This document shows, piece by piece, positions 1 through 64,000 of a stretch of DNA of 64,000 bases. Source of the stretch: Dehalococcoidales bacterium (lineage in GTDB: Bacteria > Chloroflexota > Dehalococcoidia > Dehalococcoidales > Fen-1064); the NCBI GenBank assembly GCA_016783135.1, contig JADHXC010000005.1, positions 1 through 64,000 of the forward strand. Reading direction: 5' to 3'. Each line of letters starts with the position of its first letter. The stretch's first letter is position 1. Under the pieces are notes generated by a model. The model saw nothing but the letters and a program-made list of their open reading frames with translations. It was not told where the DNA came from and did no database searches. The translations under genes were made by a program, and so were the position numbers.

Positions 1-41
1 GGATTTTAAGTCCGCTGCGTATGCCGTTCCGCCACCCCGGC
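1..41 (-). tRNA. tRNA-Leu (anticodon TAA), truncated by the window edge
   Basis: Reverse complement GCCGGGGTGGCGGAACGGCATACGCAGCGGACTTAAAATCC is the 5' half of a class II tRNA with a CTTAAAA anticodon loop. Confidence 0.85.
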
Positions 42-104
42 GTGGATACGGCTATTCTACTGCCTTACCGGGTGCATTTCAACAGAGAGGGTCGGAAAAA
101 GAAA

Positions 105-180
105 TGGAGGCGACGGGCGGATTCGAACCGCCGAATAGAGGTTTTGCAGACCCCCGCCTTAACCACTTGGCTACGTCGCC
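105..180 (-). tRNA. tRNA-Cys (anticodon GCA), CCA encoded
   Basis: Reverse complement GGCGACGTAGCCAAGTGGTTAAGGCGGGGGTCTGCAAAACC...GGTTCGAATCCGCCCGTCGCCTCCA; acceptor arms GGCGACG/CGTCGCC pair and the T-loop is GGTTCGAATCC. Confidence 0.95.
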
Positions 181-189
181 CCACCAACC

Positions 190-243
190 GCTGAACGGTC
201 CACCGACCGCCGAACGGTCGACCGATCGCTGAACGGTCGGCAC
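190..243. repeat. Imperfect 19-bp tandem repeat, about 2.8 copies
   Basis: gctgaacggtccaccgacc / gccgaacggtcgaccgatc / gctgaacggtcggcac. Confidence 0.75.
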
Positions 244-291
244 ACACCCTATATTGTAGCGCCCCGTGTTACCTGACGCAAGCCGACGCCG

Positions 292-1274
292 CTATGCCCC
301 GGCCACAAAACCGGCAAGCCTCTTCTCTATGATTTCACACGCACCCGTGATTATGCCGTCGATGACTTCCTTCACCGTGGGGATGTCATGGATGAGGCCC
401 ACCACCTGCCCGCACTCGACCAGGCCCGCTTCAAGCTCGCCGTCGAAGTAGGCCCTGGTGGAATTCTGTCCACTGGTGACGGTCAGAAGCTCCTCCAGCG
501 TAGCGCCGCGACTCTCCATTTCCTGGACCTTGAGCGCCGGTCCATTCCTTAGATTGCGCGATGGTGCGCGGATGGAGCGCTGGGTAATCAGGGTATCCGT
601 CTCCCTGGAGTTGAGCAGCCATTCCTTGTATTTGGGATGGGCCGGACATTCCCGGGTGGCCATGAAACGTGTCCCCATCAGGACACCATCGGCACCGAGG
701 GCCAGGGCAGAGACAAAGCCTCCGGCATCGGCGAAGCCCCCGCCGGCAATGACCGGTATCTTCACCGCCGCCACCGTGGCCGGTACCAACACCAGGGAAC
801 CGGTATCATCCGGCCCGGGGTGGCCGCCGCACTCGTAGCCGATTATGGAGACGGCGTCGCAGCCGACCAATTCCGCCGTCTCGGCAAACCTTACGCCGCC
901 GGGTGCCTTGTGGATGACTATCACCTTGCCCTGCTTGAACTGCTTCATGTAGGGCTCAGGGCTGCGCCCTGAGGTCTCCACAATCCGCACGCCCTCTTCA
1001 ATGACTACGTTGATGTACTCCTCGGTATCTACCGGCCGTGCCGCCGGAGACAGGTTGATGTTCACGCCGAAGGGTTTATCCGTCAGGCTTTTCGTCCTCC
1101 GCAGTTCATCCCGCAGCCCTTCCTTTGTCGCGTGGTCCGCCGAGGTGATTATGCCCAGACCGCCGGCATTGGAGACGGCGGCGGCCAGTTCCGCCCGTGA
1201 GAGGTGGACCATTCCCCCCTGCACTATCGGATACTCGATTCCCAGTAACTCCGTGATTCTCGTTTTGAACATTC
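292..1274 (-). CDS. NAD(P)H-dependent flavin oxidoreductase / nitronate monooxygenase family
   Basis: MFKTRITELLGIEYPIVQGGMVHLSRAELAAAVSNAGGLGIITSA...GGHPG...AGGGFADAGG, typical 2-nitropropane dioxygenase/FabK-like fold; internal ATG chosen at the conserved N-terminus. Confidence 0.85.
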
Positions 1275-1465
1275 TCCGGCTAGCCCCTTTCCGCAGTTCA
1301 TTCTGCACACCAGCGCATTATAGCAACTGCCGTATGAAGCAGACAAGTAAAACCGGCCCACCTGGCTCCGGTAAGGACCATCAAGGACCTACTCTCTTTG
1401 CTCCGTGTGCGTTATGGTGTATAGTACGGTGGCATTGGGACAATAGAATAGAAAGGAGGCTTCTT

Positions 1466-2671
1466 ATGAAGATACTGAAGGTGATAACAGGGTTGTTGCT
1501 GGTGGTGGCTATGCTGGTGCCTGTTTCCTGCGCTAAAGCACCGGCGGTGTATGAAGAGAGTATGAGCGGTACCTCGTATGTAACCGTGGAAACGACAGCA
1601 AGGAAAGAATCGGTACGACCAGCACCGGAGATTACTCTGGTGATACCACCAGCATCCCAGGGAGACTGGGCAGGAGAAAATACGACACCATCCTCAACAC
1701 CACCAGCAGAGTATGGGGAGCTCGTGAGCGGTGACGTCGGCCAGGCCTGGGCTACTGAGCGCATGATAGTCCGCACCGGGGATGTGTGGCTGGTAGTAAA
1801 TAGTGTCCCTGTTGTCATAGACCAGATTACCGGGATGGCTGATGGCTTCAACGGGTATGTGGTTTCTTCGGGAGTGTGGAAGGAAGGAGAGAGACTGGTC
1901 GGGAATATTGCCGTTCGTGTGCCTGCCGAGCATTTTGATGATGCTATCAGGGCGCTGCGCGGGATGGCGGTTGAGGTAACCTATGAGAGCACGTCCAGTA
2001 AGGACGTGACCGAGGAGTATGTCGACCTGAGCGCCGAGTTGAAAAACCTGGAAGCAACCGAAGAGCAGTACCTCAGGCTGATGGAGAAGGCGGAAGAAGT
2101 AGACGATATGCTTTCTATCCAGAGAGAACTCTCCAGGACAAGGGGCGAAATCGAGCAGACGAAGGGCCGTATGCAATACCTGGAGCGAACTTCGGCCACA
2201 TCGCTTATCGAGGTACGTCTGGAACAGTCCAGTCTTGGTGTTGAATTTACTGCTAACAAGAGGAGGGGGCTTAAGGAAGGCGAGAATATCCGGTTTACTG
2301 TCGGCCAGATTACGGGCGGTTTTCCTCCCTATAGCTATGAGTGGGACTTTGGTGATGGAGATATCAGCACGGAGGAGACTCCAACCCACGCATATAGAGT
2401 TGACGGAAACTACACCGTCTCCCTCACGGTGACCGACGACCGGGGTAATGCAGCAACTGAAATCAGAAGCGACTATATCACTGTTATCCCCGGCTGGAGC
2501 CCCGGTAGTATTGCCAGAGGGGCCTGGGATGGCATGGTTACCTTCGGTCATGTGCTGGCGAACATATTCATCTGGATTGGCATTTTCAGCCCTGTCTGGA
2601 TAGTCATCGGTGGTATAGTCTACTGGTGGCGGCGGCACCGCAGGAAGAAGAGAGCAGAGAAAGAAAGTTAA
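1466..2671 (+). CDS. DUF4349-like lipoprotein with inserted PKD domain and C-terminal TM helix
   Basis: AAAGGAGG RBS then ATG; lipobox-like LVPVSCAK; coiled coil LKNLEATEEQYLRLMEKAEEVDDMLSIQRELSRTRGEIEQTKGRMQYLE; PKD motif YEWDFGDG...PTHAYRVDGNYTVSLTVTDDRGN; C-terminal TM. Confidence 0.75.
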   Translation: MKILKVITGLLLVVAMLVPVSCAKAPAVYEESMSGTSYVTVETTARKESVRPAPEITLVIPPASQGDWAGENTTPSSTPPAEYGELVSGDVGQAWATERMIVRTGDVWLVVNSVPVVIDQITGMADGFNGYVVSSGVWKEGERLVGNIAVRVPAEHFDDAIRALRGMAVEVTYESTSSKDVTEEYVDLSAELKNLEATEEQYLRLMEKAEEVDDMLSIQRELSRTRGEIEQTKGRMQYLERTSATSLIEVRLEQSSLGVEFTANKRRGLKEGENIRFTVGQITGGFPPYSYEWDFGDGDISTEETPTHAYRVDGNYTVSLTVTDDRGNAATEIRSDYITVIPGWSPGSIARGAWDGMVTFGHVLANIFIWIGIFSPVWIVIGGIVYWWRRHRRKKRAEKES

Positions 2672-2763
2672 GGTGAAGCGGGTTGGACATTCTCCGCACT
2701 TGATTGGGTGAACAGCCTTATGCTACGTTTAGAGACAACTGTGCATGTGAAAGGAGACCGAAC

Positions 2764-3495
2764 GTGGGCATTGTCGATTTCTCACTGGATGGCAAGGTAG
2801 CACTGGTAACCGGCGGCAGCCGTGGCATTGGGCGGGTGATTGCCCTGGCATTCGCCGAGGCCGGCGCGGATGTAGCCGTCAGCAGCAGGAAGCTCCCCGA
2901 TTTGGAGGCAGTGGCCGAAGAAATCAGGGCCACGGGAAGGAAGGGGCTGGCAGTCTCCTCCCACATCGCCAAGCCGGAGGAGTCAAAGAACCTGGTGGAG
3001 ACAGTACAGAAGGAGTTTGGCCGGATAGACATCCTGGTGAACAACGCCGGCACGAACCCCTATCTGGGACCCCTGATTGATGCCGAGGAATGGGTCTGGG
3101 ATGTGACTATGAACGTCAATCTCAAGGGGCCGTTCATACTCGGCCAGATGGCAGCCAGGGTAATGAGAGACCAGGGGGGCGGTAATATCATCAATATCGT
3201 CTCCACGGCCGGTATAAATCCAAGCATGCTCCACATCTACAGCGTGACCAAAGCGGCACTCATCATGCTGACCAGGGTGATGGCAATGGAATGGGGCAAG
3301 CACAACATACGGGCCAACGCTATCGCCCCGGGGATGATAAAGACACGGTTCAGCGAAGCACTGTGGAAGGGGACACCCGCCGAAGACAAGCTAGCCATGC
3401 CTGAGGATATCGCCGGAGCCGCCCTTTACCTGGCATCGGACGCCTCCAGGTACGTCAACGGGGAGACCGTCGTTATCAGTGGTGCGGGGGGCTAG
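2764..3495 (+). CDS. SDR family NAD(P)-dependent oxidoreductase (FabG-like)
   Basis: GKVALVTGGSRGIGRVIA, NNAGTN, YSVTKAA catalytic motif; GTG start likely at 2764. Confidence 0.88.
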   Translation: MGIVDFSLDGKVALVTGGSRGIGRVIALAFAEAGADVAVSSRKLPDLEAVAEEIRATGRKGLAVSSHIAKPEESKNLVETVQKEFGRIDILVNNAGTNPYLGPLIDAEEWVWDVTMNVNLKGPFILGQMAARVMRDQGGGNIINIVSTAGINPSMLHIYSVTKAALIMLTRVMAMEWGKHNIRANAIAPGMIKTRFSEALWKGTPAEDKLAMPEDIAGAALYLASDASRYVNGETVVISGAGG

Positions 3496-3561
3496 ACAGG
3501 GAGGACCCCGACATCAACAGCGATACCTGCCGGTCGATGCACTTACACAGGCAAGCCCGGA

Positions 3562-3777
3562 CTAATCATATGAGTCGCCGCTGTGACCGACCGAAACGGC
3601 GATGCTTGCCAGGAACAGAAGAGCCGCCAGCCCCCAGAAGAAGGCGGTGGTGGCGGCAATCGGTCCGATGGCTTCTTCGGTCTTGATGAAGGTTGGCAGC
3701 AGGTCCAGCGCGGTGACGATGCCCAGCAGACTACAGATTCCACCGGCCAGACCAAGTACCAGGGTCAGTATTGCCAT
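3562..3777 (-). CDS. Small two-TM hypothetical membrane protein
   Basis: 71-aa hydrophobic ORF MAILTLVLGLAGGICSLLG...; intergenic position with no competing gene. Confidence 0.5.
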   Translation of the reverse strand: MAILTLVLGLAGGICSLLGIVTALDLLPTFIKTEEAIGPIAATTAFFWGLAALLFLASIAVSVGHSGDSYD

Positions 3778-3888
3778 GCTACTACCTCTCTCACGTATTC
3801 AATAAGCTCCGGGTGCTCTTGCGCTGTATTTTATGCCATGCTTGCCTTATAATCAATCCATAACCAGTATACGGAGTGACAGCACACG

Positions 3889-5034
3889 ATGGAAGATGCT
3901 TTTGAACTGGGGCCATTCAGACCACCGAGCGAGGCTTTCTCCCTGCTCCTCAGGCTGACCCGTAACTGTCCCTGGAACCGGTGCCGCTTCTGCGGCATGT
4001 ACAAAGGGCAGAGATTCGAGCTGCGGTCTGTGGAAGATATCAAGCAGGACATAGAGGCGGTCAGGAGAATCTACGACCGGATAATCGAGTTGGCCTGGAG
4101 TTCCGGATACGGCGGCAGACTGAAGGACGCGGCACGTATGATACTGAATAAACCGCCGGACCAGTCTTTCTACAATGTCGGCCTCTGGCTCTACGGTGGC
4201 GGGCAGAACGTCTTCCTGCAGGACGCTAACAGCATTATCATGCGCACCCATGAACTGGTAGAGGTACTCCATTTCCTGAAGGAGACCTTCCCCGAAGTCA
4301 ACCGCATCACCAGCTACGGCCGGTCTAAAACAGCGGCAAAGAAGACCCTTGAGGAACTCGTCGAAATTCGTGAGGCGGGACTTTCCCGACTGCACATCGG
4401 GCTGGAGTCCGGCAGCGATACCGTCCTCAAGCTCATGGACAAGGGGGTGACCGCTGCCGAGCATATCACCGGGGGCAGGAAGGTGGTCGAGTCCGGGATA
4501 TCGCTCTCGGAATATGTCCTCCTCGGGCTGGGGGGCCGGGGGCTGTGGCGGGAGCACGCCATCGAGACCGCCCGCGTGCTCAGCGCGATAAACCCCAGCT
4601 TCATCCGCATCAGGACACTGAGCGTCCATCCGGCGCTGCCGATGTATGCCGATCTCGAAGACGGCAGCTTTATCCTCGAAAACGACGAAGAGATGGTCGA
4701 GGAACTGAGGCTGCTCGTCGAGAACCTGGACTGTGATTCCAACTTCGTCAGCGACCACATCAATAACCTGCTCCAGGGAGTAGAGGGTAAACTCCCCGAC
4801 GATAAAGAGAAGATGCTGGCGACCATCGAGCAGTTCCAGTCGCTGCCTCTCGAAGAGAGGCACAACTTCAGGATTGGCAGAAGGGCACGCATCTACCTGC
4901 ACGTCGACGACCTCAATGACGCCCGCAAGCACCAGGTGGTCGAGCAGATAATAGAGAAGCTCGGCGATGGCGACCACGATGGCGACCAGCAAATGATAGA
5001 TAGACTACTTGAGGGTTACTTCGTACCGCTATGA
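3889..5034 (+). CDS. Radical SAM protein
   Basis: RLTRNCPWNRCRFCGMYKG cluster motif, GLSRLHIGLESGSDTVLKLMDKG; ATGA overlap with the next gene. Confidence 0.85.
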   Translation: MEDAFELGPFRPPSEAFSLLLRLTRNCPWNRCRFCGMYKGQRFELRSVEDIKQDIEAVRRIYDRIIELAWSSGYGGRLKDAARMILNKPPDQSFYNVGLWLYGGGQNVFLQDANSIIMRTHELVEVLHFLKETFPEVNRITSYGRSKTAAKKTLEELVEIREAGLSRLHIGLESGSDTVLKLMDKGVTAAEHITGGRKVVESGISLSEYVLLGLGGRGLWREHAIETARVLSAINPSFIRIRTLSVHPALPMYADLEDGSFILENDEEMVEELRLLVENLDCDSNFVSDHINNLLQGVEGKLPDDKEKMLATIEQFQSLPLEERHNFRIGRRARIYLHVDDLNDARKHQVVEQIIEKLGDGDHDGDQQMIDRLLEGYFVPL

Positions 5035-5510
5035 GCAGCCTGGCAGGGGAGATAATCGACCTGCTCCGTCGCAAGGGCCTGACCCTGGGATTGGTAGAGT
5101 CCGCCACCGGCGGCCTGATTTCGCACCTGATAACCAATGTCCCCGGTAGCTCCGACGTCTACACGGGGTCGGTTACATCCTACAGCAACGATGCCAAGAC
5201 CAGGATTGTGGGCGTCAGTGCGGACAGCATCGAGCAGTACGGGGCAGTCAGCCCGCAGGTTGCCGGGGAAATGGCTCAGGGCGGCAGACGGGTGCTGAAC
5301 GTTGATATCTGTGTTGCCGATACCGGAATTGCCGGACCGGGCGGGGCGACCCCGGAGAAACCGGTAGGACTGTTCTACATCGGGTTGTCCCACAGGGGCG
5401 GCACCTTCAGCCGGAAGCACGTTTTCTCCGGAGACCGCGAGGCCAACAAGCACGCCGCCGCAGAAACTGCCCTCACCTGGGTGAAGGAGTACCTGGAAAG
5501 TCTGGGGTAG
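5031..5510 (+). CDS. CinA family C-terminal domain protein (nicotinamide-nucleotide amidase)
   Basis: LGLVESATGGLISHLITNVPGSS...YTGSVTSYSNDAK...TGIAGPGGATPEKPVGLFYIGL. Confidence 0.9.
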   Translation: MSSLAGEIIDLLRRKGLTLGLVESATGGLISHLITNVPGSSDVYTGSVTSYSNDAKTRIVGVSADSIEQYGAVSPQVAGEMAQGGRRVLNVDICVADTGIAGPGGATPEKPVGLFYIGLSHRGGTFSRKHVFSGDREANKHAAAETALTWVKEYLESLG

Positions 5511-5526
5511 GGCTTTCCCTTGGGCC

Positions 5527-5691
5527 TAGCAGGCTGCTCAAAAAAGGGAGTCCAGAGGGGCGAAGCCCCTTTGGCAGGGGTCTGGGGGTGTCCCCCAGAT
5601 ATAATCTTTTCCCCCTTCCTGGCCAGGAAGGGTAAGGCGGCCCATCTGGGCCGCACGGGGATAGTCGAAAGAGTTTCCCATCATCCTGCTA
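5527..5691. repeat. MITE-like palindromic dispersed repeat, copy A
   Basis: Starts TAGCAGGCTGCTCAAAAAAGGGAGTCCAGAGGGG, ends GAGTTTCCCATCATCCTGCTA; internal hairpins GGGGCgaaGCCCC, TCTGGGGGtgtCCCCCAGA, CGGCCCatctGGGCCG. Confidence 0.75.
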
Positions 5692-6423
5692 CGGCTCCCG
5701 CCAGCGCATCCGGGTGATTCCCAGGATATTGGTGGCCACCATGAAAACCAGCAGGACCACGACGGGAACCAGGACTGATGAGCCGCCGGTGAGCACTTCC
5801 CGGAAAGCCTGTCCCGCATGGGTGAACGGTGATACCCGCGCTACCCACTGCAGCCACTCCGGCAGCCTCTCGATGGGGTAGAAAATGGGTGACACCAGGA
5901 CCACCAGGATTCCCACCGTGCTGCTGAGCATATAGCCTGCCTGGGCGGTCCTGACGTGTGTAGCGATAAGGACGGCGAAACCGGGGAGAGCGAGTGCCGT
6001 CATGATAAGCAGGGGCAACAGCAGCGGTGACAGGTGAAAGTTCGCCCCGACGGCGGCAGCAACACCAAGCACGACCACTGCGGTCAGCATCGCCGTGAGG
6101 GCACTGGCAGTGGTGACACCGGTCACGTAGGACCCGGGGGACATGGGTGATGTCCGGAACAGCGTCATCTGCCCCTCGAACCGCTCCGAAACCATTAGCC
6201 CACCGGTGACGTTGACCGACTGCATGCCCACGGCAAATACGATGGCCCCTGCCAGTAGCTGCACCTCGACGTCCGGGGGTGGGGCAGTCATCAGACGCAG
6301 CATGATAAAGGTCGCCGAGGAAATCAGGCTGTTGATGACAAAGCCCTCCCAGTCCTTCAGGAAACGCCTGACCTCCATGCTGAATACCACGTAGGTATCA
6401 CGAAACCAGCGCGTCATCCCCAA
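5689..6423 (-). CDS. ABC-2 type transporter permease
   Basis: Six-TM permease MGMTRWFRDTYVVFSMEVRRFLKDWEGF...; overlaps the ATPase gene, same strand. Confidence 0.85.
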   Translation of the reverse strand: MGMTRWFRDTYVVFSMEVRRFLKDWEGFVINSLISSATFIMLRLMTAPPPDVEVQLLAGAIVFAVGMQSVNVTGGLMVSERFEGQMTLFRTSPMSPGSYVTGVTTASALTAMLTAVVVLGVAAAVGANFHLSPLLLPLLIMTALALPGFAVLIATHVRTAQAGYMLSSTVGILVVLVSPIFYPIERLPEWLQWVARVSPFTHAGQAFREVLTGGSSVLVPVVVLLVFMVATNILGITRMRWREP

Positions 6424-7315
6424 CCTCTGAAGTCAGCGGTCTCCTGGTCAGCTCCAGGTAAATATCCTCGAGATTCGTCTTGGCGATATCGTACTCCTCC
6501 AACCCCAACTCAGCAATTCGTACGTGCAACTCATCAGTAGTCCGCCCGTAGATGGTGGTACGCTCGTTGGGATAGCCGCTGCCGGACAGGGTGTAGGTCA
6601 GCTTGTAACGATTGCCGATGCGGGCATGCAGTTCTTCCACGGTACCCATGTCGACCAGGCGTCCCTGCGACATGATGCCAACGCGCTCCGACAGGTGCTC
6701 CGCCTCCTCCATGTAGTGAGTTGTCAGGAGCACGGCGGCACCCTGGTGCTGGCAGCGGCGGATAAGGTCCCACACCTCGCGGCGCGAGAGCGGGTCAAGA
6801 CCGGTGGTCGGCTCATCCAGAATGACAGCCCGGGGCTGGCCAAGCATGGCGATTCCGACCAGCAGCTTGCGCTTGAGCCCTCCGGACAGGTCCATGGCTT
6901 CCTTATGGCGGTGCTCCTCCAGGTTGAGCTCCCGGATTAGCTCTTGCACACGGGACCGGAGTACCTGGCCGCTGAGACCCCGGATGCGACCGAAATAGGT
7001 GAGGTGTTGCTGCAGAGTCAGCCTCCCGAAAAGGCCGGCCTCCTGGGGAACGATACCCAGCAACTGGCGAGCTTCCCGCGGTCGCTTGATGACATCGATG
7101 CCGAAGACCCTCACCTCTCCACCGCTGGGCATAAGCTCACCGGTTACCTGGCGGACCAGTGTGGTTTTACCCGCGCCGTTCGGCCCCAGTAAACTGAAAA
7201 GCTCGCCCGGGGCCACCCGCAGGCTGACGTTGTCGTTGGCCAGCGGGCCGCGCCGGTACTGTTTGGAGAGGTTGACCACCTCAATGGCTGTTTCAAGGCT
7301 GGCAGAGTCTGTCAA
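6398..7315 (-). CDS. ABC transporter ATP-binding protein
   Basis: Walker A LLGPNGAGKTTLV, LSGGLKRKLLVG signature, Walker B AVILDEPTTGLD. Confidence 0.93.
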   Translation of the reverse strand: MTDSASLETAIEVVNLSKQYRRGPLANDNVSLRVAPGELFSLLGPNGAGKTTLVRQVTGELMPSGGEVRVFGIDVIKRPREARQLLGIVPQEAGLFGRLTLQQHLTYFGRIRGLSGQVLRSRVQELIRELNLEEHRHKEAMDLSGGLKRKLLVGIAMLGQPRAVILDEPTTGLDPLSRREVWDLIRRCQHQGAAVLLTTHYMEEAEHLSERVGIMSQGRLVDMGTVEELHARIGNRYKLTYTLSGSGYPNERTTIYGRTTDELHVRIAELGLEEYDIAKTNLEDIYLELTRRPLTSEVGDDALVS

Positions 7316-7446
7316 TTGTCCGTCTGAAGTCTGTTATCCCACTAAAAGTCACTCTACCATAGCCACAGGCTGTTTACAAAGCTGCGCTGCCGTGCTATAT
7401 ACTGGGTAGCACAAACGAGCCGATTCCCGGCTCAAGGAGTAAGACT

Positions 7447-7878
7447 CTGGCCTCAGAACTTGCGGAAAGACACGTCGTTACCTGCTTTCTTGAGTCCGAC
7501 GGCGAAATCCTCCTGCTGCGGCGTAGCCAGAAGGTAGGCAGCTACCGCGGGCGCTGGGCCGGAGTCAGCGGCTACGTGGAGTCTACCCCGGATGAGCAGG
7601 CCCTGACCGAGATAGGGGAGGAAACCGGTCTTGAGCCGGAGGATGTTCACCTGCTCAAGAAAGGCAAGGTCCTCCGGGTGGATGGCGAGGGTCTCGGTGT
7701 CCGCTGGATGGTGCACCCCTATCTCTTCCACGTCAAGGACCGGGGCAAGATAAGGACGGACTGGGAGCATACCGGGGCGAAATGGATTGCCCCGCGGGAG
7801 ATAGGCGACTACCCCACCGTACCCCGATTGAAGGAGACCCTGGAGAGGGTCTTGCAGGCCCCGAAAGAGGAAGGTTAA
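7447..7878 (+). CDS. NUDIX hydrolase, probable CTG start
   Basis: Nudix box variant GYVESTPDEQALTEIGEETGLE; AAGGAG RBS at 7434-7439 followed by CTG at 7447; the first ATG (7576) would delete the N-terminal Nudix fold. Confidence 0.75.
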   Translation: MASELAERHVVTCFLESDGEILLLRRSQKVGSYRGRWAGVSGYVESTPDEQALTEIGEETGLEPEDVHLLKKGKVLRVDGEGLGVRWMVHPYLFHVKDRGKIRTDWEHTGAKWIAPREIGDYPTVPRLKETLERVLQAPKEEG

Positions 7879-10592
7879 GGACGTCCCTTCGCTCTTGACA
7901 CCGGCTGCCACTTGCCCAGGCTGAATAGCCGCGGGAAAAGCGCCTTCCGTATCTCCTCAATCAGGAACAGCGCACCGCCGGCGAGGAGGGCGATTCCCCA
8001 CATGTCGATGCCCAGCGACACGGTGCCGAATGCCGTCTGCAGGAAGGGTATGTAGACAACCGCCAGTTGAAGGACGACCGATATGCCGATGGCGGCAACC
8101 AGCCAGCGGTTGCGGAACACGCCCAGCGCGAAAACGGTGTGTTCGTCGGAACGGGCGCTGAACGTCTGGAACCACTGGAAGGTGACCATAACACAGAAAG
8201 CCAGGGTACGGGCTTCCTCCAGGCTCATCCTGGACTGTGCCCAGTTGAAGATGAGGCACGTGCCGATACCCATCAGCGATGCCAGAAAGACGACACGCAG
8301 TACCATTCCGGGGTAGAGAAGACCCACCCTGGGATGGCGGGGCTGCTGTTTCAGTTCATCACCGGACTTGGGCTCAATCCCGAGGGGAATCGCGGCCGTG
8401 GCATCGGTCACCAGGTTCACCCAGATAATCTGTACCGCCAGCAGAGGTGCCTTGCCGATGAATGATACCGCCAGGAGCAGCGCCAGCATCTCCCCCATGT
8501 TTGTCGCCAGGAAGAAAAAGATGACATTCCGCAGGCGGTTGAAGATGGCCCTGCCCTCCTCCACCGCTGCTACCACGGAAGCGAAATTATCGTCCGCCAG
8601 TATCATGTCGCTGGCTTCCTTGGATACGTCGGTGCCCGTAATCCCCATAGCAACACCGATATCGGCCGTCTTTAACGCCGGGGCATCATTGACGCCGTCA
8701 CCGGTCATAGCGACCACGTGGCCCTGACTCTTCAGGGCATTGACAATCCTGAGTTTGTGCAGTGGCTCAATCCGGGCAAAGACGGATATAGCGTCCACGC
8801 GTAGGAGCAGTTCCTCATCGCTCATCTCCTGGAGTTCGGAGCCGGTCACGGCCTCTCCCGGCGGCAGCCCAATCTGACCAGCCACCGATACAGCCGTCAA
8901 CTGGTGGTCGCCCGTAATCATGACTACCCGGATTCCCGCCTGCTGGCAGAGTCGCACTGCCTCCTTCGCCTCTTCTCGCGGTGGGTCCGCCATACCTACC
9001 AGGCCAACGAACACCAGCTTGCCCCTGATGTCTTCGTCCCGCAGGCCTTCCAGTTCGCCGGGGAAATCAGCATAGGCAATGGCCATCACCCGCATTGCCT
9101 GCCCCGCCATAGTAGTGTTAGCTTGAAGGATGTCCTCCGTACCGGTCTCGGATAGCGGTACCAGTTCCCCCTCCTTCAGGAGGTGCGTGCTCAGAGGAAG
9201 GAGTCTCTCCACCGACCCCTTTACATAAGCCACCCTGCCGCCATCCCCGGGATGCAAGGTAACCATATACTGCTTCTCACTCTGGAACGGGATTTCGTCG
9301 AGTCGCGGGAAGCTCTTCTCCAGCCTCTCCTTTTGCAGCCCTGCCTTGGCAGCCGCTACTACCAGTGCCCCTTCGGTGGGGTCCCCGAAGATGCTGCAGC
9401 ATTCGTCCTCCTCCTCCACCAGTAAGGCGTCGTTACACAGCGCCCCGATTCGGAGCAGGAGATTCAACGAGGAGACGCTGCCGGGTTCCACCGCCTGGCT
9501 GTCACTGCGGAACTCACCCTGTGGCCGGTACCCCTCACCGGTAACCTCAATCCACCGGCCGTCAACATAGACGTGCTTGACGGTCATCTCATTCATCGTC
9601 AGGGTGCCTGTTTTATCGGAGCAGATAACCGTAGCTGAACCCAGGGTCTCCACGGCGACCAGCTTACGTATGACGGCATTACGACGCGCCATGAGGCGCA
9701 TTCCCAGCGCAAGCACCACGGTGACCACGGCAGGCAGTCCCTCGGGTATCGCCGAGACCGCCGCCGCTACCGCCAGCATGAATACCTCCAGCCATTCCAA
9801 CCCCTGGAGGAGGCCGACGACCACCAGCAGGCCGCAGGCACCCAGGAAGAGGAATACCAGATACGTGCTCAATTTGCCGATGCTCTTCTGGAGGGGTGTC
9901 TTCTCCGGTTTCACCTCCTGGAGCGCGGTGGCAATCCTGCCAATCTCGGTTGACATGCCGGTGCTGATTACCGCCGCTTCGGCACGACCATAAGTCACGA
10001 TGGTTCCCATGTAAGCCAGGTTCTTCCTCTCGGCCACGGGAACTTCTCCAGCCAGGGCCTCGGCGGACTTACTCACAGGCATTGACTCACCGGTAAGGAT
10101 GGACTCATTGACCTTGAGGTTGGATACTTCAACCAGCCGGGCATCTGCCGGCACCCTGTCTCCGGTCTCCAGCAGGATGATGTCACCGGGTACAACCTGC
10201 CTTGCCGGTACAGTTTGCACCCTGCCGTCGCGTTCCACCTTTGCCTGCGGAGCAGCCATCCGCATCAGGGCCTCCATGGCCTTCTCCGCCCGGGCTTCCT
10301 GGATGAAGCCGATGACGGCATTAAGCAGTAGTACCGCCAGTATCACGACGGCGTCCGTGTAATGCTGCATGACGAACGATATTACGGCCGCTACCAGCAG
10401 GACATAGATGAGGGGGTTGAGGAACTGCTGAAGGAAGACCAGTACCGGCGGGGTCTTCTTCCTGCCCTTCAGTTCATTGGGGCCGTACTGCCGCAGCCGC
10501 TCCCTGACCTCGGTCTCCTTCAGCCCTGAGTACCGGGAGCCAAGCGCCGGCAGCACTTCATCTCGTCGTAGGTTGTGCCACTGTCTCTCCAT
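7875..10592 (-). CDS. Cation-transporting P-type ATPase (SERCA/PMA-like)
   Basis: CSDKTGTLTMNEM phosphorylation motif, TGDGVNDAPALK hinge, LTGES, 905 aa with N- and C-terminal cation ATPase domains. Confidence 0.93.
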   Translation of the reverse strand: MERQWHNLRRDEVLPALGSRYSGLKETEVRERLRQYGPNELKGRKKTPPVLVFLQQFLNPLIYVLLVAAVISFVMQHYTDAVVILAVLLLNAVIGFIQEARAEKAMEALMRMAAPQAKVERDGRVQTVPARQVVPGDIILLETGDRVPADARLVEVSNLKVNESILTGESMPVSKSAEALAGEVPVAERKNLAYMGTIVTYGRAEAAVISTGMSTEIGRIATALQEVKPEKTPLQKSIGKLSTYLVFLFLGACGLLVVVGLLQGLEWLEVFMLAVAAAVSAIPEGLPAVVTVVLALGMRLMARRNAVIRKLVAVETLGSATVICSDKTGTLTMNEMTVKHVYVDGRWIEVTGEGYRPQGEFRSDSQAVEPGSVSSLNLLLRIGALCNDALLVEEEDECCSIFGDPTEGALVVAAAKAGLQKERLEKSFPRLDEIPFQSEKQYMVTLHPGDGGRVAYVKGSVERLLPLSTHLLKEGELVPLSETGTEDILQANTTMAGQAMRVMAIAYADFPGELEGLRDEDIRGKLVFVGLVGMADPPREEAKEAVRLCQQAGIRVVMITGDHQLTAVSVAGQIGLPPGEAVTGSELQEMSDEELLLRVDAISVFARIEPLHKLRIVNALKSQGHVVAMTGDGVNDAPALKTADIGVAMGITGTDVSKEASDMILADDNFASVVAAVEEGRAIFNRLRNVIFFFLATNMGEMLALLLAVSFIGKAPLLAVQIIWVNLVTDATAAIPLGIEPKSGDELKQQPRHPRVGLLYPGMVLRVVFLASLMGIGTCLIFNWAQSRMSLEEARTLAFCVMVTFQWFQTFSARSDEHTVFALGVFRNRWLVAAIGISVVLQLAVVYIPFLQTAFGTVSLGIDMWGIALLAGGALFLIEEIRKALFPRLFSLGKWQPVSRAKGRP

Positions 10593-10724
10593 ACGGATTC
10601 AGTATATCGTATTAGGCCATCGGTAACCAGACAACGCGCCGGGAATATCCCGAAATAAACCGGGCAGGGAGGAGTTTTTCTTGTGGGGCAACCGGCATCG
10701 GCTCTACCGGACGAGTTCGCCGAC

Positions 10725-10753
10725 TTGACACAGCGGATTGTCCACAGCATTAT
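10725..10753 (+). promoter_or_regulatory. Sigma70-like promoter for the usp gene
   Basis: TTGACA-N17-CATTAT. Confidence 0.5.
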
Positions 10754-10822
10754 TAGGTGGGGTGCTGGTGCACCCATAAAATAGGGCACTGATGTGCTCA
10801 CCTCGCGGGGAAAGGAGAGCGA

Positions 10823-11293
10823 ATGTATCAGCATGTAATGATTCCTCTGGATGGTTCGGAGCTTGCAGAGTGCGTATTACCACACGTGGAAGCGATTGTC
10901 ACCGGATGCAGCATCGGCAGGGCTACACTGGTGCGGGTGGTCACCCCGCTGAAACTCATCGGTGGTGTCGAATCGCACATCAGTCCCGAAGAGCGGCACC
11001 GGCTGGAAGAGGACAGTATTGCGCTGGCTACCGGTTACCTCGAAGAGAAAGCGCAGCCGCTGAGAGAACGGGGCGTCCTGGTAGAATGTGCGGTCCTCTT
11101 CGGGAGCGTCATTGACCAGTTGGTCGATTACACAATTAACCATGAGGTCGACCTTATCATCATCGCCACCCACGGACGCTCCGGCGTCAGCCGCCTGTTT
11201 CTGGGGAGTGTTGCCGACCGCATCCTCCGGGCCTCTCCCGTTCCCGTCCTGATGGTACACGCCCACGGTTCTGAGGCGAAGGTTACCCGATAG
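10823..11293 (+). CDS. Universal stress protein (UspA family)
   Basis: MYQHVMIPLDGSELAE...IIIATHGRSGVSRLFLGSVADRILRASPVPVLMV, ATP-binding G2xG9xG(S/T) pattern. Confidence 0.92.
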   Translation: MYQHVMIPLDGSELAECVLPHVEAIVTGCSIGRATLVRVVTPLKLIGGVESHISPEERHRLEEDSIALATGYLEEKAQPLRERGVLVECAVLFGSVIDQLVDYTINHEVDLIIIATHGRSGVSRLFLGSVADRILRASPVPVLMVHAHGSEAKVTR

Positions 11294-11379
11294 CGGAACC
11301 ATTCTCCACGGCACTCTTGCCGTCCGGCCAGCCACCGTAATACTGGCATCGGACAGCGAATCCTGAATGGAGGAAGACG

Positions 11380-12123
11380 ATGTGGCGTTTCTCAACATAT
11401 CTGATACTGGGCGGCATCTTTGCCGTGGTCTCGGCACTACTCTACTTCATCCACTATCTCATCTTCCAGGACGTGCACCACATATTCATCTACATGGTTG
11501 GCGACCTGGCGTTCCTGCCCCTTGAGGTGTTCCTGGTGGTGCTGGTCATCGAGCGCGTCCTGACTCGCCGCGAGAAGAAGGCCGTCCACGAGAAGCTCAA
11601 CATGGTCACGGGGGCTTTCTTGAGCGAGGTCGGTAACAACCTCCTGCTGGACCTGCTCAATTGCTTCCCGAAGAAGGACGAACTCAGGCGGCAGTTGGCC
11701 ATCAAGCCGGACTGGACTCATGTCGATTTCAGAAGGGCGATGGATTTTGCCGGCAGTCTTGAGCTTGACCCGGACTGTGCGGATATTGACCTTGAAGAAC
11801 TGAAGGCCCTCCTCGTCGAGAAACGACAGTTCCTGGTGAACCTCCTGGAGAGCCCGAACGTCCTGGAACACGACCGCTTCACCGACCTGCTCTGGGCTAC
11901 CTTTCACCTCACTGAAGAGCTTGAGGCAAGAGAATCACTGGTCAATCTCCCATCTGAAGACATGAAACACATATCCGGCGATATCCGGCGCCTCTACAAG
12001 CACCTGCTTGTGGAATGGGTTATGCATGTGGAGCACCTGCAGAGCAGCTATCCCCATCTCTTCTCGCTGGTGGCACGCACGCACCCATTCCAGGAAAGCC
12101 CCTCAGCCGTGGTCACAGGGTAG
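11380..12123 (+). CDS. Conserved hypothetical membrane-anchored protein
   Basis: 247-aa ORF with two N-terminal TM helices and a soluble helical C-terminus. Confidence 0.7.
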   Translation: MWRFSTYLILGGIFAVVSALLYFIHYLIFQDVHHIFIYMVGDLAFLPLEVFLVVLVIERVLTRREKKAVHEKLNMVTGAFLSEVGNNLLLDLLNCFPKKDELRRQLAIKPDWTHVDFRRAMDFAGSLELDPDCADIDLEELKALLVEKRQFLVNLLESPNVLEHDRFTDLLWATFHLTEELEARESLVNLPSEDMKHISGDIRRLYKHLLVEWVMHVEHLQSSYPHLFSLVARTHPFQESPSAVVTG

Positions 12124-12192
12124 TCACTTCACCCTGCATCATATTTGCATGTTAGTGGCATGGATATGCGATAGACCCGAATACGCGTTGCT

Positions 12193-12227
12193 CACTGTCA
12201 TTCTGAGCAAAGCGAAGAATGACAGTG
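12193..12227. terminator. 12-bp stem hairpin repeat between convergent genes (possible bidirectional terminator)
   Basis: CACTGTCATTCT gagcaaagcga AGAATGACAGTG. Confidence 0.5.
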
Positions 12228-12255
12228 CTTGTACAGTAGCTCCAACCGATGGTGA

Positions 12256-13488
12256 CTACTCGGCCCTTAACGCCTCAATGGGACTCAACCGCGAAGCGTG
12301 CCATGCCGGGTAGAACCCGAAGAACAGGCCAATGCCGACCGCCACGGAAACGGCCAGGATGACGATATCCGCCGAGACCACGGTAGGCATCAGGCCCGTG
12401 CGGGCCACGAATGACGAAACCGCCCAGCCGATGAGGACCCCGATGATACCGCCGGTAAAGGTGAGCATCGCTGCCTCAATCAGGAACTGACTCCAGATAT
12501 CGTGCTCTCGCGCCCCCAGTGCCTTGCGGATACCTATCTCCCGTGTCCTCTCCACCACCGATACCAGCATGATATTCATTACCCCGATACCACCGACCAG
12601 CAGCGATATTGCGGCTATTGCCCCCAGCAGCAGGGTCATATTACCGATGACATCGGTGACGCTGCTGATGATTTCCTCCAGAGACGTGACTGTGAAATCG
12701 TTTTCCACGCCGGGGCCAAGCTGGTGGCGGAAGCGGAGCAAACTGGCAATTTCTTCAGTGACCTCGCTGGCGTATGCCCGGTCCGTAACTGTCAGGGCAA
12801 TGGTCCCGACCACGTGGTCGCCCTGGCTGGTACGTGTTTGCCCCAGCATCAGTTGCATGGTGGTCAGCGGTATCAGGATGGCATCGTCGGTATTACCAAG
12901 CATCGATGCCCCCTTACTCTCAAGGACGCCAATAACATGGACAATGTAGTTCCCGGCGCGTAGCGGCTGGCCCAGGGGGTCGCTGTCCCCGAAGAGGGTC
13001 TCTTTCACGTTGAGACCGATGACGGCTACCCGGCTGCTGCGCTGGTAGTCGTACTCGGAAATGAAGCTTCCCTGGGTAATCACCAGGTTTTGCACCTGCT
13101 GGTACCCCGGTGTCACCCCGCTAACCTGGGCGTTCATGTTCTGGCCGGCAACCACAATCTGCACGTAGGTCGAGTAGGTGGGAGCAACGGCCGCGATATT
13201 TGATATTTCCTCGTAGATAGCCGTCGCATCTTCCAGGGTGAGTGTCCCGACAGTACCGCTGGCTTTCCTTATGCCCGCCTCGGTGGCAGCGCCGGGACGA
13301 ATCAGAAGGAGGTCGGCACCGAGGCTCTCTATACTGGAGACCACGGACTGCTCGGTGCCCTTGCCGATGGACATCAGGGCAATAACCGCGGCTACCCCGA
13401 TGACGACTCCCAGGATAGTCAGAAAGCTGCGCAGCTTGTGCGTCACCACGCCGCTCCAGGCGGTGAAAAACGGTTCCAGCCAGCGCAT
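12256..13488 (-). CDS. ABC transporter permease (MacB/FtsX-like)
   Basis: KLRSFLTILGVVIGVAAVIALMSIGKG...MNIMLVSVVERTREIGIRKALGAR. Confidence 0.92.
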   Translation of the reverse strand: MRWLEPFFTAWSGVVTHKLRSFLTILGVVIGVAAVIALMSIGKGTEQSVVSSIESLGADLLLIRPGAATEAGIRKASGTVGTLTLEDATAIYEEISNIAAVAPTYSTYVQIVVAGQNMNAQVSGVTPGYQQVQNLVITQGSFISEYDYQRSSRVAVIGLNVKETLFGDSDPLGQPLRAGNYIVHVIGVLESKGASMLGNTDDAILIPLTTMQLMLGQTRTSQGDHVVGTIALTVTDRAYASEVTEEIASLLRFRHQLGPGVENDFTVTSLEEIISSVTDVIGNMTLLLGAIAAISLLVGGIGVMNIMLVSVVERTREIGIRKALGAREHDIWSQFLIEAAMLTFTGGIIGVLIGWAVSSFVARTGLMPTVVSADIVILAVSVAVGIGLFFGFYPAWHASRLSPIEALRAE

Positions 13489-14162
13489 CAGACCACCTCC
13501 TCAGTCACTACCTGACCATCCAACAGGCGTATAATACGCTGGCAGTGACGCGCCACATTGTCGTCATGCGTTATCACCAGCAGGGTAATTGCCTGCTCGT
13601 GGTGCAGGGAGTTCAGGATGGACATCACCTCTTCGCCGGAGCGGCTGTCCAGGTTGCCGGTTGGCTCATCTGCGAGGATGAGCGGCGGGTTTTTTACCAG
13701 CGCCCGGGCAATAGCCACCCTCTGCTGCTCGCCACCGGACAACTCGGTGGGACGGTGACCTGCCCGGTCGGAAAGACCGACCCTGTCAAGTGCCGCCAGG
13801 GCGTGGTCACGGTGACGATTGCCACCGCGGGCATATCTCACCCCCAGCTCCACGTTGGCCAGGGCCGTGAGCTGGGGAAGCAGGTTGAAGACCTGAAAGA
13901 CAAAGCCCACTTTCTGACCCCTGACCTGGGCCAGCTCTCCGCTGCTGAGACGGCTGACCTCGGCACCGTCCAGGAGGTAACTGCCGGCGGTCGGTCCGTC
14001 CAGGCACCCGACGATATTCAACAGGGTCGTTTTACCGGAGCCGGAGGGACCCATGATGGCCACCATCTCGCCCTGCTCAATGTGCAGGTCTATCCCCCGG
14101 AGCACCGTAAGCTCTCTCTTACCCATAGCGTAGACCTTGGTTATGCCCTGAAGTCGAATCAT
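13488..14162 (-). CDS. ABC transporter ATP-binding protein (MacB/LolD-like)
   Basis: [46 protein letters not shown]. Confidence 0.94.
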
Positions 14163-15994
14163 TTGGTGAGCCTTCCTACACCCGGGATAATCCCGAAACC
14201 TCCCTGCTGTCTCTGTGCCTCGGTGGTTGCCGATGTGCCGGTGGTCTGCCAGACAACTACCTGCTCACCCTCGTTGATGCCCTGGACTATTTCGGTGTAC
14301 TGCCAGTCACTCAGTCCCGTCACCACCGAACGCTGGTGTATCTCGCCGTCCTGAATCACCTCGACATAGGTCGCTCCGTCCTGCAGCTTAATCGCCTGGT
14401 TGGGTACCAGGAGTACATTTCTCCGTTGCTGGATGATTATGCTCACAGTGACAGAGAGACCCTCCCTGAGATGGATGTCTTCCAGTGAGACGCCGGGTAA
14501 CAGTCCTGCCCCGAAGCCCTGTATCAAGCTCCCACGAAGCTCGTCCAGTAATCCCCCGGCGAGACCCTCTCGCTGTCCGGCCTTCCCCTGGGCGGCGCCG
14601 ATACCAAATTGCGCGAAACGCTCGATGAGCTGCTCAAGCTGCTCCGCAGTGATTCTCGTGTCTGCCTGCCCGAAACGTTCCTTCATGGTATCCGCCTGTT
14701 CCTGCGTCAGACGCCCATCGGCAACTGCTTTATCAAGCACCTCGTCAACGCCGGAAACCGGCTCACCCTCTTCTTCCGGGACCTCCTCCTCTGTGGCCGG
14801 GACCAGGGACATCAGCTCCGCTTCCACACGGTAGTTGACCACTCCCTGCTGTGAGGCTGCTGTGGGAGAGACGCTGGTGACCGTGGCAGGGAACGTAAAT
14901 CCCGACAGGGCGTCGATTTCAACGCTGGCCAGAGCACCAACCTGTACATTCATGATATCAATCTCGTTGACCAGCATCGTCGCTTCGAACTTGGTGGAAT
15001 CGGTAAGGACAATCACGGCGCTGGCGTTCACTGCCTGGCCTGCTTCCATGTTGACCGAAGTGACGATTCCTGCAAATGGCGCCACAACAGTGTCCATCTC
15101 CAGCCTGTCAATGGCCTCATCCAGGGCAGCCCGGGCACTGGTTACCTCGATTTGCTGCAATTCCACGTCCAGAGAGTCGGGTTCCGGAGGAACGGCATCA
15201 TCCTGTATCTCGGCCAGAGTCTCCTCCGCCCTGGCAATGTCGGCTTCAGCAACAGCCAACAGTTTCTGTTTCTGCTCTACTTCAGAAGCATCGGCACCGG
15301 CCTGCATCTCGGCCAGATTCTCCTCTGCTTCGATAAGGTCGAATTCGGCAAGGGCGAGTAGCCTCTGTTTCTGCTCATAGTCCGTAACCCACTGGGGGAC
15401 AGTAGGGTTGCCATTGTACGTGGCCTCGGCTCTCTCGAAGGCGTACTGCGCTGCTTCCAGGGCCACCTCGGCGCTGATAACGGCAAGCTCAGCCTGGATG
15501 ATATCAGACTCGGTGTAGGGGTCCAGGGCTAGTTCAAGGTTGTCCCGGGCTGTCACCAGGGCTATCCCGGCGTTGACAACGGCAAGCTCAGCCTGGGCAA
15601 TGTCCACGGCGTCAACCTCGGTAGAGGGGTTCCGGACCTCTTCCAGGTCGTCTTCGGCTCCTCTCAGATTAATCCTGGCCTGAGTAACCGCCTTCTCCAG
15701 GGAGATGATAGAGGCACTATCGAGTCTGGCGAGCAATTGCCCCTCCTCCACTTCATCACCTTCCTCCACAAGTACCTCTTCGATGGTACCAGGGGCGCCA
15801 AATGACAGTACCTCCTCGTAGGCGTACGACAGGTTGCCGGTGGCGGTGACTTCCACCGCCAGGTCACCACGCTGGACCGGCACCAGCTGGTATTCAGGCT
15901 TTTCGGCAATGTCGCTTACCCCGCCACAACCTGCCAGGAGCGTGCCTGCCAATGTAATACTCAGAACCATAACTGCAATCTTTGAACCTGTCAT
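14159..15994 (-). CDS. Efflux periplasmic-adaptor (HlyD/MacA-like) lipoprotein
   Basis: Signal/lipobox SITLAGTLLAGCGG; biotinyl-lipoyl-like AFGAPGTIEEVLVEEGDEVEEGQLLARLDS; long coiled hairpin; operon with MacB-like ABC genes. Confidence 0.85.
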   Translation of the reverse strand: MTGSKIAVMVLSITLAGTLLAGCGGVSDIAEKPEYQLVPVQRGDLAVEVTATGNLSYAYEEVLSFGAPGTIEEVLVEEGDEVEEGQLLARLDSASIISLEKAVTQARINLRGAEDDLEEVRNPSTEVDAVDIAQAELAVVNAGIALVTARDNLELALDPYTESDIIQAELAVISAEVALEAAQYAFERAEATYNGNPTVPQWVTDYEQKQRLLALAEFDLIEAEENLAEMQAGADASEVEQKQKLLAVAEADIARAEETLAEIQDDAVPPEPDSLDVELQQIEVTSARAALDEAIDRLEMDTVVAPFAGIVTSVNMEAGQAVNASAVIVLTDSTKFEATMLVNEIDIMNVQVGALASVEIDALSGFTFPATVTSVSPTAASQQGVVNYRVEAELMSLVPATEEEVPEEEGEPVSGVDEVLDKAVADGRLTQEQADTMKERFGQADTRITAEQLEQLIERFAQFGIGAAQGKAGQREGLAGGLLDELRGSLIQGFGAGLLPGVSLEDIHLREGLSVTVSIIIQQRRNVLLVPNQAIKLQDGATYVEVIQDGEIHQRSVVTGLSDWQYTEIVQGINEGEQVVVWQTTGTSATTEAQRQQGGFGIIPGVGRLTK

Positions 15995-16346
15995 AGATAT
16001 CCCCACCTCTCTTAATACGTGAGTTAATACAATTATCCACGGTCTTATAACGGAAAACAAGCGAAAAAGTTAGGGGCAGACCGGAATCCGGTTTTGGGTC
16101 AAACCGATACCGGTATAGATACCGGAAAAGAAGGAGCCCCACCCCGAAGTGTGGGGTCTGGTTGTTACGGGCAACAGCAGGTCATACACCATACTATCTT
16201 TGTCCGCGGTACCAATGCGGACAGCGTTGTCTTTTTACCACCGATGGTTTAAGCTAGATTTCAGACGAAGCAGACGGCGAGTCCGGTGGCACGATAGACC
16301 GGGCAAAAGACACCGAAGGTAGAATTACCGGAGAGCAGGGGGGTAA

Positions 16347-17387
16347 ATGGAGAAAGTAAGACTGGGCAAGACCAACATGATGGTGACCAGGCTGGGCTTC
16401 GGTGGTATCCCGATTCAGAGGCTTTCCGAAGAAGATGCCGTGACCGTCGTCCGGAAGTGCCTGGACCTCCGCATCACGTTTATTGATACCGCCAATGCCT
16501 ATACCACCAGCGAAGAGCGCATCGGCAAGGCCATTGCCGGTAGACGCAAGGGCTTGATTCTGGCAACGAAATCCGGTGCCAGGGACCGTGAAGGCATTGA
16601 AAGACACCTCAATCTGAGCCTGGAACGGCTGGGAGCGGACTATATCGACCTGTACCAGTTCCACGGTGTCAGTACCTTCAAGGACCTGGAAACGGTACTC
16701 GACCCCAAAGGCCCCCGGGCTGTGGTGGAAGACGCCCGGAAGGCGGGCAGGATACGGCATATCGGCATTACCTCACACACCATGGATGTCGCTAAGGAGG
16801 CAGTGAAGTCGGGACAGTTCGAGACATTGATGTTCCCCTTTAACTTCATTACCAGCGAGCCTGCCGAGGAGCTTCTTCCCCTGGCAAAAGAATACGATGT
16901 AGGCTTCATTGTCATGAAACCGCTGGCCGGGGGTATGCTGGACAACGCTGCCGTTGCCTTCAAGTACCTCCTGCAATTCCCCGATGTAGTCACTATCCCG
17001 GGTATCGAGCAGACCTGGGAGATTGAAGAGATAGCGAAGATATATCAGGGGCCGAAGCAGATGACTGAGGCGGAACTCGCCGAGATGCAACGGATGAGGG
17101 ATGAGCTGGGTACAAGGTTCTGCCGGCGCTGTGACTACTGCCAGCCCTGTCCTCAGGAGATATCGATATCGACAGTCATGAACATACAGAGCTTCGTCAG
17201 GCGAATGCCTCCGGGACGAGTGTTCTCCGGCGGTATTGCTACCGCCATGGAGCGCGCGGCTACCTGTACCGAGTGCGGCGACTGCGAGGAGAAATGCCCC
17301 TACAATCTGCCTATCAGGGAAATGATTGCCGAGCGCGTCAAATGGTTCGAGGAAGCAAGAGAAGAATACCGGAAGCAGACGGCTTGA
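16347..17387 (+). CDS. Aldo/keto reductase with C-terminal 4Fe-4S ferredoxin domain
   Basis: LGFGGIPIQRLSEEDA...FIDTANAYTTSEERIGKAI; CRRCDYCQPCP and CTECGDCEEKCPYNLP motifs. Confidence 0.92.
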   Translation: MEKVRLGKTNMMVTRLGFGGIPIQRLSEEDAVTVVRKCLDLRITFIDTANAYTTSEERIGKAIAGRRKGLILATKSGARDREGIERHLNLSLERLGADYIDLYQFHGVSTFKDLETVLDPKGPRAVVEDARKAGRIRHIGITSHTMDVAKEAVKSGQFETLMFPFNFITSEPAEELLPLAKEYDVGFIVMKPLAGGMLDNAAVAFKYLLQFPDVVTIPGIEQTWEIEEIAKIYQGPKQMTEAELAEMQRMRDELGTRFCRRCDYCQPCPQEISISTVMNIQSFVRRMPPGRVFSGGIATAMERAATCTECGDCEEKCPYNLPIREMIAERVKWFEEAREEYRKQTA

Positions 17388-17409
17388 ATACGGAGCGTGA
17401 TAACTACCT

Positions 17410-18189
17410 ATGAGCAAGTTCATTGACAGATTGACACGAAGTACGCAAGCAACCTCACCAATGGGGTTCCGGACTGCACAGTCGGCTGCGGTAAAGCCAA
17501 AGCTACAGCTTGTTGCCGTCCTGACCGCCGGTAGTGCGACCGGCGTCAGCGCCGCTGACGCCGGCCTCCTGCGCATTTCAAGGGTGGATGCGGGAGGTGG
17601 TGTCATCAAGAAACTGGCCGGTGCCACGCCGGACATACCCTGGGGTGTCTGGCTGGAGGCGGATGCGTGCGGGCAAATGGACCGGGTGGCGGAACTCGGA
17701 TGTGATTTCGTGGTCTTCCCGGCAGTCGGTACCGCGCTGACGGCCCCCCCGGACGATGGTATCGGCATGGTCCTCCAGATAGAGTCCTCGGTCCCCGAGG
17801 GACAGTTGAGGACAGCCAATGACCTGCCTGTGGACGCGGTACTGGTCACCGCCGAACAGGCAGAATCCGGTCCTGTTACCTGGGACCAGTTGATGCTCTG
17901 GCGGCGCTTTGCCGGTCTGCTGGCAAAACCGCTCCTGGTTTCCATTCCACATAACACCGGGGCTGATGAACTCCAGATGTTGTGGGATGCAGGCATCACT
18001 GGCGTGATTTTCGTTGCGGGGCCTGATAACACGACAGGGGAGTTGATACGTCTCAGGCAGGTGATTGATGGACTCCGGCCACCTTCACCGCGCAAGAAAA
18101 GCAGACCGGAAGCAATCGTACCTCAAATTAGCCCTGGCCGAGAACCGGCGGTCGAGACCGAAGAAGATGACGATGACGATGACGAGTAG
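17410..18189 (+). CDS. Hypothetical TIM-barrel-like protein with acidic C-terminal tail
   Basis: 259-aa ORF after the AKR gene; LAKPLLVSIPHNTGADELQMLWDAGITGVIF; ends EEDDDDDDE. Confidence 0.6.
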   Translation: MSKFIDRLTRSTQATSPMGFRTAQSAAVKPKLQLVAVLTAGSATGVSAADAGLLRISRVDAGGGVIKKLAGATPDIPWGVWLEADACGQMDRVAELGCDFVVFPAVGTALTAPPDDGIGMVLQIESSVPEGQLRTANDLPVDAVLVTAEQAESGPVTWDQLMLWRRFAGLLAKPLLVSIPHNTGADELQMLWDAGITGVIFVAGPDNTTGELIRLRQVIDGLRPPSPRKKSRPEAIVPQISPGREPAVETEEDDDDDDE

Positions 18190-18208
18190 TCCGCTACCGG
18201 AGGAATGC

Positions 18209-19348
18209 CTACTGCTGCGCCATCTGCCAGGACTTGCCTTCGGTCGTAATTGACGGGGCAATCACCATCTCTGCCTGCTGCATCTCCCTGATGGTTGATG
18301 CACCGCAGAACCCCATCGCCGTGCGGATTGCCCCCACCAGGTTCTGACTGCCGTTAGTTACAGAAGTGGGACCGAAGAGTATCTGCTCCAGTGGGGCCGT
18401 GGTACCGACCTTGATACGGGTCCCGCGCGGCAGTGCCGGGTGCGGATGTGACATGCCCCAGTGATAACCATGCCCCGGTGCTTCTTTAGCCTGAGCGAAA
18501 ACGGAGCCTATCATTACGGCGTCGGCACCGGCGGCCAGGGCCTTACATACATCGCCGCCCTTACGGAAACCGCCATCGGTGACTATGGGCACGTAGCGCC
18601 CCGACTCCTTGAAGTACTGCTCCCTGGCGGCTGCGCAGTCAATCGTCGCCGTTATCTGGGGGACTCCCATACCGAGCACCTCTCGACTGGTACAGGCTGC
18701 GCCCGGCCCGACGCCAATGAGAACACCGTGGACGCCTGTCCTCATCAGGTCAAGGCAGGCGCCATAACTAACGCAGTTACCGACAACCACCGGTATCGAC
18801 AGCGTTTCGATGAGTTCGGGGAAGATAAGACCCCGCAGGCTCTTGGAGATGTGGCGAGCGGTGGTCACGGTAGACTGGACCACCAGAATATCACCCCCGG
18901 CTTCGACAACCAGAGGGGCAAATTTTTTCGTATTCGTCGGCACTACGGAGGCAGCACACACCCCTCCGCCCTTCTTGATTGCCCGTACCCGGTCCCCAAT
19001 CAGGTTCTCCTTTATCGGTGCGGAGTATATCTTCTGAAGGAGAGCGGTAACCTTGTCGTTGGACGCTCCGGCAATCTCCGCCAGCACCTCGGCAGGGTTC
19101 TCATAGCGGGTCTGTACCCCTTCCAGGTGCAGGACTGCCAGCCCACCCATTTTGCTCATCAGTATGGCGAAATCAACGTCGACGACAGCATCCATCGCTG
19201 ACGCCAGTATCGGGATACTGAAGGTGTGGTCTTCAATCTTGAAGTCGGGGTTTGTCTGGTCGGGGTTGATGGTTACGTCGCCGGGGACCAGGGCAACTTC
19301 GTCGAAGCCATAGGAGCGGCGTAGCTGCTTGAACTGAGGAGTAGTCAT
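18209..19348 (-). CDS. guaB: IMP dehydrogenase / GMP reductase family protein, apparently without CBS insert
   Basis: LRRSYGFDEVALVPGDVTI...GAACTSREVLGMGVPQITA...IVTDGGFRKGGDVCKALAAGADAVMIGS. Confidence 0.88.
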   Translation of the reverse strand: MTTPQFKQLRRSYGFDEVALVPGDVTINPDQTNPDFKIEDHTFSIPILASAMDAVVDVDFAILMSKMGGLAVLHLEGVQTRYENPAEVLAEIAGASNDKVTALLQKIYSAPIKENLIGDRVRAIKKGGGVCAASVVPTNTKKFAPLVVEAGGDILVVQSTVTTARHISKSLRGLIFPELIETLSIPVVVGNCVSYGACLDLMRTGVHGVLIGVGPGAACTSREVLGMGVPQITATIDCAAAREQYFKESGRYVPIVTDGGFRKGGDVCKALAAGADAVMIGSVFAQAKEAPGHGYHWGMSHPHPALPRGTRIKVGTTAPLEQILFGPTSVTNGSQNLVGAIRTAMGFCGASTIREMQQAEMVIAPSITTEGKSWQMAQQ

Positions 19349-19550
19349 GATACCCTCCCCTTTTAAAAGAATGATAGCAAAGCACGGGGTTGCCGTCAAG
19401 GGACGCCCCTGCCCCGGACCATATCCTTATCCGGGCAAGTCCATATGGAGAGATGTCATTCCGAACGGAGCTGCGCGGAGTGAAAAATGAGAGGTAAGGG
19501 GAAGCTCTCTTCTTGTGTGGGAAGCAGCATCGGCTGTACCGGTATGCCAC

Positions 19551-19696
19551 TAACAGGGTGATGGAAAAGGGGAGTCCAGAGGGGTTTTACCCTTTGGCAG
19601 GGGTCTGGGGGTGTCCCCCAGATATGAATTTTACCCCCTTCCTGGCTAGGAAGGGGGTCAGGGGGATGGTCGAAAGAGTTTTTCAGCAGCCTGCTA
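19551..19696. repeat. MITE-like palindromic dispersed repeat, copy B
   Basis: TAACAGGGTGATGGAAAAGGGGAGTCCAGAGGGG...TCTGGGGGtgtCCCCCAGATAT...CGAAAGAGTTTTTCAGCAGCCTGCTA; aligns with copy A. Confidence 0.75.
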
Positions 19697-19775
19697 ATGT
19701 ACCGAACGAGTACATCGTCTGGACGGCCAATGCAGGGTGCGTTATAATAACTAAGCCGAGGGAAAGAGGAAGGTA

Positions 19776-20591
19776 ATGCCCGTCCTTTATATTGTGGCGA
19801 CTCCCATAGGCAATCTGGAGGATATCTCATTGCGTGCCTTGCGTACCCTGCGTGAAGTGAAGCTTATCGCTGCCGAAGATACCCGCAAGACGAGGCGGTT
19901 GCTTAACAGGTACGAAATCAAGACACCGCTGACGAGCTTTCATGAACACAGCGGGCATGCCAGGCTTACCCAAATCCTGGGCCACATCGAGGAAGGGGAC
20001 GTTGCCCTCGTCTCCGAGGCAGGAATGCCCGGCATATCCGACCCCGGCTATGAACTGGTGACGGCAGCCATCCATCAGGGCGTCACGGTGGTCCCAATCC
20101 CCGGGCCATCGGCGGTAACGGCGGCACTGGCTGTCTCCGGGCTGTCCGCGGAAAGGTTTTCCTGTCTGGGCTTTCTGCCCGGCAGGGCAAATGCCCGGCA
20201 ACGCGTGCTGGAAAGCATCGCCGGAGACCCGGCTACAATCGTCATTTTCGAGGCCCCGCACCGCCTGACGGCATCCCTGAGTGATATTGCAGAGGTGCTC
20301 GGTGACCGCAGGATTGCCGTCTGCCGTGAACTCACCAAGATTCACGAGGAGGTGTTTCGTGGTACTGTCAGTCAGGCCGCGGCACATTTCGCCGGACCCA
20401 GGGGTGAGTTCACCCTGGTTATCGAGGGAAGACGGGAACAGGACCGACCGCAGATAACCGGGGATATCGAGCGTCAGCTAAGAGACATGCGTCTTTCCGG
20501 GATGCCGGCCAAAGAGGCCGTAGCTATCGTGGCCGGGGAGACGGGCCTATCGAGAAGAGAGCTTTACCGCACCTGGCTCAGGCTGGTCTGA
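19776..20591 (+). CDS. rsmI: 16S rRNA (cytidine(1402)-2'-O)-methyltransferase
   Basis: LYIVATPIGNLEDISLRALRTL, EDTRKTRRLLN, SEAGMPGISDPGYELV, IPGPSAVTAALAVSGL. Confidence 0.95.
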   Translation: MPVLYIVATPIGNLEDISLRALRTLREVKLIAAEDTRKTRRLLNRYEIKTPLTSFHEHSGHARLTQILGHIEEGDVALVSEAGMPGISDPGYELVTAAIHQGVTVVPIPGPSAVTAALAVSGLSAERFSCLGFLPGRANARQRVLESIAGDPATIVIFEAPHRLTASLSDIAEVLGDRRIAVCRELTKIHEEVFRGTVSQAAAHFAGPRGEFTLVIEGRREQDRPQITGDIERQLRDMRLSGMPAKEAVAIVAGETGLSRRELYRTWLRLV

Positions 20592-20638
20592 GGTTGTGCA
20601 AAAGAAACAGGGGAGACTGACAAGGGAGGAATGAACCG

Positions 20639-20899
20639 GTGCGACAAGGATGTATATCCCTGGGGAAGGTACAGTGTGACGGCTGCAAGAACACCATTCC
20701 ATATGCGGAGCGCTATCTGTTAGTCGATGAGGAGGATGGAGTCGAAGTTGAGGGCGGCAAAAAGGCCTGTTATTGCGTGAACTGCAGCCTGGGAAAAGGC
20801 TACGCCAGGTACAGAGAGGAGAAGAACGAACGGGTGCTGACGTTCTTCCCTGTAGAGCCCGAACCACAGGACATAACCCCGCAAGACCTGGTTCAGTGA
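20639..20899 (+). CDS. Small Cys-containing hypothetical protein
   Basis: GTG start; CDGCK...CYCVNC paired Cys, possible zinc ribbon; directly upstream of metG. Confidence 0.6.
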   Translation: MRQGCISLGKVQCDGCKNTIPYAERYLLVDEEDGVEVEGGKKACYCVNCSLGKGYARYREEKNERVLTFFPVEPEPQDITPQDLVQ

Positions 20900-20905
20900 C
20901 GGATT

Positions 20906-22573
20906 ATGAGTGAGAGAATACTCATTTGCGTTGCCTGGCCCTATGCCAATGGCTCGTTGCACCTGGGTCAGATTGCCGGGGCGTATCTGCCTCCGGACAT
21001 CTTTGCCCGGTACCACCGTACCAAAGGGAATGAAGTAGTCATGGTCTCCGGGTCTGACAGTCATGGCACACCGACGACCATCAAAGCGGAACAGGAAGGA
21101 AAAACTCCGGAAGAGATAGCAGCGTTCTACCAGCAGGAACACCAGGATTGCTGGCAGAAACTGGGCATCTCCTACGACCTGTATACCACCACCGGCACCG
21201 AGAACCACGCCGAAGTAGCCCAGGACATGTTCCTGAGACTCCTTGAGCAAGGCTACCTGTACAGGCAGACGGTGTCCCAGGCATACTGCCCGAACTGCCA
21301 CCGCTTCCTGCCCGACCGCTATGTCGAGGGCACCTGTCCGCATTGCCAGTCGCCCAACGCCCGCGGAGACCAGTGTGAGGCCTGCGGCAAACTGCTGGAC
21401 GCCCCGGACCTTGTCGACGCGCGTTGCCGCATCTGTGGTACGCCTCCTGCCTATCGAGACTCGGAGCAGTTCTACCTGAGACTGTCTAACTTCAGGGACC
21501 GGCTGCTGGAATGGGTCAGGCAGCAGACCCACTGGCGGCAGAACGTCCTGAACTTCACCACGCGCTTCCTGGAAGAGGGACTGATAGACCGGGCGTTCAC
21601 CCGTGACATAGACTGGGGAGTACCCGTACCGGTAGAGGGTTTCGAGGAGAAACGTATCTACGTGTGGTTCGAAGCCGTCATGGGCTACCTCTCCGCCACC
21701 AAGGAGTGGGCCAGACTGCAGGGGGACCCGGAGAGATGGCGCCGGTTCTGGCAGGAAGAGTCGAAGAGCTACTACTTCATCGGCAAGGACAATATCGCCT
21801 ATCACACTATAATCTGGCCGGCGCTGCTGATGGGCTACGGGGGCCTCAACCTCCCCTATGACGTCCCGGCCAACGAGTTCCTGACCATTGAGGGCGGGAA
21901 GTTCTCCACCAGCCGAAACTGGGCTATCTGGCTGCCGGACTATCTGTCGCGGTACGACCCCGACCCGCTGCGCTACATACTGTCCATCAACATGCCGGAG
22001 ACCTCGGATACCGACTTCTCCTGGCGGGAGTTCGTCCGCCGCAACAATGACGAACTGGTGGCCACCTACGGGAACCTGGTCCACCGGGTGCTCACCATCA
22101 CCTACCGCAACTTCGACGGCTGCGTACCGACGCCCGGTACACCGGATGAGCGGAGCCAGCAACTCATTGACAGAGCAAAGGACACGCTTGACCGCATGGA
22201 TACACTGCTCTACGGGTGTCATTTCAAGGAGGCAATCGGGGTCGCTATGGCCCTGGCCCACGAGGCAAACCGATACCTGGACGAAAAAGCACCGTGGAAG
22301 GCCGTCAAGGAGGACCGGCAAGCCGCCGCGGACTCACTGTACGTGGCCCTCTACGTCATCTCCGGCCTGAAAACAGCGCTGTACCCGTTCCTGCCATTCA
22401 GCTCTCAGAAGCTGCACGAGATGCTGGGGTTCGAGGGCAGAGTGGAGGAGTACGGCTGGAAACCGACCGTGCCGGAACCGGGTCAGAAGCTGCAGGCTCC
22501 GCAACCGCTTTTCACCAAGCTGGATGAGAAGGTCGTGGAAGAAGAGACCAACCGGTTGGGTACGGAACAGTAG
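20906..22573 (+). CDS. metG: Methionyl-tRNA synthetase
   Basis: WPYANGSLHLGQIAGAYLPPDI (HIGH-type), CPNCHRFLPDRYVEGTCPHC zinc domain, KFSTSRNWAIW (KMSKS-type). Confidence 0.96.
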   Translation: MSERILICVAWPYANGSLHLGQIAGAYLPPDIFARYHRTKGNEVVMVSGSDSHGTPTTIKAEQEGKTPEEIAAFYQQEHQDCWQKLGISYDLYTTTGTENHAEVAQDMFLRLLEQGYLYRQTVSQAYCPNCHRFLPDRYVEGTCPHCQSPNARGDQCEACGKLLDAPDLVDARCRICGTPPAYRDSEQFYLRLSNFRDRLLEWVRQQTHWRQNVLNFTTRFLEEGLIDRAFTRDIDWGVPVPVEGFEEKRIYVWFEAVMGYLSATKEWARLQGDPERWRRFWQEESKSYYFIGKDNIAYHTIIWPALLMGYGGLNLPYDVPANEFLTIEGGKFSTSRNWAIWLPDYLSRYDPDPLRYILSINMPETSDTDFSWREFVRRNNDELVATYGNLVHRVLTITYRNFDGCVPTPGTPDERSQQLIDRAKDTLDRMDTLLYGCHFKEAIGVAMALAHEANRYLDEKAPWKAVKEDRQAAADSLYVALYVISGLKTALYPFLPFSSQKLHEMLGFEGRVEEYGWKPTVPEPGQKLQAPQPLFTKLDEKVVEEETNRLGTEQ

Positions 22574-22612
22574 CAGGGACCCGGCAGCCTGTCCACAGCA
22601 AAGGGGGGAATC

Positions 22613-23578
22613 TTGGAGCTAGATGAGATTTGCAGACCGGTGAGCGAAGACCTTACCGAGGTCGAGGTGAGACTGAAAGCGGCCGGCGAGGTCGATTCTC
22701 CCGGCCTTTCCGAGCTCCTGGACTACGGTCTGAAAGGCGGCGGTAAGAGGATTCGCCCAATCCTTGTCCTGCTGTCCGGTCGGCTCTTTGACGGCTCCAG
22801 TGACCACCTTATGCCGATGGCACTGGCGGTGGAGTTGACCCACCTGGCCACTCTGGTGCACGATGACACAATTGATAACTCGGTGGTACGCTGGGGCAGG
22901 CCCACCATCAACACCCTGTGGGGCTCGGAACAGGCGGTACTGCTCGGTGACTACCTCTTCGCCCGTGGCGGAGAACTCACGGCATCCACAGGAAATATCC
23001 GTGTCATCAAGCTCCTTTCAAAGACCCTGATGATAATAACGGGCGGCGAGGTAGCCCAGGCCCGTAGTGCCTTTAACCTGGAGCAGACGCGGGAACACTA
23101 TTTTAACAGGATTTCCGGTAAGACGGCCTCGCTGTTCGTTCTGGCCACGGAGTCCGGGGCAGCCCTGGCCGGAGCACCGGAGGAATCCATCCAGATTCTC
23201 CAGGAGTACGGTAATAATCTGGGTATTGCCTTCCAGATTGTGGATGATATCCTGGACTTCATTAGCAGTGAAGAGGAGATGGGCAAGCCGGTGGGGTCTG
23301 ACCTGACCCAGGGCACACTTACCCTCCCGGGAATGCTCCTGCTGGAACAATACCCGGAAGACAACCCGATAAAGAAGCTGTTCCAGGAGCGGGGTGGTTG
23401 GGAGTATATCACGCGGGCAATAGACCTGGTGCGCAACTCGCCGATAATTGACCAGTGCTTTGACATTGCCACCAGGTACCACAACCGGGCCTGCCGTCGA
23501 CTCGACCAATTACCGGATAACGAGTTCCGGCAATCACTATACGGTCTGGCCGACTTTATCATCACCCGGCGGAAATAA
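22613..23578 (+). CDS. Polyprenyl diphosphate synthase
   Basis: GGKRIRPILVLLSG, LVHDDTIDNSVVRWGRPTIN, FQIVDDILDF aspartate-rich motifs; TTG start. Confidence 0.93.
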   Translation: MELDEICRPVSEDLTEVEVRLKAAGEVDSPGLSELLDYGLKGGGKRIRPILVLLSGRLFDGSSDHLMPMALAVELTHLATLVHDDTIDNSVVRWGRPTINTLWGSEQAVLLGDYLFARGGELTASTGNIRVIKLLSKTLMIITGGEVAQARSAFNLEQTREHYFNRISGKTASLFVLATESGAALAGAPEESIQILQEYGNNLGIAFQIVDDILDFISSEEEMGKPVGSDLTQGTLTLPGMLLLEQYPEDNPIKKLFQERGGWEYITRAIDLVRNSPIIDQCFDIATRYHNRACRRLDQLPDNEFRQSLYGLADFIITRRK

Positions 23579-23627
23579 TCGCTGCCGGGTCCCTAATCCG
23601 TCGATTCTTCAGGGGAGACCTTACCTG

Positions 23628-23725
23628 TCATTGCGAGGAGCCGCAGGCGACGAAGCAATCTATGGAAATAGAGGTGAGATTGCGCGCCACTGGACTTAGT
23701 GGCGCTCGCTTCGCTCGTAAAGACG
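23628..23725. repeat. Dispersed inverted-repeat region (CATTGCGAGGAGC... family)
   Basis: CATTGCGAGGAGCcgcaGGCGACGAAGCAATCT...AGATTGCgcGCCACTggacttAGTGGC; palindromic and non-coding. Confidence 0.5.
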
Positions 23726-23830
23726 TGGAAAACTGTCGATTGGGCCAGCCACTCTTGAGGTGGGCCTTTTTAATCTGGACTCATGGATTAGGGACGGGTG
23801 ACACGCCGTTGACATGTCATTCTGAGCTTC

Positions 23831-23884
23831 CCTGCTGGCTTTGCCAGCAGGCCTAGTGCAAACCTGCTGGCTTTGCCAGCAGGC

Positions 23885-23888
<4 letters not shown>
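23831..23888. repeat. Tandem duplicated hairpin, about 32-bp unit, at the ftsH 3' end
   Basis: CCTGCTGGCtttGCCAGCAGGCCTAGTgcaaa followed by CCTGCTGGCtttGCCAGCAGGCCTAGTc. Confidence 0.85.
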
Positions 23889-25822
<1,934 letters not shown>

Positions 25823-25979
25823 CCGTCACCTCAATAGCTAGCATAACCGGTGCTAGCCCAGATAGACTTATTATACCAGAATTACGTCAGGCTGGAAAGC
25901 CGGGCTACTGTTACGGCAATGCTACGTTCTCCTACGGCCCGGGTGCCTTTCAAGCGGAGTCAGCCCGCAGCAGCAGATA

Positions 25980-26819
25980 TCAGACCGCTTCCTTAAGGCC
26001 CCGGTAGGTCTCCTGCAGAAGCAGGGCGTCCCCTTCCAGGTTGGGACTCTCACAGACCAGCACCCCCTTGACATCATGGTCCCTGAGAGCCTTCATCAGT
26101 TCAACGTACGCCAGGTCCGATTCCTCAAGGTCCAGGTGCTTCCTCTCCCCCTTGTCGCCGTAGGCAATCCCGGCAACATGGATGTGCATGTCGTCCAGGG
26201 CAGCCCTGCCCAGCCGTCCCTCGATACGCGAGAGGATGGTGCTGAACTCGTCGTATGAGTTGTATCTGCCGGTCCGGGCATGGTAGTGAGCGAAGTCAAT
26301 ACAGGGAGCGACCCTTTCCAGCTCGACGGAGAGATTCAGTATCTCCTCCAGGTCTCCGAACTGGCTGGGCTTGCCCATCACCTCCGGTCGAATCCATAAC
26401 CGGTTACCCTCCGCATCAAGCTCATCCAGCACGTCAGCCAGATTCTTCTTTACGGTCTCGTAGACCTGCTCCGGGGGGTCACCCATATAGAAGGCGGCGT
26501 GGAAGACCACGCTGACCGCACCACACATGGCACCGACACGGGCGGTCTTCAGAAGTCTCTCCTGGCTGGCCCTTACCTTGTCCGGCTCGCGAGCATTGAG
26601 GTTGATGTAGTACGGAGCGTGGGCAGTCAGCCTTATCCCGCTCCGGGCAGCGGTTTCGGCTACCTCATGGGCAACTGCCTCACCCATGTGGACACCCCGT
26701 ACAAATTCAAGCTCCAGGCAGCCCAGCCCGAGCTCGGCCGCTCGCTCAATCCCGCCGACGGTGGACTTCACCGCTGCACTACGGGGGGTACCGGCAGTGC
26801 CGAAGAGCAACCCTGCCAT
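25980..26819 (-). CDS. Endonuclease IV-like AP endonuclease family 2 (TIM barrel)
   Basis: LLFGTAGTPRSA...LTAHAPYYINL...SVVFHAAFY...IRPEVMGKPSQFGDLEEI...CIDFAHYHAR. Confidence 0.85.
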   Translation of the reverse strand: MAGLLFGTAGTPRSAAVKSTVGGIERAAELGLGCLELEFVRGVHMGEAVAHEVAETAARSGIRLTAHAPYYINLNAREPDKVRASQERLLKTARVGAMCGAVSVVFHAAFYMGDPPEQVYETVKKNLADVLDELDAEGNRLWIRPEVMGKPSQFGDLEEILNLSVELERVAPCIDFAHYHARTGRYNSYDEFSTILSRIEGRLGRAALDDMHIHVAGIAYGDKGERKHLDLEESDLAYVELMKALRDHDVKGVLVCESPNLEGDALLLQETYRGLKEAV

Positions 26820-26918
26820 TCTTACTGACCTCCCTGACTTACCGGCATCATATCTCGGGTCCTATTTGGTGTCAAGGCAAGGAGGGCCTTCCCCCTGCCT
26901 GTCATCGCGGGCCGAAAC

Positions 26919-26962
26919 TCTGAGCAAAGCCAAGAGGCAGCGTCGCCGCAGTCAGCGGCGCG
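26919..26962. repeat. 44-bp direct repeat, copy 1
   Basis: tctgagcaaagccaagaggcagcgtcgccgcagtcagcggcgcg, identical to 27155-27198. Confidence 0.9.
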
Positions 26963-27154
26963 CAATTTACCCTCCACAGATGTCATTCTAAACGAAAGGA
27001 AGTATCTCAAAGGACTACCAGTCGCTTTCAGAGAGGGGATGGGGTTACCCAGTAGTAATCATGTTATCTAATGAGATTCAGTTCCACAGAGGTCAGCAAT
27101 GCAGGACTATGTTCCTTGCAACGACAATGCCGAGGCTTGAACTCGACCCGTCAT

Positions 27155-27198
27155 TCTGAGCAAAGCCAAGAGGCAGCGTCGCCGCAGTCAGCGGCGCG
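27155..27198. repeat. 44-bp direct repeat, copy 2
   Basis: Identical to 26919-26962. Confidence 0.9.
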
Positions 27199-27305
27199 TC
27201 GCTAAGGCCGACGCCGCGTCGGCACGCTCCTCGCAGTGACACCCGGTGTCCGTCCATGGTGTGGTATAATACTGCTTGAACAGGTTCTTATCCGGGGGTA
27301 GGCGT

Positions 27306-27650
27306 CTGGAAGGGATAGAAGTAGCACGGAAAGCAGTAGAAGCCGCCAGCGAAAAGCAAGCCTCTGACGTTGTCCTGCTCGATGTGGACCGCATCTGTAG
27401 CTTCGCCAGCTACTTTGTGATATGCAGCGGTGAGAGTGAGAGGCAGATTGCTGCCATCCACGACGCGATTGAGGAGACGCTGAAGATAGAGGGCCTCAGA
27501 CCCCACCACCGCGAGGGTGACCTGGACTCAGGCTGGCTCCTGCTCGACTTCGGAGACGTTATTGTGCACATCTTTGCCCCCGCCGAGCGTGAGTACTACC
27601 AGCTGGACGAACTATGGAGTCAGGCTATCCCCGTAGTCCGGATTCAGTGA
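27306..27650 (+). CDS. rsfS: Ribosome silencing factor RsfS, probable CTG start
   Basis: EGIEVARKAVEAASEKQASDVVLLDVDRICSFASYFVICSGESERQIAAIHDAIEE; TATAAT at 27265-27270 makes the TTG at 27276 unlikely; CTG at 27306 matches the conserved N-terminus. Confidence 0.85.
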   Translation: MEGIEVARKAVEAASEKQASDVVLLDVDRICSFASYFVICSGESERQIAAIHDAIEETLKIEGLRPHHREGDLDSGWLLLDFGDVIVHIFAPAEREYYQLDELWSQAIPVVRIQ

Positions 27651-27685
27651 ATGCTGATTCAGTGAATGCCGATTCAAAGAATCGG
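27641..27685. repeat. 15-bp tandem repeat x3 spanning the rsfS stop codon
   Basis: gattcagtgaatgct / gattcagtgaatgcc / gattcaaagaatcgg. Confidence 0.8.
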
Positions 27686-27690
27686 GGGTT

Positions 27691-28110
27691 TCAGTAGTCG
27701 AAAAGCTCGTCTTCGGTGAAGAACAGCGCAATCTCCACCCGGGCAGTCTCGGGGGCATCGGAAGCGTGGGTTGCGTTTCGTTGGATATCCAGACCGTAGT
27801 CGGCCCGTATCGTGCCCGCTTCTGCTTTGGCCGGGTCGGTAGTACCCATCGCCTGTCGGATTGTGTCCACGGCGTTCTCACCTTCAAAGACACTGGCGAT
27901 TATGGGCATAGACGTGATGTACCTGACCAGGTCCTCAAAGAAGGGTTTGCCCTCATGGATGGCGTAGTGTCGTTTCGCCAGGGCCTCATCCATGTGCAGC
28001 ATCTTCAGTGCCAGCAGCTTCAGCCCTTGCTGCTGCAAGCGCCCGATAATCGCACCACCCAGCCCCCTCTCCATAGCATCGGGTTTAATCAGGACCAGAG
28101 ACCTTTCCAT
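27691..28110 (-). CDS. ndk: Nucleoside diphosphate kinase
   Basis: MERSLVLIKPDAMERGLGGAIIGRLQ...GTIRADYG...NATHASDAPETARVEI. Confidence 0.96.
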   Translation of the reverse strand: MERSLVLIKPDAMERGLGGAIIGRLQQQGLKLLALKMLHMDEALAKRHYAIHEGKPFFEDLVRYITSMPIIASVFEGENAVDTIRQAMGTTDPAKAEAGTIRADYGLDIQRNATHASDAPETARVEIALFFTEDELFDY

Positions 28111-28188
28111 TTCAAGCTCCTACAATGGTTGATTCAGTATCGCGTAAGCAGTATGATGCACAGATTGCAAAGTATGAAACGCTGTTTC

Positions 28189-28869
28189 TCACCGGTGCTT
28201 GGCCCTGGTAATCGACGGCCGGCGCAGGTATAGCGGCTGCAGGGTAGCCGGGTCATCGGTGTCGCCGGCTGTCAGGCGTTTAAGACCGAGTTCGGCAAGG
28301 AAAGCCGCCCGCCGCAGGCCGGTTGTTGCCGAGGGGACGACGGCCTTGCTCCCCAGGTGCTGCCGCAACTGCTCCGCAATGACTGTCACGTACTCACCAC
28401 AGAGCACTGTCTTTGAGGTAATACCGGAACAGAGCGCCTCGATAGTGGAAATGTGCTCCGGGGCAAGCTGGAGCCACCTGCCTCTACTGCGCCGGTACGT
28501 GGCGGTGGCTACCTCTCCCCTGCCGGCGTTGAATACCGGACAGACGGGAAGGCCTGTCTCGGCGTGCTGATAGGCTTCCACTTCCAGGGTGCTGATGCCG
28601 ACAATCGGAACTCCCAGGCTGAATGCCAGTCCTTTGGCGACACTGATGCCGACCCGCAGTCCGTTGAAGCTGCCCGGCCCCCGAGCAACGATGATGCCGG
28701 TCAATGCCTGCGGACTCAAGTCGAACTGGTGCAGCAGGTGCTCCAGGTTGGGCAGCAACTGCCGGGTATGGTTCTGTCCGCAACGCCAGGTTAGCTCGGC
28801 GACCAAGTCGCCGTCCCGGACCAGTGCCAGGCTGGCGGTATCCGTCGAAGTATCTATGGCAAGCTGCAT
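28189..28869 (-). CDS. tsaB: tRNA t6A biosynthesis protein TsaB
   Basis: MQLAIDTSTDTASLALV, GPGSFNGLRVGISVAKGLAFSLGVPIVGISTLE. Confidence 0.94.
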   Translation of the reverse strand: MQLAIDTSTDTASLALVRDGDLVAELTWRCGQNHTRQLLPNLEHLLHQFDLSPQALTGIIVARGPGSFNGLRVGISVAKGLAFSLGVPIVGISTLEVEAYQHAETGLPVCPVFNAGRGEVATATYRRSRGRWLQLAPEHISTIEALCSGITSKTVLCGEYVTVIAEQLRQHLGSKAVVPSATTGLRRAAFLAELGLKRLTAGDTDDPATLQPLYLRRPSITRAKHR

Positions 28870-28872
28870 CGG

Positions 28873-29358
28873 TTATCGTTCCTGTGTGCCGGGGAAGGTC
28901 TTTTTCAATTCTACCAGCATCTCCTGGTAACGCCGGCCGGAAGGCTGGAGCCGAAAACTACGCTCCGTACCGGGAAGGTATTTAATATCCACCAGCAGGT
29001 GCTCCGGTGGCATCACGCTCAGGCCCTTCTCCGCCCATTCCACCACGCAGACTCCTTTCCCGTACAGGTAGTCATCCAGTCCGAGGTCGGCAACCTCCTC
29101 GATATTATCCAGTCGGTAAAGGTCGATATGGTACAGGGGGAGCCGTCCGTATAGCTCCCTCATGATAACGAAGGTAGGACTCAGGGTGTATTCCCTGATG
29201 TCCAGTCCCCAGGCAATCCCCTGGGTGAGGCAGGTCTTGCCCGTGCCCAGTTCCCCGACGAGAAGAAAGACATCACCCGGCCGGGCCAGTGCCCCCATAG
29301 CTCTGCCGATTGCCTGGGTTTCTTCCGGACTGTGCGTGGTCAGGTCAAGGCATATCAT
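28873..29358 (-). CDS. tsaE: tRNA t6A biosynthesis ATPase TsaE
   Basis: LVGELGTGKTCLTQGIAWGLDI...SPTFVIMRELYGRLPLYHIDLYRLD. Confidence 0.95.
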   Translation of the reverse strand: MICLDLTTHSPEETQAIGRAMGALARPGDVFLLVGELGTGKTCLTQGIAWGLDIREYTLSPTFVIMRELYGRLPLYHIDLYRLDNIEEVADLGLDDYLYGKGVCVVEWAEKGLSVMPPEHLLVDIKYLPGTERSFRLQPSGRRYQEMLVELKKTFPGTQER

Positions 29359-30407
29359 TTCTGGTTTCGTGCCGCGTTAAAATGGTCCCAGCCCGTCCCG
29401 GGCAGGCTGACGGGATTACCGTGGCTATCGACCAACACGGTCTCATTGACTCCTTCGGTAGTTATCTCCCCGATAACCGTTATCTCCCCGATAACCGTTA
29501 TCGGACACGAAGCGGCCGTCCTCACGCGGTCGATGTTATCGGCAGCCGCGGTGAAAAGCAGCTCGTAGTCTTCACCTCCCGACAGCGCCAGTTCCAGGGC
29601 ACGGTCGGGGAAACATTCCTTGACCGCCGGTGAGATAGGCACACGGTCAACCTCCACCCGCGCGCCAACCCGGCTCTCCCGACAGATGTGGTTAAGGTCG
29701 GCAATCAACCCGTCACTGATATCAATGGCGGCCTTCACACCGTGCTCTACCAGCAACCGCCCTTCGGCTACACGAGGACGGGGATGAAGGAAGGTCTTTC
29801 TCAGGGAAGTGGTGGTGCCGGGTTCAAACGTCAGACCTTTTCTAAGTATTTCCACACCGGCAGCGGCAGCCCCCAGGGTACCGGTGACGGCTATCAGGTC
29901 TCCGGGTCGTGCCGCCGACCGTGTCAATATCTGCCCGTCCTTGCTACCGGTACTCCCCAGGACGGTAACGTTGATGACTGCCTGGGGCGCACTGACGGTG
30001 TTGCCACCGATAATGTCTACTTCGTATTCCCCGGCCAGGTCAATCATCCCCCGGTAGAGGGCTATAACATCCTTGACCCCGGTATCTCCGGGCAGGCCCA
30101 GGGATATCAGGGCATATGCGGGCAGACCGCCCATGGCGGCAATATCGCTCACATTCACTGCCAGGGATTTCCAGCCGACCTCTTCCCAGGAGGCGGTATT
30201 CAGGGAGAAGTGGACATCCTGGATGAGGGAATCAACGGTAGCCAACTGGATGGCGGTATCGCCGTGCCAGGCGGCGGCATCGTCGCCAATCCCTATGATG
30301 AGCCGCTCGCGGGCTGCCGTCGGTCTGCCCCGACCGCGGAGAATCATCCCGTTAAGGCATTCTATCAGCCCGAATTCGCCCAGTTCCCGTACCTTCATAT
30401 CTGGCAT
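29355..30407 (-). CDS. thiL: Thiamine-monophosphate kinase
   Basis: LGEFGLIECL...IGIGDDAAAW...SLIQDVHFSL...AAIDISDGLIADLNHI...LSGGEDYELLFT. Confidence 0.94.
   Translation of the reverse strand: MPDMKVRELGEFGLIECLNGMILRGRGRPTAARERLIIGIGDDAAAWHGDTAIQLATVDSLIQDVHFSLNTASWEEVGWKSLAVNVSDIAAMGGLPAYALISLGLPGDTGVKDVIALYRGMIDLAGEYEVDIIGGNTVSAPQAVINVTVLGSTGSKDGQILTRSAARPGDLIAVTGTLGAAAAGVEILRKGLTFEPGTTTSLRKTFLHPRPRVAEGRLLVEHGVKAAIDISDGLIADLNHICRESRVGARVEVDRVPISPAVKECFPDRALELALSGGEDYELLFTAAADNIDRVRTAASCPITVIGEITVIGEITTEGVNETVLVDSHGNPVSLPGTGWDHFNAARNQK
29459..29503. repeat. 18-bp in-frame tandem repeat inside thiL
   Basis: gttatctccccgataacc x2 plus partial third copy; protein ITVIGEITVIGEITTEG. Confidence 0.85.
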
Positions 30408-30613
30408 TATAGCATCCCCGGACTGGGGGTGCACGGGTAAGGCGCAGTACGGACGGCTGGAGGTTCTTCGCATCCGGACCGGTTGCCAGGACAAAACATC
30501 ACCCCCGCGTGGAGACTGTGCGTGCTAACTTCAGAAGCGTTCAGCAGACTCCTCGTAATGACCGTTCCCGTGCTGATTAGTATGGAACTGTTACTTAAGA
30601 GTCAAAACTGGTG

Positions 30614-30643
30614 TTGACATCGGGCACTAGCTTCAATTATAAT
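30614..30643 (+). promoter_or_regulatory. Strong sigma70-like promoter
   Basis: TTGACA-N18-TATAAT, 10 nt upstream of the ATG at 30654. Confidence 0.75.
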
Positions 30644-30653
30644 CCGCCCAACT

Positions 30654-32135
30654 ATGGGAGTACTCAAAAGTCTAGCCCTCAGTCTCTTTGGCTTTCTACT
30701 CTTCCTGTCGCTCATCATATACGCACCTGTACATCTGGTTAACAGCACCGTTCTGAACCCGGACTATATCGTTAGAGAGATGAACAAGGTGCAGGTATCC
30801 ACAATAGCAAACGACATGCTTGAAGAAGACCCGGAGCAGGACTTCCCACTGGAACTGCAAGAAGCATTAGTCAGTACTGCTAAAGAAGTCGAACCGGTTG
30901 TAAAGGAACAGCTTGATAGTGCAATTCATTCAATCAGTGACTATCTTCGGGGACGTAAGGATGACCCGGAATTATCCCAGCTACTGAGAAATACCTTTAT
31001 CAGTGCCAGTTTCGTGTCTTCCGTACTGGATAAGATAGACCTCGCCACCGTACTGGATTCGGCTCTCCCCGAGGAAATGCCGGCAGAATTTGCCGATGCA
31101 GTGGACAAAGTCATTGCTGCGCAGGGGGACGAGCTGAAGGCGCGCGTAGCAGCCGCCAGTGACCCAATCTTCGCATACCTGCTGTCAGAGACTGAGGATG
31201 TGGATATTGCCGTCGTCCTGCGTGACACCGTTCTGGACTCGGATTTTATTCTCAGCCTGGTGGATGAACTGGATATATCCCAGCTCGTCTCCGAGTATAT
31301 CAACCAGCAGATAGAAGACCTTGTTCCCGAAGGTGTGGTTATTCCGACCGATACACTTGCTGATGCTATCGCTACACTCGAACCTACCATCGAAGAAGCG
31401 TTAAGAGACGCTGTTGACCCGATGCTCGACTACCTGCTTGGACTCTCAGACTCCTTCAGTGTTACCATCTCCCTGTCACCGGTTATAGATGATATCAGGG
31501 ATGTGCTAAGACAGGCTGTTCTTGATACTGTACCGACAGAATGGGTTTCACTCCCACAGCAGGAGCGCGAGCAACGCATTAACGAATTCCTGGATGAGGC
31601 CACCGGAGCGATACCGGCTAATATCGAGCTTGACGAGGTTATTTTTGGTACCGGGGTACAGGAGCAAATCGCATCTTCACTGGATGACGTTAACCAGAGT
31701 CTGGCTGAGGCCAGGGTCGACATCAGTGAAGCAATATCCAAGGCTGAAGATAACCTTGTGGAAGCCAGGACTTATGTGGGTTACTTCCTGACCGGATACT
31801 ACATATTACTCGCTGTAATTGTGGTACTGATACTGGCCATAATAGCCCTGCATCACCGGGTAAAAGGAGCCAGCCGTCATCTCGGTATCACTGCCCTGGT
31901 CTGCGGGACTATTGAGCTTGTCGGCCTTCTTGTCTTAAAATACTTCGCCTTAGCAAATATGGTAGAAGTAGACATCCCGCAGGCATTTCAGGACTTACCC
32001 GAGCAAATGCTTAATGACTTTACGGCACCACTGATGACGCTGAGCATCGGCCTAATCGTCGTTGGCCTTATCCTGATAGTCGTCTCTATCTTTTACCCGC
32101 GGTTCCGCGGGAAATCATCGGAGACCGAAAGCTAG
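30654..32135 (+). CDS. Hypothetical membrane protein, large extracytoplasmic helical domain and C-terminal TM helices
   Basis: 493-aa ORF; N-terminal TM, acidic soluble region, 3 C-terminal TM segments. Confidence 0.75.
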   Translation: MGVLKSLALSLFGFLLFLSLIIYAPVHLVNSTVLNPDYIVREMNKVQVSTIANDMLEEDPEQDFPLELQEALVSTAKEVEPVVKEQLDSAIHSISDYLRGRKDDPELSQLLRNTFISASFVSSVLDKIDLATVLDSALPEEMPAEFADAVDKVIAAQGDELKARVAAASDPIFAYLLSETEDVDIAVVLRDTVLDSDFILSLVDELDISQLVSEYINQQIEDLVPEGVVIPTDTLADAIATLEPTIEEALRDAVDPMLDYLLGLSDSFSVTISLSPVIDDIRDVLRQAVLDTVPTEWVSLPQQEREQRINEFLDEATGAIPANIELDEVIFGTGVQEQIASSLDDVNQSLAEARVDISEAISKAEDNLVEARTYVGYFLTGYYILLAVIVVLILAIIALHHRVKGASRHLGITALVCGTIELVGLLVLKYFALANMVEVDIPQAFQDLPEQMLNDFTAPLMTLSIGLIVVGLILIVVSIFYPRFRGKSSETES

Positions 32136-32187
32136 CCGGGGTCCGCATTTTCGTCCTGAGGGGACACCAGCACGCTCCCGGAGCACC

Positions 32188-32535
32188 TCAGTCAGCTTCT
32201 GCTTCGTAAGAACCGAAGATGAAGTCCAGGTCCTCTTGCAGGCGGGAGACCTTCTCCGAAGGAAAGAGCTTCTCATCGATGTCTATTATCAGCTTCGTTT
32301 CGCCTTTGTCCAGACCCACGAAGTGAGCCCGGAGACACTCTTTTCCTTCCTCATCTTCTCGGCCGCTCTTGAAGGTAAGCGTACCACGGTAAATGAATGA
32401 TGAGGAGTCACTGGGCATGGAGTACGTCACCAGCTTGGCCTCGCCTATCACTACGTCCTGCTTCTGAACGTAGTCCTTTATCGCGTCGTACAGCAGTCCC
32501 GGGTTCACCCCCTGGTAGACCTTCCTGATTTGCAT
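32188..32535 (-). CDS. Conserved hypothetical protein
   Basis: 115-aa ORF MQIRKVYQGVNPGLLYDAIKDYVQKQDVVIGEAKL... Confidence 0.6.
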   Translation of the reverse strand: MQIRKVYQGVNPGLLYDAIKDYVQKQDVVIGEAKLVTYSMPSDSSSFIYRGTLTFKSGREDEEGKECLRAHFVGLDKGETKLIIDIDEKLFPSEKVSRLQEDLDFIFGSYEAEAD

Positions 32536-32571
32536 CTTCCGTCCCTCACTTGGTTCTTCGTCGGTGGAAAC

Positions 32572-32745
32572 TAGCAGGGTGATGAAAAACCCTTTCGACC
32601 AATCCCACTATATCTGGGGGACACCGGCAGAATCTGGTTTCAGATTCTGCTAACGTCATTCTGTAAGAATGACGCCCAGACACCCCCGTCAAAGGGGTAG
32701 GCCCCTTCTGAGGGGCACTCCTTCTGAGGGGCGCCCCCTCTTATT
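32572..32745. repeat. MITE-like repeat copy C (inverted orientation, truncated, with inserted double-hairpin cassette)
   Basis: TAGCAGGGTGATGAAAAACCCTTTCGACC...TATCTGGGGGACACC|GGCAGAATCTGgtttCAGATTCTGCtaACGTCATTCTgtaAGAATGACG|CCCAGACACCCC. Confidence 0.7.
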
Positions 32746-32876
32746 TAATTCTTTCTCTTTTCCTTGTGGAAGTACACAGCAGCGGCTGGGTCTGACTCTG
32801 TGGCCGCCTCTTCTGAGAGGCGCCCCCTCCTTGATATCCCCCTTTAAATCGCTGCATTCTGCCTCGTCAACACCAT

Positions 32877-33977
32877 TCACGTGGATGCCGCAATCTCATA
32901 TTCCATTTGCAGAGTCTCAATAAGCTCTCTAACGGAGATGATTGTGTCTATCCTGTGGGCATTAGCCCCGGCAAAGGCAAATCCTCTTTCAATGTCCCCC
33001 TTCTTGGCATTGGTCAGGGCGACACCGATGCAGTACGGCGCACTCCTTGGATCACAGGTCTTCAGACACTTCCAGGGGCACTTGAACGGTATCCTGGCCC
33101 CCGATGATATCTGCTCGAGGAACCCATTCCGTATGGCTCTTCCCGGTAGCCCAACCGGACTGTCGATTATGACAAGGTCCTCTTTCTTGCACCTCAGGTA
33201 TGCTTCCTTGAATTCTGGGGAAGCATCGCATTCGTGAGTTGCCACGAATCTGGTTGCCATCTGCACTGCCTGGGCCCCTAATTGAAGGAACCTGTGAATA
33301 TCGGCACCTGTATAGACCCCTCCGGCAGCGATTACGGGAATGCTCTTACCAAAGTATTGCTCATAGCGCTTTGTCACCGCGATTACTTCCGGCAGTATCT
33401 TCTCCAGGGCATAATCAGGATTAGTGATCTGCTCTTTCTTGAATCCAAGGTGTCCACCGGCTAATGGGCCCTCAACAACCACCGCATCAGGTACATGGTT
33501 ATAGTGCCTCTCCCAGTATTGAAATATGACTCTGGCTGCCCTGGCAGAAGATACTATTGGAACAATCCTGGCTATGACGTTTTTGGACCCATCCGAAGAC
33601 AATACCGTTGGAACCCTCAGCGGAAGTCCGGCGCCAAGAAAGACCAGGTCTGCGCCTTCATCCACCGCGGTCTGCAGAAGGTCATAGGAATCTGAACTGG
33701 CTACCAGTATGTTCACGCCAATAATGCCCGTCGATAGCTCCCTTGCCCTTCTTATTTCTCTTTGCAAGGCTCTCTTATTGGCTTCCTTGAAATTCTTGTC
33801 GAAATCAGTCTCAAGCATGCCGATTCCCGTGGCGGCAATAATTCCGATACCTCCCTCGTTGGCAACGCTTGAGGATAGACTCGACAAGGAAATACCAACC
33901 CCCATTCCCCCTTGCACAATCGGGATACTTGCTTCCAGGTCGCCTATCCGCAGTTTTGGCATCTTATTTAGGCTCAT
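32877..33977 (-). CDS. Nitronate monooxygenase family flavin oxidoreductase (second paralog)
   Basis: LRIGDLEASIPIVQGGMGVGISLSSLSSSVANEGGIGIIAATGIG...VVEGPLAGGHLG...IPVIAAGGVYTGADI. Confidence 0.9.
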   Translation of the reverse strand: MSLNKMPKLRIGDLEASIPIVQGGMGVGISLSSLSSSVANEGGIGIIAATGIGMLETDFDKNFKEANKRALQREIRRARELSTGIIGVNILVASSDSYDLLQTAVDEGADLVFLGAGLPLRVPTVLSSDGSKNVIARIVPIVSSARAARVIFQYWERHYNHVPDAVVVEGPLAGGHLGFKKEQITNPDYALEKILPEVIAVTKRYEQYFGKSIPVIAAGGVYTGADIHRFLQLGAQAVQMATRFVATHECDASPEFKEAYLRCKKEDLVIIDSPVGLPGRAIRNGFLEQISSGARIPFKCPWKCLKTCDPRSAPYCIGVALTNAKKGDIERGFAFAGANAHRIDTIISVRELIETLQMEYEIAAST

Positions 33978-34299
33978 ACACTACACTCATTCAACCAGGA
34001 TGCTGTCTTTTACCCGAGCCGCGCTGGCTTCTCCGAAACGCTGCCCCCCGCTGGGTGAATCCTGTAGCTCCCCTCTGGTCTACCCCTCTTGTTCCAGTGC
34101 CGTGTAGACACGCACGGTCAGCATTCCAATGTTCATGACCCGTACCCGCCTGCGCTGCCATTCAAGCCTAATCATAAGCTTTTGTTAACCTTTTCTCAAG
34201 TCGGGACGAAGAATACGACACGGCAGACCATCGATGTACTGTCGACGGTCTGCCGTACATTACGCCTGACTTTTTCGGATGGAACAGTCCTGGCCGGAC

Positions 34300-35214
34300 T
34301 CACTTCGAGCTATCGCCGCTTGATTGTTTCTCCCCCAGTCCCAGGACGTTTATCAGCCGGGACTGGTCGGACATAACGAGCTTGGTGTTATCCTCAAGAG
34401 CTGCCTGGGTAACCTGGAGCTGCTTCAGCAACTGGGCATTGCCGACAAAGAACTTATCGGCCGCCTTGGATACTTCTTCTATCGCCCTGGCTTCACCTTC
34501 AGCCCTGAGAATGGCAGCCTGCCTGTCGCCTTCAGCAATCAGTATCGACTGTTGCCTGGTGCCTTCAGCGACCAGGATTGCGTTCTGCTTGTCGCCCTCG
34601 GCCTCCAGGATTTGCTTCGCCCGGTAAGCTTCCGCTTCAAGGATAATTCCCCGTTTCTCGCGCTCCGCCTTCATCTGCTTGCTCATGGCATCGGCTATAT
34701 CCCTGGGCGGCTCAATCTCCTTGACCTCCACCCTGGTTACCTTTACGCCCCATTTATCGGTAGCCTCATCCAGTGTCTCACGCAGAGCAGCATTGATACG
34801 TTCCCGCGATGTCAAAGTTTCATCCAGGCTCATCTCACCGATGACGTTCCTGATGTTGGTCTGCGCCAGCTTGCTTACAGCCATGGCGAAATTGGCTACT
34901 TCATAGGTCCGTGCCTTGGCATCCGATACGTAATAGTAGACAACCGCGTCCACGGTAACGGCAACGTTATCCATAGTAATTACCGGCTGCGGTTCAATAT
35001 CGAGCACCGTCTCCCGCATGTCCACCCTCACCAGAAGGTTGTCTACGAAAGGGAAAAGGAACTTCAGCCCGGGGTCGAGCGTCTCCTTGTACCTGCCCAG
35101 CCGCTCGACGATACCCCGCTCAAACTGATGGATGACCTTCAAGGACCTGAAGAGAATGATTACGGCCACTACCAGGATGACAATAAGGGCAATCAATCCA
35201 CCTGACATATTCAA
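34300..35214 (-). CDS. SPFH/stomatin-like (slipin) membrane protein
   Basis: QFERGIVERLGRYKETLDPGLKFLFPFVDNLLVRVDMRETVLDIEPQPVITMDNVAVTVDAVVYY. Confidence 0.94.
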   Translation of the reverse strand: MNMSGGLIALIVILVVAVIILFRSLKVIHQFERGIVERLGRYKETLDPGLKFLFPFVDNLLVRVDMRETVLDIEPQPVITMDNVAVTVDAVVYYYVSDAKARTYEVANFAMAVSKLAQTNIRNVIGEMSLDETLTSRERINAALRETLDEATDKWGVKVTRVEVKEIEPPRDIADAMSKQMKAEREKRGIILEAEAYRAKQILEAEGDKQNAILVAEGTRQQSILIAEGDRQAAILRAEGEARAIEEVSKAADKFFVGNAQLLKQLQVTQAALEDNTKLVMSDQSRLINVLGLGEKQSSGDSSK

Positions 35215-35666
35215 TCACCTCCTGCTGTTTTTTGAACAATAAGAGTCGTTCCACGAATTTCGATGACGGTAACTTCCTGACCTTCCCCTATCTCCTCGTC
35301 GGCTGTAGCCCGCCACCGGACACCACCAACCTGAATCCGTCCAGGAGCATACTTTGTAATGTTTTTAATCACAATACCCCGCGTGCCGATAATGGCATCG
35401 ATGTTTGTCTTTGCCTTCCTGGTCTGTGTCCAGCGGAGAAGGTACCTCCGTCCGGCGACGATGTAGACGAAGCAGAGCACGCTGGTGACGATTACGGCCA
35501 CCGGCCAGGAATCGAACGGCGAGGCGACCAGCCCTCCCACAATGAATACCGAACCGATGATGGCCAGTTCGAACCCGCTGAAACCACCTCCGAGGAACTC
35601 GACCAGGACCATCGCGAGTCCTACACCCACGAATATCAGCCACAACCACTGGTCTGCAAACTCCAT
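35211..35666 (-). CDS. NfeD family protein
   Basis: Multi-TM N-terminus followed by OB-fold GTRGIVIKNITKYAPGRIQVGGVRWRATADEEIGEGQEVTVIEIRGTTLIV; overlaps SPFH gene. Confidence 0.9.
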   Translation of the reverse strand: MEFADQWLWLIFVGVGLAMVLVEFLGGGFSGFELAIIGSVFIVGGLVASPFDSWPVAVIVTSVLCFVYIVAGRRYLLRWTQTRKAKTNIDAIIGTRGIVIKNITKYAPGRIQVGGVRWRATADEEIGEGQEVTVIEIRGTTLIVQKTAGGD

Positions 35667-35786
35667 TTCACCTCCCTTTTCCCCAGAATCCTGACAGGTC
35701 GTCAAAATAGTAGCTTACTGGCACTTGAGTTTATTACTCAGTAAGGAGTTTGTCAACAGCCGTTAGAGATGATGACCCCACCAGTA

Positions 35787-35816
35787 TTGCCCGTGCCATG
35801 ACTCGTATGGTATACT
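35787..35816 (+). promoter_or_regulatory. Probable promoter for the rpsB operon
   Basis: TTGCCC-N18-TATACT. Confidence 0.5.
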
Positions 35817-35844
35817 GTGTAGGAATTCGGCAAGGGGGTAGAGT

Positions 35845-36630
35845 TTGGCGGAGACCGTCACAATAAAAGAACTACTTGAGGCTGGGGCCCATTTCGGGCA
35901 TCCGACCAGTCGCTGGCATCCTCGCATGAAGCAGTATATCTTCACCAAGCGTGATGGCATTCACATCATTGACCTGGAACGAACTGCCAGTATGCTTGAG
36001 AAGGCCTGTGAGTTTATCAAGCAGGTAGCCGCCGAAGGCGGTGACGTTATGTTTGTGGGCACCAAGAAGCAAGCCCATGATGCCACCGAAGAAGAAGCCC
36101 AGCGATGCGGGATGTTCTTCGTTAACCAGCGCTGGATAGGGGGAACCCTGACCAACTTCGCCACCATCCAGTCACGCATTGACTATCTGGTGCGCCTGGA
36201 AGACCAGCAGGCCCGGGGAGGCTTCAGTCGACTCCCCAAGAAAGAGGTCCTCAAGATTGAAGAAAAGATAGCCCGCCTCAACCGGCAGATGGGGGGCTTC
36301 AAAGAGATGACCCGCCTGCCCGCGGCGCTGTTCATCATTGACACCACGAAGGAGGGCATCGCCATCGCTGAAGCCAAACGCGTCGGAATACCGATAGTTG
36401 CTGTTGTAGACAGCAATTCCAACCCTGTCGATATCGACTACCCCATTCCCGCCAACGATGACGCTATCAGGGCCATCAGGCTGGTATGCAGCAAGATTGC
36501 CAACTCCATACTGGAAGGCAAGGCCTCGATGGCGATGGAAGTCACCGAGGAAGGAGAAGGGGTAGACCTGGAAGAACCAGAGCAAGTTCCGGACGGTGAA
36601 CCGCTGGTGTTTACCCCCGATGACGAATAA
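35845..36630 (+). CDS. rpsB: 30S ribosomal protein S2
   Basis: [38 protein letters not shown]...[12 protein letters not shown] start. Confidence 0.97.
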
Positions 36631-36634
36631 CAAC

Positions 36635-37192
36635 ATGAGCATTTCCACGGAGAAAATCAAGGAACTCAGAGACCAGACAGGTGCTGGCATAATGGACTGC
36701 CGGAATGCGCTCTTCAAAACAGAAGGAGACATGGAAAAGGCAACCGAGATTCTGAAAGAGCAGAGTCTGGTCCGGGTAGACAAGAAGAGCCAGCGTGAGA
36801 CCTCGCAGGGACTGGTTGAGACCTACGTACATACCGGCGGACGCATCGGAGCGATGGTTGAGCTGAACTGCGAGACTGACTTCGTCGCCCGCACCCCGGA
36901 GTTCCAGGAATTAGCGCACAACCTGGCAATGCAGGTTGCCGCCCAGGAACCCCTGTGCATCACTGAGGAACAGATGCCTGAAGATGCCGATACGGAGCCG
37001 GAAATAGCCTGTCTGCTGCTCCAGGCCTTCATCAAGGACCCTGAGAAGACCATCCAGGACCTTATCACCGAGACCGCGGCCAGGGTTGGTGAGAACGTCA
37101 GAGTAAGCAGATTTGCCAGGTTTGAACTGGGGCAGGGAGAGTGCCGCGTGGCCGAACTGAGTGCAGACGTTGCTGCCGGTGCGGACTCCTGA
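36635..37192 (+). CDS. tsf: Elongation factor Ts (short form)
   Basis: IKELRDQTGAGIMDCRNALFKTEGDMEKATEILKEQ...ELNCETDFVARTPEF. Confidence 0.96.
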   Translation: MSISTEKIKELRDQTGAGIMDCRNALFKTEGDMEKATEILKEQSLVRVDKKSQRETSQGLVETYVHTGGRIGAMVELNCETDFVARTPEFQELAHNLAMQVAAQEPLCITEEQMPEDADTEPEIACLLLQAFIKDPEKTIQDLITETAARVGENVRVSRFARFELGQGECRVAELSADVAAGADS

Positions 37193-37252
37193 CCATAACG
37201 AAATAGGACCCAATTAAGCCTTATCAGGCTTAATCAGGTGTGAATAAGGCAA

Positions 37253-38005
37253 ATGGCTGCTCACGAGCAAATCGTTACTCCTAAGTATCGGCGCATCGTC
37301 CTCAAACTCAGTGGTGAGGCCTTTAGCGGCGGAGCCGATTTTGGTATCGACCCCACGTTCTCAATCAGGGTAGCCAGGCAGATTAAGCGGGTCAGCGAGA
37401 TGGGGGTGGAAGTAGCCGTCGTCGTGGGTGGTGGCAATATCTGGCGGGGCGCCCAGGCGGAGCAGCACGGAATGGACCGGGCCACCGCAGACTATGCCGG
37501 AATGCTGGCCACAGTAATCAACGCCCTCTCCCTTCAGGATGCCCTGGAAAGGGAAGGTGTGAGCACCAGGACCCAGTCTGCACTGAATATCCAGCAGGTA
37601 GCCGAACCCTACATCAGGCGAAGGGCTATCCGTCACCTGGAAAAAGGCAGGGTGGTTATCTTTGCAGCGGGAACGGGCAACCCATTCATGACCACGGATA
37701 CCGCCGCCGCCCTGCGGGCGATAGAGATTGGGGCAGGGGCACTGTTGATGACCAAGAACAATGTTGATGGTATCTACAGTGCTGACCCCCGCAAAGACCC
37801 CAAAGCCAGGAAGTTCGATTCCATTACCTACCTCGATGCCATCAATATGCGGCTGGAGGTAATGGACGCTACCGCACTGTCCCTCTGCCTGGAAAACAAA
37901 CTGCCGATAATCGTCTTTGATTTCCTGGCAGACCGGAGTATAGAACGTGCCGTGATGGGCGAGCCAATCGGCACCATGGTGTCCAGCAGGAAGAGCGATG
38001 AGTGA
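37253..38005 (+). CDS. pyrH: UMP kinase
   Basis: [15 protein letters not shown]...[11 protein letters not shown]...[19 protein letters not shown]. Confidence 0.96.
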
Positions 38006-38555
38006 GGCTATTCTGTTAAACATCGAACAGAAGATGCGGAAATCGCTGGAGGCCCTGCAGAAGGAACTGGCCGGTATCCGCACCGGGCGTGCCTCACCGG
38101 CATTGATAGAAAACGTTAGAGTGGAGTATGCCGGTGCCATTATGCCTCTCAACCAGGTCGCCAGCATCTCCACACAAGGGGCAAATCTGTTAATAATCCA
38201 GCCGTGGGACAGGGCAAGCGTCAGCAGCATCGAGAAGGCCATCCTGGCATCTGACCTGGGACTAAACCCGGCCAGTGATGGCCGCGTCATACGAGTGAAT
38301 ATCCCCCCGCTGACTGAAGAGCGTCGACAGGAACTCATCAAGGTCGTCCGGCGCAGGATTGAGCAAGGGAGGGTGGAAATCCGTAATCTGAGGCGCGAGG
38401 CTCTGGACGAACTCAGGACACAGGAGAAGAACAAAGAGCTCTCGCAGGATGAGGATAAGCGCCTCCAGGGACAGCTGCAGAAGCTCACCGATGGTTTCAT
38501 TGCCGAGAGCGAGCGTATCGGTCGTGACAAAGAAGCGGAAGTCCTGGAGGTCTAG
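37998..38555 (+). CDS. frr: Ribosome recycling factor
   Basis: [43 protein letters not shown]...[18 protein letters not shown]. Confidence 0.97.
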
Positions 38556-38588
38556 TCTGGCTCTCAGGCATACACAGGGGATGGCAGG

Positions 38589-39311
38589 ATGATGGTTGCG
38601 AAATCGACCCCCAAACAACTGGAACGTCTGCCCAACCATGTAGCCATCGTACCGGATGGTAACGGCCGATGGGCAGAAAAACGTGGCTGGCCCAGGCTTG
38701 AGGGCCACCGGGCCGGGGCGGAAAACATGCACCGCATGGTGCAGTACCTCAATAAGTACCCGATAAACTACGTCACCCTCTACGGGTTCTCCACCGAGAA
38801 CTGGAACCGTCCCGAATCTGAGATTAAGGGCCTGTTCCAGATTCTGACAGCATTTATAGACCGGTATCTTGATGAAATCCATGGGAAGGGTATCAGGCTG
38901 CGCCATATTGGCCGACTTCATCAGTTGCCGCAGAGTCTGCGGGAGTCAATAACCAGGGCAATTGCGACCACCAGGGATAACACCAGCATGACGCTCTGCG
39001 TTGCCTTCAACTACGGGGGACGCGCTGAGATTGTCGATGCCATGCAGCGGTTAATAGCCGATGGTGTCAGACCTGAAGACATTACCGAGGAGTCACTCAG
39101 CAAGTATCTCTATGCCGCTGATATACCTGATGTCGACCTCTTGATTCGTACCGGCGACGAAACCAGGCTGAGTAATTTCCTGCTGTGGCAGACAGCCTAC
39201 AGCGAGTACCACTTCACCAGGGTCCTCTGGCCGGACTTCCGCAAACGTGACCTGGACAGAGCCCTCCTGTCATACAGCCGAAGGAAAAGGCGGTTTGGCG
39301 GGCTGGGGTAG
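38589..39311 (+). CDS. uppS: Isoprenyl (undecaprenyl) diphosphate synthase
   Basis: PNHVAIVPDGNGRWAEKRGWPRLEGHRAGAENMHRMV...LYGFSTENWNRP. Confidence 0.96.
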   Translation: MMVAKSTPKQLERLPNHVAIVPDGNGRWAEKRGWPRLEGHRAGAENMHRMVQYLNKYPINYVTLYGFSTENWNRPESEIKGLFQILTAFIDRYLDEIHGKGIRLRHIGRLHQLPQSLRESITRAIATTRDNTSMTLCVAFNYGGRAEIVDAMQRLIADGVRPEDITEESLSKYLYAADIPDVDLLIRTGDETRLSNFLLWQTAYSEYHFTRVLWPDFRKRDLDRALLSYSRRKRRFGGLG

Positions 39312-39319
39312 TAGCCGGC

Positions 39320-40155
39320 ATGCTTAAGAAGAGGGTTATCACCACTCTGGTCATCATCCCCCTGCCTGTTGCGGCTATCTGGTTTGGCGAACCCTGGTTT
39401 ACGGCCCTGATGGCTGTGGTGGCAGTGCTTGGCGTCATGGAGTTCTATCGACTGGCCGTCGCCTCCAGGGCATCGCCACTTGCCTGCATTGGGGTGGTAC
39501 TGACTCTTCTCTTCATCGTCAGTCGGAACCCGAACCTGTTATCGTTTCTGGCACCTCGCTTTGACCCCGGCCTGTTGATACCACTTCTATTGATGCTGGC
39601 AATCGCGCTCCCCATGCTCTGGCTTCTGATACGACCGCGCACCGGCACGGCCTTTGTCAATTGGGCGTGGACGCTCGGTGGAATCCTCTATGTGGGCTGG
39701 CTCCTTAGCCACCTGGTGTCACTGAGGGGCATGACCGACGGTATGAACTGGGTATTCCTTGTTATTCTGGCCAATGCTGCCTCCGATACCACTGCCTTCT
39801 TCATCGGCAGGTCTTTCGGACGCCACCGCCTGGCACCACGAATCAGCCCCAACAAGACCTGGGAAGGCGCCCTGGCCGGAGTGGTCGGCGCAATGGTGTT
39901 TAGCCTGCTATTTACTGCGCCAAGACTGTTTGCCGCAACCAACCCGCTCTATGTCGAGGGCTTTATCTACTGGCAGGCGCTGAGCCTCGGCCTCCTCGTC
40001 AGCGTGTTCGGACAGCTTGGTGACCTTGCGGAATCGCTGCTCAAGCGTCATGCCGGAGTCAAAGACTCCGGCGGCCTGCTGCCGGGGCACGGGGGTATCC
40101 TGGACCGGATGGACAGCATTATCTTCGCAGGTATCGTGGTATACTACTATGTAGT

Positions 40156-40171
<16 letters not shown>
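39320..40171 (+). CDS. cdsA: Phosphatidate cytidylyltransferase
   Basis: Multi-TM; SDTTAFFIGRSFGRHRLAPRISPNKTWEGALAG...KRHAGVKDSGGLLPGHGGILDRMDS. Confidence 0.95.
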
Positions 40172-41288
<1,117 letters not shown>

Positions 41289-41295
<7 letters not shown>

Positions 41296-42587
41296 CGGTA
41301 CTTTCCTTCCTCGGTGTTATCCTGGTGGTTATCTTTGCCCACGAGCTCGGGCATTTTGTAACCGCCAAGCTGTCCCACGTGAAGGTGGAGGAGGCCGGCC
41401 TCTTCTACCCGCCGCGCCTGTTCGCCTTCAAACGCGGTGAGACAGTATACTCGATAAACGCCCTCCCCCTGGGCGGATTCGTCAAGATGTCCGGCGAGGA
41501 GGACCCCGATGCACCCGGCAGCCTGGCGAACAAGAGTATCCCCACCCGGCTGCTCGTCCTCGGCGCCGGCTCGATTATGAACTTCCTGCTGCCTATCCTG
41601 CTCCTCTCGATTGCCTTTATGGTCCCCCATGATACCGTTATCAGCGACGTCGAGGTAATGGACGTGGCACCGGACTCTCCGGCAGCCCTTGCCGGGATAG
41701 AACCCGGGGATATCATCCTGAACATTAACGGCAAAGTCGTAAACAATTCCGGCGACCTCCAGCGCTACCTGTACCGCTACCTGGGTAGCACCATCCCGGT
41801 CTCCATCCGGCATACCGACCTGTCCACAGAGGAGGTGCGCTTGACCCCCAGCTGGAAACCTCCGGAGGGGCAAGACCCCATCGGCGTGACCACAGTCCAG
41901 TGGGTGGCAATTAGAGAGATAGCGCCAGACTCCCCGGCCGCCGGGGCAGGCATCAGACCGGGAGACGTTATCCTGAGCATAGACGGAGAAGAAGTGCATA
42001 GCGTCGACGACCTGGGGAGCTACCTTGACCGGCACCTGGACACCGAAGTAGCTGTCCTCATCCGGCGCACTGACTTGACCACGGAAGAGGTCCACCTTAT
42101 ACCCCGGTCGGACCCACCCGCAGAGGAGGGGGCTATGGGTGTTGCCGTATACACCTCTTCCGGGCCGGTCACGCGGCAACGGCTTTCGTTCTGGCAGGCG
42201 ATACCGAAGGGTTTCGGCCAGAGTATAGAAATCTTCGTCCTGTTCAAGAACGGCGTTGTCGGTATTATCAGTGGTGCTTTGCCATTCGACCTGAGAGGGC
42301 CGGTGGGCATCGCGCAGATGACCGGAGAGGTAGCCAGGGCGGGGATAGGTCCCCTGCTGGAGTTTGCCTCCCTTATCAGTATCAACCTGGGTATTATCAA
42401 CCTCTTTCCGCTTCCGGCGCTGGATGGTGGCCGGCTTATCTTTGTCTTCCTGGAGTTTGTCCGCCGGGGCAAGCGCATCTCCCCAAAGAAGGAATGGCAG
42501 ATACACACCATCGGCTTCTTCCTGCTGATAGCGGTCTTCCTGGCGGTTACCGTCCAGGATATATTCAGAATCATTGGCGGCGGGTAG
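41289..42587 (+). CDS. rseP: RIP metalloprotease RseP with two PDZ domains
   Basis: IFAHELGHFVTAK; two PDZ repeats APDSPAALAGIEPGDIILNING and APDSPAAGAGIRPGDVILSIDGEEV; LPALDGGR. Confidence 0.94.
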
Positions 42588-42699
42588 AATACCGTAGTCC
42601 GCATACGCTTTATCAGGCTCCCCCTTTTATTTTATACTCTGCTAACAGGACGTCGGGAAAACCCTATTAAAAATTATAGATAAAGGTTAGGTGAGATAA

Positions 42700-43128
42700 G
42701 TGAATATTAAAATACCGAGACGAATCTTCAACCACATAGAGACTATTATCAAACAAAGAGCAAATGTAGGGAAGCTAGATAAGCCCATTGTCTTTGCAAT
42801 GTATACTACCGTAGACGACCACAGTGAAATAATTGACTACAAGGAAATACCTACAGTAAAAGTCACTGGTGACTATCCTTGTGGAGACTACGATTATAAA
42901 TATCCAGGAATTAGTGAACTAGATTTCTATCCAAAGAAAAGTAGCGGCAGGTGGTTTAGCGGAACATTGGTCTTTGGCGATGGTACTGAACTCGATGAAT
43001 CTGATAAAAAATGGATGCTTCGTGACGAAATGTACTTCAGAATTAAGGTCTATAAAGGCGGTAATGGTAAGCTACAATGGAAAGCGTATTACCTTGATTA
43101 TCCAGAGGTATCATTATTATTATCATGA
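42700..43128 (+). CDS. Hypothetical protein
   Basis: 142-aa ORF with GTG start and upstream AGGTTAGGTG; AT-rich composition. Confidence 0.6.
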   Translation: MNIKIPRRIFNHIETIIKQRANVGKLDKPIVFAMYTTVDDHSEIIDYKEIPTVKVTGDYPCGDYDYKYPGISELDFYPKKSSGRWFSGTLVFGDGTELDESDKKWMLRDEMYFRIKVYKGGNGKLQWKAYYLDYPEVSLLLS

Positions 43129-43266
43129 ATTAAATAACTGGCATTTCTGCACTTCGGCACAATACTAACCGCTTCCTCCACGCTCGGACATTCGTACGTA
43201 CAAGAAATAAAACACCCCGATGAACTATTTGCAGTACGCAGGACTCCTCGGCTGCGGTAGAATGCT

Positions 43267-43425
43267 TAGCAGGATGCTGAAAAAAGGGAGTCCAGAGGGC
43301 AGGCCCCTTCTGAGGGGCACCCCCTCTGGCAGGGGTGTCTGGGCGTCATTCGTACGGAATGACGTTAGCAGAATCCGAAACCGGATTCTGCCGGTGTCTC
43401 CCAGATATAGTATTTCCCCCCCTTC
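43267..43425. repeat. MITE-like repeat copy D (with inserted double-hairpin cassette)
   Basis: TAGCAGGATGCTGAAAAAAGGGAGTCCAGAGGG...GTCTGGG|CGTCATTCgtacgGAATGACGttaGCAGAATCCGaaacCGGATTCTGCC|GGTGTCTCCCAGATATAG. Confidence 0.75.
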
Positions 43426-43554
43426 CCGATGAGCTGTTTGCAGTAGTGTGACCTGTGGGATTACCTGTTATCTGATTATTACCCCCTTGACAAAAAAATT
43501 ATTAGTGCTACTGTGTTAGGAGGTTTGCCGATTATCTAAAAACAGGAGGCATCT

Positions 43555-44232
43555 ATGTGTTTTTCGGCTGGAGCAAGTTTTGCGGGAAGCATAGTACTAT
43601 CTGCAGTTGGCGTCGCTTCCGTGAGGAAAGTCAGGAAGCCAACGCAGAGGCTTTTTGCGGGAATACCGCTCCTTTTTGGTTTCCAGCAGTTCGCCGAGGG
43701 CGTGCTGTGGTTCACCCTGAGATCGGGCGGACATGACTGGCTTCAGAATGCTGCTACATACATCTTCTTAATAACGGCAATGGTTATCTGGCCCGTGATG
43801 ATACCATTATCCATGTGGTTTATGGAGGAGGTAAAAGAGAGAAAGAATATCCTGGCCGGCTTAATAGTGATAGGAGGCATACTGTCACTATTTTATGCTT
43901 TCTGTTTCATCTCTTATAATGTCACTCCGCAGATAAGCGGCTTCCATATACGGTACGTTGATGACTTTCCTAGGACCCTTGTGACTATTGCTTCCTTCTT
44001 CTACCCGGCTTCAACTGTTGCACCTCTTTTTGTCTCGTCTGTCAGGCGGATGTGGCTGTTTGGCATTCTGATCACGGTATCATACCTTGTCACGGGAATA
44101 TTCTTTGCACAATATCTGACATCTGTCTGGTGCTTCTTTGCGGCGCTTATAAGTATGGCGATTTATTGGATACTAAGTGAATCTCAGGCTACAGTGCCTT
44201 CTGAAGCCTTAGTGGAGGGAAGGGGCTCATAG
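43555..44232 (+). CDS. Multi-TM membrane protein (DUF6629-like)
   Basis: MCFSAGASFAGSIVLSAVGVASVRKVRKPTQRLFAGIPLLFGFQQFAEGVLW; about 7 TM; AGGAGG upstream. Confidence 0.75.
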   Translation: MCFSAGASFAGSIVLSAVGVASVRKVRKPTQRLFAGIPLLFGFQQFAEGVLWFTLRSGGHDWLQNAATYIFLITAMVIWPVMIPLSMWFMEEVKERKNILAGLIVIGGILSLFYAFCFISYNVTPQISGFHIRYVDDFPRTLVTIASFFYPASTVAPLFVSSVRRMWLFGILITVSYLVTGIFFAQYLTSVWCFFAALISMAIYWILSESQATVPSEALVEGRGS

Positions 44233-44679
44233 CTCGTAGTGTATAATTCATTGTCAATAGTTCCTACCAGGGCAAAATGCTTACATACTCTTTTTCGACG
44301 GAAGAATTATAGTTCAAGACAAGCAGACATCCCAATGTTTGTCCAGTGGTGATGCCGTAGCCCGCCGGCTTCCGCTATCTGAGACCCCGCGCTATGACCC
44401 TGCATTCCCCATATCACACTGATGAAAACCGGACGCCCCCGGACAGAAAGACAGGACGGCCCCACCCCCTGCGCCAACCAGTAGATGTGTGCATTTACAT
44501 AACGTTGGAAACAATTCCCACGCCTGCGTAGCCTCGAATTGTTTCTCGTTTTCAGCGTTATGGAGGAACTCCGGGAACCTTACAGTAACAGGGTACTTTA
44601 AGTATTGCACCCCGCACAATTTGTATTTGGTATTGCTGATGATATAATTCATGTAGAGTGGCCGTGCGGGTGGTGGCAG

Positions 44680-45096
44680 ATGGTGAAGGACTTCGAGCTC
44701 ATGGAACATACCGCCGATGTGGGCATTGTGGCCTACGGTGCCAGCATTGCTGAGGCGTTTGTCAATGCCGGCCGGGCCCTCTTCAGCCTGATTACCGAAC
44801 CGGACGGTATTAGCGAGACGGAGTACCGCGATATCGAGGTGACCACGCCTGACCGGGAAAGCCTGCTCGTAGCGTGGCTGAATGAGCTCATCTTCCTGTT
44901 CGATGCTGAGGGCATGCTCTTCAAGCGGTTCGACATCACCGACCTCAGCACTACCCGACTCAAAGCCAGAGCCTATGGCGAGGTCGCTGACAACTCCCGT
45001 CACATACTGAAGGTGGGGGTCAAGGCTGCCACCTACCACATGCTCGAGGTCGACAGCAGCAACGGCAGCCGGGTGCGGGTATTGTTTGACATTTAG
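44680..45096 (+). CDS. Archease
   Basis: MVKDFELMEHTADVGIVAYGASIAEAFVNAGRALFSLI...RDIEVTTPDRESLLVAWLNELIFLFDAEGMLFKRF. Confidence 0.94.
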   Translation: MVKDFELMEHTADVGIVAYGASIAEAFVNAGRALFSLITEPDGISETEYRDIEVTTPDRESLLVAWLNELIFLFDAEGMLFKRFDITDLSTTRLKARAYGEVADNSRHILKVGVKAATYHMLEVDSSNGSRVRVLFDI

Positions 45097-45110
45097 CCGG
45101 GCACACGGAG

Positions 45111-46571
45111 GTGAAGATGACGTGGCGAGAAACACTGGACCGGCTTGACGACTACTGCTGGGAGATACCCACAAGCTACAAAGAGGGCATGAGAGTGTCC
45201 GGCCGGGTCTTTGCCAGCGAGGCGATGCTGGAGCATATCCTGCAGGAACAGGTCTTCCAGCAGGTGGCCAACGTGGCCTTCCTCCCCGGTATCGTCGGGC
45301 ATTCTCTGGCCATGCCGGACGTCCACTGGGGTTACGGCTTTCCCATCGGTGGGGTGGCGGCTACCAGGGTATCCGACGGCGTCGTGTCACCGGGAGGGGT
45401 GGGGTTTGACATCAACTGCGGCGTCAGGCTCCTGACAACGAGTCTTACCGCGGAAGAGGTAATCCCAAAGATAGAGCCGTTGACTGCCGAGCTCTATGCC
45501 AACGTGCCTTCCGGATTGGGCTCGAAGGGCAGACTGCGGGTAAGCGAGAAGGAGCTGGACGAGGTCATGGTCAAGGGCAGCCTCTGGGCAGTGGGAAAGG
45601 GCTATGGTGAGCCGGCGGACATCGACGCCACCGAGGAGTCCGGCTGCATCAGGGGGGCTAATCCGGAGAAGGTCAGCAACAAGGCCAAACAGCGCGGGAT
45701 ACCGCAACTGGGGACTCTGGGCTCAGGCAATCATTTCCTCGAGGTGGAGCGGGTGAGCGAGATATATGACCGCGATGCCGCCCGGGCGATGGGTATCGAG
45801 GAGGTGGGCCAGGTGGTTGTCATGGTGCACTGCGGTTCCCGGGGTCTGGGACACCAGGTCTGCACGGACTACGTCGCCACGCTGGGGAACGCGGTGAGGA
45901 AGTATGGTATCAGCCTCCCCGACCGCCAGCTTGCCTGCGCGCCGATTCAGTCGCCGGAGGGGCAGTCCTATCTTGAGGCGATGGCCTGTGCCGCCAACTA
46001 TGCCTGGACGAACCGGCAGTGCATCGCGCACTGGGTCAGGGAGTCCTTGGTCAAGGTCTTCGGCAAGAGCCGCCGGGAACTGGGACTGGAACAGGTCTAC
46101 GACCTGGCTCATAATATCGCCAAGATAGAAGAGCACACCGTGGATGGGGAGAAACTCACCGTCTGCGTCCATCGCAAGGGTGCTACGCGCGCCTTCCCGC
46201 CCGGACACCCGGATGTTCCTCAGGCTTACCGGGAGATAGGACAACCGGTACTGATTCCCGGTGACATGGGCCGCGGCTCTTACATTGCCGTAGGTACCGA
46301 GACCGCCATGAAGACGACGTTTGGCTCTACCTGTCACGGCGCGGGCAGGGCACAGAGTCGGTCGGCGGCCAAGCGGAATTTACGGGGTGCCGATGTCGCC
46401 AGGTCACTGGCGGCCAGGGGAATAACAGTCAGGGCAGGAAGCATGGGCGGCCTGGCCGAGGAGGCCCCCGAGGCCTACAAAGACGTGGACGAAGTGGTTG
46501 ACGTGACCCAGAGGGCGGGCATTTCCCGCAAGATAGTGCGGACAATACCGATAGGCGTCATCAAAGGCTAG
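45111..46571 (+). CDS. rtcB: RNA-splicing ligase RtcB
   Basis: LPGIVGHSLAMPDVHWGYGFPIGGVAA...SPGGVGFDINCGVRLL...LGTLGSGNHFLEV...VMVHCGSRGLGHQV...GSTCHGAGRAQSR. Confidence 0.97.
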   Translation: MKMTWRETLDRLDDYCWEIPTSYKEGMRVSGRVFASEAMLEHILQEQVFQQVANVAFLPGIVGHSLAMPDVHWGYGFPIGGVAATRVSDGVVSPGGVGFDINCGVRLLTTSLTAEEVIPKIEPLTAELYANVPSGLGSKGRLRVSEKELDEVMVKGSLWAVGKGYGEPADIDATEESGCIRGANPEKVSNKAKQRGIPQLGTLGSGNHFLEVERVSEIYDRDAARAMGIEEVGQVVVMVHCGSRGLGHQVCTDYVATLGNAVRKYGISLPDRQLACAPIQSPEGQSYLEAMACAANYAWTNRQCIAHWVRESLVKVFGKSRRELGLEQVYDLAHNIAKIEEHTVDGEKLTVCVHRKGATRAFPPGHPDVPQAYREIGQPVLIPGDMGRGSYIAVGTETAMKTTFGSTCHGAGRAQSRSAAKRNLRGADVARSLAARGITVRAGSMGGLAEEAPEAYKDVDEVVDVTQRAGISRKIVRTIPIGVIKG

Positions 46572-46593
46572 CAACAAAGGAGGTAATAGAGTA

Positions 46594-46950
46594 ATGGCAG
46601 ACGTAGAGCAACTGGTCAAAACAACTCTCGGCGAAATCGAGCGAATCCTTTCGACCAAGGCGGTGGTCGGTGAGCCAATGACCATCGAAGGCAACACCAT
46701 CATACCGCTGGTCAGCATGGGATTCGGCTTCGGTGGTGGCGGTGGTTCCGGCGGAGGTAAGGATAAGACTGAGGGTAGCGGTGCCGGTACCGGCGGCGGA
46801 GGAGGAGTCAAACCCCTCGGCATCATCGTCGTCAATGCAGATGGTGTGAAGATTGAGCCTATCAGGGGGGCATCGGCTGCCGTGGTCGAGGCCGTAGCCG
46901 ATGGTATCGCCAGGATGATGGAGAAGCGCCGGGAGAAGAAAGAAGATTAG
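46594..46950 (+). CDS. GerW/YtfJ family protein
   Basis: ADVEQLVKTTLGEIERILSTKAVVGEPMTIEGNTIIPLVSMGFGFGGGGGSGGG...GGGVKPLGIIVVNADGVKIEPI. Confidence 0.9.
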   Translation: MADVEQLVKTTLGEIERILSTKAVVGEPMTIEGNTIIPLVSMGFGFGGGGGSGGGKDKTEGSGAGTGGGGGVKPLGIIVVNADGVKIEPIRGASAAVVEAVADGIARMMEKRREKKED

Positions 46951-46960
46951 GCGGTAAAGC

Positions 46961-47563
46961 GTGCTTGCCCTGTACATTATTGCGGGCATTGTTCTGCTGG
47001 TCATCCTGCTGTTCTCCATACCGGTGGACCTGGCGTTTGACATCGTAACGTACCAGAAAGGCGGGGGACGGCTGAGGATGGGCTGGCTCTTCGGGCTGGT
47101 GGGGAAGGAGCTGCTTCCCGGCAAGAAAAGACGCCTACAGAAGGTGAAGAAGGCCAGGAAGGTCGAAAGAGCCAAGAAGAAGCCCGACCTGGCTCTTCTC
47201 ATCCCGGTGCTCAGGACCAGGGGACTGGTAGACGGGGTCGCCCGTCTGGTCAGGCGAATGCTCCGCAGCCTCCGCGTTCGAGAGCTGGATGCCAGCCTCC
47301 GGTTGGGCCTGCCGGACCCGGCGGACACCGGCCTGATGTACGGCTTTTGCTGGCCTGCTTTTGCCTTTCGCGGCTCCTCCAGCGCCGTCCGGTTCCGGAT
47401 GGAACCTGCTTTCGAAGGGCCTGTCTTCGAGGCCAGCCTGCAGGGTGCAGTGAGGGTCTTTCCGGCACAGGTGGCGGCGAATGCCGTCCGTTTTGTCGTT
47501 TCTCCGCCGGGTTTACGCGTTATCAGGTTGATGGTGGTATCACGGTGGAAAAAGAGGAAATAA
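46961..47563 (+). CDS. DUF2953-like membrane protein
   Basis: N-terminal TM IIAGIVLLVILLFSIPVDLAF, basic linker, downstream of GerW. Confidence 0.65.
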   Translation: MLALYIIAGIVLLVILLFSIPVDLAFDIVTYQKGGGRLRMGWLFGLVGKELLPGKKRRLQKVKKARKVERAKKKPDLALLIPVLRTRGLVDGVARLVRRMLRSLRVRELDASLRLGLPDPADTGLMYGFCWPAFAFRGSSSAVRFRMEPAFEGPVFEASLQGAVRVFPAQVAANAVRFVVSPPGLRVIRLMVVSRWKKRK

Positions 47564-47799
47564 GCGCCGGCGAGCGCATTACCGTTGGGCAGGTGACTCT
47601 GCTGCCGATTCTGCGGACGGTGGCACATTGCCGGAAGGGCAGTCGTGGCATCATCGGCTCCGGTTCCAGGGAAGTCCTCGGTGTGGTGGTGCTGTCACCT
47701 GCCGGGCACCGGGCCATCAGCGTGTCCGGCGAAAGTGTACCGTTGGAGAACTATATCAGTCAGGTGCCGGAGATTGAGGAACTACTCCGGGGCGGATAG
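47545..47799 (+). CDS. Small hypothetical protein
   Basis: GTG start overlapping the previous gene: VEKEEISAGERITVGQVTLLPILRTVAHCRKGSRGIIGSGSREVLGVVVLSPAGHRAISVSG... Confidence 0.55.
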   Translation: MEKEEISAGERITVGQVTLLPILRTVAHCRKGSRGIIGSGSREVLGVVVLSPAGHRAISVSGESVPLENYISQVPEIEELLRGG

Positions 47800-47823
47800 T
47801 CGGTATACCGGCCGGTTAAGGGG

Positions 47824-48720
47824 TTACCAGGGAAGCTCGTCCGCGTCTACTTCAATGGCGTCCTCAGCTTCTGGAGGCAGCTCGATGGAGACCGGCTGGT
47901 TGTAATCGTAGGCCAGCAGGCTCATGGCTATCTCCATGGTCAGCGACCCTTCCTCGTCCGGGAATCCCATCGCCTCCGGGGTCATCTCCAGGGTCATCTC
48001 TATTTCCGACTTGATCAGGTAGAAGGTGGTCTTGGCAATCCACTGCTTCACGGAAAAACCCTCGACGATCTCCTTCATGGAGTCCTCCTCCACCTCAGGC
48101 AACTCCTGGCTTGTTACCTGCGACCATTCCATAAATAGCTCCCAGAGCTGTTCGGGATCAGGGGCGACTTCAATCAGGTAGCAGTCTACGCCTCTGACGG
48201 TATCAGTGCCGATGACGCTTACCACGGCCGCCTGAAGAAGCTCGATCTGGGGCTCGACCTGACTCATTTGCTCCCAGGTTCCCTCCGGCATCTCTGACTT
48301 GAGCCACATGGAGATGTTGCCCATCTGCGGAAGGTGGGCCAGTATGTAGACCGCGTCTTCCATGAGATACATGTTCATTTCCATCCGCATCACGTCTTCC
48401 CCGGGGGCGACCATATTTACTTCGATCGTCGTCGTCGTCCTTATCCGCCCGGCCTCAATGTCCAGCGTTCCACTCACTTCCATGACCGTCGTGGCTTGAA
48501 ACGCCTCGGCCTCGCTTTCCACGGCGATCTTCATGGTTCTATCGGCGTCGAAACGGTACGTTTTCAGGTCCTTAAGAGCTTGGGCCACACCGTCTACTAT
48601 CTCCTCTGCCGAAGGTAAAGCCTGTTTCTCGGCGGCTTCCTCGGGGGTAGCGAGCTGACAGGCCGATAGGGGAACGAGTATCGCCGCGGCAAGGAACACA
48701 ATTGCCGTATTTCTCCACAT
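47824..48720 (-). CDS. LolA/LppX-like secreted lipoprotein (DUF6612-like)
   Basis: Lipobox LVPLSACQ; VDGVAQALKDLKTYRFDADRTMKIAVESEAEAFQATTVMEVSGTLDIEAGRIRTTTTI. Confidence 0.75.
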   Translation of the reverse strand: MWRNTAIVFLAAAILVPLSACQLATPEEAAEKQALPSAEEIVDGVAQALKDLKTYRFDADRTMKIAVESEAEAFQATTVMEVSGTLDIEAGRIRTTTTIEVNMVAPGEDVMRMEMNMYLMEDAVYILAHLPQMGNISMWLKSEMPEGTWEQMSQVEPQIELLQAAVVSVIGTDTVRGVDCYLIEVAPDPEQLWELFMEWSQVTSQELPEVEEDSMKEIVEGFSVKQWIAKTTFYLIKSEIEMTLEMTPEAMGFPDEEGSLTMEIAMSLLAYDYNQPVSIELPPEAEDAIEVDADELPW

Positions 48721-48850
48721 TTCTTCGTTCCTCCTCTATGTCTGACTCTTCAGCATTCGAGGGGGAGGAGTCTGGGAGGCTGGCCGAAGGCGACCGTATT
48801 GTACTTGTGCGACAAGGAAGATGTCAAGAGGAGAACTGTTCTTGAGTGGT

Positions 48851-50449
48851 CTACCGGCTCGCGGCCTCGTGCTTCACCAGCCAGTACTCCAGGCTGTCGG
48901 CCAGTGCCAGCCAGCTGGCTTCGATGATGTTAACGGAACTGCCCACCGTTCGCCAGTCGTCGGTGCCGTCACTGGACTCAATGAGGACGCGCACCTGCGA
49001 CTCGGTACCGGTGCTCTCTTCGAGGATGCGGACTTTGTAGTCGACCAGTTTGATGGCGGAGAGGGCGGGGTAGAACTGGAGCAGGGCTTTGCGTAGTGCC
49101 TGGTCCAGGGCATTGACCGGGCCGTTACCTTCGGCAACGGTGTGCATGATGTCAGGGCCGACCCTCACTTTGACCATCGCCTCAGCAAGCGTCTCCTCAG
49201 GGTCTTCCCCGGTGGGTGTGCGCCGTCTCTTCTCCACGAGTACCATGAAGTCGACAAGTTCAAACGGCGGCCGGTAGTCGGGTCGGGCGTGATGCACCAG
49301 CAGCTCAAAGGAGGCCTCGGCGTTGTCGTACTGAAAACCGCGGCTCTCTAGCAGCTTGACCTGTTCCAGCAGCTTCTGTGCTTCAGCGCCCTGGGGTGGC
49401 ATATCCAGCCCGAGCTCCCGTGCTTTGTAGAGGATGTTGCCTTTGCCGGATAGCTCGGAAACAACCACCCTCAAATGGTTTCCGACCAGGGAAGGGTCAA
49501 TGTGCTGGTAAGCGTCTGCCCATTTGGTGACACCGGAAACGTGAATCCCGCCTTTGTGGCTGAAGGCGCTGAGGCCGACGTACGGCAGGGAAGCGTCCGG
49601 CATAAGATTGGCGGCCTCACTGACGAAGTGGGAGACCTCGGTCAGACGTGCCAACTGGGCATCGGTGACGCAGTCAACGCCCATCTTGAGCTTGAGGGTG
49701 GGGATGATAGTGCACAGATTGGCGTTTCCGCAGCGCTCGCCGTAGCCATTGATAGTACCCTGGACATGGGTTGCCCCGGCTTTGACTGCCGCCAGGGTAT
49801 TGGCCAGTGCCAGACCGCCATCATTGTGGGTGTGGATGCCTGTCTCCGCGGCTGCGGCCGTCGACTTCACCGAAGCTTCTACCGCCCGCGCTATCTCTTC
49901 GGGTAGAGCACCGCCATTAGTATCACAGAGTATCAGGCAGCTTGCCCCGGCCTCGGCGGCCACCGACAGGCAGCGGAGGGCGTAGTCCGGGTCACTCTTG
50001 AAGCCATCAAAGAAGTGCTCGGCGTCAAAGAAGACAGTCAGGCCCCGTTCCTTGAGGTACTGTATTGATTCGGCAATCATGCTCAGGTTCTCCTCAAGAC
50101 TGGTTTCCAGCACCTGGGTGACCTGCCGGTCTGAGCACTTGCCGACGATTGTGGCTATCTCTGCCCCCGATTCTGTCAGGGCAATGAGGTTACCATCCGT
50201 CTCCGCCCGCGTTTTCGGCCTGCGGGTGCTCCCGAAGACGGCAATCCGGGCAGTGGTCAGCTTCAGGTCCTTTGCCTTCTCGAAGAACTCGGCGTCCTTG
50301 GGGTTGGAGCCGGGCCAGCCGCCCTCGATGTAGTGGATACCAAGCTCGTCAAGCTTGCGGGCAATCCTGAGCTTGTCGACGACCGAGAAGGAGACGCCCT
50401 CCTTCTGCGAGCCGTCCCGGAGTGTTGTGTCATAGAGTTTAAGCGACAA
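48851..50449 (-). CDS. cimA: Citramalate synthase
   Basis: LYDTTLRDGSQKEGVSFSVVDKLRIARKLDELGIHYIEGGWPGSNPKD; HTHNDGGLALAN; LeuA-type regulatory C-terminus. Confidence 0.94.
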   Translation of the reverse strand: MSLKLYDTTLRDGSQKEGVSFSVVDKLRIARKLDELGIHYIEGGWPGSNPKDAEFFEKAKDLKLTTARIAVFGSTRRPKTRAETDGNLIALTESGAEIATIVGKCSDRQVTQVLETSLEENLSMIAESIQYLKERGLTVFFDAEHFFDGFKSDPDYALRCLSVAAEAGASCLILCDTNGGALPEEIARAVEASVKSTAAAAETGIHTHNDGGLALANTLAAVKAGATHVQGTINGYGERCGNANLCTIIPTLKLKMGVDCVTDAQLARLTEVSHFVSEAANLMPDASLPYVGLSAFSHKGGIHVSGVTKWADAYQHIDPSLVGNHLRVVVSELSGKGNILYKARELGLDMPPQGAEAQKLLEQVKLLESRGFQYDNAEASFELLVHHARPDYRPPFELVDFMVLVEKRRRTPTGEDPEETLAEAMVKVRVGPDIMHTVAEGNGPVNALDQALRKALLQFYPALSAIKLVDYKVRILEESTGTESQVRVLIESSDGTDDWRTVGSSVNIIEASWLALADSLEYWLVKHEAASR

Positions 50450-50452
50450 ACC

Positions 50453-51550
50453 CTACCCTCCTATCCTCTCCGCAATTTGGTCGCCCATCTCGCTGGTGCC
50501 GACCTTCGTCCGGCCTTCGCTGAAGATGTCATAGGTACGGTAGCCTGACTCCAGCACGCGGTCGACTGCCTTCTCGACTGCTCTGGCTTCCGCCGGCAGT
50601 CCGAAGGAATAGCGCAGCATCATCGCCACGCTGAGGACCAGGGCACAGGGATTGGCCATGTCTAGTCCGGCGCGACGGGGGGCGCTGCCGTGAATCGGCT
50701 CATACATGCCGAATATCCTGACTCCCTCCCGGGGTACACCGGCCAGGCTGGCCGAGGGCAGCATTCCCATCGAGCCGGCCAGCATCGAGGCCTCGTCGGT
50801 GAGGATATCACCGAAGGTATTTTCCGTAACCAGGACGTCCAGGTAGCCGGGGTTCTGGATGAGGCGCATGGCGCAGGCGTCCACCAGCATGTGCTCCAGC
50901 TCGATGTCCGGGTATCCTTCCGCCACCTCTTCGGCCACCTGTCTCCACAGGCGGGACGATTCCAGCACGTTAGCCTTGTCCACCGATATCAGGCGTTTAC
51001 CGCGGGACCTCGCCAGCTCGAAGCCCACTCTTACGATACGCTCGATTTCCTGTTCGGAGTAGACCATGGAATCCACCGCCCTGCGACCGCGGGAGGTCCG
51101 GTACCGTTTCTTCGGCCGGCCGAAGTAGAGGCCGCCGGTAAGCTCACGGATGAAGACAAAGTCCACGCCCCTGATGACATCCGGCTTCAGGTTGGTGGAA
51201 TCGACCAGCATCGGGAACACCTTCACCGGCCGCAGGTTGGCGAACAGACCCAGTCCCTTGCGTAGCGCCAGCAGCCCGTCCTCGGGGCGTACCTTTGCCT
51301 GCGGGTCGTCCCACTTGGGGCCACCGACAGCACCGAGGAGAACGGCATCACATCGCTTGCACATCTTGAGGGTGTCCGCAGTCAGGGCCTCACCACTTTC
51401 ATCGATGGCGGCGCCGCCGATGAGGTCGTACCAGAGGTTGAAGCTGTGGTCGAACCTTTTTCCAACCGCCTTGAGTACCTTGACTCCCTCGTCGGTGACT
51501 TCGGGCCCGATGCCGTCGCCGGGCAGGACTGCGAGATTGAATTGTGCCAT
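50453..51550 (-). CDS. leuB: 3-isopropylmalate dehydrogenase
   Basis: [24 protein letters not shown]...[11 protein letters not shown]...[12 protein letters not shown]...[26 protein letters not shown]. Confidence 0.97.
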
Positions 51551-52050
51551 CAGGTCCTCCTGTTTGATAGTCTTTGCCTGGTATGCTCAATCAGCCCGCC
51601 GGCGGCGATAAGCTCGCTCATGAACTCCGGGTAGGGCTTGGCGGTGAACTCCGTTCCTCTGGTCAGGTTCCTGATTGTGCCACTGGCAAGCTCCACTTCC
51701 AGCTCGTCACCGGCCTCGGTGCCGTCCACGGCTTCGTTACATTCCAGAAGCGGCAGACCGATGTTGATGGCGTTGCGGAAGAAGATACGGGCAAAGCTCC
51801 CGGCGATGACGCAGGAGACCCCCGAGGCCTTGATTGCCAGCGGGGCATGTTCACGCGAGGACCCGCAGCCGAAGTTGCTCGTCGCCACGATGACGTCACC
51901 CGGTCTCACCCTGTCGACGAACTCCGTGTCAATGTCCTCCATGCAGTGCCTGGCCAGTTCCTCCGGCTCGGAGACGTTCAGGTAGCGTGCCGGAATGATG
52001 GCATCGGTGTCAACATTTGCCCCGTACTTGTGGACTCTGCCTTTGAGCAT
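51550..52050 (-). CDS. leuD: 3-isopropylmalate dehydratase small subunit
   Basis: [22 protein letters not shown]...[42 protein letters not shown]. Confidence 0.96.
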
Positions 52051-52354
52051 ATGGCATCTCCCCGTCCTCTTTCTCGATTATATCACGAACCTTCATGCGG
52101 CCTGTTGTTCCCCAGTCCTTACATGCCGTTGTTGCCCTGTCTTAGAAGATTGTACCACTTTATATCTGACACAGCTAACCCTGATGTACTTGATATGCCT
52201 GTCACCCCGGCAAAGAATAGCCTGCAGCCGAAGCTTCTCACCATACTATACCTGCACCGGACAATCATGCACGTGCCACTGCACAACTGGCATTAGCCGG
52301 CCCGGTGTGGTTTAATGTAATAGGTTTCCGAGTGCCCGCCTGCCAGACAGTGAT

Positions 52355-54067
52355 ATGCGCATATCAAAACTCTTCGGGAAAACACAGCGAGAGATACCTG
52401 CCGAGGCTGACACCATCAGCCACCAGCTCCTGCTCAGGGCCGGAATGATAAGCCAGGTAGCTGCCGGCGTCTATTCCTACCTGCCCTTCGCCCTGCGGGC
52501 GCTGAGGAAGATAGAAGATATCATCCGTGACGAGATGAACAAGGCCGGCGGGCAAGAGTTGACGCTACCCGTTCTCCAGCCCCTGGAACTATGGCAGGAG
52601 TCCGGGCGAGACCAGGCGTTTGGCAAATCACTCTTTACCCTGTCCGACCGCAGGGAACGGTCACTGGCCCTGGGACCAACCCACGAAGAGGTCATCACCC
52701 AACTGGTGAGCCACCATGTCCAGAGCTACCGCGACCTTCCGCTGCTCCTGTACCAGATCCAGACCAAGTTTCGTGATGAGCCCCGTCCCAGGGGCGGCCT
52801 GATAAGGGTCCGGGAGTTCACTATGAAGGACCTCTACAGCTTTGACGTTGACGAAGATGGGCTGGAAGAAAGCTACCAGGAGATGCTCCGGGCCTACAAG
52901 AATATCTTCAACCGTTGCGGTCTACCCACCATGCTCGTCGAAGCGGATAGCGGGGCCATCGGTGGCAAGGACTCCCACGAGTTTATGCTACTCGCCGAGA
53001 GCGGTGAAAATGAGAACATCTACTGCCCGGGCTGCGGTTACGCAGCTAACGCGGAAAAGGCGGAGATAGCAAAAGGCACGGTAGACGGCGGCGAACCACT
53101 TCCGATGGAAGAGGTAGCCACACCCGGCATGACCAGCATCGAACAGGTGGCCGGTTTCCTCGGTGTTCCGCCAAATCATACTCTCAAGGCGGTCTTCTAC
53201 GTTGCCGATGGTGAATTCGTCTTCGTAGTTATCCGGGGTGACCTTGATGTGAACGAAAGCAAGCTTCAGAACTCCCTGCACTGCTACGAGCTTCGCATGG
53301 CCACGGAGGCGGAGGTCATAGAAGCCGGTATTGTCGCCGGTTCAGCCTCACCGGTAGGCATCAGCGGCATGCGGATTGTCGCTGACGACTCGGTGCCGGT
53401 GGCATCCAACCTGGTCGGCGGCGCCAACAAGTCGGACACCCACCTCAAGAACGTGAACTACGGGCGTGATTTCACTGCCGACGTGATTGCCGACATCGCC
53501 CTGGCACATGCCGGAGACACCTGTCCTCGATGTGGTGGCAGAATGGAATCGGCGCGCGGCGTAGAGGTCGGCCACATCTTCAAGATCGGTACAGCGCACA
53601 GTGAGCGGCTCGGCGCCCTCTATGCTGATGCTGCTGACGTGTCCCACCCGATAGTCATGGGATGCTACGGCATCGGACTGGGCAGGCTCCTGGCTGCCGC
53701 CATCGAGCAGAACCATGACGAGAAGGGCATAATCTGGCCCATGCCGATTGCGCCTTACCAGGTCTACCTCTGCCCTCTCTACCGTGATAACACCGAGGTC
53801 TCCGAGGTTGTCGAGAGACTCTATACCGAGCTTGAAGCAAAGGGCATAGAAGTCCTCCTTGACGACCGAACGGAGTCTCCGGGAGTGAAGTTCAACGATG
53901 CCGACCTCCTGGGCATTCCTCTCCGCGTTACTGTCAGTCCCCGGACCCTGGAGAAGGGTAGTGCCGAGATAAAGCGTCGCACCGAGAGAGAGACCGAACT
54001 AGCGCCGCTGGAAGAGGTGACTGCCAGACTGAAAGAACTCATTGCTGAAGGAATCAAGGCCAGTTGA
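52355..54067 (+). CDS. proS: Prolyl-tRNA synthetase
   Basis: QLLLRAGMISQVAAGVYSYLPFALRALRKIEDIIRDEMNKAGGQELTLPVLQP; LGPTHEEVIT; FRDEPRPRGGLIRVREFTMKDLYSF; editing domain present. Confidence 0.97.
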   Translation: MRISKLFGKTQREIPAEADTISHQLLLRAGMISQVAAGVYSYLPFALRALRKIEDIIRDEMNKAGGQELTLPVLQPLELWQESGRDQAFGKSLFTLSDRRERSLALGPTHEEVITQLVSHHVQSYRDLPLLLYQIQTKFRDEPRPRGGLIRVREFTMKDLYSFDVDEDGLEESYQEMLRAYKNIFNRCGLPTMLVEADSGAIGGKDSHEFMLLAESGENENIYCPGCGYAANAEKAEIAKGTVDGGEPLPMEEVATPGMTSIEQVAGFLGVPPNHTLKAVFYVADGEFVFVVIRGDLDVNESKLQNSLHCYELRMATEAEVIEAGIVAGSASPVGISGMRIVADDSVPVASNLVGGANKSDTHLKNVNYGRDFTADVIADIALAHAGDTCPRCGGRMESARGVEVGHIFKIGTAHSERLGALYADAADVSHPIVMGCYGIGLGRLLAAAIEQNHDEKGIIWPMPIAPYQVYLCPLYRDNTEVSEVVERLYTELEAKGIEVLLDDRTESPGVKFNDADLLGIPLRVTVSPRTLEKGSAEIKRRTERETELAPLEEVTARLKELIAEGIKAS

Positions 54068-54696
54068 TTATTGACCTTCACACCCACACCAGGGTCGGTT
54101 CCGATGACAGCTTCATTGACACTCACGAACTGATAGCAAAGGCCAGGAAGACCGGCCTGGACGGCATCTGCATCACCGACCACGACTGGTTCTGGAAGAT
54201 GGAGACCATCGAAAAGCTGAGGCAGGAGCATGACTTCCTCATCCTGCCCGGTGTGGAGATGAACACCAACGACGGCCACCTCCTGGTGTTCGGACTGGAG
54301 AAGTATACCTTCGGCATGCACCGCACCGGGTTTCTGAAACAGGTCCTGGATGACGTCGGCGGTGTCATGATTCTGGCCCACCCCTACCGGCGGAACATGT
54401 ACTACGGTGAGGACGTTGAGACTTCGGTAGAGAGGTACAGCCACAACTCAGTCTTCAAGTACGTTGATATTATTGAAACGCACAATGGCCGTGCCACAGA
54501 AAGGCAGAGCCGTTTTTCCCGGGAGCTTTGTTGTCGTTTGAAGCTGAAGGCCACTGGCGGCAGCGACGCCCACCAGATATCAGACATACCATCCGGAGCG
54601 ACCTCCTTCGAGCGGGATATCTCCAGCGTGGAGGACCTCGTCACCGAGCTCAAGGCAGGCCGGTTCCAGCCGTTTGACCTCCGTCACCAGTCCTAG
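54064..54696 (+). CDS. PHP domain metal-dependent phosphoesterase
   Basis: MIIDLHTHTRVGSDDSFID...GLDGICITDHD...ILPGVEMN...GGSDAH; TTG start overlapping proS stop. Confidence 0.9.
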   Translation: MIIDLHTHTRVGSDDSFIDTHELIAKARKTGLDGICITDHDWFWKMETIEKLRQEHDFLILPGVEMNTNDGHLLVFGLEKYTFGMHRTGFLKQVLDDVGGVMILAHPYRRNMYYGEDVETSVERYSHNSVFKYVDIIETHNGRATERQSRFSRELCCRLKLKATGGSDAHQISDIPSGATSFERDISSVEDLVTELKAGRFQPFDLRHQS

Positions 54697-54814
54697 CGAA
54701 TATCCTGGAAAGAGAGTCGGTGCCTTCTAACCGGGGGCACCGACTCTATGTATCTCTGCGAGACCTGTTCCGTTATCTATGTATCCAGACTGCAAACTGC
54801 GTCTATCCAATACC

Positions 54815-55675
54815 TCAGCCCGGCTTTACGGCACGGACATTCACACTGGCAACAACACCCTCAAGCTCACCGGAACCGACGGCGGTCTCCGAGACCACCT
54901 CAGCATTACTGAATCCCGCAGCCGTAATCGCTGCCAGGTACTCTTCTACCGGTAGAGCCCCGGAAATACAACCAGTATACGCAGTAAGTGAGCTCTTGAT
55001 ATCTTCCGGTAATTCCCCACACAGGACTATATCCGATACCATTACCCTGCCACCCGGCCTGAGAGCCCGGAATGCCTCCCGAAAGACCTGGGGCTTGTCC
55101 GGAGACAGGTTGATGACACAGTTGGAGATGACGACATCAGCAGAATTGTCGGCCACAGGAAGGTGCTCGATTTCACCCAAGCGGAAATCCACGTTCTCAT
55201 AACCGCCCTTCTGCGCGTTCGCCCTAGCCGCCGACACCATATCCGGCGTCATGTCGACTCCAATTACCTTTCCATACTTGCCGACGGCATGGGCGGCGAG
55301 GAAACAGTCGATACCACCGCCGGCGCCCAGGTCCACGACAACCTCACCCTCACTCAGTGAAGCCAGGGCGGTGGGATTCCCGCAACCGAGACCCATTCCG
55401 GCGCTTTCCGGAATTGATTGAAGCTCTTCCTCAGTGTACCCCACTGCCACAGCCGCCGCATCGGACGGACTGCAACAACTGGCACCGCTCTGCTGAGCAC
55501 GCATACTCCGGGCGCTGGCTTCCTGTTGGGGGGCACAGCAACTGGCGTCACCAGCAGCCTGCTGCGGCCCGCAGCAGCTTCCCGCGTTCGCGTCGGTAAC
55601 CCCAGTACCCCCGCGCTCCCGGGCTATTCTAGCGTATGTATCCCGTACTGCCTGCCTGATTTCATCATCGTTCAT
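54815..55675 (-). CDS. arsM: Arsenite S-adenosylmethionine methyltransferase
   Basis: GLGCGNPTALASLSEGEVVVDLGAGGGIDCFLAAHAVGKYGKVIGVDMTPDMVSAARANA...SNCVINLSPDK; N-terminal SCC motifs. Confidence 0.93.
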   Translation of the reverse strand: MNDDEIRQAVRDTYARIARERGGTGVTDANAGSCCGPQQAAGDASCCAPQQEASARSMRAQQSGASCCSPSDAAAVAVGYTEEELQSIPESAGMGLGCGNPTALASLSEGEVVVDLGAGGGIDCFLAAHAVGKYGKVIGVDMTPDMVSAARANAQKGGYENVDFRLGEIEHLPVADNSADVVISNCVINLSPDKPQVFREAFRALRPGGRVMVSDIVLCGELPEDIKSSLTAYTGCISGALPVEEYLAAITAAGFSNAEVVSETAVGSGELEGVVASVNVRAVKPG

Positions 55676-55699
55676 TTCAAGCCTCTCCTTTCCGAGTGT

Positions 55700-55978
55700 C
55701 TACAGTATATCCCTCATCACCGGCCCGATGGCAGCCTTAACCATCTCGGTCAACTCCTCCGCTTTGGTAAGCGTGATGCAGCAGAGCGTGCCGCCCCTTT
55801 TCCAGGTGGTGAGCGCCAGCTTGTCACCGGCACGAATGCCGGCCCTCTCCCTGAGCTCTTTGGGAAGCACCATCTGGCCCCTCTCATCGATACTGACCAG
55901 TGCCTCAACCCGGCAGCATGTGTCAGCCTCTGGAGCGCACGAGCAGTCATCCTGTCCCATTGGTTCCACGCTATTCAC
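55700..55978 (-). CDS. AbrB/SpoVT-like protein with Cys-rich N-terminus (resembles HgcAB-associated protein HgcC)
   Basis: CSCAPEADTCCRVEALVSIDERGQMVLPKELRERAGIRAGDKLALTTWKRGGTLCCITLTKAEELTEMVKAAIGPVMRDIL; directly upstream of arsM. Confidence 0.8.
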   Translation of the reverse strand: MNSVEPMGQDDCSCAPEADTCCRVEALVSIDERGQMVLPKELRERAGIRAGDKLALTTWKRGGTLCCITLTKAEELTEMVKAAIGPVMRDIL

Positions 55979-56000
55979 CTCACGAGGTACTTTAATAAAT

Positions 56001-56031
56001 CTGATTTATCAGTACATACTGATTATACAGT
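56001..56031. promoter_or_regulatory. Overlapping palindromes upstream of the AbrB-like/arsM genes, candidate operator
   Basis: CTGATttATCAG, CAGTAcaTACTG, ACTGattataCAGT. Confidence 0.45.
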
Positions 56032-56089
56032 ACACATAGAAGGGCTGTCAAGATGGATGTCAGGGAGATTCCGGGTAGAACGGAGAGTC

Positions 56090-58513
56090 CTAGCCGCGCA
56101 GAACAGCCCCCAACTCACCAGAGAGTCTATTGAGGATACTCTGCTGGACCTTGCTGACCTCATCGTCGGTGAGGGTATGGTACGGTGTCCGGTAGCTGAT
56201 GCGATAGGCAAGTGACTTCTTTCCCGACGGCACCTGCTCGCCGGAATAGACATCAAACAGGGCCACTTCCTCTACCAGAGGAAAGTCACCGATGATATCA
56301 ACAACCTTTTGATGGGTAGTGGCGGCATCTACTACCAGCGCCATGTCGCGGACAACTGCCGGGAAGCGTGATATCGGCTTGAACATCTTTCCAGCGAGGG
56401 TAAGGGGCAAGAGTGCCGGCAGACTGAGCTCGAACAGAAAAGCTGGCTCGGGGACTTCAAAGGCATCCTGCACCGCAGGATGCAATTGCCCGACAACGCC
56501 GAGCCTTGTGCCGTTGCTGATGATGGCGGCCTGGTTCGTCGGGTGCAGGCTCTCGTCGGTCCCCGCTTCGAAGCTGGCAGCCACACCCAGTTGAGCCAGC
56601 AGGCCCTCTACTATTCCCTTGGCATCGAAGAAGTCCACCGGCTCGGTATTGCCGAGCCAGGATGAAGTATGCCGGGGGCCGCTGAGCACGCCGCACAGCA
56701 TTTCGGCCTCATCAGGCAGGTCATTGGGGCGCGGCCGGAATACCCTGCCCAGCTCATAGAGCCGGATACCATCTTCGATATGCCCCCGGTTGGCTGCCAG
56801 AGAGGTTATGACGTTACCCCGCAAATTGGGGCGAAGGTACGTCTGGTCGATGGTCATTGGATTGACCAGTCGGAGTAGTGCTGATTCCGGCGTTTGTGAC
56901 TGCGGCCGCAGCGCGAGCTGCGGCAGGAGCTTACGCAACGATTCCTGGCTGGCCCAGGGATGGGACACTATCTCCTGAAAGCCGTAGCTAACGAGGTGCT
57001 GGCTCAACCTGCGCTTGAACATGATAATAGGTTCCGGGTTGTGAGGTGGTATCGGCTGGTTGAGCATAGTTGTCGGAATCTCATCATACCCGATAATGCG
57101 CGCTACTTCCTCAACGAGGTCCACCGGCAGCCGAATATCGCTCCGCCAGTGAGGGGCAACGGCAACAACCTCTGATTCCGAAGTCCCGGGCCGACACTCG
57201 AAACCCAGCGAAATCAGCGTCTCTTCAATCTGCTTCCTGCTGAACCCAACCCCCAGAATTCGCTTAACACCGTCGGTAGAGACTGTCACTGGCTCCGGCT
57301 CAGCCTTACCCGGGTAGACATCGATAACGCCGCTGGCAACCTGGCCACCGCCCAATTCGGCAATAAGCTGCGTTGCTCTCTTCAGCGCCGGTATGGCCAT
57401 CTCGGGACTGATGCCGCGCTCAAACCGCATACAGGCTTCACTGGGCATTCCCAGTATCCGCCCGGTGTAGTGGATGCTGCGCGGATTGAAGCTGGCCGCT
57501 TCGAGGAGTATGGTAGTGGTGAACTGGCTTACCTCGCTGTTGGCACCGCCCATCACACCGGCGACGGCTACCGCTCTCTCCTTATCCGCGATGACCAGCA
57601 TATCTCCGGAAAGGGTCCGTTCTTCCCCGTCCAGGCTGACAATCACCTCTCCCTCACCGGCACGGCGGACAATAATCTTCCCGCCCGTAATCTCTTCGTA
57701 GTCAAAGGCATGCAGAGGCTGTCCATACTCCAGCATAACGAAGTTGGTGACATCGACGATATTGCTTATTGGCCGCATACCGTAGGAGATGAGTCTTTCC
57801 TGCATCCACCGTGGCGACTCACCCGGCTTCACCCCGGTTATCAGGCTGGCGCAGTACCTGGGGCAGAGGTCAGGGTCTTTAATCTCCACGGACACCTTGC
57901 GCTCAATCGGAGTATCCGTTTCTTTATAGTCTGCATCCGGCAAGTGAACGCTCTGCCCCGTCAGGGCGGCAACCTCCCGCGCTATACCGACCATTGCCAG
58001 GCAGTCCGGCCGGTTGGGAGTCACGTCCATGTTGAGAATAACATCGCCGAGGTAGTCGGCCAGAGGCCTGCCCACTTCCACCTCTTCCGGCAGGATAAGG
58101 ATACCTTCGTGCTCCTCGGAGATACCCAGTTCCTTCTCGGAGCAGGCCATACCACTGGAAACCACGCCACGTATCTTTGCCCGCTTTAGCTTGGCCGGTT
58201 CCCCGGTATGCGGGTCAATAAGCTGAGCACCGACCGGCGCAAAGGCCACCTTGACCCCGACGGCAACATTCGGCGCCCCGCAGACAACCGTCTCTTCACC
58301 GCTACCGTGGTCGATAGTAACCAGCGTAAGGCGGTCGGCATTGGGGTGAGGGGTGACCGCCGTTATCCGGCCAACAACGATGCTGTCCCAGCTCTCCCCG
58401 ACAACCTGGATGCCCTTGACCTCACTGCCGGCCATCGTCAGCCGGTCGGCCACCTCTTTCGGTGGCAGGCTAATATCGACGTATTGCTTTATCCAGTTCA
58501 GTGATACCTTCAT
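56090..58513 (-). CDS. pheT: Phenylalanyl-tRNA synthetase beta subunit
   Basis: MKVSLNWIKQYVDISLPPKEVADRLTMAGSEVKGI...; B5, tRNA-binding and FDX-ACB regions, 807 aa. Confidence 0.97.
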   Translation of the reverse strand: MKVSLNWIKQYVDISLPPKEVADRLTMAGSEVKGIQVVGESWDSIVVGRITAVTPHPNADRLTLVTIDHGSGEETVVCGAPNVAVGVKVAFAPVGAQLIDPHTGEPAKLKRAKIRGVVSSGMACSEKELGISEEHEGILILPEEVEVGRPLADYLGDVILNMDVTPNRPDCLAMVGIAREVAALTGQSVHLPDADYKETDTPIERKVSVEIKDPDLCPRYCASLITGVKPGESPRWMQERLISYGMRPISNIVDVTNFVMLEYGQPLHAFDYEEITGGKIIVRRAGEGEVIVSLDGEERTLSGDMLVIADKERAVAVAGVMGGANSEVSQFTTTILLEAASFNPRSIHYTGRILGMPSEACMRFERGISPEMAIPALKRATQLIAELGGGQVASGVIDVYPGKAEPEPVTVSTDGVKRILGVGFSRKQIEETLISLGFECRPGTSESEVVAVAPHWRSDIRLPVDLVEEVARIIGYDEIPTTMLNQPIPPHNPEPIIMFKRRLSQHLVSYGFQEIVSHPWASQESLRKLLPQLALRPQSQTPESALLRLVNPMTIDQTYLRPNLRGNVITSLAANRGHIEDGIRLYELGRVFRPRPNDLPDEAEMLCGVLSGPRHTSSWLGNTEPVDFFDAKGIVEGLLAQLGVAASFEAGTDESLHPTNQAAIISNGTRLGVVGQLHPAVQDAFEVPEPAFLFELSLPALLPLTLAGKMFKPISRFPAVVRDMALVVDAATTHQKVVDIIGDFPLVEEVALFDVYSGEQVPSGKKSLAYRISYRTPYHTLTDDEVSKVQQSILNRLSGELGAVLRG

Positions 58514-58515
58514 AT

Positions 58516-59571
58516 TTAGAACTGCCTCAAGAACCTGAGGTCGTTATTATAGAACAGGCGGATGTCATCAATCCCGTAGCGCAGCATGTGAAGTCGTTCC
58601 AGACCGATGCCGAAGGCGAAACTGGTGTAGACCTCGGGGTCAATACCGCCGCGCTCAAGCACCCTGGGATGCGTCATCCCCGCTCCCAGTATTTCCAGCC
58701 AGCCTTCATTTCGGCAGTATCGACAACCTTCGCCATGACATATGGAGCACTCAATGGCCACCTCGACCCCGGGTTCAACGAAGGGGAAGAAGTCACACCG
58801 GAAACGCACCCGCCGGTCCCCACCGAAATAGCGGCGCGAGAACTCGTAGAGCGTGCCCTTGAGATCGGCCATGGTGATACCCTTGTCCACGGCCAGACCG
58901 TCGAAATTGACGAACATGCGCAGGTGAGTAGCGTCAGTAGCCTCATAGCGGTAGACCTTGCCCGGCTCAACCACCCTTATCGGTGGCCGCATTCTCTCAA
59001 CAACGCGCGCAGATATCGCCGTGGTCTGGGTGGTCAGTATCATCGGGTACTTCCCGGCCTCATTACGGTAGTCAACCCAGAACGAGGAGTAAGTGTCACG
59101 TGATGGGTGTTCCTCGGGGATGTTGAGTGCCTCAAAGTTGTAGTAGTCCCACTCCACCTCCGGGCCCTCAACCACGTCGAATCCCATGGCGGCGAAGATG
59201 TCACAGACCTCGTGCAGGGTCTGCGTGATGGGGTGCAGTCGACCTGCCGGCACGGGCCGGCCCGGCAGCGTAACGTCGCCACGGGCCAGCAGGGTATCAT
59301 CCACTCTCAGTGATGCCCGGGCTGCTTCCTGCTTCAGCGCTTGGGTCTTTCGGGCAAAGTGCTCGCCGAGGATGGACTTTATCTCGTTGGCCCGTGCACC
59401 GATGGCCTTCCGTTCCTCCAGGGGAAGTCCGGCCAGTCCACGCAGGATACCGGTCAGGTCGCTCTTTCTGCCCAGGTAACGAACGCGCCACGATTCCATG
59501 TCCGTGGCACTGTCAATGGCTTCCAGCTCACGCCGGGCATTCTCGGCCAGTTGCTCCAGTTGTTCCCGCAT
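58516..59571 (-). CDS. pheS: Phenylalanyl-tRNA synthetase alpha subunit
   Basis: [26 protein letters not shown]...[50 protein letters not shown]. Confidence 0.97.
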
Positions 59572-59769
59572 CTGTCACTCACACTGCGTATGTTTTATGT
59601 CCAGATTACATCTGGATTATAGGTTATCCGCCGAGAGACGGTCAAGGAAGCCCGCCATCAACGGTTCACGAGCGAGGTCTCGTTCTATCGAAACCCCGCC
59701 TAATAGCAAATCCCCTTCCCTGGCAGCAAGGAAGGGGATTTGGCAATCATTTTAGAACTCTGCTTTGTC

Positions 59770-60129
59770 TTAGCCCTGGACCTGCTGCCTGGCTATGGTG
59801 ACCAGGCTGCTAAACGACTCCGGTTCCCTTACGGCCATGTCGGCCATCATCTTGCGGTTAATCTCAACACCGGCTTTCTTCAGACCATGAATGAACTGGC
59901 CGTAGGTAAGGCCTTCGGCCCTGCTGGCGGCGTTGACGCGAGATATCCAAAGACGCCTCATGTCACCCTTTCGCTCGCGACGGTGGGCATAGGAATAGCT
60001 CAATGAATGGAGCATTGATTCAGTGGCACGGCGGACCAGTAAGTGCTTGCTTCCCCGGTGCCCCTTGGTCAGGGCAAGCAATCTCTTATGCCTATGATGC
60101 GATGTAACCCCTCTCTTTACTCGTGGCAA
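59770..60129 (-). CDS. rplT: 50S ribosomal protein L20
   Basis: MPRVKRGVTSHHRHKRLLALTKGHRGSKHLLVRRATESMLHSLSYSYAHRRERKGDMRRLWISRVNAA. Confidence 0.97.
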   Translation of the reverse strand: MPRVKRGVTSHHRHKRLLALTKGHRGSKHLLVRRATESMLHSLSYSYAHRRERKGDMRRLWISRVNAASRAEGLTYGQFIHGLKKAGVEINRKMMADMAVREPESFSSLVTIARQQVQG

Positions 60130-60214
60130 AACGCCCCTCCTGCTTCGCTCTGGTGCAATCTCTTCCGTTTCCTGGTCCCCCGCAGAGACCCCTACTCCTC
60201 CTGCAGGGAGGAGC

Positions 60215-60418
60215 CTACTTTACTCCGTAGGGCAGGAGTCTCCTTATCCGGGGCGTGTCACTGGGGCTCACCGGGATTGTCTCATCATAGAGACGCCGCA
60301 CCCGTTTCGGCTTGCGTCGCCGCAGGTGACTTTTCCCGCCTTTTGCCCGCATCATTTTACCAGTACCAGTAATATGGAAGCGACTCTTAGCGCCTTTATG
60401 TGTTTTCAGTTTTGGCAT
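60215..60418 (-). CDS. rpmI: 50S ribosomal protein L35
   Basis: MPKLKTHKGAKSRFHITGTGKMMRAKGGKSHLRRRKPKRVRRLYDETIPVSPSDTPRIRRLLPYGVK. Confidence 0.95.
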   Translation of the reverse strand: MPKLKTHKGAKSRFHITGTGKMMRAKGGKSHLRRRKPKRVRRLYDETIPVSPSDTPRIRRLLPYGVK

Positions 60419-60956
60419 ACTGTGATTCCTTTGCTTTACTCTTCTGGGCATTGGATGGTGTCAGGATGATGTTCATCCGCCTCCCCTCCATCGATGGCTG
60501 CCTCTCCATCACAGAAATATCCTCCAAATCCTTGGCCATCCGTTGCAGTAGCTTCCAGCCAAGCTCAGGATGGGTGACCTCCCTGCCCCGAAACATTATC
60601 GTTACCTTTAGTTTATCGCCTTCGGTCAGCAGCTTCCGAGCTGTCCTGGCCTTGGCATTAAAGTCGTGGTCTCCAATCTTCGGCCGTAGCCGTACTTCCC
60701 TGAGGAGTGATATCTTCTGGCTTCGTCTATCACCCCGTTCGCGCTTGGCCTGTTCGTATTTGTACTTCCCGTAATCAAGAAGCCGACAGACCGGCGGAGC
60801 TGCCGTGGGCGCTACCTCTACCAGGTCGAGGCTCTGCTTCCGTGCCGTCTCCCGTGCTTGGGCCAGGGGCATGATGCCCAACTGTTCACCCTTCTCCCCC
60901 ACGAGACGAACCTCGGTAACCCTGATCTGCTCGTTGATGCGCAGTTTCTTTACTAT
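60396..60956 (-). CDS. infC: Translation initiation factor IF-3, probable ATA start
   Basis: Extended frame (ATA)VKKLRINEQIRVTEVRLVGEKGEQLGIMPLAQARETARKQSLDLVEVAPTAAPPVCRLLDYGKYKYEQAK; in-frame TAG just upstream; GAGGGGTGA RBS. Confidence 0.92.
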   Translation of the reverse strand: MVKKLRINEQIRVTEVRLVGEKGEQLGIMPLAQARETARKQSLDLVEVAPTAAPPVCRLLDYGKYKYEQAKRERGDRRSQKISLLREVRLRPKIGDHDFNAKARTARKLLTEGDKLKVTIMFRGREVTHPELGWKLLQRMAKDLEDISVMERQPSMEGRRMNIILTPSNAQKSKAKESQYAKTENT

Positions 60957-61020
60957 GTTCTAGCTCACCCCTCTTAAGCGTACTGTACTAGCGACACACT
61001 CTATAATACACTGTACCGCA

Positions 61021-62787
61021 CTATTCAAGCAAGGTGTATTCCCTGGCCCGCTCGTTAATATCCTTCCTAATGCCTTCTTTGAGAGCGTCAATAGACTGGC
61101 CCTGCAGTTGCTCACCCGTCCGCAGACGAATCGAAACTGTCGAGCTCTTCAGCTCTTTATCGCCGACTACCAGCATACAGGGCACCTTGTCGAGTTGTGC
61201 CTGTCGTATCTTGAGGTTCATCCTCTCCGACCTGGTATCGACATTGGCCCGGATATCCTCTCTCCTGAGTTCGGCTTCCAGCTTGCGGGCGTAGTCCAGA
61301 TGACGGTCCGCCACCGGGATGATTATCGCTTGAAGTGGGGCCAGCCACACCGGAAAAGCGCCGGCATAGTGCTCGATAAGAAGCCCGAAGAAACGTTCCC
61401 AGGCCCCGAGTAGTGCCCGATGGACCATATATGGCCGATGTTCCTGTCCGTCCGGTCCGGTGTAGACCATGTCGAAACGCTCCGGCAAATTGAAGTCGAA
61501 CTGGATGGTGGTCATCTGCCATTCCCGGCCGAGGGCGTCGTTTATCTTGATGTCAATCTTGGGACCATAGAATGCGCCACCGCCCTTATCTACCTCGTAG
61601 GGCAACTGCATGTCCTCAACAACCTTGCTCAGAGCTGCAGACGCCTGTTGCCACTGTTCCTCGGTGCCTATTGCCTTCTCAGGGCGCGTGGCGATGTATA
61701 TCTTGTAGTCATCGAAACCGAAAGCCTGCCACATGTGGAGTGAGAAGCGCAGTACCTCGGCTATCTCCTCGTCAATCTGCTCCGGCGTGCAGATAATGTG
61801 GGCATCGTCCTGGGTAAAACCGCGGGTGCGCAGCAATCCCAGCAGTACGCCGCTCTTCTCGTACCGGTAGACCGTACCCAGCTCCGCCCAGCGCAGAGGA
61901 AGGTCACGGTAGGAGCGTATCCGGGACTTGTAGAACAGTATGTGGAAAGGGCAGTTCATCGGCTTCAGGTAGTACTCCTGCCCTTCGATGTCCATCGGGG
62001 AGTACATGTTCTCCTGGTAGAAGTCCAGATGGCCGCTCGTCTCCCACAGCGTACTCCGGCCAATATGCGGCGTGTAGAGCAATTCATAGCCGTTGGCGTA
62101 GTGCTCTTTTCGCCAGAAGTCCTCCACCAGGGTGCGAATCCTGCCCGCCCTGGGGCCGTAGATAATCAGGCCGCCACCCACTTCCTCCGGCGAGATGTAG
62201 AGATTGAGCTGCCGGTTCAGACGACGGTGGTCGCGTGTCTCAAGCTCCTCAAGGTGCTTCAGGTGCTCTTCAAGCTCTCCAGCCGTCGGCCAGGCGGTGC
62301 CGTAGATACGCTGCAGCATAGGATTCCTCTCGCTGCCCCGCCAGTAGGCACCGGCAATACCGGTCAGCTTGAAAGCACCGACCTTCCCGCTGGAAGCAAC
62401 GTGGGGCCCGCGGCACATATCGGTGAACGAACCCTGCCGGTACACGGTAACCTTCTCTTCCGGTAACTCATCGATAAGCTCCAGCTTGTACGGCTGGTCG
62501 GCAAACAGCTCCCGCGCACTCTCTTTGGTGACCTCCTCCATTGTAAAGACCTCATCGGCAGCCACGATGTCCTTCATTCTGGCCTCGATAACCGGCAGGT
62601 CTTCCGGAGTCAGCGTCCGCGGCAGGTCAAAATCGTAGTAAAAGCCGTCTTCGATGGTCGGCCCGATGCCGAACCTGGCTTCGGGGAACATGGACTGGAC
62701 CGCCTCCGCCATGATGTGAGCGGTCGAATGGCGCATCATGTCCAGCGCTTCGTCTACGCCTGATTTCATTTTCCTGTCAGGTACCAT
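61021..62787 (-). CDS. thrS: Threonyl-tRNA synthetase lacking the N-terminal TGS domain
   Basis: MRHSTAHIMAEAVQSMFPEARFGIGPTIEDGFYYDF; MNCPFHILFYKS; GLLRTRGFTQDDAHIIC; starts at the editing domain. Confidence 0.95.
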   Translation of the reverse strand: MVPDRKMKSGVDEALDMMRHSTAHIMAEAVQSMFPEARFGIGPTIEDGFYYDFDLPRTLTPEDLPVIEARMKDIVAADEVFTMEEVTKESARELFADQPYKLELIDELPEEKVTVYRQGSFTDMCRGPHVASSGKVGAFKLTGIAGAYWRGSERNPMLQRIYGTAWPTAGELEEHLKHLEELETRDHRRLNRQLNLYISPEEVGGGLIIYGPRAGRIRTLVEDFWRKEHYANGYELLYTPHIGRSTLWETSGHLDFYQENMYSPMDIEGQEYYLKPMNCPFHILFYKSRIRSYRDLPLRWAELGTVYRYEKSGVLLGLLRTRGFTQDDAHIICTPEQIDEEIAEVLRFSLHMWQAFGFDDYKIYIATRPEKAIGTEEQWQQASAALSKVVEDMQLPYEVDKGGGAFYGPKIDIKINDALGREWQMTTIQFDFNLPERFDMVYTGPDGQEHRPYMVHRALLGAWERFFGLLIEHYAGAFPVWLAPLQAIIIPVADRHLDYARKLEAELRREDIRANVDTRSERMNLKIRQAQLDKVPCMLVVGDKELKSSTVSIRLRTGEQLQGQSIDALKEGIRKDINERAREYTLLE

Positions 62788-62855
62788 TATCAGGACTCTC
62801 CATGTATGAAAACAAAACCTCCCGCCCTGACCGGAGACGAAAGGCATAACACTTA

Positions 62856-62884
62856 ATTATACCAGCCGCAAGCTCGCAGTGCAA
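62856..62884 (-). promoter_or_regulatory. Probable thrS promoter
   Basis: On minus strand TTGCAC-N17-TATAAT. Confidence 0.5.
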
Positions 62885-62941
62885 TTGCGCGCTGACTGGA
62901 TAGTACCACCCGCGGTCTCTCGGCCAGGGTCTGCAGGCATA

Positions 62942-62971
62942 TTGACAGGGCAGGCTCTCGTGTGCTACAGT
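62942..62971 (+). promoter_or_regulatory. Promoter of the DAHP synthase leader
   Basis: TTGACA-N18-TACAGT with TGC extended -10; predicted TSS about 62977-62979. Confidence 0.65.
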
Positions 62972-62977
62972 CCGGAT

Positions 62978-63079
62978 ATGCGAGACACTATTACCTCTCA
63001 AGGACTGTATTATTGGTACTATGCATTTCCAGTGCGCACCTGGTGCGCTTGGGAGGTGTTGGTACGGCCGGACGTGTAA
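62978..63079 (+). CDS. Aromatic-rich attenuator leader peptide MRDTITSQGLYYWYYAFPVRTWCAWEVLVRPDV
   Basis: 33 codons with a YYWYYAF cluster between promoter and intrinsic terminator upstream of DAHP synthase. Confidence 0.8.
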   Translation: MRDTITSQGLYYWYYAFPVRTWCAWEVLVRPDV

Positions 63080-63139
63080 CGCGCCAGGTCCGGACCGCAG
63101 GAAAGCTTAAAAGAACCCTCTCAAGCAGAGGGTTCTTTT
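62993..63139 (+). promoter_or_regulatory. Four-segment transcription attenuator
   Basis: 1:2 = 62993-63002/63048-63057; 2:3 = 63048-63060/63114-63125; 3:4 = 63109-63121/63127-63139. Confidence 0.8.
63109..63139 (+). terminator. Intrinsic terminator (attenuator)
   Basis: AAAAGAACCCTCT caagc AGAGGGTTCTTTT, perfect 13-bp stem ending in a T-tract. Confidence 0.9.
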
Positions 63140-63182
63140 CTTTCAGGATTACAAACAGTAAAGCCGGCAGTGGAGGGCACCG

Positions 63183-64000
63183 ATGATTATCATGAAGAGC
63201 GAAGCCACCAAAGAAGAGGTCGCCAACGTAGTAAAAGAAATCCAGAAGTACGGGCTCAGGGCGGACGTCTCCATAGGGGCCTACAGGACCGTAATCGGGC
63301 TGGTGGGAGACGAGAGTAAGATACCGTTTTCCCACTTCACCGTTCTACCCGGAGTCAAAGAGGCGTTCATGGTGGAAACACCCTACAAGCTAATCAGCCG
63401 TGAGTACGCCGGTATGTCCGGGCCGGATATCGAGAACCGGGTCATCAAGGTGGGTGACGTCGAAGTCGGGGGGGGTGAACCGGTATTCATCGCCGGGCCC
63501 TGCGCTGTGGAGAGCAAGGAGCAGCTCTTCCGGATTGCCGAGGGTGTGAAGAAGGCCGGAGCTCACATACTCAGAGGCGGTATCTTCAAGCCGCGGAGCT
63601 CGGTGCACTCCTTCCAGGGGCTCGGCGCCAGCGGTGAAGAAGGTGCACAGCAGGCCCTGGGATGGCTGCGTGAAGCCGGGGATACCTTCGGGATGCCCGT
63701 GGTGACTGAAATCCGTGGTGAAGGACAGGTCGACCTGATTGCGGAATACGTGGACCTGATACAGATAGGGGCCAGGAACATGTACGACCAGGACCTGATT
63801 ACCAAGGTCGCACGGAAGCAGAAGCCCATCCTCTACAAGAGACACTTCGGGGCCGGTATCGAAGAGTTCCTCTCCTTTACCGAGTACATGGTGGCCGAGG
63901 AAAACAAGGATATCATACTGTGTGAAAGGGGAATACTGCCCCTGGGCAAAGGCAAGAGCTACTCCAGGTACACCCTTGACGTGACCGCGGTACCGGTCAT
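63183..64000 (+). CDS. aroF: 3-deoxy-7-phosphoheptulonate (DAHP) synthase, truncated by window end
   Basis: N-terminal ferredoxin-like domain MIIMKSEATKEEVANVVKEIQKYG; FIAGPCAVESKEQLFRIAEGVKKAGAHILRGGIFKPRSSVHSFQGLG. Confidence 0.92.
   Translation, partial: MIIMKSEATKEEVANVVKEIQKYGLRADVSIGAYRTVIGLVGDESKIPFSHFTVLPGVKEAFMVETPYKLISREYAGMSGPDIENRVIKVGDVEVGGGEPVFIAGPCAVESKEQLFRIAEGVKKAGAHILRGGIFKPRSSVHSFQGLGASGEEGAQQALGWLREAGDTFGMPVVTEIRGEGQVDLIAEYVDLIQIGARNMYDQDLITKVARKQKPILYKRHFGAGIEEFLSFTEYMVAEENKDIILCERGILPLGKGKSYSRYTLDVTAVPV

Follow-up and report, generated by a model that had tools for sequence, protein, structure and literature searches.

A predicted ribosome-mediated attenuator with a Tyr-rich leader peptide upstream of the shikimate operon in Dehalococcoidia

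Known leader-peptide attenuators

The nearest functional precedent for the locus described here is the aroR-aroF system of Corynebacterium glutamicum. According to the account in PMC11802643 (citing Neshat et al. 2014), a leader with a Phe-Tyr-Phe run precedes the DAHP synthase operon in this species, stalling on the leader raises transcription, and Phe, not Tyr, is the amino acid to which the system reportedly responds. Going by that account, the two loci are alike in that an aromatic-codon leader is placed upstream of a DAHP synthase operon. They differ in that the present locus comes from an unrelated phylum, its effective codons are predicted to be those for Tyr and Trp, its operon covers the entire route to both Phe and Tyr, and its leader is one of a class-wide family that has the hairpin and segment 2 in common.

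The trpL and pheL attenuators of Escherichia coli (Yanofsky) also resemble the locus in having a leader peptide, four mutually exclusive segments, a stall over segment 1 and an intrinsic terminator. However, there is no detectable homology, since the leader scored below the gathering thresholds of both Rfam models, with 19.8 bits against 55 for Phe_leader (RF01859), and 18.5 bits on the plus strand and 21.7 bits on the minus strand against 41 for Trp_leader (RF00513). The stop codon in trpL and pheL falls between segments 1 and 2, whereas the open reading frame (ORF) here runs on through segment 2, and its codon run is a mixture of Tyr and Trp. In Sinorhizobium meliloti, the trpL attenuator RNA has the leader ATG at its 5' end and is thus leaderless (PMC7298713). 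The leader ORF studied here is similar in this respect, as predicted solely from the promoter spacing, while the S. meliloti leader contains Trp codons and precedes trpE(G). A survey from 2010 described leader-peptide attenuators as known only from the Proteobacteria and Actinobacteria, to which it added the Firmicutes (PMC2965389). No published leader-peptide attenuator from the Chloroflexota was found in a search of mainly open-access literature.

Data and methods

The window is a stretch of 64,000 nucleotides from the contig of a Dehalococcoidales bacterium (JADHXC010000005.1). Its assembly is listed as 7.4% contaminated, and the same leader is seen in two close genomes (L003 and L083). The aroF loci were gathered by a scan of genome contigs and by a class-wide protein search, and represent many families; the genomes are mostly metagenome-assembled. 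Of the 77 non-identical upstream regions obtained, a full analysis was made of 71, from which 61 non-redundant representatives were taken. The regions left out of the 71 were L027, L100 and L104, which have leaders but were lost in the terminator scan, the archaeal L032 and L034, and L029, where a divergent second copy of the gene lacks a leader. L027 and L104 received no terminator call under a stricter U-tract rule, and both show the leader, segment 2 and the terminator. In L004 and L005, where the ATG overlaps the -10 box, the leader was taken to start at a TTG preceded by a Shine-Dalgarno sequence.

Covariation was analysed on a MAFFT alignment built from sequence only. The folding model used RNA ending after segment 3, in which a ribosome footprint of assumed size, from position A-18 to A+13, was masked. 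A covariance model of the leader was searched against the same genomes; matches to aroF leaders are expected by construction, but matches upstream of other genes are not.

Organization of the leader locus

The gene at the end of the window encodes a DAHP synthase, the product of which matches NF006421 with 426 bits (cut-off 335) and also exceeds the cut-off of TIGR01361. Upstream of this gene, a first-pass annotation of the DNA had placed a promoter, a 33-codon ORF, four pairing segments and a terminator, all of which are found at those positions, base for base (Table 1).

Table 1. Features of the aroF leader locus in the window
Feature	Coordinates	Strand	Basis
Sigma-70-type promoter, TTGACA-N18-TACAGT	62942..62971 (TTGACA 62942-62947, TACAGT 62966-62971)	+	Read directly
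Leader peptide ORF, 33 codons, ATG to TAA, MRDTITSQGLYYWYYAFPVRTWCAWEVLVRPDV, run YYWYYAF	62978..63079	+	Sequence
Segment 1, ACCUCUCAAG, pairs with segment 2	62993..63002	+	Sequence, shuffles, folding
Sensor codons Tyr11, Tyr12, Trp13, Tyr14, Tyr15	63008..63022	+	Folding with footprint
Small hairpin GCGCAC-CUG-GUGCGC, between sensor codons and segment 2	63034..63048	+	Position kept in relatives
Segment 2, partner of segment 1 or 3	63048..63060 (CUUGGGAGGU = 63048-63057)	+	Shuffles, covariation
Segment 3, AACCCUCUCAAG, 3' arm of antiterminator	63114..63125	+	Shuffles, covariation
Intrinsic terminator 3:4, 13 bp, loop CAAGC, U-tract	63109..63139 (arms 63109-63121/63127-63139)	+	Sequence, covariation
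aroF, DAHP synthase, ATG at 63183, runs beyond window end	63183..64000	+	NCBIfam NF006421 and TIGR01361

The leader ORF has six aromatic codons in a stretch of seven, a density that no start-to-stop ORF attained when the 137-nt region was shuffled 2000 times with its dinucleotides preserved (the best count averaged 1.3). The duplex between segments 2 and 3 had a shuffle p-value of 0.005, which is the floor with 200 shuffles, and the leader of 205 nt folds 3.75 standard deviations below its shuffles. With 6 nt between the end of the -10 box and the leader ATG, the mRNA is predicted to be leaderless, with the ATG at +1; the leader transcript thus probably starts at the start codon. All loci scanned have a TTGACA-type -35 box and a TATAAT-like -10 box ahead of the leader, with the -35 box deviating by one or two bases in two of them. 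The distance from the -10 box to the leader ATG was bimodal among the 61 representatives, being 6-10 nt in 17 loci and mostly 17-46 nt elsewhere. From this spacing, many leaders in the family are predicted to be leaderless, and the predicted status changes about nine times on the AroF tree.

On the other side of the promoter, a cluster of translation genes that were named by eye from the sequence (thrS-, infC-, rpmI/rplT- and pheS/pheT-like) is located on the minus strand at positions 56090-62847. It is divergent from the aro operon, with which it has the intergenic region 62848-62978 in common.

Conservation and covariation of the leader

All three core elements, namely the aromatic-codon leader, a covarying antiterminator formed by segments 2 and 3, and the terminator, were recovered in the 61 non-redundant representatives. 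The clustering of aromatic codons was significant against shuffles (p <= 0.05) in 59 of these 61 loci, and the first aromatic codon is mostly placed 33-50 nt from segment 2. Among pairs of closely related leaders, which are not independent of each other, there were 19, 29 and 72 substitutions at codon positions 1, 2 and 3, a third-position bias that is consistent with translation of the leader ORF.

The 2:3 duplex was significant by shuffles (p <= 0.05) in 63 of the 71 loci. In the alignment of the 61 representatives, 88.6% of the cells in the 2:3 helix are paired and 49 cells contain double changes, against 20.7 in shuffles. When the register was slid by 1-3 columns, only 54-66% of the cells were paired, and the covariation score of the true register was above those of all shuffles and all slid registers. 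The terminator helix, 3:4, contains 61 double-change cells against 16.4 in shuffles. Segment 3 is common to both helices, which makes the antiterminator and the terminator mutually exclusive. The small hairpin is also conserved, with 80% of its cells paired in the 61 loci and compensatory changes in all five of the pairs tested. The first-pass annotation had let its proposal hang on conservation of the cluster of aromatic codons and of the competing helices in related genomes, and both are kept there, with covariation.

Alternative structures such as these could also belong to an attenuator that binds a small molecule or a protein (a riboswitch, or a TRAP-like or TyrR-like system), in which the leader ORF would be incidental, and nothing beyond the structures themselves points in this direction. 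No Rfam family reached its gathering score in the leader, there is no conserved aptamer-like domain besides the codon run, the hairpin, segment 2 and the terminator, and the most conserved feature is the codon run with its third-position bias. We consider this explanation highly improbable.

Some of the related aroF genes were found without such a leader. The genome of the window contains a second DAHP synthase-like gene (L002, G000:C22:37387-38148), which is 44% identical over the matched part, and no leader of this kind was found upstream of it. The AroF proteins of three archaeal loci (L032-L034, from Bathyarchaeota and an uncultured archaeon) are 53-55% identical to that of the window, as compared to 41-45% for the matches in Firmicutes, and these archaeal genes were also checked for the leader, with a negative result. 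The archaeal likeness represents a possible case of gene transfer.

Predicted effect of ribosome stalling

In the absence of a ribosome, the window leader is predicted to form the 1:2 helix with a probability, P(1:2), of 0.82, while P(2:3) is 0; the free RNA would thus terminate, with segment 2 held upstream, mainly by its pairing to segment 1. With the ribosome placed on the leader, P(2:3) depends on the codon in the A site, and is 0.03 at Tyr11, 0.58 at Tyr12, 0.84 at Trp13 and 1.0 at both Tyr14 and Tyr15, where the outcome for Tyr11 and Tyr12 depends on the assumed footprint. It is 0 at Phe17, and between 0 and 0.01 when the A site is at Phe17, Trp22, Trp25 or the stop codon. Judging from these stall positions, the effective sensors would be three Tyr codons and one Trp codon. 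The proposal that a stall at the Tyr run leads to the antiterminator, while free RNA or a ribosome at the stop codon leads to termination, is thus reproduced by the predictions from constrained folding.

Similar results were obtained for the relatives. The mean P(2:3) by stalled residue in the 61 loci was 0.86 for Tyr, 0.75 for Asn, 0.74 for Phe and 0.69 for Trp, and lowest, 0.19, for Gly and stop codons. Aromatic codons were enriched relative to other codons in the positions that permit antitermination (circular-shift p = 0.001). At some stall position, P(2:3) reached at least 0.8 in 59 of the 61 loci. The other two stayed below this value throughout, with L043 showing none at any position, and P(2:3) was in a number of loci high also with the ribosome at the stop codon.

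In folds of the full-length leader, the 3:4 terminator is always thermodynamically preferred over the 2:3 helix. Since the terminator wins once segment 4 exists, the choice between the two must fall during transcription, that is, kinetically, as in trp. The same preference would be expected from an ordinary terminator behind a chance ORF, without any switching, for which 3:4 would simply be the minimum of every full-length fold. The conservation of the leader, the covariation of the 2:3 helix, and the match between the codon run and the permissive positions across the 61 loci argue against this explanation, which we find scarcely credible.

The role of segment 1

The four-segment design put forward in the first-pass annotation holds for the window, but does not define the family. 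In the window, the 1:2 pairing is strong (-21 kcal/mol) and significant (p = 0.01), and segment 1 is also seen in the folds. Among the relatives, 1:2 pairing was significant by shuffles in only 23 of the 71 loci and by a positional test in 21 of the 61 loci, and the latter test placed the centre of segment 1 mostly 6-10 nt upstream of the aromatic run. The state of segment 1 changes about 13 times, and at least 13 times, on the AroF tree. Taken together, these counts and changes indicate that segment 1 is real in the genus of the window and its sisters and optional in the family. A class-wide segment 1 was ruled out, as 64% of the 1:2 cells were paired in the whole alignment, compared to up to 61% in slid registers.

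The folding model suggests a function for the segment where it occurs. The median P(2:3) of the free RNA was 0.96 for loci without segment 1 and 0.20 for loci with it, such that an untranslated RNA would read through in the former and mostly terminate in the latter. Segment 1 would accordingly set the default when no ribosome loads.

The patchy distribution of segment 1 would fit a three-segment version of the attenuator, in which segment 1 is dispensable and a translating or terminating ribosome blocks the antiterminator by covering segment 2. Segment 1 in the genus of the window would then be a refinement of that lineage, with no other role than to make termination the default of untranslated RNA. 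In loci without segment 1, the median P(2:3) is indeed as low as 0.0001 with the ribosome at the stop codon, as compared to the value for free RNA given above. The stop codon also appeared to be nearer to segment 2 where segment 1 is absent (p = 0.0055, uncorrected for relatedness), but this link was not significant on independent pairs and was rejected. The stop codon in the window is placed 17-29 nt past segment 2, which means that a terminating ribosome would cover only the edge of segment 2, and it is the 1:2 pairing that provides the main hold on segment 2 in the free RNA. We therefore regard the three-segment version as unlikely and retain the attenuator with a functional segment 1 for the window.

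Amino acids predicted to be sensed

The downstream genes, as read in the continuation of the contig (L115), give the operon order aroF-aroB-aroD-aroE-aroK-aroA-aroC-pheA-tyrA, where pheA encodes chorismate mutase-prephenate dehydratase and tyrA encodes prephenate dehydrogenase. These nine genes cover the whole route to Phe and Tyr except for the final transamination, and no trp gene was found among them. Upstream of trpE in the genome of the window (G000:C8) is instead a T-box (RF00230, 94 bits, L254:305-579), and Rfam T-boxes were also identified upstream of trpE in three relatives (L256, L257 and L259). The supply of Trp would thus have a separate sensor. A leader with Trp codons upstream of trpE was sought and not found, the T-box being in its place.

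The codon runs of the 61 loci contain a total of 237 Tyr, 126 Phe and 43 Trp codons. At least two Tyr codons were present in 60 of the 61 runs, and at least one Trp codon in 43. The operon content, the composition of the runs and the T-box at trpE together point to sensing of Tyr, and of Phe in many relatives. The leader in the window would mainly read Tyr, and the leaders across the class mainly Tyr and Phe, while a minor response to Trp would be possible through the single Trp codon in the effective zone. The earlier suggestion that the whole aromatic pool is sensed was too broad for this leader, as the antiterminator opens in the folding model only with a stall at codons 12-15 (Tyr, Trp, Tyr, Tyr), and Phe17, Trp22 and Trp25 are outside the effective stall zone. 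In the relatives, Tyr is more frequent than Phe, and Phe far more so than Trp.

Since the genome does contain T-boxes, as seen at trpE, antitermination by direct reading of an uncharged tRNA could also be envisaged for the aroF leader. However, RF00230 gave no match in this leader at either threshold, and a conserved codon run with the signs of translation is found instead, which leaves the T-box alternative with a negligible probability.

Proposed mechanism

We conclude, with a probability of about 0.9, that the shikimate/Phe/Tyr operon is controlled at this locus by ribosome-mediated transcription attenuation, and that transcription of the operon very probably depends on translation of the leader. 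RNA polymerase would start at or beside the leader ATG, and a ribosome would load on the leader. With ample charged tRNA-Tyr, the ribosome would pass the YYWYY codons and move into and beyond segment 2, so that segments 3 and 4 could pair as the terminator. On a leader that the ribosome has already left or never entered, segment 2 would be captured by segment 1, and termination would follow here too. A shortage of charged tRNA-Tyr, or of charged tRNA-Trp in the case of one codon, would stall the ribosome over segment 1 and expose segment 2, which could then grab the emerging segment 3 before segment 4 is made. The terminator would thereby be blocked, and the genes from aroF through tyrA transcribed. 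In this scheme, we infer the use of the promoter and leader, the translation of the leader, the kinetic win of the 2:3 helix and tRNA charging as the signal.

Related leaders upstream of other operons

The search with the covariance model identified a second copy of the leader architecture, or chassis, in the genome of the window (G000:C46:57554-57722; L170 and L236), with a GTG start and the leader ...RKFVFTGRTRVRLGGIDCT. The operon behind it contains genes for an AMP-binding acyl-CoA ligase, LivH/LivM-like permeases, a probable substrate-binding protein, a LivF-like ATPase and a PaaK-like phenylacetate-CoA ligase. Orthologues of this leader in family f31 are rich in Phe (FNFFFFFFF in L196). 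The operon is possibly involved in uptake of aromatic amino acids or their salvage from aryl acids. In family f62, ilvB-like acetolactate synthase genes (L187 and L202) are located behind the same hairpin, segment 2 and terminator. The leader of L187 is GLILISIIIIVRTVRAPGR, and the leaders of L187 and L202 contain Ile/Leu codon runs (GLILISIIIIVRT; GVLLSILIIVRT), such that the sensor codons have apparently been retuned.

Other matches were located upstream of genes for an aminotransferase (L173, L176 and L179), a CoA-transferase III (L174 and L177), an octopine-DH-like enzyme (L171), a BPD_transp_2 permease (L201), a DctP-type binding protein (L207) and a molybdopterin oxidoreductase (L209), and these leaders mostly contain Tyr/Phe runs. 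The functions of the operons other than aroF are putative. The sequence TGCGCTTGGGRGG occurs 26 times in 61 genomes of the order, as compared to no occurrence of the reversed control, and in the genome of the window it is found twice, once in each of the two leaders. Across 301 genomes sampled from the whole phylum, there was one weak match outside the class. This match (L253 in G572, from another class) consists of a short ORF, MWVLYYFYYGKAPVFGWDNNGKR, and a terminator upstream of a lipoprotein-like gene, and may represent an independent aromatic leader.

These observations raise the idea, to which we give even odds, that the Dehalococcoidia have a modular, lineage-specific chassis that has been reused before several operons with its codon run retuned, in which segment 1 is optional and the ribosome often acts as the anti-antiterminator. 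The parts of such a chassis would be the promoter, an often leaderless ORF, an interchangeable codon run, the GCGC hairpin, the CUUGGGRGG segment and the CCUCCC terminator. Its codons would be tuned to Tyr/Phe for the shikimate operon, to Phe/Tyr for the operon with the Liv-type transporter and aryl-CoA ligase, and to Ile for acetolactate synthase.

Significance

While attenuation of this type is already known, its modular extension is promising. As a class-wide family that can be aligned, these leaders provide a test bed for the evolution of sensor codons, of segment 1 and of leaderless initiation. The use of a T-box for Trp and a translated leader for Tyr/Phe in one and the same genome bears on how lineages choose their RNA sensors. 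Furthermore, the leader codons hint at the function of poorly annotated operons in organohalide-respiring and subsurface bacteria.
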